Position numbers and translations under genes: made by a program. 64,000 bases of DNA, taken from positions 1 to 64,000 of the forward strand of contig JAITUU010000009.1 of the NCBI GenBank assembly GCA_031286165.1, given 5' to 3'. This document shows, piece after piece, positions 1-64,000 of the stretch. How positions within the stretch are numbered: position 1 is the stretch's first letter; each line of letters starts with the position of its first letter. The stretch comes from Bacteroidales bacterium. Lineage in GTDB: Bacteria; Bacteroidota; Bacteroidia; Bacteroidales; UBA1715. Below the pieces are notes generated by a model, which worked only from the letters and a program-made list of their open reading frames with translations, was not told the DNA's origin and made no database searches.

Positions 1-181
1 GCAGTTGCCGCACATATACATAGTAGCTTAATTGCTCTTTTCGCCACACGGTGAGTTGCGCTTCGCCGGTGGCGTGCAGTGCAAATTCTTGAAATTTTTG
101 TGCAGTACTATCGTTTGGAAATTGCGTATAGCCGTTTTTGCTGCCATTTGGCGTGCCGAATATATAAAAACTAAAATTCAT
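1..181 (-). CDS. Partial gene: N-terminal 60 residues of an unknown protein, paralogous to the next-but-one gene
   Basis: An open frame starts with ATG at 181 and runs off the left edge without a stop. Its first residues (MNFSFYIFGTPNG) resemble the N-terminus of the coiled-coil membrane protein at 765-2435 (MNIDFRIFGAPHT), and the similarity resumes around residue 45, where an LT(V/I)-x-R-R/K stretch is followed by a hydrophobic Y-rich strand. The two proteins therefore probably share an N-terminal domain. The gene starts 11 bases after the stop of the protease gene, so it looks like the last visible member of the same operon. The function is unknown and the C-terminal part cannot be seen. 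Confidence 0.7.
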   Translation of the reverse strand, partial: MNFSFYIFGTPNGSKNGYTQFPNDSTAQKFQEFALHATGEAQLTVWRKEQLSYYVYVRQL

Positions 182-191
182 GTGTTGTTTT

Positions 192-746
192 TCATTGATA
201 AAATTTAACTACTCCTTGTACTCTATCTACCGAAATTTCGCGAAAGCGTTCCATAACCGATTGCCCCAGCAGCAAGGGAGCCTGCTGATGTTCCACCACT
301 ACGGCTTGCACGTTTTCGAGCATGATTTGCTTATCTATCGACACTTCGCGCAAGCGAATGCGCAAACCTTCGGAAATAGAGCCATCGGCGGTTTGATATT
401 GCTGAAAATCAAGTATATCGTTATCGGTCAAACTGCCTTTTTCGTACAAATACTGTGCTTCGGCAAGGGTTATGGTGGTGGTAGAGGCTCCTGTGTCGAA
501 AATCATATCAAGCCCCATGCCGTTTATTTTCACAGGAATGGTAATAGTGCCGCCGGGCATTTCGGTATAGGGAATTTCTATCACATCGGCATTGTAGGTA
601 GTTGCAGGGCTTGTGTATTCCACATAGTCATCGTTGCCCTCTGCCCACGAAGTATCGCCCGAAGTGGACGAACAGCCGCCGCAGCCCGATAGCAAGAAAC
701 ACAAGAACATACTACTTGTGATTGTTAATTTTCTTTGTATATTCAT
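192..746 (-). CDS. Retropepsin-like aspartic protease lipoprotein
   Basis: This 184-residue protein starts with a lipoprotein signal peptide with lipobox LLSGC (Cys22). It is therefore probably exported and lipid-anchored. The mature part is a single clan-AA protease domain: the catalytic motif DTGAS lies at residues 84-88, preceded by hydrophobic beta strands and followed by the LLLGQSVMERF stretch that is the second conserved motif of retropepsin-like proteins. One-domain proteins of this kind act as homodimers. It sits between the coiled-coil membrane protein and the truncated first gene, with 18 and 11 bp gaps, so it is probably co-transcribed. The substrate is unknown; the neighbouring membrane proteins are candidates, by inference only. 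Confidence 0.8.
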   Translation of the reverse strand: MNIQRKLTITSSMFLCFLLSGCGGCSSTSGDTSWAEGNDDYVEYTSPATTYNADVIEIPYTEMPGGTITIPVKINGMGLDMIFDTGASTTTITLAEAQYLYEKGSLTDNDILDFQQYQTADGSISEGLRIRLREVSIDKQIMLENVQAVVVEHQQAPLLLGQSVMERFREISVDRVQGVVKFYQ

Positions 747-764
747 TGGCGTAAGGTTTTGTTT

Positions 765-2435
765 TTAATTCTCTTTTCCCTGCGAATTTTCCTGTATTGG
801 TGCAGGTTTTTCTTCGTTTCCTTCATTTTTTTTCGGACTATTTCCTGTTGGCGTAGAAGATGTGCCGTTTTTTGTAGATTGTGTGATTGTGGCGGCAGGT
901 GTTTTTTTTCCACCACTTCCTTGTATTACGGTTTGTGCTGGTTTATTGTTCGGGGCAATTTTTTGAATATTTTCAGCATATTCTTTCTTTTTTGTATTGT
1001 CCGAAGTTTTCTCAATTTCTTTCAGGTAATAGTCTATGGTTTTGGTCTTAAAATCACTCTCTATATCTTTCGGAATTTCTCCATATCTTCTGCTTTGAAT
1101 TTCTTGCAATTTTTCTATGGCTGCGGTATATGCGTCCATTTGTTTAGTTCCCTTATCACCGGCAGTAGCACCTCCTTTTTCAAATATTGCCTTTGCTTGC
1201 GCTATAAGTGTATCGGCTGCCTGTTTTCTTGCGGCATCAATGTTTTGCTGTGTGGCATTGTGTGCTACCTGCAAATAGCGTGCTTTTTGATAAATTGCGA
1301 TTGCCTCATCAATATCGGCAAATGTTCCTTTTGCGCGAAAATCATCGCCTATTTCTATATATGCCGCGTATTTTCCGTCATCGAGATTGTTTGCCGGCTG
1401 TGATGTATTCGGCGTAAACATAAGTACACCTACAATAATGAGCACAAACAATGCCACCGCTGCGGCAGCAATAAGTGTTGTATTGTTCTTAAACCACACT
1501 GTATCCGCTTCGGCAGGTGATTTTTCTTCGCCTCTACTTGCAATCCTGCCATATTGCGCCACTTCGTTTTTCTTCTGTGCCCAAATTCTTTGGAGTGCTT
1601 CAATCTTCGCGTGCGGCACACTCTGAAATTGCCTACTATTGATTGCCTGTTCTAATTGCGCAATTTCGGTTTCCATTGCGTTATATGATTGGTCAAATTC
1701 TTGCCATTTCTGCCTGCATTCTTCTCGCAATTTTTTTAATTTTCCCGGCTCTATCTTGCTTAAACGCAGTGTGAGTGATTCAATTTTTTGTTTTTCTTCT
1801 TCCTGTTTTTTTCTTTCCGCCTCTTCTTGTTTCCGTTTCTGTTCGGCAATTTCGGAACGAGTAGGATATTGCGGCGAAATAGAAACAGTGGTATATTGTT
1901 TCAATGCCGCAAGTATATAGTCATTCTCTTCGCGTTGGCTTATGTTCACCGAAGTATTGTGTGCTGCAAAAGAAGTATCTAAGGGACAAATACTACCGGA
2001 ATTATTTTTTATGTTTTGAGCAACACTCTTTTCAATAAATTCCACTTCGGCTTTGGCTTCGGCAAAGGTTTTTACGCAATATTTTGCCTGTGCTTGTGTG
2101 TGGTCTATATTGTTATCGGTAATCAGTTTTCCTCTCGTTACTGTGTGCTTATATACAGCATCAAAAATGTCGTACAATCCTCGTATGTCGTTGAAATACT
2201 CATGTTTGAACAATACCGACATGCCAAAAAACGAGTTTTGCCGCCCGGTACTCGAAATCAAATTGTAGCGCAGGTAGGAATATACCACTATTCCATTGGG
2301 TCTTCGCTGAATGGTGAGTTTTGCGTTTTCCGAACTTCCATTATCAAATTTTTGAAAATCAGGAATTTCTCTTGTATCACCCTCAAACAAATCGAAGGTG
2401 TGCGGCGCACCAAAAATTCTAAAATCTATATTCAT
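765..2435 (-). CDS. Single-TM protein: N-terminal unknown domain, coiled coil, TM helix, helical extracytoplasmic domain
   Basis: The 556 residues divide into four parts. Residues 1-190 form an alpha/beta domain beginning MNIDFRIFGAP, shared with the partial gene at 1-181. Residues 197-300 are a charged K/E/Q-rich coiled coil. Residues 319-340 are one transmembrane helix. The rest is a helical segment with TPR-like spacing (about 350-480) and a low-complexity S/T/K/N tail. I infer that the N-terminal domain and coiled coil face the cytoplasm and the C-terminus the periplasm. It lies 15 bp downstream of the G-domain NTPase gene, which suggests the two proteins work together. No named family was recognised. 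Confidence 0.8.
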   Translation of the reverse strand: MNIDFRIFGAPHTFDLFEGDTREIPDFQKFDNGSSENAKLTIQRRPNGIVVYSYLRYNLISSTGRQNSFFGMSVLFKHEYFNDIRGLYDIFDAVYKHTVTRGKLITDNNIDHTQAQAKYCVKTFAEAKAEVEFIEKSVAQNIKNNSGSICPLDTSFAAHNTSVNISQREENDYILAALKQYTTVSISPQYPTRSEIAEQKRKQEEAERKKQEEEKQKIESLTLRLSKIEPGKLKKLREECRQKWQEFDQSYNAMETEIAQLEQAINSRQFQSVPHAKIEALQRIWAQKKNEVAQYGRIASRGEEKSPAEADTVWFKNNTTLIAAAAVALFVLIIVGVLMFTPNTSQPANNLDDGKYAAYIEIGDDFRAKGTFADIDEAIAIYQKARYLQVAHNATQQNIDAARKQAADTLIAQAKAIFEKGGATAGDKGTKQMDAYTAAIEKLQEIQSRRYGEIPKDIESDFKTKTIDYYLKEIEKTSDNTKKKEYAENIQKIAPNNKPAQTVIQGSGGKKTPAATITQSTKNGTSSTPTGNSPKKNEGNEEKPAPIQENSQGKEN

Positions 2436-2450
2436 TTTTTTGTATAAAAA

Positions 2451-3401
2451 TTACCAACCCCCTTTTACTGATTTCTCAATAGCACTCCATAGTTTTCGCG
2501 GAGTACTGTCGTTGCTTGCCACAAACTGTTTTCCGCCTTCGCCATCATCGGTAAAAAGTCCTGCCGAAAATGGCACAAAATCGAAATTATAGGGTTTAAA
2601 CCAACTTACAATGGGGCGATTTTCACGGTATTGTGAAAAAATATTGGGATACTGATTGTGTATATCTTTGAAAAACAGCGGCGTATTGTAGTTTCCACCC
2701 TGCATATAGTGCTGATGCAAATCGGCTTTGTGGCAGGTAAAAATCACTTTATCTCTCGCATTGACATACAGTCGTTGTAAATCGGTAATTTTTTGCGCAA
2801 AGTGATTTCTATCGCTTTGATTGAGCCAATCTTTTTCTACAATAAATATCCACGTTCTTCTATTGGGTGCTTGACTAATAGTATTTATGTAGGTAGGAAA
2901 CGGTCTGTTTGGAAAGTTCGGGTCAAAATAATGTTCGCCCGGTGCTTCGAGTAGTTGGCACACAGTACGCCCCATGTTATCCATTACTTTTACGAGCATA
3001 AAATCTATTACTTGATTTCGCCCCGGTGCTTTGGTGCTATTCACTATGGTTGTAAAATTATCGCACATTTTTTGATAATGCGTGTCGCGCGAATCGCGAA
3101 AAGTTCTTTCGGGCACTACTTTATAGCCTTGTGCTATCAAAAAGCGTGTCATACGTATCAAAGTCATGGTTTTTCCCGAAGAACCCGCACCAAAAAGAAT
3201 AATCACCGGACTTGGGTCGGCTATGGTAACGGTATCGTTTGCGCCGCTGGTATAACCTCCGGCACTTCCTATTGGAGCCTCCGGCTCTATTGTGTGCTCT
3301 CTTTCTTCGTTTGCTACGGAAGTTTCTGTTGCTTCACTACCGCTTGTGGAATTGTTTGTTGCAATGAAATCTTCTTCATCGTATAAGGTAATTTTTGCCA
3401 T
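2451..3401 (-). CDS. P-loop NTPase with GTPase-like motifs
   Basis: The 316-residue protein has a low-complexity acidic N-terminus (about 60 residues) and then a G-domain-like fold. The Walker A motif GAGSSGKT is at 71-78, a G3-like LLEAPGE at about 150-156 (EAPG where many GTPases have DxPG), and a G4-like HKAD at 224-227 after a hydrophobic strand. These point to a TRAFAC-like GTPase, with HKAD in place of NKxD. No transmembrane helix is seen. The gene lies between two membrane-protein genes, which suggests a membrane-associated nucleotide switch. Nucleotide specificity (GTP versus ATP) and biological role are not known. A four-copy 8-bp repeat lies just upstream of the start. Confidence 0.82.
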   Translation of the reverse strand: MAKITLYDEEDFIATNNSTSGSEATETSVANEEREHTIEPEAPIGSAGGYTSGANDTVTIADPSPVIILFGAGSSGKTMTLIRMTRFLIAQGYKVVPERTFRDSRDTHYQKMCDNFTTIVNSTKAPGRNQVIDFMLVKVMDNMGRTVCQLLEAPGEHYFDPNFPNRPFPTYINTISQAPNRRTWIFIVEKDWLNQSDRNHFAQKITDLQRLYVNARDKVIFTCHKADLHQHYMQGGNYNTPLFFKDIHNQYPNIFSQYRENRPIVSWFKPYNFDFVPFSAGLFTDDGEGGKQFVASNDSTPRKLWSAIEKSVKGGW

Positions 3402-3420
3402 ATCTGTAAGTTTGTATGTT

Positions 3421-3452
3421 TATTTGTTTATTTGTTTATTTGTTTATTTGTT
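3421..3452. repeat. Four tandem copies of an 8-bp unit (TATTTGTT)
   Basis: Four perfect head-to-tail copies occupy most of the short gap between the four-TM protein gene and the NTPase gene. The last copy overlaps the stop codon of the upstream gene. The array lies about 20-50 bp upstream of the NTPase start, where it could change translation-initiation spacing if copy number varied. Confidence 0.9.
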
Positions 3453-4527
3453 ACAATTCGTCTTTTTTAAATGCAATGTCGAAAAATATAAAGCCGGCAA
3501 TATCTATGAGTGCGCCGAGCATAATCCAAAATACAAAACCTCTACCGGCGTATTTTCCGGCAAAAAAATCTCGCCACACATCTACCACACTGCGCATGCG
3601 CTCGGTTTCCGAAATTCCCGAAAAATATTTTTTCTGCTCTTGCGTAAGTTTCATTTGGGGAGGATTCGATTTTTCAAATTCTTGTAAAAGCACATCGCTG
3701 TAATTATTGATAATGCGGTATGACTGCGAGAGTACAATGCTTGTTTTTTCGGTAGGTTCATCAGTACGCTTCGGATTTTGCTGCATTTTCTCCTGCACTT
3801 TTTGAATTTCAGCAATCAAGTTTCGTATATCGTTTTGATTCAATTCTTTATTGATGCTTGCCAAGCGCGTGTCATACACGGTTTTGAGGTGCGAAGCGAG
3901 TTTTTCATCGACTTGTTTGCGCATGGCGGCAATAAGTTCTTGCCTGCCTGCGTGGGTATTGCTGCGCAATTTGAGGCGGTTGAGCGTTCCCAATGCTCGA
4001 TCCATTTCAATAATATATTTTTCGGCTTTATCTGCCCAGCCCGGATTGCCCGGATTATTGACTTCGGAAGCAAAATTTGAGAAAAGTCCATTGATTTTAT
4101 TGGTAAAATCTTCTTTTTCTTGCTTTATAATCTTTTCGGCAGTACCTCCCTGCAAGAGTGCTTCCAACTGCGAACGAGTATTGGTTAAATCCTGCACCAA
4201 TACATCTTTGATTGCTGCCCTGTAAAAGAACGTGTGCGTGTTGGTAGGGAGCGAAAAACACACCCAAAACGCAAGCAACAACACAATACCGCCAATCAAT
4301 CGTGCGCCTCTGCGGTCAATAAAAGCGTGCTGATTGAAACTATCGACAATGAGTTTGGTACCAATAGATGCCACCACAAAAAAGACCATAGTGATAGCCC
4401 AAAAGAAAATAACAGGCCACGAAGGCAGTAGTAAATGCAGTGATTCCACAGTTGCCCAGCAACTTACTCCCAGTAACACTACAAACGCACAAAGTGCGAA
4501 AATTTTAAGAAAACTTGGTTTATTCAT
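3451..4527 (-). CDS. Four-TM membrane protein of the NTPase operon
   Basis: This 358-residue protein has three N-terminal transmembrane helices (about 8-28, 36-54 and 77-97), a long mostly helical and charged soluble segment (about 100-320), and a C-terminal helix (about 332-352) ending in FKKDEL. It appears to be the first gene of the minus-strand operon that continues with the NTPase. With an even number of helices and N- and C-termini on the same side, the helical segment lies between TM3 and TM4, possibly in the periplasm. No family was recognised. It could be the membrane platform for the NTPase, which is inference from gene order. Confidence 0.78.
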   Translation of the reverse strand: MNKPSFLKIFALCAFVVLLGVSCWATVESLHLLLPSWPVIFFWAITMVFFVVASIGTKLIVDSFNQHAFIDRRGARLIGGIVLLLAFWVCFSLPTNTHTFFYRAAIKDVLVQDLTNTRSQLEALLQGGTAEKIIKQEKEDFTNKINGLFSNFASEVNNPGNPGWADKAEKYIIEMDRALGTLNRLKLRSNTHAGRQELIAAMRKQVDEKLASHLKTVYDTRLASINKELNQNDIRNLIAEIQKVQEKMQQNPKRTDEPTEKTSIVLSQSYRIINNYSDVLLQEFEKSNPPQMKLTQEQKKYFSGISETERMRSVVDVWRDFFAGKYAGRGFVFWIMLGALIDIAGFIFFDIAFKKDEL

Positions 4528-4663
4528 ATCTATTGTTTTTATTGATTACAATTACCGGAACATATACAAAGCGAGTGCTTACCACGCACAAATCCCCTGC
4601 TCTTTTTTGTGAAAAAGCAGAGGAATAGATTGATACAGATTTTTTTTGCTGTTTAGTAGAGAG

Positions 4664-4683
4664 GTGTGTGTGTGTGTGTGTGT
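4664..4683. repeat. (GT)10 dinucleotide microsatellite
   Basis: Ten uninterrupted GT units lie in the roughly 310-bp stretch between the toxin gene and the first gene of the NTPase operon, about 140 bp upstream of that gene's start. Tracts of this kind mutate by slippage and can alter promoter spacing or leader length. The rest of 4528-4782 is AT-rich and holds no credible gene. Confidence 0.9.
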
Positions 4684-4782
4684 TTATACAAAAATTTGAA
4701 CCCGCCAAATTTTTGCACACATTTTTTTCACCAAAATTATTTTTTTCACACACGCGCATAGAATACACAGAATTTTAAAAGA

Positions 4783-4850
4783 GTGCAAAAATACGCACTT
4801 TTTTTGAGATTATACATTGAAAAACGCAGAAAATTACGTTTTATTGTGTA
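4783..4850. repeat. Direct repeat, left copy, flanking the PIN toxin-antitoxin pair
   Basis: About 68 bp match the stretch at 5473-5538 in the same orientation, with a perfect 27-28 bp core ending at 4826 (it contains GAGATTATACATTG). This copy begins inside the 3' end of the toxin gene and extends toward the NTPase operon. On the minus strand it holds TATTTTTG at 4786-4793, a match to the Bacteroidetes -7 element, so it may promote the NTPase operon. Confidence 0.85.
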
Positions 4851-5251
4851 AAAAACGTAACAAATTCTTCTATTCGTATAACATTCACCTGTGGAAATGA
4901 TATTGTTTTCAAAATGTCAAAATGCGTATCTTGCGATACAATGTAATCAGCATTTGCTATAATTGCACAATCAACAAACTTATTGTCATCGGGGTCGGCA
5001 GTAATAAGTCCAAAACGATACGAGGGATTGAAAAAGGCAATATTTTCGCTATTCAATAGTACTTGAATTATCATATCGGCAAAGACAGGCGAAGTTTTGC
5101 GAGCAATAATTTCTTCATACTCGGTCAATATTTCATTCGACACACACAAGCAAAATTCCTCATTCAAAAACGAAGTCCACACTGAATGAAATTTACTACT
5201 GCGAGCAATGCTCACAAGCAAACAATTCGTATCTAATACTACATTTCTCAT
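4841..5251 (-). CDS. PIN-domain toxin (probable ribonuclease)
   Basis: The 136-residue protein is a complete PIN domain. An N-terminal VVLDTNCLL strand carries the first acidic residue, EILTEYEE holds the central Glu, and DPDDNKFVDCAI followed by DYIVSQDTHF gives the C-terminal acidic cluster. These residues bind the metal used to cut RNA. The length and order fit the 'putative toxin-antitoxin system toxin component, PIN family'. The start overlaps the stop of the preceding antitoxin-like gene by ATGA, the usual arrangement for such pairs. The target RNA is not known. Confidence 0.85.
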   Translation of the reverse strand: MRNVVLDTNCLLVSIARSSKFHSVWTSFLNEEFCLCVSNEILTEYEEIIARKTSPVFADMIIQVLLNSENIAFFNPSYRFGLITADPDDNKFVDCAIIANADYIVSQDTHFDILKTISFPQVNVIRIEEFVTFFTQ

Positions 5252-5454
5252 ACGTATGGAGTACGAAGATGTTCTTGCAGCATACAGTCGCTTATCTGAT
5301 AATTATCTGCGTCTTTTTCTACTTGCTGAATATAAAAATTACGCAAAAGTTTCTTTAATTCATGCAGCGTTTTTTCGGTTTTGGTAAATGAAAACATCTG
5401 CAATAAATGTAATTGCGTTGCATTTAAAGGCTGTTGTGCGACTGCTGTTTGCAT
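5248..5454 (-). CDS. Probable antitoxin of the PIN toxin
   Basis: The preferred start is ATG at 5454, giving 68 residues (MQTAVAQQPLNATQ...). An in-frame ATG at 5505 would add 17 residues, but these are encoded by the flanking direct repeat and are unlikely to be real protein. The sequence is helical, with the pattern LNATQLHLLQMFSFTKTEK seen in small antitoxins of PIN toxins in Bacteroidetes. No clear DNA-binding motif is visible. The 4-bp overlap with the toxin start implies translational coupling. Its identity rests mostly on position. Confidence 0.72.
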   Translation of the reverse strand: MQTAVAQQPLNATQLHLLQMFSFTKTEKTLHELKKLLRNFYIQQVEKDADNYQISDCMLQEHLRTPYV

Positions 5455-5472
5455 ATTTTCTTTCTTGATTTT

Positions 5473-5538
5473 GCGCAAAATACACACTTTTTTGAGATTA
5501 TACATTGAAAAACGTAAAAAATTGTATTTTATTACACA
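5473..5538. repeat. Direct repeat, right copy, flanking the PIN toxin-antitoxin pair
   Basis: This is the partner of 4783-4850, 690 bp away and in the same orientation. It lies just upstream of the antitoxin start and must contain or overlap its promoter; TATTTTGC at 5475-5482 (minus strand) is a weak -7-like element. Confidence 0.85.
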
Positions 5539-5584
5539 CCTCTATTCTATATTACCACAAAATCATCTTGGGGTTTGGGGGGCT

Positions 5585-7585
5585 TTACTCTACTCGTTTG
5601 AGCACTATGCAGGTTTGCGAAGGCACATAGAGTTTGAGTAAATACTCCGTGTAGCGGGCGTCTTCGGTAATTGCCATAGTTTGGTATAGCATAGTTTCGT
5701 CTATACGGTTCAAACCGCCGTATTTGGTGCTATCTACGGTGAGCATAACTTTGTATTCGCCTTCGGGCACAAAAAATCCGTAATCGGGGAAGGAATGTGT
5801 GGGATTAAATGAAAACACAAAATACAAGCCGCCGCGTTCAAACATCAGAATTTGGTCTTGAATATTTTCGTGCACAAATTCTGCGCGTTTTTCAAAAAAT
5901 GCGGGAGTATGTTTTACCAGCGCAATCATATCGTTATCAAATTCATTCAAAAAATGATAGCGCAATTCGGTATCGGTTTTCAAATTCCACTGGCGGCGAG
6001 CGTATTGATACGACCAACCGTTGCCTTCGCGCGGAAAATCTATCCATTCGGGGTGCCCAAATTCATTGCCCATAAAATTAAGATAACCATTTGGCGCACA
6101 GGCAAGCGTAATCAAGCGAATAATTTTGTGCAGAGCCATTCCTCTGTCTATCACCAAACTTGGGTATGCCACGTGCATAAAATAGTACATATCTTTATCC
6201 ATCAAGCGGAAGGCTATGGTTTTATCGCCCACAAGTGCTTGGTCGTGGCTTTCGGCGTAGGAAATCACTTTTTCATCGAATCGCGCTTGGGTCAATTCGT
6301 GGAAAATAGAGCCCACATTCCAATCTTCGTCGCACTTATCTTTTATCATTTTAATCCAAAAATCGGGCACACCCATAGAAAGGCGATAATCGAATCCGTA
6401 GCCGCCGTATTCGAGAGGCGAAGCAAGTCCGGGCATTCCGCTCATATCTTCGGCTATGGTAATTGCCTGCGGTTTCACGGCGTGAATAAGTTTATTGGCA
6501 AGCATTAAATAGGTAATGGCATCGCCGTCTTGCGCTCCATCGAAATATTTATCTACCGTAGTAAATGCTCTGCCAAGCCCGTGGTCCCAGTAGAGCATAC
6601 TGGTAACTCCGTCAAATCGAAATCCATCGAAATCAAATTCCGTGAGCCAATATTTGCAGTTGGAAAGTAAAAAGTGTATCACTTCATTTTTTCCGTAATC
6701 AAAGCATTTTGAATCCCACGCATCGTGATTTCCTTTGTTTCCTTTGTGAAAAAACTGAAAATCGGTGCCATCGTAGCGTCCCAAACCTTCTTCTTCGTTT
6801 TTCACTGCGTGTGAATGAACAATATCCATAATCACGCGAAGTCCCATAGCATGTGCGCTGTCTATCAATTCTTTTAAATCTTCGGGCGTGCCAAATCGCG
6901 ATGATGGCGCAAAAAAACTCGACACATGGTAGCCAAAGGAACCATAGTACGGGTGCTCTTGAATTGCCATTAATTGCACGGTATTGTAGCCGTCTTTTTT
7001 TATGAGCGGCAATATATTTTTGGTAAATTCCTTATAGCTGCCCACTCGTGCATCTTCGGTAGCCATTCCCACGTGGGCTTCGTATATCAGCGGTGCTTCG
7101 GCGGTAATTTGTGCGCTTTTATGTTTCCATGCGTAGGGTTTTTTGTCCCATATTTGTGCACTGAAAATTTTTGTTTCTTCGTCCTGCACCACTCTCCGCG
7201 CCCACGCCGGTATGCGGTAGGCATGCCCCCCTTTCCAATACAGAGAAAGTTTATAGTACTGCCCATGTTGAATAGCATCTACGGGCACGCGCAATTCCCA
7301 ATAATTATCTTTTTCTTCAAACACAAAATTCACCTGTTCTTCCCACGAAGAGAAATCGCCCACCAAACAAATATTGGTAGCATTGGGTGCCCATTCTCTA
7401 AAAATCCATTCTGTTTGGGTTTTATGACAACCGAAAAACAAATATCCGTTGGCAAAATCCACCAGATTCTTCTCAGAAGCACATAATTCCTGTTCGCGAA
7501 CAGCGGTATATTCCAAGCGACTAATTATTTCATTTTCAAAACTTTGTAACCAAGGGTCGTTTTTAACGAGTAGAGGAGTTTCCAT
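5585..7585 (-). CDS. glgB: 1,4-alpha-glucan branching enzyme
   Basis: GlgB makes alpha-1,6 branches in glycogen. The 666-residue protein has an N-terminal CBM48-like domain (WIFREWAPNATN ... GDFSSW), a GH13 barrel and a C-terminal beta domain. The catalytic Asp is in GFRFDGVTSM (D325), the acid/base Glu in ITIAEDMSG (E379), and the third acidic residue in SYAESHDQALVGD. YEAHVGM and DIVHSHAVKN are the usual branching-enzyme regions. The start at 7585 (ATG) is preferred over an in-frame GTG at 7591 because a -7 element lies about 23 bp upstream. It is transcribed divergently from ppk1. The GH13_8 type is likely but was not tested. Confidence 0.93.
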   Translation of the reverse strand: METPLLVKNDPWLQSFENEIISRLEYTAVREQELCASEKNLVDFANGYLFFGCHKTQTEWIFREWAPNATNICLVGDFSSWEEQVNFVFEEKDNYWELRVPVDAIQHGQYYKLSLYWKGGHAYRIPAWARRVVQDEETKIFSAQIWDKKPYAWKHKSAQITAEAPLIYEAHVGMATEDARVGSYKEFTKNILPLIKKDGYNTVQLMAIQEHPYYGSFGYHVSSFFAPSSRFGTPEDLKELIDSAHAMGLRVIMDIVHSHAVKNEEEGLGRYDGTDFQFFHKGNKGNHDAWDSKCFDYGKNEVIHFLLSNCKYWLTEFDFDGFRFDGVTSMLYWDHGLGRAFTTVDKYFDGAQDGDAITYLMLANKLIHAVKPQAITIAEDMSGMPGLASPLEYGGYGFDYRLSMGVPDFWIKMIKDKCDEDWNVGSIFHELTQARFDEKVISYAESHDQALVGDKTIAFRLMDKDMYYFMHVAYPSLVIDRGMALHKIIRLITLACAPNGYLNFMGNEFGHPEWIDFPREGNGWSYQYARRQWNLKTDTELRYHFLNEFDNDMIALVKHTPAFFEKRAEFVHENIQDQILMFERGGLYFVFSFNPTHSFPDYGFFVPEGEYKVMLTVDSTKYGGLNRIDETMLYQTMAITEDARYTEYLLKLYVPSQTCIVLKRVE

Positions 7586-7607
7586 GCACACGCGATTTTT
7601 ATTTGCC

Positions 7608-7615
7608 CAAAGGTA
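7608..7615 (-). promoter_or_regulatory. -7 promoter element of glgB (TACCTTTG)
   Basis: A perfect match to the Bacteroidetes TAnnTTTG element lies 23 bp before the glgB ATG. No clear TTG is found 19 bp further upstream. Confidence 0.55.
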
Positions 7616-7736
7616 ATGATTTTTTATACAATTATGATTTTTGAACGAAAAAAAAATGATTTACAAACGCTTTTACCCCTGCAAAGGGTGCTACATAAAA
7701 AAAATATGTATTTTTAACCTAAAAAATCAAAACACC

Positions 7737-9785
7737 ATGAATACCTTCAATAATAAAGAACTGAGCTGGCTGCTTTTCAACGAGCGCGTGCTGCAAGAAG
7801 CGCAGGATACCGATGTGCCGCTGCTGCAACGCCTGCGTTTTTTAGGAATTTTTTCCAACAATCAAGATGAATTTTTTAAAGTGCGGGTGGCTACTCTTTT
7901 ACGCCTCAGCGACATTGCCGCCGCCAAACACGCGCAACTCACCGGCGGCTACACTCCTGCCGAACTGCTGCTCAAAGTGTATGAAAAAACCGAAACACTG
8001 CAAAATAGTTTTTCTCAAACCTATGCCGAAATTCGTGCCGAAATGGAAGAAAATGGCATTTTTTTGATAGACCACACCCAACTCAACGAAGAACAACTGC
8101 AATTTTGCACCAATTATTTCACTTCTATTATTAGTATTCGTTTGGTGCCGCTCATGCTGCGCAAACACGCCGAAATTCCTTTTCTGCCCGATGGAAAAAT
8201 TTATTTGGCAGTGAAAATGAACATGAAAACACAATCGCGCTATGCTATTATAGAAGTGCCGGTGAGCGATGCAAGTCCGCGATTTGTGGTGCTCCCACCC
8301 TCTGCTGCCGGACGCAGCGAAGTTATGTTTGTTGATGATATTATCAAACTTTTTTTAGACGATATTTTCTTCATGTTCAATTACGAAAGCATAGAAGCGC
8401 ACACTTTCAAATTCACGCGCGATGCTGTGTTTACCTTAGACGATGATATAAGCAAAAGTTTTGTGGAAAAAATGAGCGAAGGACTTTCGCAACGTCTTCA
8501 CGGGCGGGTAATTCGCCTTACCTACGACCGCGAAATGCCCGAAGATGTACTCAAACTGCTGGCGCACAAATTCAAACTCAAAAAATCGCAACAGTTGGTT
8601 GCCGGCAGCCGCTACCACCTCATGCGCGATTTGATGAAATTCCCCAAAGTAAATCCCGCGCTGGAAAACGAAAAATATGCTCCCCTTCCGCTCCGCGCCA
8701 TCGACCCCTTTGAAAGTATTATTTCGGTGATTAAACAACACGATATTCTGCTCTATTATCCCTATCACAGTTTCAATCATTTTATCAACTTTTTGCGCGA
8801 AGCCGCCATAGACCCCAGCGTGGAATCTATTTACATTACCTTATACCGCACCGCATCGCACTCCAAAGTAATAAACGCCCTGCAAAATGCCGCCAAAAAC
8901 GGCAAAAAAGTAACTGTGTTGGTGGAAATTAAAGCCCGATTTGACGAAGAACAAAATATAGTAAATGCAAACACTTTGCAGGAGTCCGGCGTAAAAGTGC
9001 TCTATTCGCCCGAAAGCATAAAAGTGCACAGCAAAGTGGCACTCGTGGAACGCAAGGAAGGCAGCGGCAAACGCAAGGGCTACGTGTATGTGGGCACCGG
9101 CAATTTCAACGAAAACACCGCCACCGTGTATTGCGATTTCGGGCTATTTACCGCCCACCAAAGCGTGGTAGCCGATGCGCGAAAACTCTTCGATTATTTG
9201 GAAAATACGCACAAACGCTACGAATACGATACACTGCTCGTAGCACCCTACGATTTGCGTTCCGCTATCAATAAAATACTCAATACCGAAATTGAAAACG
9301 CAAAAAAAGGTAAAAAAGCCTATTTCTACGGAAAATTCAATTCGCTCACCGATGAAAAAATGATAGAAAAACTCTATAAAGCGAGCAATGCAGGAGTGAA
9401 AATTCGTTTAATTATTCGCGGAGCCTGTTGCCTACAACCGCAACTAAAAAAATTGAGCGAAAACATTGAAATTCACAGTATTGTAGATACCTACTTGGAA
9501 CACGCACGGGTAATACTTCACGCCAACGGCGGCAAAGAGCGAAGTTATATTCTGAGTGCCGACCTTATGCCGCGCAATTTAGACCGCCGCGTGGAAGTGG
9601 GAACTCCTATTTTAGATAAAAAAATACACGACATTGTGCGCACAATTTTCAACTTACAGTGGCAGGACAATGAAAAAGCACGCCTACTTACCAACGATAA
9701 GGAAAATACCTACTACGCCGGCAATAACTACACAAAAATCCGCAGCCAAATTGCTCTGTATGAATACTTAACCGACAAACAATAA
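7737..9785 (+). CDS. ppk: Polyphosphate kinase 1
   Basis: PPK1 reversibly transfers the gamma phosphate of ATP to polyphosphate. The 682-residue protein shows all four PPK1 domains: the N-terminal domain begins NKELSWLLFNERVLQEA, and the two C-terminal phospholipase-D-like domains carry the histidines in IKVHSKVALVE and YLEHARVILHANGG, the first being the phosphohistidine site. The start at 7737 is chosen because homologues begin at NKELSWL; an upstream in-frame ATG at 7641 would add a non-conserved tail. Its stop overlaps the queH start by one base (TAATG), so the two are likely coupled. Confidence 0.95.
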   Translation: MNTFNNKELSWLLFNERVLQEAQDTDVPLLQRLRFLGIFSNNQDEFFKVRVATLLRLSDIAAAKHAQLTGGYTPAELLLKVYEKTETLQNSFSQTYAEIRAEMEENGIFLIDHTQLNEEQLQFCTNYFTSIISIRLVPLMLRKHAEIPFLPDGKIYLAVKMNMKTQSRYAIIEVPVSDASPRFVVLPPSAAGRSEVMFVDDIIKLFLDDIFFMFNYESIEAHTFKFTRDAVFTLDDDISKSFVEKMSEGLSQRLHGRVIRLTYDREMPEDVLKLLAHKFKLKKSQQLVAGSRYHLMRDLMKFPKVNPALENEKYAPLPLRAIDPFESIISVIKQHDILLYYPYHSFNHFINFLREAAIDPSVESIYITLYRTASHSKVINALQNAAKNGKKVTVLVEIKARFDEEQNIVNANTLQESGVKVLYSPESIKVHSKVALVERKEGSGKRKGYVYVGTGNFNENTATVYCDFGLFTAHQSVVADARKLFDYLENTHKRYEYDTLLVAPYDLRSAINKILNTEIENAKKGKKAYFYGKFNSLTDEKMIEKLYKASNAGVKIRLIIRGACCLQPQLKKLSENIEIHSIVDTYLEHARVILHANGGKERSYILSADLMPRNLDRRVEVGTPILDKKIHDIVRTIFNLQWQDNEKARLLTNDKENTYYAGNNYTKIRSQIALYEYLTDKQ

Positions 9786-10297
9786 TGAAACTTCTCTTAC
9801 ATAGTTGCTGTGCGCCCTGCGCATCGGCATCGGTGGAACAACTGCTTGATGGCGGTAATACGGTGGAATTATTCTACTATATGCCCTCAATTTTTTCACT
9901 CGAAGAATACGAAAAACGATTAGATTCACTACAAATTCTATCAAAACACTTTCAAATTCCCTTACACGCAGGAAGATACGAACACGAAGCGTGGCTTTCG
10001 TTTATACAAGGGTTGGAAACGGAAAAAGAGGGCGGCGCACGGTGCTTTCGCTGTTATGAATTTTTACTCCGCGCCTCGCAACAAAAAGCACAGGAATTGG
10101 GTTTCAATCAATTTTCTACCACACTTACCATTAGCCCCTACAAAAATGCTGAAAAAATTCGCACAATCGGGTTGCAGTGCAACGGATTTGCATTTTTCGA
10201 TTTCAAACAAAACAACGGCTACCGCCGCAGTATAGAACTAAGCAAAGCACTCGGTTTGTATCGTCAAAAATTCTGCGCCTGCGAGTTTTCAAAATAA
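9785..10297 (+). CDS. queH: Epoxyqueuosine reductase QueH
   Basis: QueH reduces epoxyqueuosine to queuosine in tRNA, the last step of the pathway, in organisms that lack QueG. The 170-residue protein has the family's cysteine layout: LHSCCAPCA at the N-terminus, RCFRCYEFLL near residue 80, and FCACEFS at the C-terminus. These ligate an iron-sulfur cluster and a second metal. TLTISPYKN is also typical. It overlaps ppk by one base and is followed by a terminator. QueE and FolE of the same pathway lie elsewhere in the window. Confidence 0.93.
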   Translation: MKLLLHSCCAPCASASVEQLLDGGNTVELFYYMPSIFSLEEYEKRLDSLQILSKHFQIPLHAGRYEHEAWLSFIQGLETEKEGGARCFRCYEFLLRASQQKAQELGFNQFSTTLTISPYKNAEKIRTIGLQCNGFAFFDFKQNNGYRRSIELSKALGLYRQKFCACEFSK

Positions 10298-10326
10298 AAA
10301 AGCCCCGCACAATGGCGAGGCTTTTT
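10295..10326. terminator. Bidirectional terminator between queH and the GH94 gene
   Basis: A GC-rich stem (AAAAAGCCCCGC / GCGAGGCTTTTT, loop ACAATG) with T-runs on both strands separates the two convergent genes. Confidence 0.85.
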
Positions 10327-10347
10327 CAGATTATAAAGAGAAATAAA

Positions 10348-12762
10348 TTATCCCATAGTAACTTCCACATTCACTTCACCCGAAGTAAATACCGGAACTA
10401 TATTACCTTCAATTTCTTTACTGTTTACCACCACTTTTTTCACTCCTTTCGATACGTGATTTGGGTTTGAAACAGAAATTTTATAGGTTGCTCCGCGAAA
10501 TTTACGAATTACTTTGAAACCGTCCCACGAAGTTGGAATACAAGGGTCGATAATCAAACCATCTAAGGCAGGACGAACACCGGCAATCCACTGAGTACCC
10601 GCTACATACGTCCACGAAGATGTTCCCGAAAGCCATGCGTTACGCCCCATGCCAAATTGTTTGTGCTCATCGCCCAACACATTTTGTGGATAGCAATATG
10701 GTTCCGATTCAAATACTTCCAATTTATCGTTTTTCGATGCAGGATTGATTTGATTGTAATATTGGAAGGCTCTGTCGCCGCGTCCGGCAATGGTTTCGGC
10801 TATCATCATCCAAGGATTGGCATGAAGGAAAATACCGCCGTTTTCTTTTGCTCCCGGAGGATAGGTTGATACGCCACCAAGTTCAGGGTCGAAACCGTTG
10901 TAGCCGGGCCAACTCAATTTAATACCATACGATGTATTCAATTTTTCGTAAATAGTATCGAGCGCGGTAATCATGCGTTCGCCTTCGGCAAAACCTGAAA
11001 TTACTGGCCACGATTGACCGTTGGTAAACACTTTTCCGTATTGATTTTCATCACTTCCGAGTGCTTCGCCGTTGGCTTTAAACCAGCGTTTCCACCATTT
11101 TCCGTCCCACGCTGAATCATTTACGGCTTTTTTCATTTCAGCATAGTAGCCTTCAAGCGTTTTTTTGTATTCGGTTTCGCCTATGGCATCGCATATTGCA
11201 ATCATTTCTATCAATGCTTTTCCAAAAAGATTGGCATTGAAAAGCGATTCCGCGCCTTTTGCCAAGTTCACGGTGTCGTTCCAGTCGGCAAATCCCAAGT
11301 GTGGCAATCCGTGCTGTCCTCTATCGTTCCAAGTAAAGTTGATTGAACGTTTCAAGTGTTCCCACACCGTTCCTTTTTCGCGTTTTTCGAGAGGTAATTT
11401 TTTATCGTAGAAGGTAATTTCTTTGTTCAAGAAATCGAAATTTCCTGTTTCTTTCAAATATTGCGCTACGGTTTGCACTATCCACAAGTGGTCATCGCCG
11501 TAGTAATCGGGCAATTCCGGTTCTTCACGCGAGTCGCCTTCGTTTGCTTCCATTGTTGAAGGAAAATATTGGTGCATGGCAGAACCGTTTGCCAACTGTA
11601 CCGAAAGTAAATTTTCGGCAAGCACACGAGCCTCTTCGGGCATGTGCGACATGGCGCCAAGCAAATCTTGCGATGAATCGCGGAAACCAATACCGCGCGA
11701 ACTTCCAAATCCAAGTTGATACATAGACAAATAGCGCGACCAGTTTTTAGTAGTGTGGCACTGACGCGGATTGTGCACATTTATCATAGAATTGAACGAT
11801 GGATCGGGACTTTCTATGGTCATAGTAGTTAAATACTCTTCCCAGAATGCTGCCAAGTCGGCAAATGCTTTGTCCACATTGGCAAGATTGCGATATTTTG
11901 CAATTTCTTCTTGTGCATCGGCAATAGACGCTTTTTGTGTAAGTTGGGTGCAAGTACGCTGCGTTTCGCCGTTTTTCATTACACCGAATTGTATCATAAG
12001 TGCTGCCACATTGTCGCCGCGCACACATTCAGAATTTGAAAGTTCCGGTTTTTCCAACGAAAGCGGATTGGCAAACGAACCATATTCATAGTCGCCCAAG
12101 AACACACGGCGGTCGCCTTCAAATGAAGATACCGGACGGTCGCACGTTACTAAATTCACCGCATAGTTTTTCTTCATAAATGCGTATTGCTCCAAAATCA
12201 CATGTCCGCCTTTTTCCCAATGACCGTTCAATGTCATAGTTTGTGGTACCCAATCGGCATTGGTAAGTTGTTTCAAAGCATCAAAATGCGTAAATTCATA
12301 CACCGGAATTACGTCTATTTCCATATCTTTTCCCGAAATATTGGTAATTTTTATGTCTTGCAACAATGTTTGCGCTCCGGTAGGAATAAAAATCGTAATT
12401 TCTGCTTTCACGCCGTAGGCTTCTACCACCCATTTCGAGTACGAAAGACCGATGTGGCACTCAAATTTGTCTAATTTTTTGAGCGTAGGGGTGAAAAACG
12501 GAGAAAATACGGTATAACTTCCGTCAGCATTTTTTATACGAATATACACCGTAGATGCTTTAAAATCCGATTGCGGCATTTGTGCTATGTATTTTGTAAT
12601 ACGATTGAGCGCGGGGTCGCCTTTGCATATAAGCGCACCACCCGTATTATCTACAATACCTCCAAATTCCAATGTTCCCACGTAATTAGCCCACTTAATC
12701 GGTGTTTTGGGGGTTGTAATTACATACTCTTTTTTTGCGTCGTCAAAATAACCGAATTGCAT
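10348..12762 (-). CDS. GH94 disaccharide phosphorylase (cellobiose/chitobiose phosphorylase family)
   Basis: The 804-residue protein has the GH94 layout: an N-terminal beta-sandwich (1-300), a helical linker and an (alpha/alpha)6 barrel. SSRGIGFRDSSQDLLGA, GLPHLGFADWND (DWND at 493-496, holding the catalytic Asp region) and the C-terminal GTSSWTYVAGTQWI are diagnostic. Such enzymes cut a beta-linked disaccharide with phosphate to give a sugar 1-phosphate. The length fits cellobiose or chitobiose phosphorylases, but the substrate cannot be fixed from sequence reading alone. No signal peptide is seen, so it is cytoplasmic. It could supply sugar 1-phosphate from oligosaccharides released by secreted enzymes such as the GH5 protein in this window. 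Confidence 0.9.
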   Translation of the reverse strand: MQFGYFDDAKKEYVITTPKTPIKWANYVGTLEFGGIVDNTGGALICKGDPALNRITKYIAQMPQSDFKASTVYIRIKNADGSYTVFSPFFTPTLKKLDKFECHIGLSYSKWVVEAYGVKAEITIFIPTGAQTLLQDIKITNISGKDMEIDVIPVYEFTHFDALKQLTNADWVPQTMTLNGHWEKGGHVILEQYAFMKKNYAVNLVTCDRPVSSFEGDRRVFLGDYEYGSFANPLSLEKPELSNSECVRGDNVAALMIQFGVMKNGETQRTCTQLTQKASIADAQEEIAKYRNLANVDKAFADLAAFWEEYLTTMTIESPDPSFNSMINVHNPRQCHTTKNWSRYLSMYQLGFGSSRGIGFRDSSQDLLGAMSHMPEEARVLAENLLSVQLANGSAMHQYFPSTMEANEGDSREEPELPDYYGDDHLWIVQTVAQYLKETGNFDFLNKEITFYDKKLPLEKREKGTVWEHLKRSINFTWNDRGQHGLPHLGFADWNDTVNLAKGAESLFNANLFGKALIEMIAICDAIGETEYKKTLEGYYAEMKKAVNDSAWDGKWWKRWFKANGEALGSDENQYGKVFTNGQSWPVISGFAEGERMITALDTIYEKLNTSYGIKLSWPGYNGFDPELGGVSTYPPGAKENGGIFLHANPWMMIAETIAGRGDRAFQYYNQINPASKNDKLEVFESEPYCYPQNVLGDEHKQFGMGRNAWLSGTSSWTYVAGTQWIAGVRPALDGLIIDPCIPTSWDGFKVIRKFRGATYKISVSNPNHVSKGVKKVVVNSKEIEGNIVPVFTSGEVNVEVTMG

Positions 12763-12799
12763 AAAATAAATGTTTTATAATGTTTAACAATAATTAACT

Positions 12800-12837
12800 A
12801 AGTCTAAAAGTCTTGTGTCTAAAAGTCTAAAAGTCTG
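12800..12837. repeat. Short tandem repeats of AGTCTAAA in a spacer
   Basis: Three or more copies of an AGTCTAAA(A) unit, one of them degenerate, lie between rpoD and the GH94 gene. The same unit recurs near 63911-63934. Confidence 0.8.
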
Positions 12838-12841
12838 TTTT

Positions 12842-13705
12842 TTATCCTAAATAGGTTTTCAAAATTTTACTTTTCGAGGTTTGTTTCAATCTTCGCACGG
12901 CTTTTTCTTTGATTTGGCGCACACGCTCGCGCGTTAAACCAAATTCCGCACCAATTTCTTCGAGCGTGTAAGGATTTTTCACGCCCAAGCCAAAATACAA
13001 GCGCACAATAGATGCCTCTCGTTCGGTAAGCGTGGAAATAGCACGTTCAATTTCCTTACGCAGCGATTCTTGAATCAATAGTTGGTCGGGCGAAGGCGTA
13101 TCTTTATTATCGAGCACATCGTAGAGCGTTCCTTCTTCGCTTTGCGAAAGCGGCGCGTCCATAGAAATATGACGACCCGAATTTTTGAGTGATTCTTTCA
13201 CATCGCGAGTACTGCAATCGAGTTGCGCTGCCACTTCTTCGGCAGTTGGTTCGCGCTCATACTCCTGCTCCAATGCCGAAAGCGTTTTATTGATTTTATT
13301 GATAGAACCAATTTTATTGAGCGGCAATCGCACAATACGCGCCTGCTCTGCCAAAGCCTGCAAAATCGACTGACGAATCCACCACACGGCGTAGGAAATA
13401 AATTTAAAACCGCGCGTTTCGTCAAAGCGCTGTGCTGCTTTTATCAAACCCAAATTACCTTCGTTAATTAAGTCAGGCAGGCTTAAACCCTGATTTTGAT
13501 ATTGTTTAGAAACCGAAACAACAAAACGAAGGTTTGCTTTTATCAATTTATTTAAAGCACGCTGGTCGCCTTCTCGAATACGTTTTGCCAACTCCACTTC
13601 CTCTTCGGCAGAAATCAAATCTACTTTACCTATTTCATGTAAATATTTATCTAACGAGGGCGTATCACGATTTGTAACCTGTTTTGTAATTTTTAATTGT
13701 CTCAT
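12842..13705 (-). CDS. rpoD: Primary RNA polymerase sigma factor (RpoD/SigA, Bacteroidetes short form)
   Basis: This housekeeping sigma factor has 287 residues, the usual Bacteroidetes length, and lacks region 1.1. Region 1.2 begins [18 protein letters not shown]. Region 2 holds [19 protein letters not shown] and [11 protein letters not shown]. Region 3 includes [17 protein letters not shown], and region 4 ends with [18 protein letters not shown]. This subgroup recognises TTG/TAnnTTTG promoters, which are found repeatedly in this window. Confidence 0.97.
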
Positions 13706-13948
13706 TCTTATATAATTAGAGTAAATTTACCAAAATTGCTCGCAAATTTCGCATTTTTTTTGAGAATAACGCTGTTTTTTATAAAAAATTTCCCAGCCCA
13801 CCATATATTTTGTTGGGCATTACTGTTCGCCTCTCTGTGTCATAATTTTTTTCTCGAAAAATGTATTTTGTAAGCATTTGATTATGAATAAATAATACTA
13901 ACGGTATTTTGTTACAGTTTATTTTTCTCAAAAAAAGCACACAAAAAG

Positions 13949-13979
13949 TTTGGCAGGTAAAATACAAAATGTATATTTG
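13949..13979 (+). promoter_or_regulatory. Promoter of tRNA-Leu (TTTG-N19-TATATTTG)
   Basis: A perfect Bacteroidetes promoter: TTTG at 13949-13952, 19 bp, then TATATTTG at 13972-13979. The expected start is a few bases before the mature tRNA end at 13991. The remaining stretch 13706-13948 is AT-rich with no credible gene. Confidence 0.82.
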
Positions 13980-13990
13980 CACTCCCAAAT

Positions 13991-14074
13991 GCCGAAGTGG
14001 TGGAATTGGTAGACACGCTGGACTCAAAATCCAGTGAAAGCGATTTCGTGTGGGTTCGAGTCCCACCTTCGGTA
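13991..14074 (+). tRNA. tRNA-Leu (anticodon CAA)
   Basis: A class II tRNA of 84 nt. The acceptor arm GCCGAAG pairs with CTTCGGT, the discriminator is A, the anticodon loop CTCAAAA gives CAA, and there is an extended variable arm and T-loop GTTCGAGTC. CCA is not encoded. Confidence 0.95.
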
Positions 14075-14087
14075 CTATTTGATTTTC

Positions 14088-14119
14088 AAGTCGTTACGTT
14101 TATCGTGGCGACTTTTTTT
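14088..14119 (+). terminator. Terminator of tRNA-Leu
   Basis: An 11-bp stem (two G-U pairs) closes around TTTAT and is followed by seven T. Confidence 0.8.
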
Positions 14120-14147
14120 ATTTGTAGTAAGTATTAGTTTCTAAGTA

Positions 14148-14243
14148 TTAGTAATTAAAGATATAAGATAGAAGCGCATTTACGCACAAAAAAGCGATCG
14201 CGCACAATGCTAATACGATTGATTTTATGTGTTTTTCTTTCAT
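14148..14243 (-). CDS. Tiny hydrophobic ORF (31 residues) divergent from cassette gene C, copy 1
   Basis: A minus-strand frame reads MKEKHIKSIVLALC followed by a hydrophobic stretch and ends SYIFNY. It would be one transmembrane helix. Its ATG lies just outside the 73-bp block shared with the other cassette copy, and in that copy another tiny frame (61391-61483) starts at the corresponding place with an unrelated sequence. Position supports it being real, but 31 residues is too short for sequence proof. Confidence 0.35.
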   Translation of the reverse strand: MKEKHIKSIVLALCAIAFLCVNALLSYIFNY

Positions 14244-14250
14244 TTTTGTG

Positions 14251-14323
14251 TTTTTTTACGTTTTTTCTTGACTTTCTATGTTTTTTGTTGTATATTGCTG
14301 AAAAATAAAATTTACTGCCATGA
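14251..14323. repeat. 73-bp perfect inverted repeat, copy 1 (leader/promoter of cassette gene C)
   Basis: Identical base for base to the reverse complement of 61319-61391. It contains TTG (14268-14270), 20 bp, then TATATTGC (14291-14298), a near match to the Bacteroidetes promoter, and ends at the ATG of gene C. On the other strand it holds a conserved 21-codon frame (starts MAVNFIFQQ), which may be coincidental. Confidence 0.92.
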
Positions 14324-14484
14324 TTACCACACTATTAACCATATTATTTGTTGTTTTGGGTTGGATTTTATATATTTTGTTCGATTTATGGATTACCACT
14401 CCTACGAAAAATTACAAACCCGACCTTTCAGGTGGTATTCCCCCGAAACCAATGAACATGCCATATATTGGAATTTTTTACTAA
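14320..14484 (+). CDS. Cassette gene C, copy 1: 54-residue membrane peptide
   Basis: The frame starts at the ATG that ends the shared 73-bp block. It encodes a hydrophobic helix (residues 3-24), then WITTPTKNYKP and a polar tail. The copy at 61161-61322 encodes a peptide of the same plan with WATTPSKGYKP at the same place. Conservation of start, length, topology, the W-x-TTP-x-K-x-YKP motif and the stop position between two otherwise diverged copies argues that it is translated. The stop lies 3 bp from the stop of the convergent gene B. The function is unknown. A promoter-like TTG-N20-TATATTGC lies upstream. Confidence 0.68.
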   Translation: MITTLLTILFVVLGWILYILFDLWITTPTKNYKPDLSGGIPPKPMNMPYIGIFY

Positions 14485-14487
14485 ATC

Positions 14488-14622
14488 TCAGCAATACCGA
14501 CTTCTATCATTTCGATTTTTATAATCGGTTTCGCTCTTTTGGTAGCCATTAACGTAGCCAAAAGCATATATGCTTAAAACAGCAATGCAGCATACAATTA
14601 CTATTCCTATTATTGCTATCAT
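14488..14622 (-). CDS. Cassette gene B, copy 1: 44-residue membrane peptide ending RSRYC
   Basis: The ATG overlaps the stop of frame A by ATGA. The product has an N-terminal hydrophobic helix (residues 2-21), a GYVNGY motif, a charged segment and the C-terminus DRSRYC. The other copy (61023-61157) also has 44 residues, GYIKGY at the same place and the same DRSRYC ending. Its 3' end and that of gene C lie in a 27-bp block identical in both copies. Two copies with the same length and motifs but different middles indicate a maintained coding sequence. The function is unknown. Confidence 0.68.
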   Translation of the reverse strand: MIAIIGIVIVCCIAVLSIYAFGYVNGYQKSETDYKNRNDRSRYC

Positions 14623-14822
14623 TGCTCCCCCTCCCCAAATTCTTCGTTTAGTTGTTTTTCCACCCAAAGCAAATACGCCTCTTTGTCGGCTGTTATGCTA
14701 TCGGTGTCGTAGGTTGTTGTTGCAATCATTGTTTCGGGGTCAAAGTCAAATTTTCGGTGTTTTTTCGCAATTTTGATACCCTCCTCGTGGATTTTTGGTG
14801 CACAAAAAAAAGCCGCAAACAA
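14619..14822 (-). pseudogene. Cassette frame A, copy 1: 5'-truncated C-terminal fragment
   Basis: The frame ends with DSITADKEAYLLWVEKQLNE and stops 4 bp inside gene B. Upstream it runs back through ...HEEGIKIAKKHRKFDFD into the hppA terminator hairpin, so its beginning is missing; an internal ATG at 14729 would give 36 residues. The other copy (60886-61026) has the same C-terminus but no ATG at all. It therefore looks like the end of a longer protein of which full copies may exist elsewhere. The 84 bp at 14633-14716 match 60929-61012 (inverted) with one mismatch. Confidence 0.6.
14633..14716. repeat. 84-bp inverted repeat, copy 1 (3' end of frame A)
   Basis: One mismatch separates this block from the reverse complement of 60929-61012. 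A further 27-bp perfect match (14482-14508 with 61137-61163) covers the convergent ends of genes B and C. Confidence 0.9.
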
Positions 14823-14842
14823 AAAAATTGCTTGCGGCTTTT
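14808..14842 (-). terminator. Terminator of hppA
   Basis: An 11-bp stem AAAAGCCGCAA / TTGCGGCTTTT lies 20 bp after the hppA stop, with A/T runs on both sides. It also marks the left limit of frame A of the cassette. Confidence 0.85.
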
Positions 14843-14861
14843 ATAATACAGAGGTAAACTA

Positions 14862-17087
14862 TCATATCACACTAAACGCCACCGTAAGTCCTGCCATTAC
14901 GATAGAAACCATGCTCATGAGTTTGATAAGAATGTTGAGCGAAGGTCCGGAGGTGTCTTTGAACGGGTCGCCTACGGTGTCGCCCACTACGGCGGCTTTG
15001 TGCACTTCGCTGCCTTTGCCGCCGAAATTGCCTTCTTCTACGTATTTTTTTGCATTGTCCCACGCGCCGCCGGCGTTAGCCATAAACACAGCGAGTACAA
15101 ATCCCGTAGCGCAACCACCTACCAATAAACCCATTACGCCTGCCACGCCGAGCAATATGCCGATTGCCACCGGAATAAAAATAGCCAAGAGCGATGGCAA
15201 CAACATTTCGCGTTGTGCACCTTTGGTGGAAATTGCCACGCAGCGAGCATAGTCGGGCGTAGCCTCACCGGTCAAAATGCCTTTGATTTCGAGGAATTGG
15301 CGGCGAACTTCTTCCACCATACTTTGCGCGGCGCGACCTACGGCATTCATCGAAAGTCCGCAGAAAAGGAAGGCGGTCATAGCCCCCACAAACGCCCCCA
15401 CCAGCACTTTGGGGTTCATTAGGTTAATTTGGTAATATTGAATAAAATCTATCAAGGTGGAGTTTTGAATTTGTTCCAAACTGAGTTGCGCCACACCCAC
15501 TTGCACGAGTGCCTGTCCGTTTTCGGCAAGGCGTTCAAGTCCCACTTTAATTTCTTCGATATACGAAGCAAGCAGCGCAAGTGCGGTGAGTGCCGCCGAA
15601 CCAATGGCAAAGCCTTTTCCGGTAGCGGCGGTGGTGTTTCCAAGCGCGTCTAAGGCATCGGTGCGTTTGCGCACTTCGGGGTCAAGTCCGCTCATTTCGG
15701 CGTTTCCACCGGCATTATCGGCAATCGGTCCGTAAGCATCGGTTGCCAGCGTAATACCCAGCGTAGAGAGCATACCTACGGCGGCAATACCGATTCCGTA
15801 TAGTCCCAAACTGAGATTTTGCGCGGTCATTAAGTTATGCACATCAAAATTGATAGCACAAAGATATGCCATAAGAATAGCCAATCCGATGGTTATCACC
15901 GGAATAGCGGTAGAAATCATACCTGTTCCGATACCCGAAATTATCACCGTAGCCGGACCTGTTTTTCCGCTTTCGGAGATTTTCTTCGTTGGGCTATACG
16001 AGTGCGAAGTGTAATATTCGGTGGATTGCCCAATAATTACGCCGGCAACCAAGCCGCTGATAACCGAGAAGGAAAGTCCCACCCAATTTTCGATACCGAG
16101 TGCGTACAAAATACCGAAGGTAGCCAGCGCAATGAGAGCCGAACTCACGTTCACCCCTTTGCCCAGCGCACCGAGCAGTTGTTTCATATTAGCACCTTCT
16201 TTGGTGCGCACCAAAAATATTCCGATAATCGAAAGCACCACGCCCACAGCGGCAATCAGCATAGGGGCGAACACGGCTTTTTCCTGCATACCGTCTATGG
16301 AACTTTTGGCGAAAGCGGCGGCACCCAGCGCGGCAGTGGCGAGAATAGAACCTGCGTAACTTTCATAAAGGTCGGCACCCATACCGGCTACATCGCCTAC
16401 ATTATCGCCCACGTTGTCGGCAATCGTTGCCGGGTTGCGCGGGTCATCTTCGGGAATTCCTGCTTCCACTTTGCCCACAAGGTCGGCACCCACGTCAGCG
16501 GCTTTGGTGTAAATACCGCCGCCCACGCGGGCAAACAGAGCCTGCGTAGAGGCACCCATTCCGAAGGTAAGCATGGTGGTGGTTATTATCACGAGTTTAT
16601 TGTGCGCACCGGCATCTACAAAATGGTCGAGCACCCAATACCACACGGCAATATCGAGCAGGGCAAGCCCCACTACCGTTAAACCCATTACCGCACCGGA
16701 ACGAAAGGCTACCGTCAAACCGCTGTTGAGCGAACGTTGCGCAGCGTTGGCAGTACGCGCCGAAGCGTAGGTGGCAGTTTTCATACCGATAAAACCCGCC
16801 AAACCGGAAAAAAATCCGCCCGTGATAAAGGCAAAGGGCACCCATGGATTTTGCACTTCAAAACCGTAGGCAAGCACGGCAAAAAACGCCGCCAGCACCA
16901 CAAACACAATCAATACGATTTTGTACTGCTGTTTGAGATACGCCATAGCACCTTCGCGCACATACTGCGCAATGGTTTTCATGGTATCGGTGCCTTCACT
17001 CTCCTGCATCATTTTGCGGAAAAAATAGTAGGCAAAACCGAGCGCAAGCACGGCTGCAATGGGGACAAATGTAAAAAACACATTCAT
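14862..17087 (-). CDS. hppA: Membrane-bound pyrophosphatase (ion-pumping, K+-dependent type)
   Basis: HppA hydrolyses pyrophosphate and pumps H+ and/or Na+ across the inner membrane. The 741-residue protein has about 16 transmembrane helices and the family motifs DVGADLVGKVEAGIPEDDPR and TIADNVGDNVGDVAGMGADL, which bind Mg-PPi. The stretch GNTTAATGKG has Ala where the K+-independent group has Lys, so it belongs to the K+-dependent group, which includes the Na+-pumping enzymes. Which ion is pumped cannot be settled here. It is followed by a strong terminator. With PPi-PFK at 56.3-57.9 kb it points to PPi as an energy currency. Confidence 0.95.
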   Translation of the reverse strand: MNVFFTFVPIAAVLALGFAYYFFRKMMQESEGTDTMKTIAQYVREGAMAYLKQQYKIVLIVFVVLAAFFAVLAYGFEVQNPWVPFAFITGGFFSGLAGFIGMKTATYASARTANAAQRSLNSGLTVAFRSGAVMGLTVVGLALLDIAVWYWVLDHFVDAGAHNKLVIITTTMLTFGMGASTQALFARVGGGIYTKAADVGADLVGKVEAGIPEDDPRNPATIADNVGDNVGDVAGMGADLYESYAGSILATAALGAAAFAKSSIDGMQEKAVFAPMLIAAVGVVLSIIGIFLVRTKEGANMKQLLGALGKGVNVSSALIALATFGILYALGIENWVGLSFSVISGLVAGVIIGQSTEYYTSHSYSPTKKISESGKTGPATVIISGIGTGMISTAIPVITIGLAILMAYLCAINFDVHNLMTAQNLSLGLYGIGIAAVGMLSTLGITLATDAYGPIADNAGGNAEMSGLDPEVRKRTDALDALGNTTAATGKGFAIGSAALTALALLASYIEEIKVGLERLAENGQALVQVGVAQLSLEQIQNSTLIDFIQYYQINLMNPKVLVGAFVGAMTAFLFCGLSMNAVGRAAQSMVEEVRRQFLEIKGILTGEATPDYARCVAISTKGAQREMLLPSLLAIFIPVAIGILLGVAGVMGLLVGGCATGFVLAVFMANAGGAWDNAKKYVEEGNFGGKGSEVHKAAVVGDTVGDPFKDTSGPSLNILIKLMSMVSIVMAGLTVAFSVI

Positions 17088-17251
17088 AATTACAAATAAT
17101 TTAAAAAGTTAATAAAATAGAACTACGCGATAAAACTGCTAAATATCACATTTTTACATGATTTTCAACAGGGAGCAAGATACATATTTTTTTATTGCAA
17201 ACGGAAAATTTTTTCGATTTTTTATGCACTTTTTTTGCATATTTCCGCATA

Positions 17252-17277
17252 CAAAAAAAGCCTGCAAAAAGCAGGCT
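17252..17277 (-). terminator. Terminator of tRNA-Ser
   Basis: AGCCTGC / GCAGGCT stem with loop AAAAA, followed on the minus strand by seven T. The rest of 17088-17250 is AT-rich upstream region of hppA. Confidence 0.8.
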
Positions 17278-17288
17278 CAAAAAATATG

Positions 17289-17375
17289 CGGAAGCGGAGG
17301 GATTCGAACCCTCGGTACGGTAACCCGTACGTCAGTTTAGCAAACTGGTGGTTTCAGCCACTCACCCACACTTCC
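17289..17375 (-). tRNA. tRNA-Ser (anticodon GCT)
   Basis: A class II tRNA of 87 nt. The acceptor GGAAGTG pairs with CGCTTCC, the discriminator is G, the anticodon loop TTGCTAA gives GCT, and a long variable arm (CGTACGGGTTACCGTACCG) is present. CCA is not encoded. Confidence 0.95.
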
Positions 17376-17392
17376 TTTTTGTAAAAGCAGTG

Positions 17393-17400
17393 CAAATGTA
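17393..17400 (-). promoter_or_regulatory. -7 promoter element of tRNA-Ser (TACATTTG)
   Basis: A perfect TAnnTTTG lies 18 bp before the tRNA. The expected -33 position holds TTT rather than TTG. Confidence 0.6.
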
Positions 17401-17434
17401 GTATTTTTTTTATAAAAAAAAACTTTTTTTGCAT

Positions 17435-17734
17435 TTAATTCATTTTTTCTATCGACACCGACAAACCACATTCGGTTAAAGTATTTTTACAAGTCTGTAA
17501 TACAGTAAGTTCCGCTTGCATAATGTCGGTTTTGCCGGTGTAGTGCGTTAAAAACGCACATTGCACTGCTTGTTCGGCACTGTGATTGCATACTTTTTGC
17601 AAGGTATCTATCACAAAATCAAAACTATGTACATCATCGTTGTACAACACCAATACCTGCGTTTCTTCCTCTTTTTCGGCTGTTCGGGAATTTTCCTGTG
17701 TGTTTGTTTTTCTAAAAATTCTCATATCACACAT
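17435..17734 (-). CDS. clpS: ClpS-like adaptor of the Clp protease
   Basis: ClpS binds N-degron substrates and hands them to ClpA/ClpC-ClpP. The 99-residue protein has the ClpS core: VLVLYNDDVHSFDFVIDTLQ contains the NDD substrate-pocket motif, followed by a helix with CNHSAEQAVQCAFLTHYTGK. A disordered N-terminal 25 residues matches the family's flexible extension. It starts directly after the stop of the DUF4197 gene (TAAATG), so the two are probably one transcript. An in-frame ATG three codons later (17725) is an alternative start. Confidence 0.88.
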   Translation of the reverse strand: MCDMRIFRKTNTQENSRTAEKEEETQVLVLYNDDVHSFDFVIDTLQKVCNHSAEQAVQCAFLTHYTGKTDIMQAELTVLQTCKNTLTECGLSVSIEKMN

Positions 17735-18559
17735 TTATTTAAACACGTATCCAAACACTTTTTGCACAATATCGCTCACGTACTGAAACGGATTGCGGCG
17801 AATTTGCTTTTCCTGCTCTCCCACTTTATTGAACAATCCCGTGAGTGCTTTGGTGGTTACAAATTCACCTAAATCGGTATCTACCAATTCAAACGTTTTT
17901 CCCGTAAGACTTGATGCCACATTCACCTTTTTTGCAGCATTATTATATGTAGAAGTGATACTATTCCATAAATCAGATGCCGAAATATTGCCCACAAGTG
18001 GTTTTCCCAATGCAATGTTCATTTTAGGCGCGTACAAATCGGTTAAATTCACAAATGTTTGCGATTTTAAATAGTTTGTAGCCGCCAAAGAATCAAATTC
18101 TCCCGATTTCAATACCGTTTGCCCCTGCAAAATAGATAAACCATCGGCAATAGTGAGATTAGTAATAGCATCAGAGAAAATCGGTGCAGCATCTTTTGCC
18201 GCTTCGCTTGCCGAACTATTAATAGACTGTACCAAAGACGTTACTTTCGCTTGAATATCCGATTTTAAATTAGGCACTAAACTTGCAATTATTGGATTAG
18301 AAGTGATTTCTTCCACATTTTTCAGAATGGTATTTGCCTCATCGGGCAGTGGAATACGAGTTGCAAGATTATTATAATATCCGCCATTTGCCGAAAGTCG
18401 ATTGGTGGCAGTGTCCACTCCTATTTTCAGTGCGGTTTTTAGTCCGGTAACAATATCTTCTTGTGAAAGTGTGCTCGGTTGCGGCAGCAAACCATCGCAA
18501 GAGCAAAACAAGTGCGTAGAAAGCACAAAAGCAAGTCCGTAAAAAATGTGTCGTTTCAT
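17735..18559 (-). CDS. DUF4197 family lipoprotein
   Basis: The start at 18559 is chosen because a signal peptide with lipobox FCSC begins there; an upstream in-frame start at 18637 adds a non-signal tail. The 274-residue product resembles DUF4197 proteins: after the anchor it has LSQEDIVTGLKTALKIGVDTA, GGYYNNLATRIPLP and the conserved C-terminal KALTGLFNKVGEQEKQIR. These are periplasmic or outer-membrane-associated proteins of unknown function. clpS follows immediately. Confidence 0.85.
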   Translation of the reverse strand: MKRHIFYGLAFVLSTHLFCSCDGLLPQPSTLSQEDIVTGLKTALKIGVDTATNRLSANGGYYNNLATRIPLPDEANTILKNVEEITSNPIIASLVPNLKSDIQAKVTSLVQSINSSASEAAKDAAPIFSDAITNLTIADGLSILQGQTVLKSGEFDSLAATNYLKSQTFVNLTDLYAPKMNIALGKPLVGNISASDLWNSITSTYNNAAKKVNVASSLTGKTFELVDTDLGEFVTTKALTGLFNKVGEQEKQIRRNPFQYVSDIVQKVFGYVFK

Positions 18560-18770
18560 AACTATATATTGTAAAAAATTTCGATAAAAATACAAATTAA
18601 TTGTAAACAACAAAGCCCTCAACGAAGTTAATTGCAATTTACAAATGGTAAATTATTCGCGAAAAACACGCATTGCGCACACAAACACTATAATTTTAAG
18701 CAATAATTTGACTATACAACTGCGAGAGAATGAAAAAAATTGTATCTTGCGCCCCAAAAATAACACACTC

Positions 18771-19154
18771 ATGAAAAAGGAACAAATTGAATTGGAATAC
18801 GCAATAAAGGCTTCAATTAAGAGTTTATATAGCAAGATTTCCACTCCCGAAGGACTTGCCGACTGGTTTGCCGACACGGTACACTTCGATTTAGCAAAAC
18901 AGGAATACGAATTTTGCTGGGACGGCGAAACGCAGAAAGCGAGGGTTACGGCACAAAAATCACCGAATTTTATTCGCTTCGATTGGGAAGACGAAGGCGA
19001 TGGATACATAGAATTTCGCATAGATATAGATAGTATAACACAGGATATGGCACTCGTAATTACCGATTTTGTAGAACCCGATGAGGGCGATGACGCGGCG
19101 CAACTGTGGAATTTACAAATAGAATCGTTGAAAAAAAGTTTAGGGGCAAATTAA
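18771..19154 (+). CDS. START-like domain protein
   Basis: The start at 18771 (MKKEQIELEYAIKAS) leaves a 127-residue protein with an SRPBCC/START-like fold, similar to AHSA1-type proteins: IKASIKSLYSKISTPEGLAD is the first strand-helix unit, WFADTVHFD follows, and WNLQIESLKKSL is the closing helix. Proteins of this type are common next to lptF in Bacteroidetes. The ligand is unknown. It is 3 bp before lptF, so the two are coupled. Confidence 0.82.
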   Translation: MKKEQIELEYAIKASIKSLYSKISTPEGLADWFADTVHFDLAKQEYEFCWDGETQKARVTAQKSPNFIRFDWEDEGDGYIEFRIDIDSITQDMALVITDFVEPDEGDDAAQLWNLQIESLKKSLGAN

Positions 19155-19157
19155 TTC

Positions 19158-20612
19158 ATGCTTGGAATAAAAAAAATTGACATTTACCTCCTGCGTTCCT
19201 ACATAGGTCCTTTAATACTTATGTTGTGCATTACCACTTTTATTTTGCTTATGCAATTTTTGTGGAAATATGTGGACGATATGGTGGGCAAAGGTTTGGA
19301 GTGGTCGGTAATTTTGGAATTACTGTTTTTTGCCACCATGAATATTTTGCAAATGTCGCTGCCGCTTTCCATTCTGTGTGCTTCAATTTTTGTGTATGGC
19401 ACTCTGGGCGAATCCAATGAATTGATAGCCATAAAAGCCGCCGGCGTATCGCTCTTTCGCATGATGTTGCCTCTCATTATTTTCAATGTATTTGTAGCCG
19501 GATTTGCCTTTGTGTATGCCAACAATATACTGCCCTACTCCAATTTACGACTATGGTCGCTTATGTACGATGTGCGCAATCAACGCCCTGAAATGAACAT
19601 AAAAGAAGGCGTGTTTTTTACCGATTTAGACCAAGTGCGCATAAAAATAGCGAGAAAAAATCCGGAAACCAACATGATGTACGATGTAATGATATACGAC
19701 CATCGGAACAATTTGGGCAATACCAACATTACCTTAGCCGATTCTGCACAAATGAGCATTATCAACGAAGGGCGGTATTTGCAATTTTTGCTTTTCAGCG
19801 GGCGGCGATATGAAGACGTGAGCGAAGGCGTAGATGCACAATATATGCACGAAAAAAATCCCTTTCGCACGGAAGAATTTTCAAAGCAACAAGCGGTGTT
19901 TGAATTAGAATCCTTCGGCTTCAGCCGCACCGACATGGATTTATTTCGCCACAATTCGCAAATGCAAAACTCTGCGCAATTGTTGGCTACCATAGATTCC
20001 TTACAAGAAACATTTACCTACCGTAACCAACGTTCTTTCGATTACTTTTTTACGCAGTATTTTTTCAAATCGCGCAATACCGCAGGCGGTGGCACAAAAG
20101 TAGATATTGACAGCATTTTTGCAACGTTCAATTCCGCCTACCGAGAACAGGCTGTTAATCGCGCCCTGAACTACGCGCGTTCTTCGGAAAATTACCTAAC
20201 CACTGCCATTGACAACAATCAAGCGCAAGATATGGCAATCAATAAACATCGAATAGAACTGCACAAAAAATTCACACTGGCACTTGGTTGTTTTATTATG
20301 TTTTTTGTGGGAGCACCCTTCGGAAGTATTGTGCGCAAAGGCGGTTTAGGCGTTCCCATTATTTTCTCGTTTTTCTTCTACATGGCATACTACATTATTA
20401 CCATGCTGGGCACCAAAAGCGTGAAAGCCGCCGAACTACCGGCATGGCAAGGTATGTGGATTCCTACTGCCATTATTTTTGTGTTGGGTGTGTATTTTAC
20501 CTACATGGCAGTACACGATAAAGTACTCCAAAGTCCTAAATATATGTTCTCCGGAGTGATTAAGAAATTCAAAAGCGTAAGAAATTTCTTTGCAAAAAAA
20601 CGCGAAGAATAG
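19158..20612 (+). CDS. LptF/LptG family permease
   Basis: This 484-residue inner-membrane protein has the YjgP/YjgQ layout: three helices at the N-terminus (starting IDIYLLRSYIGPLILML, then LQMSLPLSILCASIF), a large periplasmic jellyroll-type domain (about 140-360), and three C-terminal helices, with GAPFGSIVRKGGLGVP at the first. In the Lpt complex such permeases extract lipopolysaccharide and pass it to LptC/LptA. Which of LptF or LptG it is cannot be told from this gene alone. The preceding START-like gene is 3 bp upstream. Confidence 0.9.
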   Translation: MLGIKKIDIYLLRSYIGPLILMLCITTFILLMQFLWKYVDDMVGKGLEWSVILELLFFATMNILQMSLPLSILCASIFVYGTLGESNELIAIKAAGVSLFRMMLPLIIFNVFVAGFAFVYANNILPYSNLRLWSLMYDVRNQRPEMNIKEGVFFTDLDQVRIKIARKNPETNMMYDVMIYDHRNNLGNTNITLADSAQMSIINEGRYLQFLLFSGRRYEDVSEGVDAQYMHEKNPFRTEEFSKQQAVFELESFGFSRTDMDLFRHNSQMQNSAQLLATIDSLQETFTYRNQRSFDYFFTQYFFKSRNTAGGGTKVDIDSIFATFNSAYREQAVNRALNYARSSENYLTTAIDNNQAQDMAINKHRIELHKKFTLALGCFIMFFVGAPFGSIVRKGGLGVPIIFSFFFYMAYYIITMLGTKSVKAAELPAWQGMWIPTAIIFVLGVYFTYMAVHDKVLQSPKYMFSGVIKKFKSVRNFFAKKREE

Positions 20613-20616
20613 ACAC

Positions 20617-20648
20617 AAAAAAAAACTGCGCACACACGCAGTTTTTTT
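20617..20648. terminator. Bidirectional terminator between lptF-like gene and DUF308 gene
   Basis: AAAAAACTGCG / CGCAGTTTTTT stem with a CACA loop and T-runs on both strands, between convergent genes. Confidence 0.85.
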
Positions 20649-20674
20649 GTAACGGCAACACGAGGAAAAATTAC

Positions 20675-21220
20675 TTATTCCACCACTTTCACGGCGGCTT
20701 CGTGGCGTTTGAATTTCACGTGGTAAATTACTTCCATAATAGCATATACTATGCTCATAACTCCTATCAAACGCATAATAAAGGCAGCAAAACTCTCCGG
20801 ATTTACCACCACAATAACGCCGGCAACTAAGAGCAACACCGGTATAATATAGAAAAACGTGGGTACTTGTGTGTTTGCGCGAGCGCGAATTACGGTAACA
20901 AGTTGTTCAATTCCCGCGAGGAGCAACACAACGCCCAAAATGTACATAAGCACCGCTACAAAAAAATCGGGCTGCCACACCAGTGCCACACCGAAAAGCA
21001 AACTTCCCAATCCTGCGAAAAGGAACAAAATATCGGGTCGCCGCTCGGAATTGGAAAATAAATACTTAATAAATGCGAATAAGCCCGGTACTATAAACAA
21101 AACGCCGATAATAATAACAATAGTTTTGAGTGCTGTTTCGGGAATTAATAGAAAAATTACGCCGAGCACAACAGCCGAAATAATGCGTAATGTAAAGAAA
21201 CTGATAGTTAGTTTTTTCAT
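20675..21220 (-). CDS. DUF308 (HdeD-like) membrane protein
   Basis: The 181-residue protein is almost all membrane helix: six hydrophobic segments in three pairs, with the DUF308 pattern of repeated P-E/D-F-A-type turns (IPETALKTI, QPDFFVAVL, NPESFAAFI). This repeat marks the three DUF308 units. HdeD proteins are linked to acid tolerance in enterobacteria, but the role in Bacteroidetes is not known. It is a monocistronic gene between two terminators or spacers. Confidence 0.85.
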   Translation of the reverse strand: MKKLTISFFTLRIISAVVLGVIFLLIPETALKTIVIIIGVLFIVPGLFAFIKYLFSNSERRPDILFLFAGLGSLLFGVALVWQPDFFVAVLMYILGVVLLLAGIEQLVTVIRARANTQVPTFFYIIPVLLLVAGVIVVVNPESFAAFIMRLIGVMSIVYAIMEVIYHVKFKRHEAAVKVVE

Positions 21221-21364
21221 GATAATAAAATATTAGTTATACCTGTATTAATTCTGTATCAACGATACAAGGCAAAGAAACACGATTTTTTGAATAATGC
21301 AATGCAGGCGCATTATGAATTTCGTCATATTATATGCCCATAGAAAGCACAAAAACGAGAAAAA

Positions 21365-22327
21365 CTACGAAAGTTTTGATTTGTACTTGTGAGTTATCAA
21401 AATAAAGGTACCGGCAAGAGTAGGTATCACAATATTGATGAGCCATATAAGTACACTCACTTGAAACACAATGAGTTCCTGCGAAGTAAAAAATCCAAAT
21501 ACAAACATTGCCACCGAACCGCGTATGCCTATTTCGCCCAACACTGAGGTAGGAATAATAGTGGTAAAAAAGTAGGTAAGCGTTACACCCACAAAAATTT
21601 CCAAATACGAAAGTTCGCCAATAAAAACGCTAATAGCAAGGCAAAACTGTGTGCAAAATACCGCATAGCGCAGTAAACTCATGCCAAAAAGCGGAAGCAA
21701 CGAACGCAGCGGATAATACACCAACACGGCTTTAAATTTGCGAAAATTCGATTTTCCCACCACGCGCAAAAGCAGTGCATACAGCCATCGCCGGCGGCGA
21801 AAGAGTAAAAATACCAGCACACACGCCGAAAATGCCGCCACCGAACTATATGCCGCCACCGAAATTACCGTGTGCGTAGGCAAAAATAGCATATACAATA
21901 CAAAACCCAACAAACCGAAGAACAACGTGGCACAAAGTTGCGATAAACTACCGATAAAAGTAGCAAACATTGCTTTTTTGCGTTTTTGCGAAAGCACCAC
22001 CGCCCTACCGCCTATTTCGCCTATGCGATTGGGCGTAACCAGCGCAAGCGGCAATCCTATCAATACGCCGCAAACTGCCGTACGCCACGAAATAGGCATA
22101 ATTTTCGCTATCAACCACCGCCATTTGCTCACTTCCAAACTCCAATTTACTACCATAAGCAGCAGCAAAATTGTAATAATAGAAATTCCGAAACGCACAT
22201 CTACAAAAATATGCAACACATCGGCTTGAATGTCGCGCAATTTATACACCACATAGCCCCACGCCGCAGCAAAAACCAAAATTTTTACCGCCCATACCGC
22301 AAATTTTTGGAGAGAAGATTTCGACAT
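21365..22327 (-). CDS. Lysylphosphatidylglycerol synthase TM-region (UPF0104) family protein
   Basis: About eight transmembrane helices and the family motifs: GVLIGLPLALVTPNRIGEIGGR in the first half and the later TYFFTTIIPTSVLGEIGIRGS. This arrangement is found in the flippase-type domain of MprF and in stand-alone UPF0104 proteins. The C-terminal synthase domain of MprF is absent, so it cannot itself make lysyl-phosphatidylglycerol. The start at 22327 gives 320 residues; another in-frame ATG lies at 22354. The transported lipid is unknown. Confidence 0.82.
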   Translation of the reverse strand: MSKSSLQKFAVWAVKILVFAAAWGYVVYKLRDIQADVLHIFVDVRFGISIITILLLLMVVNWSLEVSKWRWLIAKIMPISWRTAVCGVLIGLPLALVTPNRIGEIGGRAVVLSQKRKKAMFATFIGSLSQLCATLFFGLLGFVLYMLFLPTHTVISVAAYSSVAAFSACVLVFLLFRRRRWLYALLLRVVGKSNFRKFKAVLVYYPLRSLLPLFGMSLLRYAVFCTQFCLAISVFIGELSYLEIFVGVTLTYFFTTIIPTSVLGEIGIRGSVAMFVFGFFTSQELIVFQVSVLIWLINIVIPTLAGTFILITHKYKSKLS

Positions 22328-22455
22328 TGTATTATTTTTTTCAAAAAAACGCATTTTAATTTGATATTCATAAACTTTATAGCAATTTTTGCAAAAAAGT
22401 AATTGAATATTCAGTTACTCCATTGTTCAATTATTCAGTTATTCAATTAGTAGCC

Positions 22456-23223
22456 ATGCAAGTAAAAGCAAAAAAAAGTTTCGGACAGCATTTTTTAAAA
22501 AACGAAGGCATTGCACAGCGCATTGCAGAATTGGCGTTGAAACACCCCACGCGGAATTGTTTGGAAATTGGTCCCGGCATGGGTGTACTTACCAAACATT
22601 TACAAGCCCTCAATGTGAATTTAAAAGTTGTAGAGGTCGATAAAGAATCGGTGTCTTATTTGCTCGAAAACGGCATTGTGGCACCGCAGAATTGCATTGA
22701 AGGCGATTTTTTGCGCCTACCCCTCTCTCCTATTTTCAATAATGAAGAATTTTCGGTTATCGGAAATTTCCCTTACAATATTTCGAGCCAAATCGTGTTT
22801 CGCATTGTGGAACATCGTGCACTCATACCCGGCATGTCGGGAATGTTTCAGCGCGAAGTTGCCCGCCGCATAGCATCGCCCAAAGGAAGTAAGGAATACG
22901 GCATAATTTCGGTGCTGGTGCAGGCATTTTTCAATACCGAATATCACTTTACCGTAGATGAAAACGAATTTAATCCGCCGCCGAAGGTAAAATCGGGCGT
23001 CATTTCACTCTATCGCAAAGAAAATCAAACCCTGCCCTGCGATGAAAAAACCTTTATTCACGTAGTAAAAACCGGCTTCAACCAACGGCGAAAAACCCTG
23101 CGCAATTCGCTTAAATCAATTTCATTTGAAGAAAATTTCACTCAAAGCGACATATTCAATCTCCGCCCCGAACAACTATCGGTAGAAGATTTTGTGTTTT
23201 TGGCGCAACACGTGGTGGGGTAA
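22456..23223 (+). CDS. rsmA: 16S rRNA (adenine(1518)-N6/adenine(1519)-N6)-dimethyltransferase
   Basis: RsmA (KsgA) dimethylates two adenosines in the 3' hairpin of 16S rRNA. The 255-residue protein starts MQVKAKKSFGQHFLKN, the conserved N-terminus, so an upstream in-frame ATG at 22423 is rejected. The SAM-binding motif is CLEIGPGMGVLTKHL, motif IV is NFPYNISS, and the C-terminal helical domain ends with SVEDFVFLAQHV. It is followed by a perfect terminator and the convergent tRNA-Lys. Confidence 0.96.
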   Translation: MQVKAKKSFGQHFLKNEGIAQRIAELALKHPTRNCLEIGPGMGVLTKHLQALNVNLKVVEVDKESVSYLLENGIVAPQNCIEGDFLRLPLSPIFNNEEFSVIGNFPYNISSQIVFRIVEHRALIPGMSGMFQREVARRIASPKGSKEYGIISVLVQAFFNTEYHFTVDENEFNPPPKVKSGVISLYRKENQTLPCDEKTFIHVVKTGFNQRRKTLRNSLKSISFEENFTQSDIFNLRPEQLSVEDFVFLAQHVVG

Positions 23224-23252
23224 TAATAGGGAGTTTCGCAAAAGTTCAGATA

Positions 23253-23286
23253 CAAAAAAAGCGACAAACATTTGTCGCTTTTTTTG
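23253..23286. terminator. Bidirectional terminator between rsmA and tRNA-Lys
   Basis: A perfect 16-bp stem (AAAAAAAGCGACAAA and its complement) around a CA loop; T-runs on both strands. Confidence 0.9.
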
Positions 23287-23359
23287 TGATCCCGCTGGGA
23301 TTCGAACCCAGGACCCCATCATTAAAAGTGATGTGCTCTACCAGCTGAGCTACGGAATC
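23287..23359 (-). tRNA. tRNA-Lys (anticodon TTT)
   Basis: A 73-nt class I tRNA: acceptor GATTCCG / CGGGATC, discriminator A, anticodon loop CTTTTAA, T-loop GTTCGAATC. CCA is not encoded. Confidence 0.95.
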
Positions 23360-23384
23360 TTGTCTGTTTGTTTTTAAGACGGTG

Positions 23385-23414
23385 CAAAAGTAGTCATTTT
23401 TTCTTACAATGCAA
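23385..23414 (-). promoter_or_regulatory. Promoter of tRNA-Lys (TTG-N19-TACTTTTG)
   Basis: Minus strand: TTG at 23412-23414, exactly 19 bp, then TACTTTTG at 23385-23392. The tRNA begins 26 bp downstream. Confidence 0.82.
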
Positions 23415-23501
23415 GTTTTACACAAAGAAAAATGCAGTTTTTATGAAGTTTTTTTTACCTCAATTCGTAGTGTTTTGATTGTAAAAGATTTACAATTTTC
23501 G

Positions 23502-24626
23502 CTATTGCAGTTTTTGCAGAAATCGTAATCCCTGCTGTGCCGCGCTATTGCCGTGAAGTACCAGAATACAGTCGCGCAACACGTAATCGGGGCGCAGCGT
23601 ACCGGTTTCAAAAAAATCATTGCACTGCTCCACTTTTGCTCTATTGTAATTGTAACATCTATCGGTTTTGGTAATAGGCAGAAGTTTATAGAGTTGGTTT
23701 TCGGCAAAAAGTTCTTTTTTAGTGGAAAATCGGCTGCCTATCCACACTTCGGCAGCCTGCGAGCGTTGCAATACCTGCTCAAAATTCATAGGTAAACTGC
23801 CACGTTCATTATTTTCCGAAAATAGATAATCGCCACCGGCATCGGCTATAAATTGCGCTATGTAACTATTACCGCCCGGTGCGTACCACGTATCTTTTAC
23901 CATTTCGCCCAGCAATACTTTCGGGCGATGCGCAGCATGAACATAACGCGCTTTTTGCTCGTTATACGAATCGCGAATTTCGGCGAAAATACTATCAGCC
24001 TCATGCTCTTTGCCCAGCAACATTCCAAAAAATGTAATCCATTCGGCTCGCCCCAGCGGAGTAGCCTCCTGCCAATTATTATTGTATATAATAGGAATAC
24101 CCGCCTGCACATAGAGCACGTCATTTTGCGTAAATGCCGTAGAATATACCGTTTTTATGAGTAATTGCGGTTGAATTGCAATAATTTTTTCGGCATTTTC
24201 GTAGAGTTCCGAACCCACATCTGTAATGTTTCCTGTGGCATAACGCGCCTGAATTTCGGCATTGCAACTGCGAAATACTTCGCTCACGGCTATAATTACA
24301 TCTATTTTGCCCAGCGCGGCAATAGGTGCTATGTCGGTGGTAGAAGTTACCGCTACCTGCTGCGCCGGCGTGTGAATAAAAAAGGTTTTTGTAGCCGCAT
24401 CGTATATATTCGCAGGTTTTTCCGACACTAATTCATACACCACACTATCGGTTTTTTGCGCGTTCAAGTACAAAATTACCGTAGTACTCCCCTTTTCCGA
24501 AAATAAATTGACCGCGTATTCAAAGCGATTGTTACTGCGCACAGTGTGCTGCACCGTGTTACTCGAATTGCAGGCAAAGGTGCACAATGCAAGTGCAAAA
24601 ATTGAAATTGAATAGATTGTTTTCAT
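23502..24626 (-). CDS. ABC transporter substrate-binding lipoprotein (siderophore/cobalamin-type)
   Basis: A signal peptide with lipobox TFAC opens this 374-residue protein. The rest matches the BtuF/FhuD-type binding fold: VAVTSTTDIAPIAALGKIDVIIAVSE is the first Rossmann-like unit, ITDVGSELYENAEKIIAIQPQLLI the second, and APGGNSYIAQFIADAGGDYLF the typical linker after the long helix. It probably binds an iron-siderophore, haem or corrinoid. No permease or ATPase gene is adjacent, which is unusual, so its partners must be encoded elsewhere. Confidence 0.87.
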   Translation of the reverse strand: MKTIYSISIFALALCTFACNSSNTVQHTVRSNNRFEYAVNLFSEKGSTTVILYLNAQKTDSVVYELVSEKPANIYDAATKTFFIHTPAQQVAVTSTTDIAPIAALGKIDVIIAVSEVFRSCNAEIQARYATGNITDVGSELYENAEKIIAIQPQLLIKTVYSTAFTQNDVLYVQAGIPIIYNNNWQEATPLGRAEWITFFGMLLGKEHEADSIFAEIRDSYNEQKARYVHAAHRPKVLLGEMVKDTWYAPGGNSYIAQFIADAGGDYLFSENNERGSLPMNFEQVLQRSQAAEVWIGSRFSTKKELFAENQLYKLLPITKTDRCYNYNRAKVEQCNDFFETGTLRPDYVLRDCILVLHGNSAAQQGLRFLQKLQ

Positions 24627-24635
24627 AGATTACAA

Positions 24636-24663
24636 TAAAAAAGCCGTTCCCAAAGAAACGGCT
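24636..24663 (-). terminator. Terminator of tRNA-Met
   Basis: AGCCGTT / AACGGCT stem followed on the minus strand by six T. Confidence 0.75.
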
Positions 24664-24666
24664 AAG

Positions 24667-24740
24667 TAGCGAGAGCGGGGCATGATCCCGCGACCTCATG
24701 ATTATGAATCATGCGCTCTAACCAACTGAGCTACCTCGCC
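24667..24740 (-). tRNA. tRNA-Met (anticodon CAT), unusual T-loop
   Basis: A 74-nt class I tRNA with acceptor GGCGAGG / TCTCGCT (G1-U72 wobble), discriminator A and anticodon loop TTCATAA. It could also be the tRNA-Ile whose CAT is modified to lysidine; the sequence does not decide. The T-loop reads ATCATGC instead of the usual TTCGAAT-like loop, while the T-stem GCGGG/CCCGC is intact. Confidence 0.9.
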
Positions 24741-24788
24741 ATAAAGTCAAACTAAAGCATGAAACCTCGCGTCTCATTTTTTGTGGTG

Positions 24789-24818
24789 CAAAAGTAGTGT
24801 TATTTTTTAAAAATGCAA
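24789..24818 (-). promoter_or_regulatory. Promoter of tRNA-Met (TTG-N19-TACTTTTG)
   Basis: Minus strand: TTG at 24816-24818, 19 bp, TACTTTTG at 24789-24796. The leader before the tRNA is about 42 nt. Confidence 0.8.
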
Positions 24819-24854
24819 CTTTTTTCCGCAAAAAAACCGCAGCAAAAGCCACAA

Positions 24855-26087
24855 TTATTTGCGTTTCTTTTTCACGCGCGTTTCTACTTTTTCTATTTCG
24901 TCCATCAATTCTTTGATACTCACATTGCTATCTATGGAATAATCTTTGGTTTGTTGATATTGTTTTTTGTCGATTTCCACCGTTTGCACGGTTTGTCCCA
25001 AAAATTTTTCAATGTCGGCAAATAAATCCTGCTCTTCGCTGCTGCAATAAGAAATGGCATTTCCGCGTTTATCTGCCCTACCTGTGCGCCCTATACGATG
25101 CACGTAGGTTTCGGGGTCTTCGGGAATGTCGTAGTTAATTACAAATTCTATTCCCGGAATATCAATACCGCGAGCCGAAACATCGGTAGCAATCAGAATT
25201 TTCAAACTCCCTTCTATAAATTGCTTAATTACTGCATTGCGTTCCTGCTGGGTTTTATCGCCGTGAATAGTATCGGCAACAATATTCACGCGCTGCATGG
25301 CAGTTTTCACTCGCTCGGCACGTACTTTGGTGCGCACAAACACCAACATTTTCGAGTGCTGATGTTCATTTACAAATCGCTCCAAAAAAAAGCGTTTATC
25401 GTCCATTTCCACCGAAATTACGCAGTGATTCACGTTTTTCGTAACCGGATTTTTCGGTGAAATTTGAATCCGCACCGGTTTATGTACCAGCGAATATGCC
25501 AAATCCTTGATTTCGGGACTAATGGTAGCCGAAAAAAACAGCGTTTGCCGTTCGCGCGGAATGTGGCGCAACAATTGGCGAATATCGCCTATAAACCCCA
25601 AATCGAGCATGTGGTCGGCTTCGTCGAGCACCAAAATTTGCAAATGCGAAATATCTGCCTCACCTTGACTAATGAGGTCGAAAAGCCGTCCCGGAGTTGC
25701 TACCAACACATCTACCCCTTTACGCAGTTGCGCTATTTGCGGGTTTTGTTCCACGCCGCCAAGCACACCAATTACTTGTAAATCGGTGTATTTTGCAATA
25801 CTGCGCACGGCGCGTGCCGTTTGAATTACAAGTTCGCGCGTAGGTTCCATTATTACGCACAGAATATCGCGATAGCGTTGTTTTCGTTTCTGCGCAATAA
25901 TTCGCTCCACCACCGGAATGGCAAAGGCAGCGGTTTTTCCCGTGCCTGTTTGCGCTATGGCAAGCACATCTTCGCGGCGCAAAATACTCGGAATTGCTTT
26001 ATATTGTATATCTGTGGGGCGGCGATATTCCAAATCTTCCAACGCACGTTTCACTTCGGCACTCAGCCTGTAATCTTCAAATTTCAT
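24855..26087 (-). CDS. DEAD-box RNA helicase (RhlE-like)
   Basis: The 410-residue protein contains the whole DEAD-box motif set in order: Q motif (RRPTDIQYKAIP), Walker A AQTGTGKT, PTREL, TPGR, DEAD in VLDEADHM, SAT, ARGIDIPG and HRIGRTGRADKRG. The C-terminal tail is short and basic (VKKKRK), as in RhlE-type helicases that remodel ribosomal or mRNA structures. It starts MKFEDYRLS, a usual N-terminus. It is preceded by the ferredoxin gene with a terminator between, so it is probably transcribed separately. Confidence 0.93.
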   Translation of the reverse strand: MKFEDYRLSAEVKRALEDLEYRRPTDIQYKAIPSILRREDVLAIAQTGTGKTAAFAIPVVERIIAQKRKQRYRDILCVIMEPTRELVIQTARAVRSIAKYTDLQVIGVLGGVEQNPQIAQLRKGVDVLVATPGRLFDLISQGEADISHLQILVLDEADHMLDLGFIGDIRQLLRHIPRERQTLFFSATISPEIKDLAYSLVHKPVRIQISPKNPVTKNVNHCVISVEMDDKRFFLERFVNEHQHSKMLVFVRTKVRAERVKTAMQRVNIVADTIHGDKTQQERNAVIKQFIEGSLKILIATDVSARGIDIPGIEFVINYDIPEDPETYVHRIGRTGRADKRGNAISYCSSEEQDLFADIEKFLGQTVQTVEIDKKQYQQTKDYSIDSNVSIKELMDEIEKVETRVKKKRK

Positions 26088-26111
26088 GGTTTTTGGTATA
26101 GGTTATTACGC

Positions 26112-26144
26112 AAAAAAGAGGTCAAGCCTGCGCCAAACCTCTTT
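26112..26144 (-). terminator. Terminator of the ferredoxin gene
   Basis: An 8-bp stem AAAGAGGT / ACCTCTTT, loop 14, with an A-run that is a T-run on the minus strand. Confidence 0.65.
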
Positions 26145-26169
26145 ACTTGTATCTGCAATAAAATTCGTT

Positions 26170-26337
26170 TTATTGAGCAGAAATTGCACCTGTTGGACAT
26201 ACATCAGCACAAGCACCGCAATCGGTACATTTTGATGCGTCAATTGAATAGATTTCGCCTTCGGAAATTGCTTCTACCGGACATTCACCTATACACGAGC
26301 CACAGGCAATACAATCATCAGAAATTTTGTGAGCCAT
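26170..26337 (-). CDS. 2[4Fe-4S] ferredoxin
   Basis: This 55-residue gene encodes a clostridial-type ferredoxin. Two motifs, CIACGSCIGECP and CTDCGACADVCP, each hold CxxCxxCxxxCP and ligate two [4Fe-4S] clusters. It starts MAHKISDDC. Such ferredoxins carry electrons in anaerobic metabolism, for example to pyruvate:ferredoxin oxidoreductase or hydrogenase. The gene is monocistronic, with a perfect promoter upstream and a terminator downstream. Confidence 0.96.
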   Translation of the reverse strand: MAHKISDDCIACGSCIGECPVEAISEGEIYSIDASKCTDCGACADVCPTGAISAQ

Positions 26338-26361
26338 AATTATAATTTTTAAAAGTTTTTA

Positions 26362-26392
26362 CAAAGGTAGGTTTTTATTTCAAAAAAACAAA
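26362..26392 (-). promoter_or_regulatory. Promoter of the ferredoxin gene (TTTG-N19-TACCTTTG)
   Basis: Minus strand: TTTG at 26389-26392, 19 bp, TACCTTTG at 26362-26369, 25 bp before the start codon. Confidence 0.82.
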
Positions 26393-26402
26393 CGTGTCGA
26401 TT

Positions 26403-27479
26403 TTATTTTTTTTCTTTATATCGTTTAAAACGCAACATTTTCAGTAAAATCGTAGGAATTGGCTTATGCGGATTGCGTTTTTTCAAATTCAGTGCCAATC
26501 CTTTCACAAGCGGTAGTTTGTGTGCTTCCACAAATTCTATAAGCGTGCCGCCTTTATCTTCTATGTAAGAAAACTGCCCTTGCGAATCGCCCATATCGAA
26601 ACTATTGCCTTTGAGTGCTTCGTGGCTATCCACCGTGAATGCGTACCCTTTTTCGGCGCAATACATACGCAGTGCGTCCATTCCCTGCATATCGAAACAC
26701 AAGTGAATAAATCCGTGGTCGCCCCAAAAACGCCCTTCAAACATTTTGCGCGGTGTGCGGTCTGCCACTTGCACAAGTTCTATTTCCGAAGGTCCGAAAA
26801 GTTTACCGAAACCTCCTGTTCGCTGATTGGAATGTTTCAAAATCACACGGCGAAAATGCGAATTTCCTCCTGCTACGGGTGCAAAATCGGCATATTGTTT
26901 TGTTTCTTCACTATCGAAGGCTACAATGTCGTATTCCAAAATATCGCGATATACTTTGAGTGCTTCGTCAATATCGGGCACGCCCACTACGGCACCTATC
27001 ACCAAATTGGTAACAGCCCCTTGTTCCGAAAATTTATGCGGTTTTTGAATTACCTGAAATTGATTACCAAAGGGGTCTTGCAACCAAAAATAGAGTTCAT
27101 GGAGCGGATTTTTTTCAATATTCGATACCTTTTCTCCCTTTTGTGTAAAAAAATCGTGTGCCTTTTGCACATCTACCGTTCCGATTTTTGCGGCAAAAAT
27201 ACCCAAATCACCAAGTTGAATATCAAATGCCGGTGCAAGCGATGTGCGCCCCTTATATTGCCAAATTTCAAAACCGCCGCCACCTTGTAAATTCACGGCA
27301 AGAATAGCCCTGCGGCGTTGCACTTCGCCACCGGTGTAAGGAAGCATAAAATTCGCCGTTTCGTCATCATCAAACACTTTAATATCGGCACCTAAATTTT
27401 CGCGGTACCATTTCCAAGCCGTTTCTATATCGGCTACGCCTATGCCTATTTGCTGTATTCCTCGTATTGTGTAGTTCAT
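26403..27479 (-). CDS. VOC-superfamily protein with two glyoxalase-like domains
   Basis: The 358-residue protein has two vicinal-oxygen-chelate units: IQQIGIGVADIETAWKWYRE opens the first (1-150) and NLVIGAVVGVPDIDEALKVYR the second (about 165-310), followed by a basic C-terminal tail (about 40 residues). HGFIHLCFDM and DPFGNQFQVI provide typical metal-site strands. VOC proteins include glyoxalases, dioxygenases and resistance proteins. The reaction cannot be assigned. An unusual feature is the lysine- and arginine-rich tail. Confidence 0.85.
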   Translation of the reverse strand: MNYTIRGIQQIGIGVADIETAWKWYRENLGADIKVFDDDETANFMLPYTGGEVQRRRAILAVNLQGGGGFEIWQYKGRTSLAPAFDIQLGDLGIFAAKIGTVDVQKAHDFFTQKGEKVSNIEKNPLHELYFWLQDPFGNQFQVIQKPHKFSEQGAVTNLVIGAVVGVPDIDEALKVYRDILEYDIVAFDSEETKQYADFAPVAGGNSHFRRVILKHSNQRTGGFGKLFGPSEIELVQVADRTPRKMFEGRFWGDHGFIHLCFDMQGMDALRMYCAEKGYAFTVDSHEALKGNSFDMGDSQGQFSYIEDKGGTLIEFVEAHKLPLVKGLALNLKKRNPHKPIPTILLKMLRFKRYKEKK

Positions 27480-27598
27480 TTTGTAATGATTAATTATTAA
27501 TGGTTAATTGTGAATAACTGAATAATTGAATAATTGAAATTTCTCGTAATTACCTTCGGTGAGGGCTTCGCCGTTCGTAATTGATAATTCGTAATTGA

Positions 27599-28399
27599 TT
27601 ATGTTGCTTTAATTTTGCCTGCAATAATATGAAAAATTTTTGGAAACACACGATAGATATACACCATAAGCACTTCTTTTCGTCCTATCAAAATTTCATG
27701 TTTTTTTCGTGAAATTGCTGTAAGCATTTGCTTTACAAACACTTGCACTGACATTCCCGATGCTTGACCTTCGTCCATTTTTCCGTGCGCTGTGCCATCT
27801 TTGGTAAGTGCCGAGTACGAAATATTGGTTTGAATGCGTCCGGGCGATACTATTGTTACCGCCACAGCATGCGCACGCATTTCAATATCGAGTGCCTCAA
27901 AATAACCATACATGGCGTGTTTGGCGGCGCAGTATGCCGTGCGCTGCGGAAATCCGAAACAGCCCGAAATAGAACTTACTGCCACTATGTGTCCGCTCTT
28001 GCGCTCTATCATGTGAGGCAATAGTGCTTTGGTTATAATAACACCGCTGAAATAATCAATTTCCATAATTTTTCGGTCGTTTTCTATGGGAGTTTCCTGC
28101 GCCAGCGAACGCTGACTAATACCGCCGTTATTGATAAAAATGTCGATTTTTCCGAACAATGCAATTGCTTGTTGCGTTTTTTCGGCGAGCGTGTCGGTTT
28201 GTTCCAAATCCAAAGGCAGAATTTCGCAGCGTGCGCCGTTATGTACACATTCGGCATGCAATTCTTGCAATTTTTCCACACTGCGTGCCGAAAGTATGAG
28301 CGACACCTGCGGCATTCGAGAAAGTTGCACGGCACACTCCCGCCCTATTCCGCTCGATGCACCGGTAATCCATATTGTTTTATTGTTGAAGTAGTTCAT
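27599..28399 (-). CDS. Short-chain dehydrogenase/reductase (SDR family)
   Basis: The start is set at 28399 (MNYFNNKTIWITGASSGIG), giving 266 residues. The NAD(P) motif TGASSGIG, the INNGGISQ motif, the catalytic Ser in VSSISGC and YCAAK (Tyr-x-x-x-Lys) are all present, so it should be an active classical SDR. A C-terminal helix of hydrophobic residues (VLMVYIYRVFPKIFHIIAG) may anchor it in the membrane, as in some lipid-modifying SDRs. The substrate is unknown. Confidence 0.9.
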   Translation of the reverse strand: MNYFNNKTIWITGASSGIGRECAVQLSRMPQVSLILSARSVEKLQELHAECVHNGARCEILPLDLEQTDTLAEKTQQAIALFGKIDIFINNGGISQRSLAQETPIENDRKIMEIDYFSGVIITKALLPHMIERKSGHIVAVSSISGCFGFPQRTAYCAAKHAMYGYFEALDIEMRAHAVAVTIVSPGRIQTNISYSALTKDGTAHGKMDEGQASGMSVQVFVKQMLTAISRKKHEILIGRKEVLMVYIYRVFPKIFHIIAGKIKAT

Positions 28400-28519
28400 G
28401 GCATTACAAATCAAAACACAAAAGTACATTTTAATTAGTAATTGTTAATTGTAAATTGTTAATTAATTTTACTGCTACAAGACTTTTTAACACAAACACA
28501 AGAAATCAAAAGATTTATC

Positions 28520-28527
28520 TACCTTTG
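28520..28527 (+). promoter_or_regulatory. -7 promoter element of the glycosyltransferase gene (TACCTTTG)
   Basis: Perfect TAnnTTTG, 44 bp before the ATG at 28571. No TTG is seen 19 bp upstream. The spacer 28400-28519 otherwise holds AT-rich TTGTTAATT-type repeats. Confidence 0.55.
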
Positions 28528-28570
28528 TTCAAAAATTACAAATATTCCCCTCACACAGTTCTTTTGAATC

Positions 28571-29653
28571 ATGAAAACAGTGCGAATATACTACTTCAAT
28601 CCTTTTCTTACCGCCGACACATTGTCATATTTGGAGCAACACAAACTTCCGCTACATTCGTATTACGGGCTATTTCATTTTCGCAATGACGTTGAAGTTA
28701 TAATTCACTCACAGAAAAAACCGCATAGCAACAGCATAGGCAACAGGATATTCAAAAATATGTGCAATGCTGCAAAAATCATAGGTGCGTACCGAACATA
28801 CGACATTGTGTATGTAACTAATTCGCGCGGCATCAAACTCATCGCGTTTTTAAGAGCATTAAAACTTTTTCCAAAACCTGTGTGTATGCTTATGCACTGG
28901 GGAATTGCTGCACCAAGTGCGAATAGATTCAAACGATTTTTCTCTCATCTGTACATCAAAGGCTTCGACTGTTTGTTGTTCTTCAATAAGGAATTATTAA
29001 CCGAATCTCAAAAAAATTGCACCATTACCGCTAAGGTTGTTCACTGGGGTAGCGATGTTGATTTTTATAAAAACATTGTGTGCACCGAGCCTACCATACC
29101 ATTTCTTTCTACCGGAACCGAACGGCGAGATTTTAGCACTCTGATACGCGCATTTGAAAACCAACACACGCCTTGTACTTTGTATTTGACGGAAAAATCG
29201 GGAAATATCAATTACAAATCTCTGTTTGATACTCTTTCGTACAACAAATCCTTGATAGATGCACATTTTTTACAACAAAAAATAGATGTATTAGCAATTT
29301 CGTCTTCTGCCCAATGTATTGTAATTTGTCTATCGCCTTTTGCGCGGGGCAAAATCTATCCGCTGGGGCTAACTTCGTTGCTTGAAGCAATGTCGCTTGC
29401 AAAACCGGTGATTATTACCCATAATTTGTATAACGGCATTGATGTAGAACGCATCGGTTGTGGCATTTCGGTTGCCTACGGCGATATTACCGGCTGGGAA
29501 AATGCCATACAATACATGAAAGAAAACAAAGAAATTGCGCAAAAAATGGGGCAAAGAGGACGAGAATATGTGGAAAAACACTACAATTTAGACATTTTTG
29601 CTGCCGAACTATCGGATATATTTAAAGAAATCTACACGCAGCACTATTGTTAA
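28571..29653 (+). CDS. Glycosyltransferase (GT-B, group 1-like)
   Basis: The 360-residue protein has the GT-B fold of group 1 glycosyltransferases. The N-terminal half includes YDIVYVTNSRGIKLIAFLRALK; the C-terminal half ends with PLGLTSLLEAMSLAKPVIITHN, the E-x7-E-type nucleotide-sugar region, then MGQRGREYVEKHYNLD. It is a single gene, not in a polysaccharide cluster, so the acceptor is unknown. Sequence similarity to GT4 is by inspection only. Confidence 0.83.
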   Translation: MKTVRIYYFNPFLTADTLSYLEQHKLPLHSYYGLFHFRNDVEVIIHSQKKPHSNSIGNRIFKNMCNAAKIIGAYRTYDIVYVTNSRGIKLIAFLRALKLFPKPVCMLMHWGIAAPSANRFKRFFSHLYIKGFDCLLFFNKELLTESQKNCTITAKVVHWGSDVDFYKNIVCTEPTIPFLSTGTERRDFSTLIRAFENQHTPCTLYLTEKSGNINYKSLFDTLSYNKSLIDAHFLQQKIDVLAISSSAQCIVICLSPFARGKIYPLGLTSLLEAMSLAKPVIITHNLYNGIDVERIGCGISVAYGDITGWENAIQYMKENKEIAQKMGQRGREYVEKHYNLDIFAAELSDIFKEIYTQHYC

Positions 29654-29682
29654 TTTTCAGACACAAAACGTATTGCCTTTTT

Positions 29683-30657
29683 TCAACTTTCAATTCTCAG
29701 TTCTCCACAAAACAATTTCCCCTGCCACAGTTCATTGCGCAGCATATAGTCTTCCAATTTTTGCACAAAGGTTTCGTATTTCACCCCTTCCCACACAGGG
29801 GCTATGCGCACGCGGCGCGGGCTATCGCCGGCAAAACGTTCTATTTTTATAACCGGCGAAAGGCGACTCACAAATTCTGCCACAAAGGGAATATATTCTT
29901 CCACCGAAAACAAGTGAAAATGCTGCGGATTTTGCTCATACTCTTCAGCAAAAGCGGTGTTTTTCACTATGTGCAACTGATGCAGTTTGAGTGAATGAAG
30001 GGGCAATTTTGAAATTTCCGTTGCCATTGCCATCATTTCTTCGTGCGTTTCGCCGGGTAAACCGAGAATAATGTGTGCACCAACAGGAATACCATACCGA
30101 GCGGTTTTTTCAATTGCTTCCACACTTTGTGCGTAACTATGCCCGCGATTGATGCGCTGCAAAGTTTTTGCATAAATACTTTCCACGCCATACTCCAGCA
30201 CCACATAGTGCGTTTGTGCCATTTTCGCAAAAAATTCCAACTTTTCATTGTCTATGCAGTCGGGGCGCGTGCCTACTATTACACCCACAATTTCAGGGTC
30301 GGCAAGTACTTGTGCAAATAAATTGCGCAAGTTTTCAATCGAAGTGTAGGTATTGGTATATGCCTGAAAATAGGCAAAAAATTGACGCGCTTTGCGATAA
30401 CGGCGTTTCACAAACACTTTTCCATCGGCTATTTGGCGTTCTATACCGTGTTCGGCGGTGCAGTAGGCGGTAATAAAGGCATCGTTGTTGCAAAACGCAC
30501 AACCGCCCACCCCCACTCGTCCATCGCGATTTGGACACGAAAATCCGCCATTCAAACTGATTTTTTGAATCCGTCCGCCAAAGCGTTCGCGTATATAATT
30601 GGAATACGAATTAAACGGGCGTTCGTGCCGCCACTCGTGGATTTTATTCTTCGTCAT
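29683..30657 (-). CDS. TIGR01212-family radical SAM protein (YhcC-like)
   Basis: The radical SAM cluster is in FSCPNRDGRVGVGGCAFCNN (Cys, then CxxC after a nine-residue spacing), the spacing typical of the YhcC/TIGR01212 group, followed by YFQAYTNTYTSIENLR and a C-terminal FAGDSPRR. The function of the family is unknown. The start is uncertain: several in-frame ATG codons lie between 30681 and 30657; the last (MTKNKIHEW) is preferred. All overlap the 3' end of the upstream gene, whose acidic repeat supplies them. Confidence 0.9.
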   Translation of the reverse strand: MTKNKIHEWRHERPFNSYSNYIRERFGGRIQKISLNGGFSCPNRDGRVGVGGCAFCNNDAFITAYCTAEHGIERQIADGKVFVKRRYRKARQFFAYFQAYTNTYTSIENLRNLFAQVLADPEIVGVIVGTRPDCIDNEKLEFFAKMAQTHYVVLEYGVESIYAKTLQRINRGHSYAQSVEAIEKTARYGIPVGAHIILGLPGETHEEMMAMATEISKLPLHSLKLHQLHIVKNTAFAEEYEQNPQHFHLFSVEEYIPFVAEFVSRLSPVIKIERFAGDSPRRVRIAPVWEGVKYETFVQKLEDYMLRNELWQGKLFCGELRIES

Positions 30658-31444
30658 CGTCATCATCGTCATCGAAATCAAAATCCGAAAAATCGAAATC
30701 TACAAAACTATCCTCAAAATCACGCGATTTCCAATAGTGTTCTATTTCCTCATCATCGAGCGAATGTACATTGGTAAGTATAAAATCTTGTTCTATAAAT
30801 GTATCATGCTGATTGTTACACTCTTGTGCCACTTTTCCCACCAGTGCGTGCGCTTCGGCAGTAAAAGGTAATAGTGCAGAAATTTTGGCAAAACTTCCCG
30901 AAAATTCTATGGATTCGCACTCGGCATTGTGTTGCGAAAACACATAGCTAAGTTCATCGCGCAGAATTTTTTGCTGCACCGCGCTATACGGTTTTTGTTC
31001 GACATGAAAAAGACAGATAAAAAAACGCAATTTAGTACCTTTTCCTCCCAAACCGGAAGAAATAAAGGTAAGTTTTTCGCCCAAAAGAGAACTTTCAAGC
31101 GCAATTTTCGATTCCTGATAAGCGAGCGCAATGTAGGGTTTTATATCGCCCTGAGCAACGTTTTTGTATGCCTCCAAGGCTCGAAATGCCTCTACTTGGT
31201 CGAAACCTGCAAGTACAATAATAATATCGCGTTTTTCTTCCAATCGCGTGTGTTCATCATACAAAAGCGGCAGTTTTGCAAGCACATCTTCCAACGAATG
31301 TTGCTGCTTGCGCAAGCGTTTCGAACGTTTCAAATAGTTGATTTGCAAATCCATATCAATCGGTTCTTCAATCACATTGAACCGCTGCGGATTTGCCTCA
31401 AACATAGTTTGCAAATCTTCAAGACTTGGAGCATCAGTATTCAT
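30644..31444 (-). CDS. Conserved acidic protein of unknown function
   Basis: The start at 31444 (MNTDAPS) is fixed by a -7 element 22 bp upstream; an alternative TTG start at 31468 would lie over it. The 266 residues have an N-terminal LEDLQTMFEANPQRFNVI segment, a DMDLQINYLKRSKRLRKQQ basic stretch, and a tail SFVDFDFSDFDFDDDDDDDEE of almost only Asp, Glu and Phe. No catalytic motif was recognised. The C-terminal tail overlaps the start of the radical SAM gene, and the two are likely co-transcribed. The DNA of the Asp run is a GAT/GAC repeat. Confidence 0.75.
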   Translation of the reverse strand: MNTDAPSLEDLQTMFEANPQRFNVIEEPIDMDLQINYLKRSKRLRKQQHSLEDVLAKLPLLYDEHTRLEEKRDIIIVLAGFDQVEAFRALEAYKNVAQGDIKPYIALAYQESKIALESSLLGEKLTFISSGLGGKGTKLRFFICLFHVEQKPYSAVQQKILRDELSYVFSQHNAECESIEFSGSFAKISALLPFTAEAHALVGKVAQECNNQHDTFIEQDFILTNVHSLDDEEIEHYWKSRDFEDSFVDFDFSDFDFDDDDDDDEE

Positions 31445-31465
31445 ATCGGGGTAGTTTTTCTCGCG

Positions 31466-31473
31466 CAAAGATA
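31466..31473 (-). promoter_or_regulatory. -7 promoter element of the acidic-protein gene (TATCTTTG)
   Basis: Perfect TAnnTTTG on the minus strand, 22 bp before the ATG at 31444. Confidence 0.6.
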
Positions 31474-31578
31474 CACTATTTTATCACTTCGGCAAAGGAA
31501 TTGTGTGCTATTGTGGTTTTGCAATCATTTGTATGACACAACTCATACCGAAAAAACAGAGCATTTCATTTTTTTTAC

Positions 31579-31586
31579 TACATTTG
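31579..31586 (+). promoter_or_regulatory. -7 promoter element of porX (TACATTTG)
   Basis: Perfect TAnnTTTG, 20 bp before the porX ATG; no TTG at the -33 position. Confidence 0.6.
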
Positions 31587-31605
31587 CAAAAACACTTGTA
31601 AATAC

Positions 31606-33165
31606 ATGAAAAAAACAACCATTCTCTGGGCTGACGATGAGATTGAACTGCTCAAACCCCATATTTTATTTTTAGAATCAAAGGGCTACGAAGTAATAGC
31701 CGTGAACAATGGCAACGATGCCATAGAAGAAAGTAGTAATCCGAATATCGACATTGTGTTTTTAGACGAACAAATGCCCGGTATTACCGGTTTGGAAGCT
31801 TTAGAGCAAATCAAACGCCGCAATCCGAACGTGCCCGTAGTAATGATTACCAAAAGTGAAGCCGAAGATATTATGGAGGCTGCCATAGGTGCGCATATCA
31901 ACGATTATTTGATAAAACCGGTGAATCCGCATCAAATTTTGCTTTCTATCAAAAAAAATCTCGACCAAAAAGATATTATTACCCAAACCACTACGCAAAC
32001 CTATCAAGCGGAATTTTCGCAACTCGGTATGCAAATTGCATCTGCCGAAACGTGGCAGGACTGGATTGCGGTGCACAAAGAACTCACGCATTGGGAAACA
32101 AAACTTTCGCAGTCGAAAGACCGCGCTATGAATGCCGTGTTTGTAATGCAAAAAAACGATGCCGATGTGCAATTTGCAAAATTTATCAAACGAAACTATA
32201 TTTCGTGGTTAAACACCAACAATCCCGACAAACCACTGCTTTCGCCCAATGTGGTGAAAGAAAAAATAGTTCCGCTCATAAAAAGCGGACGGCAAACCCT
32301 CATGCTCCTCATAGATAATTTGCGCTACGACCATTGGTGCAATTTACGTCCACTCCTAAGCGAATACTACAATATTACGGAAGATTCGCAGTATTACAGT
32401 ATTCTGCCCACGTGTACGCAATACGCTCGCAATTCTATTTTTGCAGGACTTATGCCCTTAGATATTGAAAAAATGTACCCCGAATTGTGGAAAAACGATG
32501 ACGATGAAGACGAAGCGAAAAATCGCTACGAAGAAGAATTGCTTGCTACCCAACTCAAACGGCTGGGCTACACCGAAAAATTCTTTTTTGAGAAAATCAC
32601 CAGTATCAATCCGGGTCGCCGCGTGGTGGACAAATTGCAGGCAATTCAGCAACATCAATTTTCGGTGATTGTATATAATTTTGTGGATACACTCAGCCAT
32701 GCCCGCACCGAAATGGACATGATAAAAGAACTCGCAGCCGACGAAGCCGCCTATCGTTCGCTCACGTATTCGTGGTTTACTCACTCCACGCTGTTTGAAC
32801 TCTTGCAAGAACTTTCAAGTAAACATATAAACATAGTAATTACCACCGACCACGGCAGCGTGCGTGTACAAAATCCCATAAAAGTACTTGCCGATAAATC
32901 GGTTACATCGAATTTACGCTACAAACAGGGAAAAGCCCTCAATTACAACCCCAAAGAAGTATTTGAAATCAAAAAACCGCACGAAGCGCATTTACCAATG
33001 GTAAATTTGAGTTCCACCTATATTTTTGCTACCAATCAAGATTTTTTTGCCTACCCCAATAATTTCAATTATTACGCCAAATACTACCGCGACAGTTTTC
33101 AGCACGGCGGAGTTTCGCTCGATGAAATAATCATTCCCTGCGTGCATTTGCAGCCTAAAAGATAG
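31606..33165 (+). CDS. porX: PorX-type response regulator with PglZ domain (T9SS regulator)
   Basis: The 519-residue protein joins a CheY-like receiver (1-120; phospho-acceptor D54 in VFLDEQMPG, Lys in YLIKPVNP) to a PglZ-type alkaline-phosphatase-fold domain (about 200-519). The PglZ part contains TLMLLIDNLRYDHW, YSILPTCTQYARN and IVITTDHGSV with metal ligands. PorX with the PorY kinase regulates the type IX secretion system in Bacteroidetes. The gene is transcribed with tsaE downstream (110 bp). The GH5 protein in this window carries a T9SS tail, so it is a plausible client. Confidence 0.93.
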   Translation: MKKTTILWADDEIELLKPHILFLESKGYEVIAVNNGNDAIEESSNPNIDIVFLDEQMPGITGLEALEQIKRRNPNVPVVMITKSEAEDIMEAAIGAHINDYLIKPVNPHQILLSIKKNLDQKDIITQTTTQTYQAEFSQLGMQIASAETWQDWIAVHKELTHWETKLSQSKDRAMNAVFVMQKNDADVQFAKFIKRNYISWLNTNNPDKPLLSPNVVKEKIVPLIKSGRQTLMLLIDNLRYDHWCNLRPLLSEYYNITEDSQYYSILPTCTQYARNSIFAGLMPLDIEKMYPELWKNDDDEDEAKNRYEEELLATQLKRLGYTEKFFFEKITSINPGRRVVDKLQAIQQHQFSVIVYNFVDTLSHARTEMDMIKELAADEAAYRSLTYSWFTHSTLFELLQELSSKHINIVITTDHGSVRVQNPIKVLADKSVTSNLRYKQGKALNYNPKEVFEIKKPHEAHLPMVNLSSTYIFATNQDFFAYPNNFNYYAKYYRDSFQHGGVSLDEIIIPCVHLQPKR

Positions 33166-33274
33166 AAAGAAACCATGATGCAGCAAAGCAACGTTGATTC
33201 TGTAATACCAATTTCAACCGATTACCAAACGTATTTCGTTCCAATAGGTTGCGAAAGAAGTGATATAAAAAAAC

Positions 33275-33703
33275 ATGAATAGTACAACTCAAAATACCCT
33301 TTTCATTTCCTCATTACACGAAATTTCCGCCGCTGCCGAAGAATTTTTAGAACGCACGAAACAGCACAACGTGATAGCCTTCAACGGACAGATGGCTGCC
33401 GGAAAAACTACCTTTATAAAAGCACTCTGTGCCGCGCTTGGTGTGGCGGAAGAAACTACAAGCCCCACATTTTCACTTGTAAATGAATACCAAACCTCCG
33501 CCGGTAGCACTATCTATCACTTTGACCTCTACCGCATAGAGCACACGGAAGAATTACTCGATATGGGCTTTGAAGACTACGTGTATAGCGGACACAAGTG
33601 TTTTATCGAATGGGCTGAAATTGCCGCAGTTCTCCTTCCGCCCGACACGCTGTGGGTTACACTCCGCGTAAACGAAAACGGCGTGCGAATAGTGGAATTT
33701 TAA
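33275..33703 (+). CDS. tsaE: tRNA threonylcarbamoyladenosine biosynthesis ATPase TsaE
   Basis: TsaE is the ATPase that works with TsaB/TsaD in t6A formation on tRNA. The 142-residue protein has the Walker A motif FNGQMAAGKTTFIKAL, then SPTFSLVNEY, IYHFDLYRIE and the C-terminal IEWAE motif, all typical of the family. Its stop overlaps the stop of the convergent uvrD/pcrA gene by three bases, so there is no spacer between them. Confidence 0.95.
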   Translation: MNSTTQNTLFISSLHEISAAAEEFLERTKQHNVIAFNGQMAAGKTTFIKALCAALGVAEETTSPTFSLVNEYQTSAGSTIYHFDLYRIEHTEELLDMGFEDYVYSGHKCFIEWAEIAAVLLPPDTLWVTLRVNENGVRIVEF

Positions 33704-35988
33704 TCTACAATTCGCAACTTCGCAAATTTGAGCAACATTCGTTTTTCGCCAACTGCTTGAAATTCTATCACAGCCAATCGACCGCTGTCTTGCACGTCCT
33801 GCACCAGTCCTCTGCCAAATGTTTGATGTTCCACCGTGTGCCCTGCACGCACATCGGCAGGATTACTCGGTGAAAAATCGACAGGAAGCACAGGTTTTGC
33901 CGCAGTCGGCGGTTTTTTAAATCCGGTAAATTGCGGTTTGGAATACGAAGTGTTTCCGGAGCGATTGCCAAACGCGCTATTGAAACCACCGCCTCGCTGA
34001 AATCCCGAAAATCCGGAAAATCCCGAACGAATTTCTTGTTCCAAAAACTCAGGATTCACTTCTTGTAAAAACCGACTTGGTGCGGCAGCGGTAATATTGC
34101 CATGTATGCGCCGCGAATTGGCATACGAAAAATACGCCGCTTGCTTGGCGCGAGTGAGTGCCACGTAAAACAACCTTCGCTCCTCCTCTACATTGCTCGG
34201 CGACTGCGCTCCGAACATATTCGAGGGAAACAGATTTTCCTCCAATCCCACTATAAAACAATAGGTAAATTCCAGCCCTTTTGCCGAGTGAATAGTCATA
34301 AGCGTTACCTTATTGCGAGCATCGTCATTGTCGGTATCCATATCGGTAAAAAGCGCGACTTTTTCCAAATAATTGGGCAAATACGGTGTTTCGGCATTTT
34401 CATCGGCTTCCACAAAATCTTTCACACCATTGAGTAATTCCATCACGTTGTCCAAACGATTTACTCCCTCTATACTGTCATCGGCTTTCAAATCTTGCTC
34501 TATGCCCGTTTGCTTAAACATTCTGTTCATAAGCGAATAGGCATCGGCAGTCTGCAAATCGGCACTAAACGATAGTAACAGTTCGCGAAATTGCGCAATT
34601 TTGGCAATCGTGCCTTTATTGAATACATCGTAGGCTTTTTCTATATTCAAAAACACGTCCCACAACGAAATAGTGTTGCGCTCCGCCAGCATCGTCATTT
34701 TTTCCACCGAAGTAGCCCCTATTCCCTTACTCGGATAGGCTATGCAACGCATGAGTGCTTCGCTGTCTTTGGGATTTACCGCCACGCGCACGTATGCCAG
34801 CATATCGCGCACTTCTTTGCGCTGAAAAAACGATGTGCCGCCATATACTCTACACGGAATTTGCTGTTTGTTCAGCATTTCCTCCATAATTCGCGACTGC
34901 GCATTGGTGCGATACAAAATTGCTATATCACTGTAATTCACACCCGAATCGGCGAGTTTTTTAATTTCCTTACTCACCATTACCCCTTCTTCAATGTCGG
35001 TATCGGCGGCAAAAACTTTTATTTTTTCACCATCAATTTGTTCCGAAAAAGTTTTTTTGGGAATTTGATTTCTATTTTTCGCAATCACCGAATTTGCCGC
35101 ATCTACTATGGTGGGCGTGGAACGGTAATTTTGTTCGAGTTTAAAAATTTTGTAGTTCGGATAATCGGCACTAAAATTCAAAATATTTTCGATTTTTGCA
35201 CCGCGAAAGGCATAAATACTCTGCGCATCATCGCCCACCACACAAATATTATTGTGCGGCAACGCAAGTTTTTTCACTATCAAATTTTGCGACACATTGG
35301 TATCTTGAAACTCATCTACCAAAATATAGTGAAACCGCTCTTGATATTTTGCCAAAATTTCGGGATTGTCGCGAAATAAAATATTGGTATAGAGCAGTAA
35401 ATCATCGAAATCCATAGCATTTGCCTGCCGGCATCGCGCCACATAGCGTTGGTAAATTTCGCCCGCCTGCGGTACTTTTTGCATCAAATCGTGTTTGTAA
35501 AAATCTGTATTTTGCAAATACGCCGCCGGTGTTATCAAACTATTTTTTGCGTTGGAAATTCTACTCAAAATAGCATTTTGTTTATAACTATCTTTATCCA
35601 AATTCATTTCGCCAATAATTTTTCCTATCAAACTTTTGCTGTCCGAAGTATCGTAAATGGTATAATTGGCATCAAAACCCACATACTGCGCTTCTACGCG
35701 CAAAATTTTTCCGAAAATAGAGTGAAAGGTACCCATCCACAAATCGCGGGCATGGTCGCTGCCCACAAGTTTTTCTATGCGCTCTTTCATTTCGCGAGCG
35801 GCTTTGTTGGTAAACGTGAGAGCCAAAATGCGCCACGAAGGCACGCCCTGTTGCAGTAAATAGGCAATTCTGTGTGTAAGAACTTTGGTTTTTCCGGCAC
35901 CGGCACCGGCTATTACCAATACCGGACCATCGCTCTGTTCCACCGCTTGCAGTTGTGCGGAATTTAAACCTTCAAAAAGAGGATTCAT
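33700..35988 (-). CDS. UvrD/PcrA-family DNA helicase
   Basis: The 762-residue SF1A helicase has motif I (VIAGAGAGKTKVL), Ia (TFTNKAAREMKERI), II (LVDEFQDTN), III (GDDAQSIYAFRGA), IV (LEQNYRS), V (TIHSAKGLEF) and VI (VALTRAKQ). Length and order fit PcrA/UvrD involved in repair and replication restart. The C-terminal region has an FxRGGGFNSAFGNRSG segment and ends with a Tudor-like beta domain (HTVEHQTFGRGLVQDVQDS), as in PcrA. Which name is correct is a matter of convention. Confidence 0.94.
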   Translation of the reverse strand: MNPLFEGLNSAQLQAVEQSDGPVLVIAGAGAGKTKVLTHRIAYLLQQGVPSWRILALTFTNKAAREMKERIEKLVGSDHARDLWMGTFHSIFGKILRVEAQYVGFDANYTIYDTSDSKSLIGKIIGEMNLDKDSYKQNAILSRISNAKNSLITPAAYLQNTDFYKHDLMQKVPQAGEIYQRYVARCRQANAMDFDDLLLYTNILFRDNPEILAKYQERFHYILVDEFQDTNVSQNLIVKKLALPHNNICVVGDDAQSIYAFRGAKIENILNFSADYPNYKIFKLEQNYRSTPTIVDAANSVIAKNRNQIPKKTFSEQIDGEKIKVFAADTDIEEGVMVSKEIKKLADSGVNYSDIAILYRTNAQSRIMEEMLNKQQIPCRVYGGTSFFQRKEVRDMLAYVRVAVNPKDSEALMRCIAYPSKGIGATSVEKMTMLAERNTISLWDVFLNIEKAYDVFNKGTIAKIAQFRELLLSFSADLQTADAYSLMNRMFKQTGIEQDLKADDSIEGVNRLDNVMELLNGVKDFVEADENAETPYLPNYLEKVALFTDMDTDNDDARNKVTLMTIHSAKGLEFTYCFIVGLEENLFPSNMFGAQSPSNVEEERRLFYVALTRAKQAAYFSYANSRRIHGNITAAAPSRFLQEVNPEFLEQEIRSGFSGFSGFQRGGGFNSAFGNRSGNTSYSKPQFTGFKKPPTAAKPVLPVDFSPSNPADVRAGHTVEHQTFGRGLVQDVQDSGRLAVIEFQAVGEKRMLLKFAKLRIVD

Positions 35989-36012
35989 TATATTGTTGTA
36001 ATTTTCTAATTA

Positions 36013-36903
36013 TCAATTGTTTCCATATCGTTTCACAATATCGCCGTAAGCATCTATACGGCGGTCGCGGAAAAAGGGCCATATTCTACGTACCTGCTCC
36101 GAGCGTTCGAGCGATACAGAAACTATCATAGTTTCTTCCTCACTATCACTCGCTTGCGCCAGAATTTCTCCCTGCGGACCGGCTACAAAACTCGTTCCCC
36201 AAAACCTAATACCCTTCGTAGCACCCGAAGGGTCGGCTTCCACACCCACTCTATTTATTGCAATCACCGGCAATCCGTTCGACACGGCATGTGCGCGTTG
36301 GGCAATTTGCCAAGCCGAACGTTGGCGTTCTTTTTCTTCTGCGCTATCGCTGCTTTCCCAGCCTATGGCGGTGGGGTAAATGAGTAGGTCGGCACCGTTC
36401 ATAGCCATGAGCCGCGCGGCTTCGGGATACCATTGGTCCCAACATACCAGCACGCCCAATTTTCCCACCGAAGTTTCTATGGGCTGAAAACCCAAATCGC
36501 CCGGAGTAAAGTAAAATTTCTCGTAATATGCAGGGTCATCGGGAATGTGCATTTTGCGATATTTTCCGGCTATGCTACCGTCTGAATCGAACACCACTGC
36601 CGTATTGTGATACAAACCGGGAGCGCGTTTTTCAAAAAGCGATGTAAGCAACACAATATGCAAACGTTTTGCAACGGCAGCGTAAAACTCCGTAGCCTCG
36701 CCCGGAATAGGATGCGCGTAGTCGAACATTTCTGTATGTTCCGTTTGACAAAAATACAAACTATCGTGTAATTCCTGCAACACCACAAGCTGCGCACCCT
36801 GCGCGGCGCAGTGTTCTATTTGTTGCGCCAATCGCGCTCTATTGTGCTGTACATCGGCATCTATTGCCAACTGCACAATTCCCACCTGTATTTCTTTTTT
36901 CAT
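36013..36903 (-). CDS. aguB: Carbon-nitrogen hydrolase, N-carbamoylputrescine amidase-like
   Basis: A start at 36903 (MKKEIQVGIVQLA) gives 296 residues. The nitrilase-superfamily triad is clear: Glu in VVLQELHDSLYF, Lys in KYRKMHIPDDPAYYEKFYF, and Cys in VLVCWDQWYPE. The CWDQWYPEAAR context is typical of N-carbamoylputrescine amidase (AguB), which makes putrescine from agmatine by way of agmatine deiminase. No aguA gene is adjacent. The gene is 24 bp upstream of the helicase and both may be on one transcript. The symbol is by analogy. Confidence 0.85.
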   Translation of the reverse strand: MKKEIQVGIVQLAIDADVQHNRARLAQQIEHCAAQGAQLVVLQELHDSLYFCQTEHTEMFDYAHPIPGEATEFYAAVAKRLHIVLLTSLFEKRAPGLYHNTAVVFDSDGSIAGKYRKMHIPDDPAYYEKFYFTPGDLGFQPIETSVGKLGVLVCWDQWYPEAARLMAMNGADLLIYPTAIGWESSDSAEEKERQRSAWQIAQRAHAVSNGLPVIAINRVGVEADPSGATKGIRFWGTSFVAGPQGEILAQASDSEEETMIVSVSLERSEQVRRIWPFFRDRRIDAYGDIVKRYGNN

Positions 36904-36921
36904 AGCATGTGTAATTTCGTG

Positions 36922-36929
36922 CAAAGATA
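36922..36929 (-). promoter_or_regulatory. -7 promoter element of the carbamoylputrescine amidase-like gene (TATCTTTG)
   Basis: Perfect TAnnTTTG, 19 bp before the ATG at 36903; supports that start over an upstream in-frame ATG at 36978. Confidence 0.6.
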
Positions 36930-37018
36930 CAATTTTAATAATTAGACTTTGGTGCTCTACGGTGAATTTTACAAACAAAAAAAATGTAATTCGTTGTGAG
37001 TAATTCGTAATTATTACC

Positions 37019-37026
37019 TACTTTTG
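37019..37026 (+). promoter_or_regulatory. -7 promoter element of fabI (TACTTTTG)
   Basis: Perfect TAnnTTTG, 20 bp before the fabI ATG. A TTG lies 22 bp upstream rather than 19. Confidence 0.58.
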
Positions 37027-37045
37027 CCTTTTTAATTTTTATTAT

Positions 37046-37900
37046 ATGGCATATAATTTACTCAAAGGAAAGAAAGGAATTATTTTTGGTGCACTCAACG
37101 ATATGTCGATTGCTTGGAAAGTGGCAGAGCGAGCCGTTGAAGAAGGTGCTGAAATAGTATTAACCAACACACCGCTTGCCATTCGCATGGGCGATATGGA
37201 CAAATTAGCAGGAAAAACCGGCGCGAAAGTAATTGCCGCCGATGCCACAAGTGTGGAAGACCTCGAACATTTGTTGAAAGAATCTATGGCGCATTTTGGC
37301 GGACAGGTAGATTTTATACTGCACTCCATAGGAATGTCGCTCAATGTGCGCAAAAATCGCCCGTATGACGACTTAAATTACGATTACATGATGAAGTCGA
37401 TGGATATTTCGGCTATTTCGTTTCATAAACTATTGCAAACTGCTCGAAAATTGGACGCTATCAGCGAATGGGGTTCAGTGGTAGCACTTTCGTACATTGC
37501 TGCGCAGCGTACATTTTTCGGCTACAACGAAATGGCAGAGGCAAAAGCAATGCTGGAATCCATTGCACGCAGTTTCGGCTACATTTACGGTCGCGACAAA
37601 AAAATCCGTGTGAACACCATTTCGCAATCGCCCACGCTCACCACAGCCGGTCAGGGAATTAAAGGCATTGGCGATTTGATAGATTTTTCGGAACGAATGT
37701 CGCCGCTGGGCAACGCTTCGGCAGACGACTGCGCCGATTACTGCTTGGTAATGTTTTCCGACCTCACGCGCAAAGTAACCATGCAAAATTTGTTCAACGA
37801 TGGCGGATTCTCCAACGTGGGCATGAGTTGGCGCGCAATGAACGTATATTCCATGTCGCTCGAAGATATGAAAAACAATATGAACCAAATTATAGACTAA
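37046..37900 (+). CDS. fabI: Enoyl-ACP reductase (NADH), FabI-like
   Basis: FabI reduces the double bond of enoyl-ACP in fatty acid elongation. The 284-residue protein has the divergent SDR pattern of the family: FGALNDMSIAWKVAE (nucleotide loop), DFILHSIGMS, YNEMAEAKAML with Tyr-x6-Lys, and IRVNTISQSPTLTTAGQGI for the substrate loop. The Tyr-x6-Lys spacing distinguishes it from ordinary SDRs. It appears monocistronic. Confidence 0.94.
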   Translation: MAYNLLKGKKGIIFGALNDMSIAWKVAERAVEEGAEIVLTNTPLAIRMGDMDKLAGKTGAKVIAADATSVEDLEHLLKESMAHFGGQVDFILHSIGMSLNVRKNRPYDDLNYDYMMKSMDISAISFHKLLQTARKLDAISEWGSVVALSYIAAQRTFFGYNEMAEAKAMLESIARSFGYIYGRDKKIRVNTISQSPTLTTAGQGIKGIGDLIDFSERMSPLGNASADDCADYCLVMFSDLTRKVTMQNLFNDGGFSNVGMSWRAMNVYSMSLEDMKNNMNQIID

Positions 37901-37912
37901 GTACCAAAACCG

Positions 37913-37920
37913 TATTTTTG
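37913..37920 (+). promoter_or_regulatory. -7 promoter element of the DUF349 gene (TATTTTTG)
   Basis: Perfect TAnnTTTG, 29 bp before the ATG at 37949. Confidence 0.5.
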
Positions 37921-37948
37921 TTTTGTAGAAAACTCTAAATTCAATACT

Positions 37949-39811
37949 ATGCAGCACGAGGAACAAACACAGGAAGAAATTGCAGCACAGGGCGAAATCA
38001 CCGAAACGAACACAGATGCAAATGGTCTGCACCAAGAACAGTCTCCTACTTCCACCGAAGAAGAACAGGAGGAAATGCCCAATTATTTTGAATATTCGCT
38101 ACAAGAACTTGTAGATGAATTGCAATCGCTGTGCACCAAAGAAGGAGTAGAAAAAAATCGTGCAAAAATTGAAGAAATTCGAGTAATTTTTTACAAAAAA
38201 CTAAAAGCAGAAATTGAGGCAAAAAAAGCAGAATACGAAAAATCTGGTGAGGCGATTGAGGATTTTTCTTACGATTCAAAAGAAGAAAATGAATTTAAAA
38301 CCTTGTATGCCAAAATTAAACAACTGCGAGCACAGCACAGCGAAGAAGAAAATTTGGTGCGCGACAATAATTTACAAAAACGCTTGGCAATTATTGAAGA
38401 ACTCAAAGAATTGGTAAACAAAGAAGAATCGCTGCAAAAAACCTTCGATGAATTTAAAAAACTGCAAGAACGCTGGAAAGAAATAGGACACATTCCACAA
38501 AGCGAAACCAAAAACGTGTGGGAACAATATCATCACCACGTGGGAGTGTTCTACGACTATGTGCAAATAAATAAAGAATTGCGCGACCTCGATTTACGCA
38601 AAAATTTAGAAGCAAAAATAGAATTGTGTGAAAAAGCCGAAGCACTCTTGCTGGAACAGCGCGTGGTAGATGCCTTTAAAAAATTGCAAAAATTGCATGA
38701 TTTGTGGCGCGAAACGGGTCCGGTGGCACAAGATAAAAAAGAAGAAGTATGGCAACGATTCAAAACTGCTACAACCTTTATAAACAAAGCACATCAGGAT
38801 TATTTTTCGGAATTGAAACAGCAGGAAACCGAAAATTACGAGAAAAAATTACTCTTATGTGAACGCATAGAAGAACTTTTGGCACAACCAAAAAACAGTT
38901 TGAAAGATTGGAACGCCACTTCGCTGGAAATTACCGAAATCCAAAAACAGTGGAAGTCGATAGGATTTGCACTGCAAAAATACAATGCGCAAATTTACGA
39001 ACGCTACTGCGATGCGTGCAACAAATTTTTTGAGGAAAAACGCGCGGCATTTGCCTCAGCAAAAGGCGATGAAGACAAAAACAAACAGAAAAAAATAGAT
39101 TTATGTGTGCAAGCCGAAGCCTTGAAACAACGCACCGATTGGAAAGATGCCACGAATGAATTTTTGGAATTACAAAAATTGTGGAAAGAAGTGGGCAGCG
39201 CAAGCCATAAAGACAACGCACGATTGTGGACACGATTCCGCGCCGCTTGCGATGAATTTTTCAATGCACGTCAAGCACATTTCAAAGAAAAAGACAACGA
39301 ACAAGCAGAAAATTTCAAGAAAAAATGCGATGTGCTGAACCGAATTACAAATTTAGAACAAAAAACAACGCCCGAAGAAACCCTTGCCGAACTCAACGCA
39401 CTGCAAAAAGAATGGCTCGAAATAGGACTTGTGCCCATTAAAAAGAAGGAAAAACTCAATGCCGACTATCATGCCGCCATTCAGCAAAAATTGCAAAGTT
39501 TGCACCTTCCGGCAGAGCAAAAACAAAAATTTACACTCAAAAATACCGTACATGCACTCAAAGACCACCCGCAAGCAGGCGCAAAACTGAATATGGGAGC
39601 AAATAAAGTGCAAACAAAAATCAGTGCACTGCAAGCCGACATTCGCCAAATGGAAACCAACATAGCATTTTTTGCAAAAAGTAAAAATGCCGATAAACTG
39701 CGCGATGATGTGAACAAAAAAATTGCACAACACAACAGCGAAATTGAAACGCTGAAACAACAACTTAGAGCCATAAAAACAGCAAAAGAAGAACAAAACA
39801 ATCAGCAATGA
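37949..39811 (+). CDS. DUF349 repeat protein
   Basis: A 620-residue helical, highly charged protein. After a glutamate-rich N-terminus (1-50) come about five repeats, each with a W-K-E-[IV]-G-x-[IV/A] segment (ERWKEIGHIPQ, DLWRETGPVAQ, KQWKSIGFALQ, KLWKEVGSASH, KEWLEIGLVP), the DUF349 signature, separated by coiled-coil helices. DUF349 proteins bind RNA or ribosome-associated factors in some bacteria, but the role here is unknown. It lies between fabI and pyrG in the same direction. The final 50 residues form a coiled coil. Confidence 0.88.
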   Translation: MQHEEQTQEEIAAQGEITETNTDANGLHQEQSPTSTEEEQEEMPNYFEYSLQELVDELQSLCTKEGVEKNRAKIEEIRVIFYKKLKAEIEAKKAEYEKSGEAIEDFSYDSKEENEFKTLYAKIKQLRAQHSEEENLVRDNNLQKRLAIIEELKELVNKEESLQKTFDEFKKLQERWKEIGHIPQSETKNVWEQYHHHVGVFYDYVQINKELRDLDLRKNLEAKIELCEKAEALLLEQRVVDAFKKLQKLHDLWRETGPVAQDKKEEVWQRFKTATTFINKAHQDYFSELKQQETENYEKKLLLCERIEELLAQPKNSLKDWNATSLEITEIQKQWKSIGFALQKYNAQIYERYCDACNKFFEEKRAAFASAKGDEDKNKQKKIDLCVQAEALKQRTDWKDATNEFLELQKLWKEVGSASHKDNARLWTRFRAACDEFFNARQAHFKEKDNEQAENFKKKCDVLNRITNLEQKTTPEETLAELNALQKEWLEIGLVPIKKKEKLNADYHAAIQQKLQSLHLPAEQKQKFTLKNTVHALKDHPQAGAKLNMGANKVQTKISALQADIRQMETNIAFFAKSKNADKLRDDVNKKIAQHNSEIETLKQQLRAIKTAKEEQNNQQ

Positions 39812-39852
39812 TTGTAAGAACCTAAGGTGAAACTCAAAAAAAAACAGAAACT

Positions 39853-41469
39853 GTGGACAAAACAAAATTTATATTCGTAACCGGCGGTGTGGCATCGTCA
39901 TTAGGAAAAGGAATTATTTCGGCATCGCTTGGCAAACTTTTGCAAGCACGCGGCTATAGCGTAACTATTCAAAAACTCGACCCATATTTGAATATAGACC
40001 CCGGAACACTCAATCCTTACGAACACGGCGAGTGCTACGTTACCATAGATGGAGCCGAAACCGACTTGGATTTGGGGCATTACGAACGTTTTTTGAACCA
40101 CCCCACCACACAGGCAAATAACGTTACCACCGGAAGAATTTATCGCAATGTGATAGAAAAAGAACGCCGCGGCGATTTTTTGGGAAAGACCGTGCAAATT
40201 ATTCCACACATAACCGATGAAATAAAACGCAACATAAAATTGGTGAGCACCAAAGAACATTTCGATTTTGTAATTACTGAAATAGGCGGCACTGTGGGCG
40301 ATATAGAATCGCTGCCATTTATAGAGGCTGCTCGCCAAATGAAGTGGGAACACGAAGGACAGTGTATGTTTGTGCACCTCACATTTGTACCCTATCTTGC
40401 CGCCAGCGGCGAATTGAAAACAAAACCTACGCAGCACTCCGTGAAACAATTACTCGAAACCGGTGTGCAACCCGATATTTTGGTACTTCGCACCGAAAAA
40501 CCACTCACACACGACATTAAACGAAAAGTAGGACTTTTTTGCAACATAGACAGCGAGGCAGTAATAGAATCGCGCGACTTGGATACCATTTACGCCGTGC
40601 CGCTTGCCATGCTCGAAGAAGGGTTGGATAGCATTATTCTCAAAAAATTCAAACTCAAAGTAGGCGAAAAACCCGCTCTCGAACCATGGCGCAATTTTGT
40701 GGATAAACACCGTAATCCCAAACAAACCGTACAAATTGCCCTCGTGGGAAAATATGTAGAACTCTCCGATGCCTATAAATCTATCATAGAATCGTTTGTA
40801 CACGCCGGCGCAGCCCTCGAATGTAAAGTGCAACTCAAAATGATACATTCCGAAAGTGTAACACCCGAAAATGTGCAAGAACTCTTAGGCGACTGCAAAG
40901 GAATACTCGTGGCTCCGGGATTTGGCAGCCGCGGTGTGAACGGAAAATTTGTGGCTATACAATATGCTCGCGAACATACCGTTCCGTTTTTCGGCATTTG
41001 CTTAGGAATGCAGTGTGCCGTGATAGAATTTGCACGCAATGTGCTGGGCTACGAACGCGCCAATTCCACCGAAATGGACAGAAAAACACCCTACCCCGTT
41101 ATCGACATTATGGAAGACCAAAAAGGCGTGCTCGAAATGGGCGGCACCATGCGTTTGGGAGGATTTCCCTGTGTTATCAAGAAAAATTCTTTGGCGTACA
41201 AAAGTTATAAAACTACCGAAATTGTGGAACGCCACCGTCATCGCTACGAATTTAACAATAAATACCTGCCTGAATTTGAAAAAGCCGGCATGATAGCCAC
41301 CGGAACCAACCCAAACACCGGACTTGTGGAAATTGTAGAAATTCCCACGCACCCATGGTTTGTGGCAGTGCAGTTTCACCCTGAATACCGCAGTACGGTA
41401 ATTGCGCCGCACCCACTTTTTGAATCCTTCATTAGCGCGGCACTTACCTTTGCGAAAAAAACAAAATAA
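39853..41469 (+). CDS. pyrG: CTP synthase
   Basis: PyrG makes CTP from UTP, ATP and glutamine. The 538-residue protein starts with GTG at 39853 and reads [18 protein letters not shown], the conserved P-loop of the synthetase domain. The C-terminal glutaminase has the catalytic Cys in [14 protein letters not shown] and His/Glu in VAVQFHPEY. Length and domain order match the whole family. The GTG start is supported because the conserved N-terminus begins directly there and no nearby ATG precedes it. A terminator follows. Confidence 0.97.
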
Positions 41470-41483
41470 GAACCAAAGCCTCC

Positions 41484-41525
41484 CCTAACTTCTTCTCCAA
41501 TGGAGGAGTTAGGGCGGACTTTTTC
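41484..41525. terminator. Terminator between pyrG and miaA
   Basis: A stem built from CCCTAACT / AGTTAGGG with TTCTCC / GGAGGA inside (one bulge), followed by TTTTT on the plus strand. It lies between convergent genes. Confidence 0.65.
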
Positions 41526-41537
41526 AAGTTTCAAGTT

Positions 41538-42422
41538 TCAACTTTCCACTATCAACTCCCCACTCGGCGCGTGCCATTCATACTCTCCATCGCGTTTGAG
41601 CCACGTAATTTGCCGTTTGGCGTAGTTGCGGGAATTTTGTTTGATTTTTTCTATGGCAAATTCGCGTGTAGTGTTGCCGTCAAAGTAATCGAAAAACTCG
41701 CGATAGCCCACCGTTTTGAGCGGAGTAAGGTGGCGCAGGTGATACACCGCACGTGCTTCTTCTTCAAGCCCCTGCGCTATCATAGCCTCTACGCGGCGGT
41801 TTATGCGGTCATAGAGTTCTTCGCGCGGCATATTGAGCGCAATTTTTTGAATTGCGAATGGTCGTTTTTTGCACGTATTTGTTCGCGCTTCGCTATACGA
41901 TTTTCCCGTTTGCACACACACTTCGAGCGCACGCATGAGCCGCGTATGATTTTTCAAATCCACTATGGCATAATATTCGGGGTCTAATTTTTGCAACTGC
42001 GTGCGCAAACTCTCAATTCCCTCTTCGTGAAATTGGCGCGTAACTCGCTCACGAATTTCGGGGTCAATATCGGGAATGTCGTCAATTCCTTTACACACGG
42101 CATCTATGTACATTCCCGAACCACCGCACAGAATTACCTCATTGTGGGTTTTGAACAAGGTTTCGAGTAATTGCAATACGTCCACTTCATATTTATACAC
42201 ATTGTAATAATCGCTCACGCTCAAATTTCCCACAAAGTGGTGCGACACCATAGCACGCTCTTCCGCAGTGGGTGCAGCAGTTCCTATGGGAATTTCTTTG
42301 AAGAATTGGCGCGAATCGGCAGAAATAATATCCGTATGCAATTGTTTTGCACACACTATTGCCGCTGCCGTTTTTCCCACTCCGGTGGGTCCTGCTATTA
42401 CAATGAGTTTTTTTTCGGGCAT
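41538..42422 (-). CDS. miaA: tRNA dimethylallyltransferase
   Basis: MiaA adds a dimethylallyl group to A37 of tRNAs that read UNN codons. The 294-residue protein shows the family pattern: P-loop AGPTGVGKTAAAI, SADSRQFFKEIPIGTAAPT, GGSGMYIDAVCKGID, and LKNHTRLMRALEV. The C-terminal ends in the region IKQNSRNYAKRQITWLKRD. It lies 6 bp downstream of the small hypothetical gene and is probably co-transcribed with it. Confidence 0.96.
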   Translation of the reverse strand: MPEKKLIVIAGPTGVGKTAAAIVCAKQLHTDIISADSRQFFKEIPIGTAAPTAEERAMVSHHFVGNLSVSDYYNVYKYEVDVLQLLETLFKTHNEVILCGGSGMYIDAVCKGIDDIPDIDPEIRERVTRQFHEEGIESLRTQLQKLDPEYYAIVDLKNHTRLMRALEVCVQTGKSYSEARTNTCKKRPFAIQKIALNMPREELYDRINRRVEAMIAQGLEEEARAVYHLRHLTPLKTVGYREFFDYFDGNTTREFAIEKIKQNSRNYAKRQITWLKRDGEYEWHAPSGELIVES

Positions 42423-42428
42423 AGTGCG

Positions 42429-42659
42429 TTATTCGTCAATAAACTCATTCAGTCCTTGCCCAAACTCGGTTTCAAGCGCGGCGAGCAACTTCGCGTTATT
42501 CGTATCTATGGCATAGTTGTACAACGCCTCCATGCGAGTACGGAGTTGCGTGCGTGAGGTATAAGAATCTTTGTGTGCAGGATTGATGCCGTATTTTTCG
42601 AGCACTGCTGCATTGCTCGTGAAGTCAAAAAGCGACTTATCTTTGATATTTTCGTACAT
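42429..42659 (-). CDS. Small conserved hypothetical protein (76 residues)
   Basis: An ATG at 42659 gives a 76-residue product; an in-frame ATG at 42689 is less likely because of the short AT-rich leader. The product begins MYENIKDKSLFDFTSNAAVLE, mainly helical, with no cysteine, signal or membrane segment. It lies 6 bp upstream of miaA. The frame is open, codon use resembles its neighbours, and the position in an operon supports that it is real, but no family was recognised. Confidence 0.65.
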   Translation of the reverse strand: MYENIKDKSLFDFTSNAAVLEKYGINPAHKDSYTSRTQLRTRMEALYNYAIDTNNAKLLAALETEFGQGLNEFIDE

Positions 42660-42788
42660 AGTGATAGGTGTTTTTAGGTTTGAAAACAAATATACGAAAA
42701 ATAATTGAAAATTGAATAAGCGAATTATGAAAATTACAAATCATATATGTTTATAGAACGTCTAATAATCTTGTATCTCATTTTCCTC

Positions 42789-42827
42789 TTTCAGTTTTCA
42801 GTTTTCAGTTTTCAGTTTTCAGTTCTC
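42789..42827. repeat. Tandem TTTTCAG repeats in a spacer
   Basis: Five 7-bp TTTTCAG-type units run into TTCTCAACTC. The spacer 42660-42833 contains no other feature. Confidence 0.85.
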
Positions 42828-42833
42828 AACTCC

Positions 42834-43460
42834 CTACGGAATATCAATAAATTTATGTGTTTGCAATGAAATACGCCACTGCGGATTGCGTTTGCAGTAT
42901 TCCACTATCAGCGGTGTAATGCTTTGATGCACACTATATTCGGGCTGCAAATATAATATGCAATCTTTTTGCACTTTTACAGCACATGCTTCTGCCCACG
43001 CAAAATCTTCGGGCGCGGCTATTATTACTTTCAATTCGTTTGCCCGCGCAAAATTTTCTTCCAACGGTTTGTGCTTTTGCTTGGGCGAAAGACACACCCA
43101 ATCCCACGTGCCGGAGAATTTGAAAGTTCCGCTGGTTTCCAAAAAAGTGTGAACACCGTGTGCGTGCAGCAAAGCGCAGAGTTCATCGAGATTGTGCATC
43201 AAAGGTTCGCCGCCGGTAATCACCACCGCTTTTGCCTCGTGCGCAAGAATTTCCGTAAGAATTTCCTCGTTTGTTAAACGCGGGTGCACATGCGGATTCC
43301 ACGATTCTTTCACATCGCACCAGCCGCAACACACGTGGCAACCGCCAAAACGCACAAAAAATGCCGCTTTCCCTGTGTGAAATCCCTCGCCTTGCAAACT
43401 GTAAAATGTTTCTACTATGGGAAATGTGTGTAACTCGTTAAAATTTTCTGCTGACTTCAT
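42834..43460 (-). CDS. queE: 7-carboxy-7-deazaguanine synthase (QueE)
   Basis: QueE is the radical SAM enzyme that makes 7-carboxy-7-deazaguanine from 6-carboxytetrahydropterin in the queuosine pathway. The 208-residue protein has the cluster motif FGGCHVCCGWCD (CxxxCxxC), FYSLQGEGFHTGKAAFFVR, ITGGEPLMH and the C-terminal LQTHKFIDIP, all characteristic. It is alone in its own short unit. Confidence 0.94.
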   Translation of the reverse strand: MKSAENFNELHTFPIVETFYSLQGEGFHTGKAAFFVRFGGCHVCCGWCDVKESWNPHVHPRLTNEEILTEILAHEAKAVVITGGEPLMHNLDELCALLHAHGVHTFLETSGTFKFSGTWDWVCLSPKQKHKPLEENFARANELKVIIAAPEDFAWAEACAVKVQKDCILYLQPEYSVHQSITPLIVEYCKRNPQWRISLQTHKFIDIP

Positions 43461-43570
43461 GCGTTATCTCCTAAAAAACCTCTGTAATTTTGGCAAAAGT
43501 AACAAACAATTACAAATTACGAATTAAAAATTACGAGTTTTCAACTCTCAATTTTCAACTCTCAACTAAC

Positions 43571-45286
43571 ATGAAACATATAATCCCCGCTCTTCTGCTG
43601 CTGCTGCCCTTTTCGCTTACGGCGCAAAATCCTGCATCATACAATGTTGCACTGCCGGTAGATATTCCCGTGTCGCTATCGGGTAATTTTGGCGAATTGC
43701 GGTCGAATCACTTTCATTCGGGCATAGATTTTCGCACGCAGCAAGTAACGGGCAAAAACATTCTCGCCATAGAAAGCGGCTACGTGTCGCGAGCGGCGGT
43801 GCGTCCTTCGGGCTATGGAAATGTGTTGTATGTAACGCACCCCAACGGATTGACGAGTGTATATGCACATCTTTCGGCATTTTCGCCGCGTATAGACAGC
43901 GTAATTCGAGCGCGGCAGCGTGCGCAAAAAACCAATAATTTCGATTTTGCCGATTTTTCTCCTGCGGAAATGCCGGTGGAGCGCGGTGAAATGATTGCCC
44001 TTTCGGGAAATTCCGGCAGTTCGGGCGGTCCGCACTTGCATTTTGAAATTCGCAATACACACAACGAACACACGCTTGACCCCATGCAATTTTATCCGCA
44101 AATTATAGACAAAGCACGTCCGCGAATTTCGGCTGTGGGTGTGTATGCCATAAATTCCAACAGTTTTGTGGAAAAACAGCGAGGTAAACGATTTTACACC
44201 GCCGTAGCGAAAGGCACTACCGGCGATTACACGCTGGCAAAACCCATAGAAGTATGGGGCGATATTGGTTTTTCCATTCAAGGTAACGACCTCATGACCG
44301 GCAGCAACAGTGTGTTCGGATTCTACCGCGTAAAACTTTCGTGCAATAAACAAGTGCTCTACGAACGAGAGATAAACGAAATAGACCTCGCCACCACCAA
44401 CGACCTCAATTCCCTGATAGACTACGAAGAACGCCAAAAATCGAAGCGTTTTTTTGAAAAAGCATTTGTGGACAAAAACAACGACTTGCAAATTTACACT
44501 CACCTGCACAATTCGGGGATTTACTCCGCCGCACAACCCGACACGGCGCAGTGCGAATTTATAGTATCCGACATTCGCAACAATGCCACTTCTCTGCAAT
44601 TTACACTCATTCAAAAACCATTGAACGACAGCGAATTACAAGTATTACCAAAACTCACCGAACAAGGCGAATGGTTTGATTGCAAAGAAGAATTTCGCTA
44701 TTCGCAAGACGATTTTACCTTCACTGCCGATGATAAAACTTTTTTCACCGATTTCACCTTTTCGGCAAAAGAAGTTACCACTCCCACCAAACGAAGCTAC
44801 TATTCCAAACGCTACGCTGTGCAAACCAATCAGCCGATTTTCAAGAAAAATGCAACGATACAAGTACAAAGCACTCTGCCCGATTCGCTGCGCGGCAAAG
44901 CACTATTTGAGCGAGGCGGAGCTGCCGTGTTTGCCAAAATCAATAGTGAAGGAATTGCTACGGCGCAAGTAAAAGTGGGCGGCACCTACGGCATTGTGAT
45001 AGATACCACCGCACCCAAAATTGCCATCACGCTTGCACCCGGCGAAAATATGCAACAACGCTCGCAACTTTTCTTCAAAATCAGCGATGATTTTTCGGGA
45101 ATTGGTAGTTACAATGCCTACATAGACAATGTGTGGACAATCATAGAATACGATGCAAAAACCGCAACGGTGTTTCTACCTTTTAAATACGCCGCCTTTG
45201 CGCCCAACACCATGCACGAACTACGTATAGAAGTAAGCGATGTGGTGGGCAATAAAGCAGTAAAAACAATATCGTTTTTTAAATAA
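43571..45286 (+). CDS. M23-family peptidase (LytM-like) with signal peptide
   Basis: The ATG at 43571 opens a signal peptide (MKHIIPALLLLLPFSLTAQ), which excludes the upstream in-frame ATG at 43490, whose codons come from spacer repeats. The M23 domain follows at about residues 25-180: the zinc ligands are in NHFHSGIDF (HxxxD), and the catalytic His and third ligand are in GPHLHFEI. The remaining 390 residues contain beta-sandwich-like segments. M23 enzymes cut peptidoglycan or act as scaffolds. All metal ligands are present, so it may be active. Confidence 0.9.
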   Translation: MKHIIPALLLLLPFSLTAQNPASYNVALPVDIPVSLSGNFGELRSNHFHSGIDFRTQQVTGKNILAIESGYVSRAAVRPSGYGNVLYVTHPNGLTSVYAHLSAFSPRIDSVIRARQRAQKTNNFDFADFSPAEMPVERGEMIALSGNSGSSGGPHLHFEIRNTHNEHTLDPMQFYPQIIDKARPRISAVGVYAINSNSFVEKQRGKRFYTAVAKGTTGDYTLAKPIEVWGDIGFSIQGNDLMTGSNSVFGFYRVKLSCNKQVLYEREINEIDLATTNDLNSLIDYEERQKSKRFFEKAFVDKNNDLQIYTHLHNSGIYSAAQPDTAQCEFIVSDIRNNATSLQFTLIQKPLNDSELQVLPKLTEQGEWFDCKEEFRYSQDDFTFTADDKTFFTDFTFSAKEVTTPTKRSYYSKRYAVQTNQPIFKKNATIQVQSTLPDSLRGKALFERGGAAVFAKINSEGIATAQVKVGGTYGIVIDTTAPKIAITLAPGENMQQRSQLFFKISDDFSGIGSYNAYIDNVWTIIEYDAKTATVFLPFKYAAFAPNTMHELRIEVSDVVGNKAVKTISFFK

Positions 45287-45296
45287 CCTCCCCCTC

Positions 45297-48200
45297 TCAC
45301 TCCACAGGAATAATCACATTATTGTGCAGCGCAAACCACACATAGGCAGAAACGGTTTTATACCCAATTTCACGCAATAATTTCACGTAATTTCGCACTT
45401 GTTTTTCGTATTTCGGAAGTGCTTTTTCGCTTTCAGCAAATTTATAATCCACCAACACTACTTCATTATTCGGTGCTATCATTACCCTATCGGGGCGGTA
45501 GGAAACAAGTTCAGAATGTTCGTTTTTACAAATAATTTCCGCTTCATTGAGTACTCGATACGAACCATCGAACCACGACTGTACTTCTTTATGCAAAAGC
45601 ATTGCACAAATCGTTTCATTAATTTCCGCTTCATGGTCTGCGCGAATATCGCCGCGTAAGAGTGCTTTTTGAATTGCCGCTTCGGTATCGCGTACCTGCA
45701 CTATATCCGCCAAAATTCCGTGCAGGGCTATTCCCAACATTTGCGGCGAAAGTATGGTATCGTTTTTTTGTTCTGTGCCTACTACAAAACCATCCACAAA
45801 CTGCTCTGCTTTTTTCGTTTGCGAATAAGTTATTTCCGCCGATTGTGCACTAAATTCGGGAATTATGGGCGTTTCTTCGGGAGAAAATATACTTGCTCGT
45901 TTTTCTGTTTTTTCATGCTTTTGCTCGGTTTCGTTCACCGCATAGCGCACACATCGTTCGCCGCGTTGCGTTTCGGGTTGTGTTTCTAAAAAACGATAGA
46001 GTAAATCCGCCACGTTTTTCTTTCTGTCTTGCTTGCCTTTGGTATCGGAATTTGTGCCGCAGATAGCAAGCGATTGTTCGGGGCGAGTGAAAGCCACATA
46101 GAGTGCGTTGAGATTATCTATGGTTTCCAAGCGTTCTTCTTGGTGTTTCACCGATTCAAAATACGTGTTTTTCAAACTGCTCTTAATAGCCGGCAGCACT
46201 TGTAATTCACTCAAATCAACCGGAATATCGCTTTCGTTTTGCAATTTTTCTTGCGTTGTTTCACAATCGCTTATCCACAAATAATTGTTGTGAATGTGGT
46301 CGTTAGTTTTCACAAATTTCCAATTACAAAAAGGAATAATCACCGCCGGAAATTCCAAGCCTTTGGAAGAGTGCACCGTGAGTAATTGCACACTATCGCC
46401 CTGCGCTCCTGCCGAAAGCGGAATGGATTTTTCCTGCAAACTTTCGTTCCAATACTGCAAAAATGCCGCAATATGGGCACTGTAACGAGTAGAATACTCG
46501 TGAACCGCATCGAGGAAGGAAAATAAAAACGCATATTCCTCGCGGTAATCGAACAAATTGAAACGATGAATGCTGTGCAACACCAAATCGAAGAGCGATT
46601 TATTGAGCAGCGAAGTTCTGTCGGTTTGTAATTCGCGCAGTGCCGCCGCATTTTTTTTACCGCAAGCAATTTGCACAAACTCCAATGCCGTAGTGTTCTG
46701 TGGATTGAATACGTATGAAAGAATATTGATAACAACGCGCACGCTCAGTGCCGAACGGTAGTAAAACGCCTCTGCCGACACAAAGGAAAGCGGTTTTTCG
46801 GAAGAAATCATAAGTGGTTTCTCCAAAAAATGGTCAATAATTGTACGTATTTCCTTTTTCTCTTTACACAAAATCGTAATATCCTTTGCCTCGTAGCCGC
46901 GAGCGTATAAATCCGTTATTTCTTTTCTCACAAATTCCAACGAATCGCTTGGGTCTATAACTTCTTCGTCAGTGTCATCGCTCTTTTCTGTGCGTTTTTC
47001 GCCTTTTCCTTCAAAAATTTGACATACAATACGTCCACTCCCTTTTTTGTAGGCAATTTGTGTATCTTTTGGGGTATAAATTGCATTGATTTTTTCCAAC
47101 AAGTCTTTGTCGGCAAATATTCCGTCTTGTAAACCGCCGGTAAACAATTCATTATTGAAAGTTACGATATATTCTCCCGTTCTAAAATTTTTGTCGAGTA
47201 TTACGGCTTCTGCTTCGTAGTTTTTTCCGGAATTTAAGGAAAATCCTTTATTTCGCAAATCGGAGAAAATCTTCCAATCGCCATTATTGAAACGGTAAAT
47301 AGACTGCTTGGCATCGCCCACAATGATAGACGTTTTGTTATTATCGAGCGATTCGGCAAGCAGGAGTTTGAAATTATTCCAATTCAACTGCGAAGTATCT
47401 TGAAACTCGTCTATCATAATGTAGTGATACCGCTCCCCCATTTTTTCAAATACAAAAGAAATATCAAGTCCTTCATCGGACATTATAATTGCGCTGAGTA
47501 ATTGCGCCGTTTCGGAGAGCAGAAATACATTGTTCTGCGCCATAATGTGGCGTTTGCATGTGTGTATGCCGGCAAGTAAGCCCAAAGAATTAATGTCTTT
47601 TAAGAGCAATTTTGCAGTGTTATAGGCTTTGAAGTGCGTTTCTAAATACCGGTACGTTGTATCAAAAAATGCTCGTACTGCTTGTTCGGAATGTAGTTTT
47701 TTCACCAAATCACTTCCTTCGCACACTGCTTTTTTAATCGTTTTTGCTGTTTCCGGGTCAGGATTGAGAAGTTCAAACCATTTTTCAGGTGTTTTTATTT
47801 TTGTAAATAGTTGTAACACAGCACCATTTTTTCCTCCCACAAAATTATCTTTTTCCAAATCAAATTGTTTTTCAAATTCATTGGAAAAATTCGCAAGACT
47901 ATCTCTTATTTCCTTACAAAACTCGGCACACCCTTCTTTGATAGGTTTCAATATGGCAGGGTCGGAAAGTTTTTCCAAATCCACGCCTTTGACTTTAAAG
48001 GTTTCTTTTGTCAAGGCTTTGGCAAACGCCAATAAATCGCGTTCCACGTTCCATTTTTTGCCATCGCGTATGCGTTCTTGAATAAACTCGCGATACCATT
48101 CTTTCAATTCTGCATTTTCGGTCATGTGGTCTATGCTGTGGCGAATTGCTTCTTCTATAATAGTGCTATCGTCTAAAATTACGTTAAACGATGCCCCCAA

Positions 48201-48584
48201 ACCAAGTTCGCGAGTCATATTGCGCAACACGCGCTGAAAAAACGAGTCGATAGTTTCTATGGAAAATCGCGAATAATCGTGAAGGATTTTATGCAGGGCT
48301 ATTTCACTCGTTGTGCGTATTTCAATGTCCGTTTTTCCTGTTTTTTCTTGAATTTTTTCGCGATAACCTTTGTAATTTTCATCGGCGTTACTCAATCCGT
48401 ACAACACCTGCATAATGCGTTGTTTCATTTCGGCAGTTGCTTTGTTGGTAAAGGTTACGGCGAGTATGTGCGCATAGTTTTCGGGATTTTCCATGAGAAT
48501 ACTAATGTATTCCACCACCAAACTGAAGGTTTTACCCGACCCTGCCGAAGCACTATACACGCGAAATTTATTCTGTTTTTCCAT
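45297..48584 (-). CDS. AddA/RecB-like helicase-nuclease
   Basis: The 1095-residue protein has SF1A helicase motifs: Walker A SASAGSGKTFSL, Ia TFTNKATAEMKQRI, II MIDEFQDTSQ, III GDAKQSIYRF, V LLTVHSSKGLEFP and VI LYVAFTRPEQ. The C-terminal 150 residues contain a RecB-type PD-(D/E)xK nuclease: SYRPDRVM followed by VVLVDYKFAE. This fits AddA, which with AddB processes double-strand ends. No addB-like gene is adjacent. It follows the DPP III gene by 5 bp, so the two are probably co-transcribed. Confidence 0.92.
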   Translation of the reverse strand: MEKQNKFRVYSASAGSGKTFSLVVEYISILMENPENYAHILAVTFTNKATAEMKQRIMQVLYGLSNADENYKGYREKIQEKTGKTDIEIRTTSEIALHKILHDYSRFSIETIDSFFQRVLRNMTRELGLGASFNVILDDSTIIEEAIRHSIDHMTENAELKEWYREFIQERIRDGKKWNVERDLLAFAKALTKETFKVKGVDLEKLSDPAILKPIKEGCAEFCKEIRDSLANFSNEFEKQFDLEKDNFVGGKNGAVLQLFTKIKTPEKWFELLNPDPETAKTIKKAVCEGSDLVKKLHSEQAVRAFFDTTYRYLETHFKAYNTAKLLLKDINSLGLLAGIHTCKRHIMAQNNVFLLSETAQLLSAIIMSDEGLDISFVFEKMGERYHYIMIDEFQDTSQLNWNNFKLLLAESLDNNKTSIIVGDAKQSIYRFNNGDWKIFSDLRNKGFSLNSGKNYEAEAVILDKNFRTGEYIVTFNNELFTGGLQDGIFADKDLLEKINAIYTPKDTQIAYKKGSGRIVCQIFEGKGEKRTEKSDDTDEEVIDPSDSLEFVRKEITDLYARGYEAKDITILCKEKKEIRTIIDHFLEKPLMISSEKPLSFVSAEAFYYRSALSVRVVINILSYVFNPQNTTALEFVQIACGKKNAAALRELQTDRTSLLNKSLFDLVLHSIHRFNLFDYREEYAFLFSFLDAVHEYSTRYSAHIAAFLQYWNESLQEKSIPLSAGAQGDSVQLLTVHSSKGLEFPAVIIPFCNWKFVKTNDHIHNNYLWISDCETTQEKLQNESDIPVDLSELQVLPAIKSSLKNTYFESVKHQEERLETIDNLNALYVAFTRPEQSLAICGTNSDTKGKQDRKKNVADLLYRFLETQPETQRGERCVRYAVNETEQKHEKTEKRASIFSPEETPIIPEFSAQSAEITYSQTKKAEQFVDGFVVGTEQKNDTILSPQMLGIALHGILADIVQVRDTEAAIQKALLRGDIRADHEAEINETICAMLLHKEVQSWFDGSYRVLNEAEIICKNEHSELVSYRPDRVMIAPNNEVVLVDYKFAESEKALPKYEKQVRNYVKLLREIGYKTVSAYVWFALHNNVIIPVE

Positions 48585-48589
48585 AAATT

Positions 48590-50620
48590 TTATTGTTTTC
48601 CGTAGCGCAACATTTGTTCTGTGTAGCCTTCGGTGTAGTCTATTTTCACATCGAGTATGTCGCCTTTTTTGTTCAACACGGGGGTATAAACCGGATTTAC
48701 AAATCCTTTGTAGGGCGCAAGATTGAGGGTTTTGTAGCGTGCGAGCACTTCGGCATGCAGCGTGGGGTCTATTTTTACGCCGTATTGTTCTACCAATGCT
48801 TTGGCGGCATCATAGTCGCCAGTAGATTTTATGCGTTGAATTTCTGCCAAAAGATTTCCGAAGGCTGTGCGCAGTGCTCCATAATCGTTCACGCGAACAA
48901 AGTGGTTTCCATCGCGTTCCACTATTTCCACCGCGTTCGCGCCATTGTGAGCAAGTACCCAGCGTGCTATCAACGCACGGTTTCGCATGTGCGATTCTTC
49001 TATATCTTTTCCCTGCTCTATGCGAATGAGTTGAGTGAGCAATCCGTTCATCATATAATTGTAATATTCTGCTTTGAAGGCTTCGTTGTGAGGCAAAAGT
49101 CCAAGTTCCACCAATTTGGGGTCAGCCAAATAATAGAGTGCGAAAAGGTCGGCGCGGGCTTCTTCTATGGTGGCTCCGTAGGCTTTGAGCGCGTCTTGAC
49201 TTACGCCGGGCAGCAACTGACCAGAACCGTGTCCCACACATTCGTGCAAATCGGTATGGAGGTCATCGCCAAGTTTTCCGTAGCGTTTGCGGCGGTCTAT
49301 TTCCACTGCGCTGTACATAAATTCTTCGGCAAAACCGTTGCCTTGCGAAGCGCGGTCGTAGGCATCGGTAATATTGTCTATTGTTACCGATTTTGAGCCG
49401 TGCATTTCGCGAATCCAATTCGAGTTTGGCAAATTAATTCCTATGGGCGTAGCCGGATAGCAGTCGCCGCCGAGCATTGCCACCGTAATTACTTTTGCCG
49501 ACACGCCTTTTACTTGTTTTTTCTTGAATTGCGAGTCCACAGGCGAATGATTTTCAAACCATTGCGCGTTGGAGCAAATCAGTTCGGCGCGTTTGGTTGC
49601 CTCCACGTTTTTAAAATTCACAATACTTTCCCAACTTGCTTTTATGCCCAGCGGGTCGCCGTAGGTTTCTATAAATCCGTTCACAAAATCCACGTGCGAT
49701 TGGGTATCGTGCACCCACGCAATGCTGTATTCATCGAATTTTCGCAAATCGCCCGTTTTGTAATATTCTATCAATAAGGAAATTATGTGTTTTTGACTAT
49801 CGTTTTCAGCAACTGTTTTTGCTTTTTCGAGCCACGTTATAATTGTTTCGATTTGCTCGCCGTACATGCCATAGAGCCGCCACACGTTTTCAAACAGTGC
49901 GCCGCTCGGCAATTTTTCCAATCTGCTGTTCAGTCCGTAAGAAATAGGCGTTTTATCATCGGGATTGCGCATGGCGTTGTAAAAATCCTCCACCTCCTGC
50001 TGCGTGAGCGGATTTTCCTCACTCTCGGAATAGTAGTAATTGTTGGCAGAAGTTTGAATTAAATCCGCACCTTCGGCTTGATTGACCCTTTTGGGCATTA
50101 CCGCAGGGTCGAATATCACGCTCACGAATTTTTCGCGCAGCATTGTTTTTGTATTTGCATCACCTATAAGGTGGGGAAATGCTTTTTCGGCAAAAGCGTT
50201 GAATTGTTCCGTAAAAAATTCCTTTGAAAATTTCGGCGTAAATTTATCGGTGCTGTAATGATGATGAATACCGTTGGCAAACCACACTTGCTTTAAGTAG
50301 GTTTCAAATTGACGGAAATCATTACTCGTTTTGTCGCCCGTGTAATTCACATACATAGTTTCGAGCAGGGTGCGAATGGTGAGATTGTAGCGATTATTTT
50401 GGTCAAACAAAATATCGCGACCGGCAACGGCAGCCTGCGATAGGTAGTAAATGTACTGTTTTTGCTGCAAAGAGAGTTCCTCAAATCCGGGAACTTGATA
50501 GCGCAGCACCTCAATGTCGGCAAATCTATCGACATGAAGATTAAATTCTTGTGTGTTTTGTGCCATAGTATTGGTGTATAAAGCGAAACTCGCTATTGAT
50601 GTACAGAGTATGTTTCTCAT
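48590..50620 (-). CDS. Dipeptidyl peptidase III-like (M49) peptidase
   Basis: M49 peptidases release dipeptides from the N-terminus. The 676-residue protein has the HExxGH zinc motif as HECVGHG and a downstream EEARADLF motif whose first Glu is the second-site ligand. An N-terminal segment MRNILCTSIASFALYTNTMAQ looks like a signal peptide, so it is probably periplasmic or exported, as several Bacteroidetes homologues are. It is the first of a pair with the AddA-like helicase. The start is the first ATG before the signal-like segment. Confidence 0.9.
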   Translation of the reverse strand: MRNILCTSIASFALYTNTMAQNTQEFNLHVDRFADIEVLRYQVPGFEELSLQQKQYIYYLSQAAVAGRDILFDQNNRYNLTIRTLLETMYVNYTGDKTSNDFRQFETYLKQVWFANGIHHHYSTDKFTPKFSKEFFTEQFNAFAEKAFPHLIGDANTKTMLREKFVSVIFDPAVMPKRVNQAEGADLIQTSANNYYYSESEENPLTQQEVEDFYNAMRNPDDKTPISYGLNSRLEKLPSGALFENVWRLYGMYGEQIETIITWLEKAKTVAENDSQKHIISLLIEYYKTGDLRKFDEYSIAWVHDTQSHVDFVNGFIETYGDPLGIKASWESIVNFKNVEATKRAELICSNAQWFENHSPVDSQFKKKQVKGVSAKVITVAMLGGDCYPATPIGINLPNSNWIREMHGSKSVTIDNITDAYDRASQGNGFAEEFMYSAVEIDRRKRYGKLGDDLHTDLHECVGHGSGQLLPGVSQDALKAYGATIEEARADLFALYYLADPKLVELGLLPHNEAFKAEYYNYMMNGLLTQLIRIEQGKDIEESHMRNRALIARWVLAHNGANAVEIVERDGNHFVRVNDYGALRTAFGNLLAEIQRIKSTGDYDAAKALVEQYGVKIDPTLHAEVLARYKTLNLAPYKGFVNPVYTPVLNKKGDILDVKIDYTEGYTEQMLRYGKQ

Positions 50621-50690
50621 GGGGTATATATTATGTTAATTTTTCGTTTTAATTGTTGTATTTTTCTTTATTTTTCCACTTTCAATTCCC

Positions 50691-51626
50691 TCACGGCAGT
50701 TCCGGCAGTTTGAGTTTGCGAGTTTCGCCCGAAAAGCATTGGTAGAGCGAGGCGGTGCTTTGCGCTACGGCAAGTGCGAGGGGACTCATTCTGCCGCCTA
50801 CCAGTACGTCCGTGTCGGGAATTTTCAGCAAATGCGCTTTGTGGTCGGTGGTTAGTTCTTCGGGATAGCCTATTTTGTTGGTCAGTTCCAGCACCGCGCT
50901 ATCCACAAAGGGGCGGTAGGCTTCCATCATATCGTCAGCCAAGCAGTAGGCGTTGTAGCGGTTGCGGTGGTGGATTCCCAGCGTGGGGAGCAGTCCGCTG
51001 GCAACAAGCGCACGCGCCACCACAGCCCGCAAAATGGCGTATCCGTAGTTGAGCAAATTATTGGGCGGCGTACCCTCTTTGTCGCGCGTGAAATGCTCGA
51101 TGTTCGGAAAGGCTTGGCTCCAATAGTAGGCTGCCGCACGCGCCTCAAAATTGTCGGTGTCGCCGCTGCGCACTTCGCCTGCCCAATGGAGCATATTTTT
51201 CACATTGCAGGCGCGAAACCGTTGCAATACTTCGGCTTGATTGGTAATTTTTGCCCGAATGGTTTGCTGCCAGAGTTGTTTTTTGAGCGGTTCGCTGACG
51301 TCTATCTGCTCGCGAAAGCGTTCGCTCTGCGTGGTATTTCCGCTCAGCGGCAGCATTAGTCCTACGGGCATTCGGCGGCTATCGCAGGTAATGATTGCCA
51401 CGTTGTTGTCTAAAAGTTTTTCGATTAAGCCCTGCGTGAGGGTAATTTGCTTGTGGTTGAGCACCACCACACCCACGTCTTCAATGGGTAGCGTGCGCTC
51501 CGCCGATTGCTTGAACGTATCGGGCAGGGTTGCGCACTTTTCCACTTCGGGCAGTTTGATTACAATCTGCTCGCTGCGCAAACTCAGGTAGGCGGGATTT
51601 CCAAAATAGAGGGTTTTCTTAATCAT
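50691..51626 (-). CDS. cas1: Orphan type II-C CRISPR-associated Cas1
   Basis: Cas1 is the integrase that adds new spacers. The 311-residue protein begins MIKKTLYFGNPAYLSLR, matching type II Cas1. The three metal-binding positions are intact: E161 in NFEARAAAYYW, H219/H220 in LGIHHRNRY, and E235 in LADDMMEAYRP. It should therefore be catalytically able. No cas2 follows it (the next minus-strand gene is DPP III after 70 bp), no repeat-spacer array is seen within 5 kb, and no cas9 is nearby, except for a possible short tail at 52496-52660. The usual order cas9-cas1-cas2 has been broken up. Confidence 0.9.
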   Translation of the reverse strand: MIKKTLYFGNPAYLSLRSEQIVIKLPEVEKCATLPDTFKQSAERTLPIEDVGVVVLNHKQITLTQGLIEKLLDNNVAIITCDSRRMPVGLMLPLSGNTTQSERFREQIDVSEPLKKQLWQQTIRAKITNQAEVLQRFRACNVKNMLHWAGEVRSGDTDNFEARAAAYYWSQAFPNIEHFTRDKEGTPPNNLLNYGYAILRAVVARALVASGLLPTLGIHHRNRYNAYCLADDMMEAYRPFVDSAVLELTNKIGYPEELTTDHKAHLLKIPDTDVLVGGRMSPLALAVAQSTASLYQCFSGETRKLKLPELP

Positions 51627-51658
51627 CGCTTAGTGTTTGAAGTTGTTTTGAGTGCGGT

Positions 51659-52471
51659 TTATTCCACATTTTTTATCTGTTTATCAAAATCCGATTCAAA
51701 CACTCTGTCTTGCAAAGGGCGATTGCGGATTATAATCCATATGGCAACCAAGCGTTTGAGTTTGCGGTGGAAGAAAAGTAAATCCAAATGGTGGTCTTCG
51801 CCGTCAATAATCATACGTTTTTGCCACTCCACAAAAGCAAACCCTTTCCCCATTTCCAGCACAAATTGCTGCAACTCTTTGAGAATGGCATCTTCCAAAT
51901 CTGTTTCAAAATATCCCTTCGGAAGATTCAGAAAATCCAAGAAATAGGGGTCTTTGAACACATTAAATGGCAGGGGCGACTCTTCCGAAACCTGCAAATT
52001 GGCAATTTCCGAACGCTCAAATTCTTTGCGCTCTATGGATTGTTGAAGTTCTCTAACTCCCCAATGCCTTTCGGCAACCTCATTTGCATAAAAAAGACGT
52101 TCTTTATCGTCTTTTAATGGTATAATTAGTTTAAAATGAGACCAATATAATTGTCGCGACAGCGTAGCGACAATTTCAATGTCGGGAAATAATTCGGCAA
52201 ACTGCATCATTCGGCGTAGGTTTTTCAACTCGAAATTTCTTCCGTATTTCTCACTTAATTGTGTCGCCAGCAGCGACACAATTTGCTTTCCGTAATCGGC
52301 ACGGCGATTTTGCAGCACATCTTCGTTGATGCGCTTGCCAACGTTCCAAAACAGCATGGTCATCATACTGTTTGCCTGCACCACCACTACGCGCTTGCTC
52401 TGCTCTATGAGCAGCGAGAGGTCGGCAAGCAGGTGCTGCTCCGCAGGTTCTATTTTTTTGATGTTTTCCAT
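51659..52471 (-). pseudogene. Truncated DUF1016 (YhcG-like) nuclease
   Basis: The N-terminal 240 residues match DUF1016 proteins: LLADLSLLIEQSKRVVVVQAN, YGKQIVSLLATQLSEKYG, LRRMMQFAELFPD and LSWSHF-like QLYWSHFKLIIPL. Then comes the PD-(D/E)xK core with the first acidic residue in HHLDLLFFHRKLKRLVAI. Instead of the expected ELK that carries the other catalytic residues, the frame continues with an unrelated 26-residue tail from about 51740 and stops. The protein is about 70 residues shorter than intact members. It is therefore probably inactive as a nuclease. Phage-defence associations of DUF1016 are known, and it sits beside cas1. Confidence 0.8.
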
Positions 52472-52495
52472 AATTTCCTCTATTACGCAAACCTA

Positions 52496-52660
52496 CTATT
52501 CGTCTCCTACCGAAATAATGTGTCCAATATGATTGATACGGACTTTGAAAATGCCCTCAAAATAAGGCAAACTTTTGATAACTTTATAACCAGTATCTCT
52601 CAGTTCTTTTGATTTTTCCACAGTAGAACTTGTTTCATAATGGTGGATAGATTCAAGCAC
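52496..52660 (-). pseudogene. Possible C-terminal remnant of a type II-C Cas9
   Basis: A frame begins with GTG directly after the rpe stop codon and runs 54 residues before stopping at 52496. It includes HHYETS, then LRDTGYKVIKSLPYFEGIFK and RINHIGHI, a pattern that to my eye resembles the last residues of Bacteroidetes type II-C Cas9 proteins. It is in the same orientation as cas1 and upstream of it, the usual place of cas9. The recognition is from memory and unverified; it may instead be an unrelated small ORF. Confidence 0.4.
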
Positions 52661-53308
52661 CTAACTTCGTTTCAATTCGTCAATTACCGCCGCAGGATTT
52701 TGTGCGCCGAAAATTGCGCTTCCGGCAACTAAAATATCGGCACCGGCTTTAGTTAGTTGGCAACAATTTGTAGTATCTACTCCCCCATCTACTTGTATCA
52801 GTGCTTTGGAGTGTTCGCTCCGAATGAGTTCTTTCAAACGAGCAATTTTACCAAGCGACTGCGTAATAAATTTTTGCCCGCCAAATCCCGGATTTACCGA
52901 CATAATGAGCACCATATCGACTTCCGTAAGTATATCGCGCAGCACTTCCGCCGGCGTGTGCGGATTGAGCGCAACGCCTGCTTTCATGCCCTGTTGCTTA
53001 ATTTCCTGAATGGTACGATGCAAGTGTGTACAGGCTTCGTAGTGCACACACAAAATATCGGCTCCGGCTTGTTTGAAATCGCTAATATACCGCTCCGGTT
53101 TTTCTATCATAAGGTGTACATCAAGCGGCTTTTTCGCGGCTTTTTTTATGGCATGCACCACCGGAAATCCATAGGAAATATTAGGCACAAACACACCGTC
53201 CATAATATCTAAATGAAACCAATCGGCAGCACTTGCGTTCACAAAATCTATATCGGCTTGCAGATGCAAAAAATTTGCAGAAAGCATTGAAGGAGAAACT
53301 ATTGACAT
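52661..53308 (-). CDS. rpe: Ribulose-phosphate 3-epimerase
   Basis: Rpe interconverts ribulose 5-phosphate and xylulose 5-phosphate. The 215-residue TIM barrel has VSPSMLSANFLHLQADI at the start, WFHLDIMDGVFVPNIS with the metal-binding His and catalytic Asp, VHLMIEKPERYI, and MSVNPGFGGQKFI, and it ends with the usual phosphate-binding loop ADILVAGSAIFG. All catalytic residues are present. The spacer upstream (53309-53372) has TTAATGGTGAATGA-type repeats. Confidence 0.96.
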   Translation of the reverse strand: MSIVSPSMLSANFLHLQADIDFVNASAADWFHLDIMDGVFVPNISYGFPVVHAIKKAAKKPLDVHLMIEKPERYISDFKQAGADILCVHYEACTHLHRTIQEIKQQGMKAGVALNPHTPAEVLRDILTEVDMVLIMSVNPGFGGQKFITQSLGKIARLKELIRSEHSKALIQVDGGVDTTNCCQLTKAGADILVAGSAIFGAQNPAAVIDELKRS

Positions 53309-53372
53309 TTTTTTAATGATTAATGGTGAATGATTAATGGTGAATAACTGAAAAATTCGTAATTCGTAATTT

Positions 53373-53906
53373 TTAATTGATATGTAATTCTCCGCTTTCG
53401 TATTTTTTGTATTTAAAGGCTAAAAACGCCAACAAATGTGTGATTGTTTTGAAGGCTTCTTCGCTTTCTTCGCTGATTTTTTGTTTTTTCAAGCGCAGCA
53501 GCAGCAAGCCATACACGGCGGTAATGCAGGCATCTATTTCGTTTTTGAGCGTATTGTTCGATTTTTCTATAATAGTGGCAATGTGCGGCATGGCGGCATT
53601 GAACGCTTCTTTATACTGCACTTCTTCGGGATTTTGCAGGAGTGCAATATTGAAAGCCGAAAGGTCTTGCACCAATTCTTTCAACTGCATTAAGTGTCCG
53701 CTTTGCTCTATTCCTTCGTGTTTCATAGCCGACAGAAACGCTTGAAACCACTGCCGTTCTTCGTAGTGCGCATGGTCGGTCAAATTGCGCTGCGCCACCA
53801 CGTGCTCAAAATTGAAGTTGCAGGCACGAATAAAATCCTCTAATTGCCACATATAAAGAATGTATTCTATAATATTTTCGTTGCGTTTTTGTTTTGCTAT
53901 GAGCAT
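53373..53906 (-). CDS. DUF4924 family protein
   Basis: This 177-residue helical protein matches the Bacteroidetes-only family DUF4924: it starts with KRNENIIEYILYMWQLEDFIR, then an LMQLKELVQDLSAFNIALLQN helix, and ends LLAFLAFKYKKYESGELHI. No enzyme motif is visible. The function is unknown. It lies between rpe and the S4 protein gene and all are on the same strand. Confidence 0.85.
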   Translation of the reverse strand: MLIAKQKRNENIIEYILYMWQLEDFIRACNFNFEHVVAQRNLTDHAHYEERQWFQAFLSAMKHEGIEQSGHLMQLKELVQDLSAFNIALLQNPEEVQYKEAFNAAMPHIATIIEKSNNTLKNEIDACITAVYGLLLLRLKKQKISEESEEAFKTITHLLAFLAFKYKKYESGELHIN

Positions 53907-53936
53907 AGTGTATAATTTTGTACAAACATAACAAAA

Positions 53937-54323
53937 CTATTGCAAATACCCAAATTCCTCCATATCGCGGCGGTCTTTTTTTGTGGGGCGACCAAGTCCG
54001 CGCTCGCGAAACACGGGTTTTACCAATCGTGCCGTTTCCCATTTTTCAATTTCTTCGGCAGGGGTTATATCTTCCACAAAATCTACCACCACTTTTGCCG
54101 ATTCGCGTTGTGCCAAAAGCCCCAGTACCTTATACGTGCGCGGAAATGGCGGTTTTTTCACCAACACCACATCGCCCACTTGCAGTGTGCGCGAAGGTTT
54201 TACAAACACAGCGTTTACCGCAATTTGATTGTTCTTGCAGGCAGCAGTAGCCAAACTCCGCGTTTTGTACAAACGCACCGCCCACAACCATTTATCTATG
54301 CGTATATTTTCTTCTATTTTCAT
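53937..54323 (-). CDS. S4-domain RNA-binding protein (Hsp15/HslR-like)
   Basis: The 128-residue protein is a single S4 RNA-binding domain: IRIDKWLWAVRLYKTRSLAT followed by NAVFVKPSRTLQVGDVV. In HslR/Hsp15 proteins this binds free 50S subunits with stalled peptidyl-tRNA. A C-terminal basic extension (RERGLGRPTKKDRRDMEEF) is typical. It is followed by DUF4924 with a 30-bp gap. Confidence 0.9.
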   Translation of the reverse strand: MKIEENIRIDKWLWAVRLYKTRSLATAACKNNQIAVNAVFVKPSRTLQVGDVVLVKKPPFPRTYKVLGLLAQRESAKVVVDFVEDITPAEEIEKWETARLVKPVFRERGLGRPTKKDRRDMEEFGYLQ

Positions 54324-54363
54324 ATATCAAATAACGGAAGAACTGAATAACTCAACTCTCAAC

Positions 54364-54876
54364 TTATTTATACCACCCAGCATACATCACGTAATTGTTG
54401 GCAATTTTGTTAATCATTTCGCGGGTTTGCGCAGGGTCTATATCCTTCACTTTTTTGGCGGGCACTCCGGCGTAAATACTATTGGGTTCCAGCACTTCAC
54501 CATCGCGCACAAGTGCATTGGCGGCTATTATGGTATTTTCTTGCACTACAGCGTGGTCCAAAATTGTGGCACCCATACCTATCAACACATCGTTTTTTAT
54601 GGTTGCTCCGTGAATGGTTACATTGTGCCCTACAGAAATATTGTCGCCCATCACAATTTTTGATTTTTCGTACAAACAATGCAACACCGCACCATCTTGA
54701 ATATTCACTTTATTGCCTATGCGAATAGAATTAACATCGCCGCGCAGCACCGCATTGAACCATATACTGCAATCGTTGCCCACCGTAACATCACCCACAA
54801 TAGTGGCATTTTCTGCTAAAAAACAATTTTCGCCAAACTGCGGCGTACATCCTCGTACCGATTTTATTAAAGCCAT
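54364..54876 (-). CDS. Gamma-class carbonic anhydrase-like protein
   Basis: A 170-residue left-handed beta-helix protein: hexapeptide repeats run from about residue 20 to 130 (NATIVGDVTVGNDCSIWFN, IRIGNKVNIQDGAVLH, IVMGDNISVGHNVTIHG). The three zinc-ligand histidines of the gamma carbonic anhydrase fold lie at VLHCL, VGHN and TIHG. It also resembles YrdA/PaaY, whose catalytic role is unproven. A -7 element TAGATTTG is at 54917-54924 on the minus strand. Confidence 0.9.
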   Translation of the reverse strand: MALIKSVRGCTPQFGENCFLAENATIVGDVTVGNDCSIWFNAVLRGDVNSIRIGNKVNIQDGAVLHCLYEKSKIVMGDNISVGHNVTIHGATIKNDVLIGMGATILDHAVVQENTIIAANALVRDGEVLEPNSIYAGVPAKKVKDIDPAQTREMINKIANNYVMYAGWYK

Positions 54877-55011
54877 ACTGTTGTTTATCTCTAAATTTTT
54901 ATGTAATTTTGTAGTGCAAATCTACACTTTTTTTCTCCAAAAAGCAAACGAGAAATGGCTGTTTCAAATTTCAATCTAACATCGAATAACTAACAACTAA
55001 CAACTGATTGT

Positions 55012-56166
55012 ATGGCATCACTTTTAATTGTGGACGACGAACGCGCCATTCGCAACACGCTCAAAGATATTTTGGAAGTAGAAAACTACTCCGTAGATAC
55101 CGCCGAAGACGGCAAACAGGCTCTCGAAAAAATTCAAAACGGCAAATACGACCTTGTGTTTTCCGACATTAAAATGCCCAATATGGACGGCACGGAACTC
55201 CTCGAAGCCATAGTGCGCGAACGCGGAAACACCCTGCCCGTAATTCTCATTTCGGGACACGCCACCATAGACATTGCCGTAGATGCCCTTAAAAAAGGTG
55301 CCTACGATTTTATAGAAAAACCTCTTGACCTCAATCGCATACTGATAACCACGCGCAATGCGCTCGAAAAAAACGTGCTAATGCACGAAACCTCGAAATT
55401 GAAGAAAAAAATAGCAGGGCAGTACGAAATGATAGGAAATTCGACAGCATTGCAGGCTATCAAAACCGATATTGCAAAAATAGCACCCACCGATGCCCGC
55501 GTGCTTATTACCGGTCCCAATGGTGCCGGCAAAGAATTGGTGGCTCGCGCTATTCACGAACAAAGTGCGCGTGCAAAATTTCCGTTTATAGAAGTGAATT
55601 GCGCCGCAATACCAACAGAACTCATTGAAAGTGAACTATTTGGACACGAAAAAGGTTCGTTTACTTCGGCAGTAAAAACCCGCATAGGAAAATTTGAACA
55701 AGCCGAAGGCGGCACTATTTTTTTAGACGAAATTGGCGACATGAGTCTTGCCGCACAAGCAAAAGTGCTCCGCGCTCTGCAAGAGAAAAAAATTACCCGT
55801 GTGGGTGGAGAAAAAGATATTTCGGTAGATGTGCGCGTAATAGCCGCCACCAACAAAGATTTGAAAGAAGAAATTGCCGAAAAACGCTTTCGCGAAGATT
55901 TATACCACCGCCTGAGTGTAATAGTAATACGAGTACCTGCCCTCAACGAACGATTAGACGATATTCCCCTGCTCGCCGAACATTTTTGCACAGCCATTTG
56001 CGCCGATATGGGTATTCCGAAAAAAACAATTTCACCGCAGGCAATAGCACAACTGCAAACCTATTCATGGTCGGGCAATATTCGCGAATTTCGCAATGTC
56101 ATAGAACGCCTCATCATTCTCGGCGGCAAAACCATTGACGAAAACGATGTAAAGCAGTATATGTAG
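55012..56166 (+). CDS. NtrC-family response regulator without HTH and with altered GAFTGA loop
   Basis: The 384-residue protein has a receiver (1-120, Asp in LVFSDIKMPNMDG) and an AAA+ domain of sigma-54 activators (about 140-370) with Walker A GPNGAGKE, Walker B GTIFLDEIGDMS, and the arginine-finger region REDLYHRLSVI. The GAFTGA loop, which contacts sigma-54, reads GSFTSA here. The C-terminal Fis-type HTH is missing: the protein ends at the end of the AAA+ lid (ENDVKQYM). It may be an unorthodox activator or act on another target. No histidine kinase gene is next to it. Confidence 0.9.
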   Translation: MASLLIVDDERAIRNTLKDILEVENYSVDTAEDGKQALEKIQNGKYDLVFSDIKMPNMDGTELLEAIVRERGNTLPVILISGHATIDIAVDALKKGAYDFIEKPLDLNRILITTRNALEKNVLMHETSKLKKKIAGQYEMIGNSTALQAIKTDIAKIAPTDARVLITGPNGAGKELVARAIHEQSARAKFPFIEVNCAAIPTELIESELFGHEKGSFTSAVKTRIGKFEQAEGGTIFLDEIGDMSLAAQAKVLRALQEKKITRVGGEKDISVDVRVIAATNKDLKEEIAEKRFREDLYHRLSVIVIRVPALNERLDDIPLLAEHFCTAICADMGIPKKTISPQAIAQLQTYSWSGNIREFRNVIERLIILGGKTIDENDVKQYM

Positions 56167-56198
56167 ATAGGTTTCAGGGATTAGTTATCAGTTGTTAG

Positions 56199-56237
56199 AA
56201 AAAAAACCTCTGCAAACAATGTGCAGAGGATTTTTTT
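56199..56237. terminator. Bidirectional terminator between the regulator and PPi-PFK gene
   Basis: CCTCTGCA / TGCAGAGG stem, loop AACAATG, with A/T runs on both sides, between convergent genes. Confidence 0.88.
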
Positions 56238-56256
56238 ATAGCGAACAACTCGTGAA

Positions 56257-57891
56257 TTATTTTTGTTCGAGTTGAAGGGTTTTTGTTGTTTGGTCACACA
56301 CCGAACTTGGTCCCCAATATTGAATTGGACCCGGATACACGTAGCAGGTTTTAGTAGCCCATTCTTCGCGTTTCGATGCAAAGAAGGTATATGGTTTTCC
56401 GGTAAGTGTTACCAATGCTTTTTGAATTACGGGTTTCATGTGTCCATGACGTTTTTCCATGTTCATCATCATGGTTACAGGCACTCCGCCCGCTATCCAT
56501 TCGTTTGCCGGTGCGGTGGTGTTACGAATAGACGACATATAGCCGGTTTTTCCTGCACCAATTAATTGTGCAGCATTGAAACCAAGTGAATAACAATAAT
56601 CGGCATCAAAATTCGATGGTGCAGCGCAACGACCTTCGTAACCGAAGAAGTGTGCCAGACCTGAGAATTTACCTTTGTATGAACCGGCACTTTTGCGAGC
56701 GGCAAGTTCTTTTCCTACCATTTCGATAAGTAATTTTTCGGTTTCTATAAGCGATACTTGCACGTTTCCGTGAGGGTCGCGGTCGAGTGTTAATTGGCGA
56801 GCAATGGCATCGGGCAAACTATTATATACCGCTGCGCTTGCAGGCGTCAATCCTTTGAGTGCTTTTTGCACATCGGTTTCGTGCGCCAAAAGGTCGTTCA
56901 ATTCCGAAATCAACACTTTCATTTCGGGAATAAATTCAATTAATCCTTCGGGAATAAGTGCCACACCAAAATTTTCACCATTATTGCCGCGAGCAGCCAC
57001 CACATCGGCTATGCTGTTTACCACTTCTTTCAAGGTTTGTTTTTTTGCCTCTACTTCTTCCGAAATAATGCAAATATTTGGTTGCGTTTGCAAAGCGCAC
57101 TCCAAACCAATATGCGAAGCCGAGCGACCCATTAATTTGATAAAGTGCCAATATTTTTTTGCAGAATTTGCATCGCGCATAATATTTCCTATCACTTCGG
57201 AATATACTTTACACGCCGTATCGAAACCAAACGATGTTTCTATCATTTCGTTTTTAAGGTCGCCGTCTATTGTTTTTGGGCAACCTATTACTTGTATGCC
57301 GGTATTTTTTTCCAAATAATATTCAGCAAGCACACAGGCATTGGTATTTGAATCATCGCCGCCAATAATTACTAATGCTTTAATATTCAATGCATTGCAA
57401 ATCTCCACACCTTTGTCGAATTGTGCGGTTTCTTCCAATTTTGTGCGTCCGCTACCAATAATATCGAAACCGCCGGTATTGCGATATTCATCTATAATTG
57501 CAGCCGTAAGTTCTATATATTGGTGGTCCACCAATCCACCCGGACCGCCGAGAAAGCCGTAAAGTTTATTGGCAGGGTTGAGTTTTTTCAAGCCATCGAA
57601 AATTCCCGAAATCACATTGTGCCCACCCGGAGCCTGACCGCCCGAAAGAATTACACCCACATTGATTGCAGGTTTTTCGGTAGCGCATGAGCATCCGCAC
57701 GCCGGCGCACCTTCTTCAAACGAAAGAATAGGCATTCCGTAGGTGTGAGGAAAAAGTTTTTTAATTTCGGCTTGGTCGGCAACCGATTGAGTAGCCGCAC
57801 CGGTTACAAGTTTCACCGAAGCACCTTGCAACGATTTTGGGAGTTTGGGAGCGTATGCTGCACGCTCTTTTTGTAATGCACTTATTGCCAT
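56257..57891 (-). CDS. pfp: Pyrophosphate-dependent phosphofructokinase
   Basis: This enzyme makes fructose 1,6-bisphosphate from fructose 6-phosphate and PPi, reversibly. The 544-residue protein has the long-type layout: [37 protein letters not shown] and [14 protein letters not shown] in place of GGDG and the Lys of PKTIDGD are hallmarks of PPi use. Length (about 550) matches the long PPi-PFK subgroup. With HppA in this window, PPi appears to serve as an energy currency. A -7 element TATTTTTG lies at 57944-57951 on the minus strand. Confidence 0.95.
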
Positions 57892-57996
57892 ACTGTTGTA
57901 TTTTTAATTATTGTAAAAGTTATTCATTGGAAATTAATTGCCACAAAAATACAATTTAATTGAGAACTGAAAGTTGAAAATTGAAAATTATTTCCC

Positions 57997-58626
57997 TTAA
58001 TGCAATTTTGCTCCTACGAGGAGCATAAATTCTTCGCGAGTTTCTTTGTTGGTAAACGCACCGGTAAATGCCGAGGTGGTAGTGGCGGAATTTTGTTTTT
58101 GCACACCGCGCATTTGCATACACAAGTGCTCCGCCTCCACTATTACCGCAACTCCCAGCGGATTCAAGGTTTCTTGTATGCAGTTGCGAATTTGTACCGT
58201 AAGGCGTTCTTGCACTTGCAGGCGGCGCGAAAAAATTTCCACCACGCGGGCTATTTTACTCAGTCCGGTAATGTACCCGTTGGGAATATACGCCACATGC
58301 GCCTTGCCTATAAAAGGCAGCAAATGATGCTCGCACAAGGAATAAATTTCAATATCTTTTACCAACACCATTTGGCGATATTCTTCTTTGAACATAGCCG
58401 AACGCAGTACTTCCTGCGGATTGCAATCGTAGCCGTGCATAAAAAACTGCATAGCCTTTGCCACGCGCATCGGCGTTTTTTCAAGTCCTTCGCGATTGGG
58501 GTCTTCGCCGAGTAAATGTAAAATTTCTTTATAGTGGGCTGCCAATTTGTTGGTGGTATCATTGTTGAACTGCTCTATGCGTTGGTAATTCGCCGGTTCA
58601 AAATCATCGTCTTCGCTGTAAATCAT
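57997..58626 (-). CDS. folE: GTP cyclohydrolase I
   Basis: FolE converts GTP to 7,8-dihydroneopterin triphosphate, the entry to folate and also to queuosine. The start at 58626 gives 209 residues; an upstream in-frame ATG at 58659 is less likely since a -7 element (TATTTTTG, 58647-58654) overlaps the extra codons. The zinc Cys-His pair is in [20 protein letters not shown] and the second Cys in [12 protein letters not shown], and the catalytic segment is [11 protein letters not shown]. All are intact. Confidence 0.96.
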
Positions 58627-58757
58627 TGCAATAGTATTTTTTTTTGCAAAAATAATCAATTACGGATTATTACTTACGAATTACAACACATTTTGTTCGA
58701 CAAATAAACAGTGAAACTTCTTTTTCCAAAATAATACAACATACGAGAAACTGAAAA

Positions 58758-59681
58758 CTAACGTTCCTGCAATTTCTTCGCCGCCTCTATTTGACTGCGC
58801 GATTTGCTTTGCGTAACCACATACACGCCGGCAAACACCAACACGGCAGCAAGTGCGGTATTCCAGCCGAAAGCATCTATGCCCACTACAATTGCCACCG
58901 TGGTAGTTACTATGGGTTGCACGTAATTGTACATACTCAGCGTGGTGGGGCGCAGCAGTTTTTGCCCGAAGGGAATACACAAATACGTAGCAAAGGAGGC
59001 AATTATCACAATATACGCAATTCGCGCATAATCATATCGGTTTATAGTTTGCCACGCGGTTGCCTCCACATCGTTCAAGCAAAAAGGCAACGACACAATC
59101 GCGGCAAAAAGAAACATCCACTTCATAAGTGTAACAGCCTTGTGTTTGAGAATCAGATTTTTGAACGCAGTGAGATACAGCGCGTATGACAGCACCGAAA
59201 GCAAACACAGTAAATTTCCCGACAAACTACCACCTGCTCCGCCCACGTGCATACCCGTTACTATGAGCAATAGTGCACCACTTGCGCCAATAAACACGCC
59301 GGCAGTTTTCTTTTTGGTAATGGGTTCTTTTTGATACAATGCCGCCAAAATCATGGTAACAATGGGTCCCAGCGTAATAATAATAGCAGCATTGATAGGC
59401 GTGGTGAGCGAAAGACCCATAACAAAGGAAAATTGATTGCCCACCACGGCAGCCATACCTGCCAAAAACAGCATGAGCAAATCGCGTTTACTCACGCGCT
59501 CTTCTTTCATACATGCCGATACTGCCCAAAAAAGCACTGTGGCTCCCAGCACACGCAAAAAATACAGCGTATAAGGACTCAACACAGCGAGTACGCGCTT
59601 ACTCATGGGATTATTCAGCCCAAATGCAACATTTACCAGCAACATAGTAAGGTGTCCTTTATAACTTTTTTCGTTCAGCAT
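58758..59681 (-). CDS. EamA-family transporter (DMT superfamily)
   Basis: The 307-residue protein has ten hydrophobic helices arranged as two EamA repeats, each ending with the typical LGPIVTMILAALY or YVQPIVTTTVAIVVG motif. Start: ATG at 59681. A -7 element TATTTTTG is at 59720-59727. These transporters export amino acids, metabolites or drugs, and the substrate is unknown. It lies downstream of cysK with a terminator between, so it probably uses its own promoter. Confidence 0.88.
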   Translation of the reverse strand: MLNEKSYKGHLTMLLVNVAFGLNNPMSKRVLAVLSPYTLYFLRVLGATVLFWAVSACMKEERVSKRDLLMLFLAGMAAVVGNQFSFVMGLSLTTPINAAIIITLGPIVTMILAALYQKEPITKKKTAGVFIGASGALLLIVTGMHVGGAGGSLSGNLLCLLSVLSYALYLTAFKNLILKHKAVTLMKWMFLFAAIVSLPFCLNDVEATAWQTINRYDYARIAYIVIIASFATYLCIPFGQKLLRPTTLSMYNYVQPIVTTTVAIVVGIDAFGWNTALAAVLVFAGVYVVTQSKSRSQIEAAKKLQER

Positions 59682-59780
59682 AATACGAGTGTTTGTGTAT
59701 AGCATGAAATTGTACAAGTCAAAAATACAGTTTTGTTTGAAACCACTACCGTCTTTACTCGTTTATTTTCGTGCCACCAT

Positions 59781-59819
59781 AAAAAAACGGACGAAACAAT
59801 CTCTTGCTTCGTCCGTTTT
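59781..59819 (-). terminator. Terminator of cysK
   Basis: A 12-bp stem AAAACGGACGAA / TTCGTCCGTTTT, with A-run continuing as T-run on the minus strand. Confidence 0.85.
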
Positions 59820-59844
59820 CACAACTATGTATAAAAAACTTTTC

Positions 59845-60792
59845 TTAGAGAGGATACTCATCAAAAGCATAGAGCACGGTAGAGAGGTAGCGTTCGCCGG
59901 TGTCGGGCAATACGGCTACAATGTTTTTGCCTTTGTTTTCAGGCAAAAGGGCAAGTTGCAAGGCGGCATACACGGCTGCACCGGAAGAAATTCCCACCAA
60001 AAGACCTTCGTTTTTCGCCAATTCGCGCGAGGTGCGAATAGCATCATCACTTTTCACAACAACAATGCTATCTACCGAAGTGCGGTCGAAGGTTTGCGGC
60101 ACAAAACCGGCTCCAATCCCTTGAATTTTGTGTGGCGCAGGATTCCCGCCCGAAAGTACGGGCGATTCCGCCGGTTCTACGGCTACTATTTGTACGCTTG
60201 GTTTCAATTCTTTCAAGCGTTTACCCACTCCCGAAACGGTTCCACCGGTGCCCACGCCCGAAACAAAAATATCGACTTTCCCGTCCGTATCACGCCAAAT
60301 TTCTTCGGCAGTGGTGCGAATGTGCACGGCGGGGTTTGCCGGGTTTTCAAACTGTTGCAAAATAATTGCATTCGGCGTAGATGCCTGCAACTCTTCGGCT
60401 TTGGCAATGGCACCTTTCATACCTTTCGCTCCTTCGGTGAGCACAAGTTCCGCGCCAAGTGCTTTGAGCAAATTACGGCGTTCCAAACTCATGGTTTCGG
60501 GCATTGTTAATATCAGGCGGTAGCCTTTGATGGACGACACATACGCCAATCCGATACCGGTGTTACCACTCGTAGGCTCTATAATTACCGAACCGGGTTT
60601 GAGCGTGCCTTTCTTTTCAGCATCTTCTATCATAGAAAATGCAATGCGGTCTTTCACGCTGCCAAGTGGGTTGAAATACTCCAATTTACCGATAATATGC
60701 GCACCGGCATGGTGTTTTTGTGCGAAATTGCCCAACTCCAAAAGCGGGGTATTTCCAATCAGGTCTGTCAGTTTTTTTGCGATTGTACTCAT
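59845..60792 (-). CDS. cysK: Cysteine synthase A (O-acetylserine sulfhydrylase)
   Basis: CysK makes cysteine from O-acetylserine and sulfide with PLP. The 315-residue protein has the PLP lysine in [16 protein letters not shown], the phosphate loop [27 protein letters not shown] and the C-terminal [12 protein letters not shown]. It starts [20 protein letters not shown], the usual CysK opening. The bulk of the family uses sulfide; CysM-type substrate use cannot be excluded. A -7 element lies at 60844-60851. It is transcribed away from the neighbouring cassette. Confidence 0.95.
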
Positions 60793-60843
60793 GACTATTT
60801 GTGTTTAAAAGTTTATATTTATATTTCCATTACTTTGATAGTG

Positions 60844-60851
60844 CAAATATA
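60844..60851 (-). promoter_or_regulatory. -7 promoter element of cysK (TATATTTG)
   Basis: Perfect TAnnTTTG on the minus strand, 51 bp before the cysK ATG. Confidence 0.55.
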
Positions 60852-60885
60852 TACTAAAACTATCGGCTTTGAAATACCTTTTTGA

Positions 60886-61026
60886 CGGTATATTTTCAAA
60901 ATACGTATTAGAGCGGATACAAAATTACCAACCTACGCCACCGATAGCATAACAGCCGACAAAGAGGCGTATTTGCTTTGGGTGGAAAAACAACTAAACG
61001 AAGAATTTGGGGGGTCGGAAGAATGA
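60886..61026 (+). pseudogene. Cassette frame A, copy 2: 5'-truncated C-terminal fragment
   Basis: The open frame begins after a stop at 60883-60885 and has no ATG; it ends DSITADKEAYLLWVEKQLNE and then FGGSEE, stopping inside gene B (ATGA overlap). The 84 bp from 60929 to 61012 match the copy at 14633-14716 with one mismatch. Upstream of 60929 the two copies are unrelated. It appears to be a residual 3' end of a longer gene. Confidence 0.6.
60929..61012. repeat. 84-bp inverted repeat, copy 2 (3' end of frame A)
   Basis: Reverse complement of 14633-14716 with one mismatch. A second block, 27 bp at 61137-61163, is identical to 14482-14508 (inverted). Confidence 0.9.
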
Positions 61027-61157
61027 TAGCAACAATAGCAGAAATATTTATAGTGATAGCAACACTCGTAGGCATGTTTTTAGCAGGTTACATTAAAGGC
61101 TATCACGATAGCACACGCAATGAAAACGAATACAGAGATAGAAGTCGGTATTGCTGA
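61023..61157 (+). CDS. Cassette gene B, copy 2: 44-residue membrane peptide ending RSRYC
   Basis: Starts in the A stop (ATGA) and encodes a hydrophobic helix (residues 2-22), then GYIKGY and a charged segment, ending DRSRYC. The copy at 14488-14622 has the same length, GYVNGY at the same position and the same end, although the helix and the charged part differ. The conserved frame over diverged DNA is the main evidence that it is coding. The function is unknown. Confidence 0.68.
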   Translation: MIATIAEIFIVIATLVGMFLAGYIKGYHDSTRNENEYRDRSRYC

Positions 61158-61160
61158 GAT

Positions 61161-61322
61161 TTAATAGTATTCTAATACGGGAACACCATTAATAAAATAT
61201 TTTACTCTCGCTCCTTTTCTACTCTCTGGCTTATACCCTTTACTTGGAGTAGTTGCCCATATAGTAATAAAAACAAGAAATAAAATAAATAGAATGAATA
61301 ATATGAGTGCTACATATTTCAT
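61161..61322 (-). CDS. Cassette gene C, copy 2: 53-residue membrane peptide
   Basis: Convergent with gene B, with stop codons 3 bp apart. The product has a hydrophobic helix (residues 3-23), WATTPSKGYKP and a tail ending LEYY. Copy 1 (14320-14484) has the same plan with WITTPTKNYKP. It is preceded by the 73-bp shared block, which contains a promoter-like TTG-N20-TATATTGC on the minus strand. The function is unknown. Confidence 0.68.
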   Translation of the reverse strand: MKYVALILFILFILFLVFITIWATTPSKGYKPESRKGARVKYFINGVPVLEYY

Positions 61323-61391
61323 GGCAGTAAATTTTATTTTTCAGCAATATACAACAAAAAACATAGAAAGTCAAGAAAAAACGTAAAAAAA
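61319..61391. repeat. 73-bp perfect inverted repeat, copy 2 (leader/promoter of cassette gene C)
   Basis: Identical to the reverse complement of 14251-14323. One end holds the ATG of gene C, the other ends at the ATG of the tiny frame at 61391, so it may be a bidirectional leader. Confidence 0.92.
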
Positions 61392-61483
61392 TGGAAAAAT
61401 TAAATCAAAAACCCTTTTTAAGCGAACAAGACGTATTAAATAAAATAGTAGAACTTGAACAACAAATACGAGAAGCGTCCTAA
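61391..61483 (+). CDS. Tiny ORF (30 residues) divergent from cassette gene C, copy 2
   Basis: The frame reads MEKLNQKPFLSEQDVLNKIV and continues as a short amphipathic helix, ending REAS. It starts directly at the edge of the 73-bp block, in the same place as the unrelated 31-residue frame at 14148-14243 in the other copy. Coding status is uncertain. Confidence 0.35.
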   Translation: MEKLNQKPFLSEQDVLNKIVELEQQIREAS

Positions 61484-61515
61484 TCCGGGTAAAACCGGAG
61501 AAGATAATCCTCTCC

Positions 61516-63819
61516 CTACTCCACCACCACCTTAGTAGTAGTGCGTACTGCTGCCGAAGTTATTTCTACAAAATAGATACCGCGTGGCAGTGAGGTAGAA
61601 ATTTCGAGGTCGCTTGCTCCGGTTATGTTTTGACTATACACGGTAATTCCTTGCAAGGTGCGTATGCGCACTATTCCCGAACTTGGAAGTTGTGCTATGT
61701 GCAATGCACCGCCTTGCGGTAGCGGATTCGGATATACTTTGGAAGCACCGGCGGTTGCTGCATTGGTAATTGCGGTGGGTTCTGCCGCTTTAAATTCCAA
61801 CCAATTAATGTTCACGCCGCCTGACACAATTTTGAGTTTCAGTTCATGAATTCCTGCTGTGAGGGCAAATGCTTGGCTTGGTTTGGTAAGGTAAAAATTC
61901 CAATCAGAAGCATGGGTTGGTCCAACATCGTGAGTCAATAGCTTTTTGTTATCCACCAAAATATCCATTGAGGCGTTACCTGCCATACCTCTTGCCACGC
62001 GAAAATCTATGGCGTAGGTTCCGTCTTCGGGCACGTCAATAGTGTAGGTTAGCCACGAGGTATTTTCCAAATAACCGAGCGCGTAACCTTCTCCGCCATC
62101 GGTGCAGCTTCCTATTTCATAATTAAATGCTTCGCAGAAATTCTCTGCCTCTATGCGATTGGCAATAGAGTGCGGCGGACATGGGTCATACACTTCTACC
62201 TGAATAGTGTGCGGCGCAAAATCGGCTTGATTCAAAACCACTACATAACTGCCAAGTGCGGAGGTGGCAGTGAAGTTTCCTGTTGCGGAAATCGAAGCAC
62301 CTGCGGCGTTATCTTGAATACTCCACGAAGGATTTATGCGGTACGGATTGCCATTTTGGTCGAAACCTTGCGCTATGAATTGCACAGAGGTTTTTACAGG
62401 AACTTTCACTACTTCATCGGCAGGATATATATTTATGGCAGTTAATTCTTTGACACCCTCGGTTTTCGGCAATAGTTTAATCCAATTCAAATTGAAACTT
62501 CCGGACAGCGATGTAATGGTAATGTCGTAAGTGCCTTCGGGCAATTCTATATCGTAGCCATGAGTGTTGTAATTTTGCAAACCCTCCTGAACCATTGGAA
62601 ATATTTCGGATTCAAAGTCAGGGTCATTACTTAATGAAAGTTGTAAACTTGAAGAAGAATTGGTAGCATAACGATACGAAACCGTATAAGTGCCAGCTAC
62701 GGCTATTGTTATAGGAAAGGTAATATAACTTCCTGTTTTTGTGAAATTGATGTTTTTACCGCCTTCGCTGCACGTTTGTTTTTGCACAGCATGTTGCGAG
62801 CAATAATTTTCAGCCTCTATGTGCGCCGGAAGTGCTATCACATCGCAGGGCTTATTCCAATTTATCATAACATCGCGCACGTATTTTCCCGATTCGGAGT
62901 AATTATTTTCTGTCCATCCGCTGAGTACCGAAGTGTTTTTCAAAATAGCGGCTGTTTCGCTAATGTTATGCACCGACCAGTTGCACAAACTAATGTGATT
63001 TTCTTTGGCAAATGCCATCCAATCATCGCTTGCTGCCGGGTTAAAACCACCATTACCGCTGGCATCGCAGGTTCCCCATTCGGTTATAAACAGTGCTACA
63101 CCTTTGTTCATTGCCGAAACTGCCCTATCGCGCAACCATTGTTTGTGTGTATCGGCGTAGAAGTGCAGCGTATAAGCAACGTTCGGGTCGTTTATGGGAT
63201 TGTTTGCCGCTTCCAGCACCTCTTGCGACCACGAGCGCGTGCCCACTATTATCAAATTATCGGGGTCTTTTTCGCGAATGGCGGCTATCACCGTTTCGGC
63301 ATAGGATTTTATGGTAGTCCATGCTGTTTCTTTTGGTTCGTTGTAAATTTCGTAAATCACGTTGGGATAGTCGCCATAGAGTTCCGCCATTTCAGCAAAA
63401 AATTCCACTGCTTTGGCTGTGTAATTGTGTGCTGCGTGTGAGTGAAAATCTATAATTACGTACAATCCTTCGGCTATGCAGGCTTCTACAACGGTTTTTA
63501 CACGATTTTTTTGAATAATTGCATTATTTGCACTCGTGGTGTATGCGCCGCTCACATCGCCATCTACTGCCATGGCTGCGCGAATAATGGTAGATTTCCA
63601 ATCGTCTTTCAAATAGTTGATTGTTTCGGCATTGTACCAGCGTTCGCCGCCCCATGTGCTCCAATAGAGGCTGTTGCCGCAAAGGGAAATTTTGTCGCCG
63701 TTTTCGGCGGTAACGTAAGAACCGTTCACTTGCAAGCGACCGTAGGTTTCAACAATAGTTTGTGCAGAAAGCAGCGAAAACGAAAAAATGGCAAAAATTG
63801 TACAGAAGAAGTTTTTCAT
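61516..63819 (-). CDS. Secreted GH5 glycosidase with two CBM-like modules and T9SS tail
   Basis: The 767-residue protein begins with a signal peptide ending LLSAQ. A GH5 barrel follows (about 20-320): acid/base Glu in YEIYNEPKETAW and nucleophile Glu in ALFITEWGT, with the conserved FHSHAAHN and HFYADTHKQW. Then come a CBM6-like module (PAHIEAENYCSQHAVQ, about 330-465), an Ig-like domain (about 465-555), a second CBM6-like module (IANRIEAENFCEAFN, about 560-690) and a C-terminal sorting domain starting VYPNPLPQGG. The tail sends it through the T9SS. It is likely an endo-beta-1,4-glucanase. A -7 element (TATCTTTG) is at 63849-63856. Confidence 0.92.
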   Translation of the reverse strand: MKNFFCTIFAIFSFSLLSAQTIVETYGRLQVNGSYVTAENGDKISLCGNSLYWSTWGGERWYNAETINYLKDDWKSTIIRAAMAVDGDVSGAYTTSANNAIIQKNRVKTVVEACIAEGLYVIIDFHSHAAHNYTAKAVEFFAEMAELYGDYPNVIYEIYNEPKETAWTTIKSYAETVIAAIREKDPDNLIIVGTRSWSQEVLEAANNPINDPNVAYTLHFYADTHKQWLRDRAVSAMNKGVALFITEWGTCDASGNGGFNPAASDDWMAFAKENHISLCNWSVHNISETAAILKNTSVLSGWTENNYSESGKYVRDVMINWNKPCDVIALPAHIEAENYCSQHAVQKQTCSEGGKNINFTKTGSYITFPITIAVAGTYTVSYRYATNSSSSLQLSLSNDPDFESEIFPMVQEGLQNYNTHGYDIELPEGTYDITITSLSGSFNLNWIKLLPKTEGVKELTAINIYPADEVVKVPVKTSVQFIAQGFDQNGNPYRINPSWSIQDNAAGASISATGNFTATSALGSYVVVLNQADFAPHTIQVEVYDPCPPHSIANRIEAENFCEAFNYEIGSCTDGGEGYALGYLENTSWLTYTIDVPEDGTYAIDFRVARGMAGNASMDILVDNKKLLTHDVGPTHASDWNFYLTKPSQAFALTAGIHELKLKIVSGGVNINWLEFKAAEPTAITNAATAGASKVYPNPLPQGGALHIAQLPSSGIVRIRTLQGITVYSQNITGASDLEISTSLPRGIYFVEITSAAVRTTTKVVVE

Positions 63820-63906
63820 AGTAAAAAATGTAAAAGACGTATTGGGAACAAAGATAGGAATTAATTATCAGTTATCAGTTATTAATTGGTAGTTTTTTTA
63901 AAAAGT

Positions 63907-63940
63907 TTATATGTCTAAAAATCTAAAAGTCTAAATACTA
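63907..63940. repeat. Spacer repeats with AGTCTAAA-type units
   Basis: TCTAAAAA, TCTAAAAG and TCTAAATA follow each other; related to the units at 12800-12837. The rest of 63820-63948 is promoter region of the GH5 gene. Confidence 0.7.
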
Positions 63941-63948
63941 ACTACTTG

Positions 63949-64000
63949 TTACGTTTTTTGTTTTTTCTTTTTAGCGGCAGGAAAAAGTACATTGTTGAGT
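63949..64000 (-). CDS. Possible 3' end of a minus-strand gene
   Basis: A frame enters from the right edge and ends at TAA (63949-63951), reading ...LNNVLFPAAKKKKQKT. A lysine-rich C-terminus is plausible for a protein, but 16 codons are too few to identify it. Other frames here also end quickly. Confidence 0.3.
   Translation of the reverse strand, partial: LNNVLFPAAKKKKQKT

Follow-up and report, generated by a model that had tools for sequence, protein, structure and literature searches.

Among described systems, those closest to the locus considered here are the exclusion proteins of prophages, the small proteins of cryptic prophages, phage morons and the ordinary mosaicism of phage genomes. 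SieA of P22 is 162-164 aa long with three predicted helices, and exclusion proteins of its type are prophage-borne membrane proteins that occur as very divergent sequence types (PMC10883804). DicB, which acts through MinC in the cell, exemplifies the tiny gene that is kept outside a working prophage (PMC6832061). In ordinary phage mosaicism, adjacent genes have different nearest relatives and the breaks lie near gene edges.

The window (the whole stretch of DNA that was analysed, 64,000 nucleotides of a Bacteroidales genome) contains two copies of a module of about 0.5 kb that consists of two tiny genes, C and B, and a fragment of another, A; a third copy lies elsewhere in the genome, within a prophage-like element termed X. 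C recalls the SieA type in being a prophage-borne, predicted membrane protein of very divergent sequence types, but it has about 54 aa, one helix and no sequence similarity to SieA, and exclusion by C would be an analogy. The module shares with DicB the retention of a tiny gene outside a working prophage, although B and C are predicted membrane peptides without a known partner. The layout is that of a moron insofar as C is opposite to its neighbours in X, has its own promoter-like site and lies in an accessory stretch (PAPS reductase, methyltransferase); unlike a moron, C is not followed by a terminator-like site in any of the three copies, the adjoining A and B are not independent units, and two of the three copies are outside any recognisable phage. 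The pattern of adjacent genes with different nearest relatives is likewise that of phage mosaicism, but here it is found among copies in a single bacterial genome, and two of these have no phage genes around them. Most likely, the module consists of two tiny, mosaic, orphan membrane genes of phage origin, leftover or retained viral accessory genes and not a new kind of system.

Three copies of the module in one genome

Comparison of positions 14076-14870 with the window by blastn matched copies 1 and 2 in opposite orientation over 511 columns with 71% identity (E = 3e-60, far beyond chance), which bears out the description in the earlier note of one architecture present twice in opposite orientation. 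Copy 1 occupies the intergenic region between tRNA-Leu and hppA, and copy 2 that between cysK and a GH5 gene; in both, the order is C, convergent B and a fragment of A (Table 1). The genes had been read correctly: B has 44 residues in both window copies, and C, with 53-54 residues, converges on B; 3 bp separate the two stops (in copy 3, 2 bp), and the overlap of A with B is ATGA. By blastn and alignment, the near-identical blocks (C promoter, common 3' ends, C-terminus of A) also agree with the description. Of frame A, however, the window copies have just 56 and 32 codons without an ATG, truncated at points that differ between them. B and C each contain one strongly hydrophobic stretch of 19 residues (mean hydropathy 2.4-3.2; predicted membrane peptides), and the promoter-like hexamers before C and their 17-bp spacing, a consensus match only, are identical in all three copies.

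Table 1. Features of the module in the window
Feature	Position	Strand	Description
Module copy 1, homology extent	14243..14789	+	blastn and three-way alignment
Promoter-like TTGACT-17-TATATT upstream of C, copy 1	14268..14296	+	consensus match only
Gene C copy 1, allele alpha	14320..14484	+	54 aa, one hydrophobic helix, conserved tail W-x-TTP-x-K-x-YKP
Block of 27 bp that includes the 3' ends of both genes, C and B	14482..14508	.	common to all copies
Gene B copy 1, allele alpha	14488..14622	-	44 aa, one hydrophobic helix, conserved tail GY-x-x-GY ... RSRYC
A remnant, copy 1	14619..14789	-	last 56 codons, no ATG; compared with the 72-aa A of copy 3
Module copy 2, homology extent	60928..61392	-	blastn and alignment
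A remnant, copy 2	60928..61026	+	last 32 codons, no start
Gene B copy 2, allele beta	61023..61157	+	44 aa
Gene C copy 2, allele beta	61161..61322	-	53 aa
Promoter-like TTGACT-17-TATATT upstream of C, copy 2	61346..61374	-	consensus match only

The repeat had been placed at 14148-14822; it is real, but the homology is narrower, with approximate bounds at 14243 and 14789 (copy 1) and at 61392 and 60928 (copy 2). Outside it are the hppA terminator (14808-14842) and a frame of 31 aa on the minus strand (14148-14243) that is not part of the repeat. This frame and one of 30 aa beside copy 2 (61391-61483, plus strand) lie just outside the homologous block, point away from C and are unrelated to each other.

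The whole assembly (2.5 Mb in 56 contigs) was searched with the module DNA, and a third copy was found on contig C46 (match at 9608-10096; about 9543-10147 once widened by inspection). Searches with profiles of B and of C agree with the DNA search on a total of three. Copy 3 alone has the full-length frame A that the earlier note had suggested looking for (72 aa, MTQEQKETVLKLLKMGIEEG...). Of the further copies also sought, it is the one found, within the same genome only, and the outcome of no further copies in any genome was only just avoided.

With a G+C content of 33-35% in the module and 33% in intergenic DNA of the window, composition is uninformative on origin. An Rfam scan found four tRNAs and nothing else. 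Integration at tRNA-Leu was looked for, but nowhere else in the genome does the flank between this gene and the module have a convincing match. In an empty-site comparison with two genomes of the same genus, the hppA match was absent in one and distant in the other, these relatives being too far for synteny. A mobile cassette of transposon or integron type is not supported: the 5' edges of the copies are alike and the 3' edges differ, the flanks show just short low-complexity repeats (7-10 bp), and the module contains no transposase or integrase gene.

No convincing homologue of the module appears outside its own genome in the databases searched. Relatives of A were absent from 149 relatives, 395 genomes of the class, viral contigs, phages and GTDB contigs; a short local match within a 524-aa protein of a viral contig (L015) was judged spurious, as was the sole outside match at class level, which has an internal stop and no surrounding gene. 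B was searched for in its own genome, in viral contigs, where there were no relatives, and in phages, where the best matches had E 0.1 or worse; those in Mammaliicoccus phages (E 0.1) were taken to reflect the helix alone. C has no convincing relatives in 393 genomes of the order, viral contigs or phages, and the module DNA has none in phages or plasmids. Profile searches of the PDB with C and two proteins of X gave nothing significant.

Mosaic alleles and coding constraint

The three copies do not share one pattern of relatedness along their length. In a three-way alignment, all 9 informative sites of the promoter block pair copies 1 and 2, 58 of the 73 in the C region pair copies 1 and 3, and 52 of the 58 in the B region pair copies 2 and 3, while the A block is nearly identical in all three. 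The 145 informative sites fall into 31 runs, as against 88.7 expected by shuffling (p<=5e-5), and none of 20,000 shuffles gave fewer than 69 runs. Since the segments differ in their nearest relative, and a single tree cannot give this pattern, the reading of the copies as a recombination mosaic, with exchange at the conserved blocks, is supported; the recombination between copies that the earlier note expected thus gained support once the third copy was added. The strong divergence of the middle regions also stands, but it resolves into two alleles each of B (36% identical) and C (35% identical), combined as C-alpha/B-alpha in copy 1, C-beta/B-beta in copy 2 and C-alpha/B-beta in copy 3. B and C are therefore not inherited as matched pairs. 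C starts with ATT in copy 3 (L009 around 9628) and with ATG in copies 1 and 2; the sole mixed combination of alleles and the sole ATT start thus coincide in this copy, a single case.

The comparison of substitutions between copies proposed in the earlier note was made with the close pairs (C of copies 1 and 3, A of copies 1 and 3, B of copies 2 and 3). In the claimed frames pN/pS is 0.25 (14 synonymous changes at 86 sites, 13 nonsynonymous at 316), and in the other five frames it ranges from 0.57 to 2.39. Pooling of the full codon alignments gives a Fisher p of 0.0014. Codons containing stops number 5 to 13 in the other five frames; the claimed frames have 1, which is the terminal stop of A. 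Low pN/pS and few stops, confined to the claimed frames, indicate that A, B and C have been under protein-level selection. The A remnant of copy 1, which could hardly be translated as A, is equally constrained (6 synonymous changes at 32.7 sites, 9 nonsynonymous at 135.3); because of this, the constraint most likely acted while the genes were still in the element, before insertion, and is no proof that the window copies are in use.

The prophage-like element around copy 3

Copy 3 sits in element X on C46, in surroundings that include primase, methyltransferase and PAPS-reductase genes and no recognisable lysis region. The adjoining PAPS reductase is of phage type (PHROG E 1.5e-31), and some frames of X look, by inspection of the sequence, like a DNA cytosine methyltransferase. 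The replication gene runs in the direction of A and B, and C is on the opposite strand to the flanking element genes. The BT4734-like/PriCT_2 primase-helicase gene of X has a Mu-like prophage inside it, which separates an N-terminal part (43738-46044, two frames) from a C-terminal part (11017-11820); both outer pieces match PHROG 28855, at positions 55-189 and 563-774. Relatives of the primase exist in phages, and none were found in GTDB contigs.

X also has a block of eight minus-strand proteins (L009 53-6054, on C46), which includes SH3-domain, glycine-rich hydrophobic and virion-like proteins; neither the block proteins nor the virion genes gave an informative Pfam or PHROG match. A 744-aa protein of X has relatives in 14 of the 393 genomes of the order, its own counted, the block is mostly syntenic in three loci of two other genomes (L095, L096 and L097) and partly so in L098 and L099, and one X-family element has a transglycosylase of phage virion/endolysin type. 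These features suggest that X is probably a virus-like element family; possibly it is an undescribed, perhaps tailless, prophage group. No clear A, B or C is present in the other X-family elements examined, and the module may therefore have been a passenger in X and not a part of it. Over the 393 genomes, the C profile has its best non-self match, with E 0.0017 for the single genome concerned, in a 31-aa frame, MSTLNTCLILVILFVVCLLFDNWIDKNLKPN, at L099 5011-5106 (G108:C104), directly after a DnaJ-like gene and within an X-family element; with its single helix, W and KxxKP it may be a distant C, at a score that is not significant alone over 393 genomes.

The Mu-like prophage extends over some 32 kb (G000:C46 about 11837-43806) and encodes a MuA-like protein (L009:13335-15473, PHROG transposase, E 1e-23) and a MuB-like protein (15492-16370, PHROG transposition protein, E 1e-36). 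No clear target duplication was found at its ends, where CCAAACACGAA repeats are inverted at 11839 and 43772/43794. In size and layout it resembles the transposable prophage fF4 of F. columnare (PMC7761591).

Origin and possible roles of the module

Origin of the module in a phage element, with recombination, is probable. It is supported by the full-length A of copy 3, the phage-type PAPS reductase, the split primase-helicase gene and the phage relatives of the primase; by the distribution of X relatives, the virion-type transglycosylase, the mosaic and the coding constraint; and by the shared promoter hexamers and spacing and the location of the top C-profile match inside an X-family element. 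The module would be a piece of the accessory region of X, a prophage-like element family of this bacterial group, in which C, under its own promoter and on the opposite strand, would have a moron-like layout. Through homologous recombination at three shared blocks (promoter, 3' end and A), relatives of X would have swapped alleles of B and C, producing the mosaic, and two modules would then have been stranded in intergenic DNA with A cut off and B and C still open. No other X genes were found at either window site, so that insertion of a whole prophage followed by deletion is only a possible route. Taken as a whole and weighted towards origin, the account in which accessory genes recombined among phages of a population and two modules ended up between host genes has about an even chance of being right. 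As for function, C, perhaps with B, may be made in the lysogen as a single-helix inner-membrane peptide and would hinder the entry of related phages (superinfection exclusion). Layout and analogy suggest this role, for which padloc gave no match, and it is a tentative proposal, on balance unlikely.

The window copies could instead be what deletion has left of past X-type elements; B and C would then be open only on account of their shortness and of the recency of the insertions, and would have no present function at these sites. That A is truncated in both, that the constraint extends to a remnant hardly translatable as A and is hence most likely older than insertion, and that an insertion does no harm in either intergenic gap all agree with this; on the other hand, the cut in A is at a different point in each window copy, while B and C are open and C has retained its ATG and promoter in both. 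Such decay is a substantial possibility, and for the window copies nearly as likely as the favoured account. If the genes are kept for a function, they would be a minimal example of phage-derived membrane peptides held outside a prophage, with alleles reshuffled at fixed blocks; if they are debris, they would show how a gene pair of this sort can pass for a host toxin/immunity system. In both cases, copy 3 points to an integrated element family, X, in this order, with virion genes that match no Pfam or PHROG family.

The earlier note proposed a toxin/immunity or lysis-like pair, and neither is supported. A toxin/immunity or toxin-antitoxin pair, in which one membrane peptide is the toxin and the other its partner, would suit two small hydrophobic peptides that are convergent, occur together in all three copies and vary in their helix regions, and the ATT start of C in the mixed combination would fit a harmful mismatch, again in a single case. 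The uncoupling of B and C alleles, with three combinations in three copies, argues against a strict pair, however; no toxin, antitoxin or defence profile matches, and the C transcript has no excess RNA structure (z 0.19) and hence no sign of a type I system. This role is improbable. Still a little less probable is a host chromosomal reservoir, in which B/C modules at neutral sites would trade parts with incoming X-type phages at the three conserved blocks and so reshuffle exclusion specificity.

A holin- or spanin-like lysis pair of a phage is very improbable: B has matches to Rz-like spanins (E 0.025-0.095) and to a holin model (E 0.13), but these are weak and cover mainly the hydrophobic helix, copy 3 lies in a replication/accessory region with no endolysin adjoining the module, B and C are on opposite strands and hence not one operon, and at 44-54 aa with one helix no coiled coil or lipoprotein partner is seen. 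An artefact of assembly or collapse is scarcely credible even with an assembly in 56 contigs, as the copies differ at roughly 10-30% of positions by pair and segment, do not share flanks or truncation points, and are all well away from contig ends.
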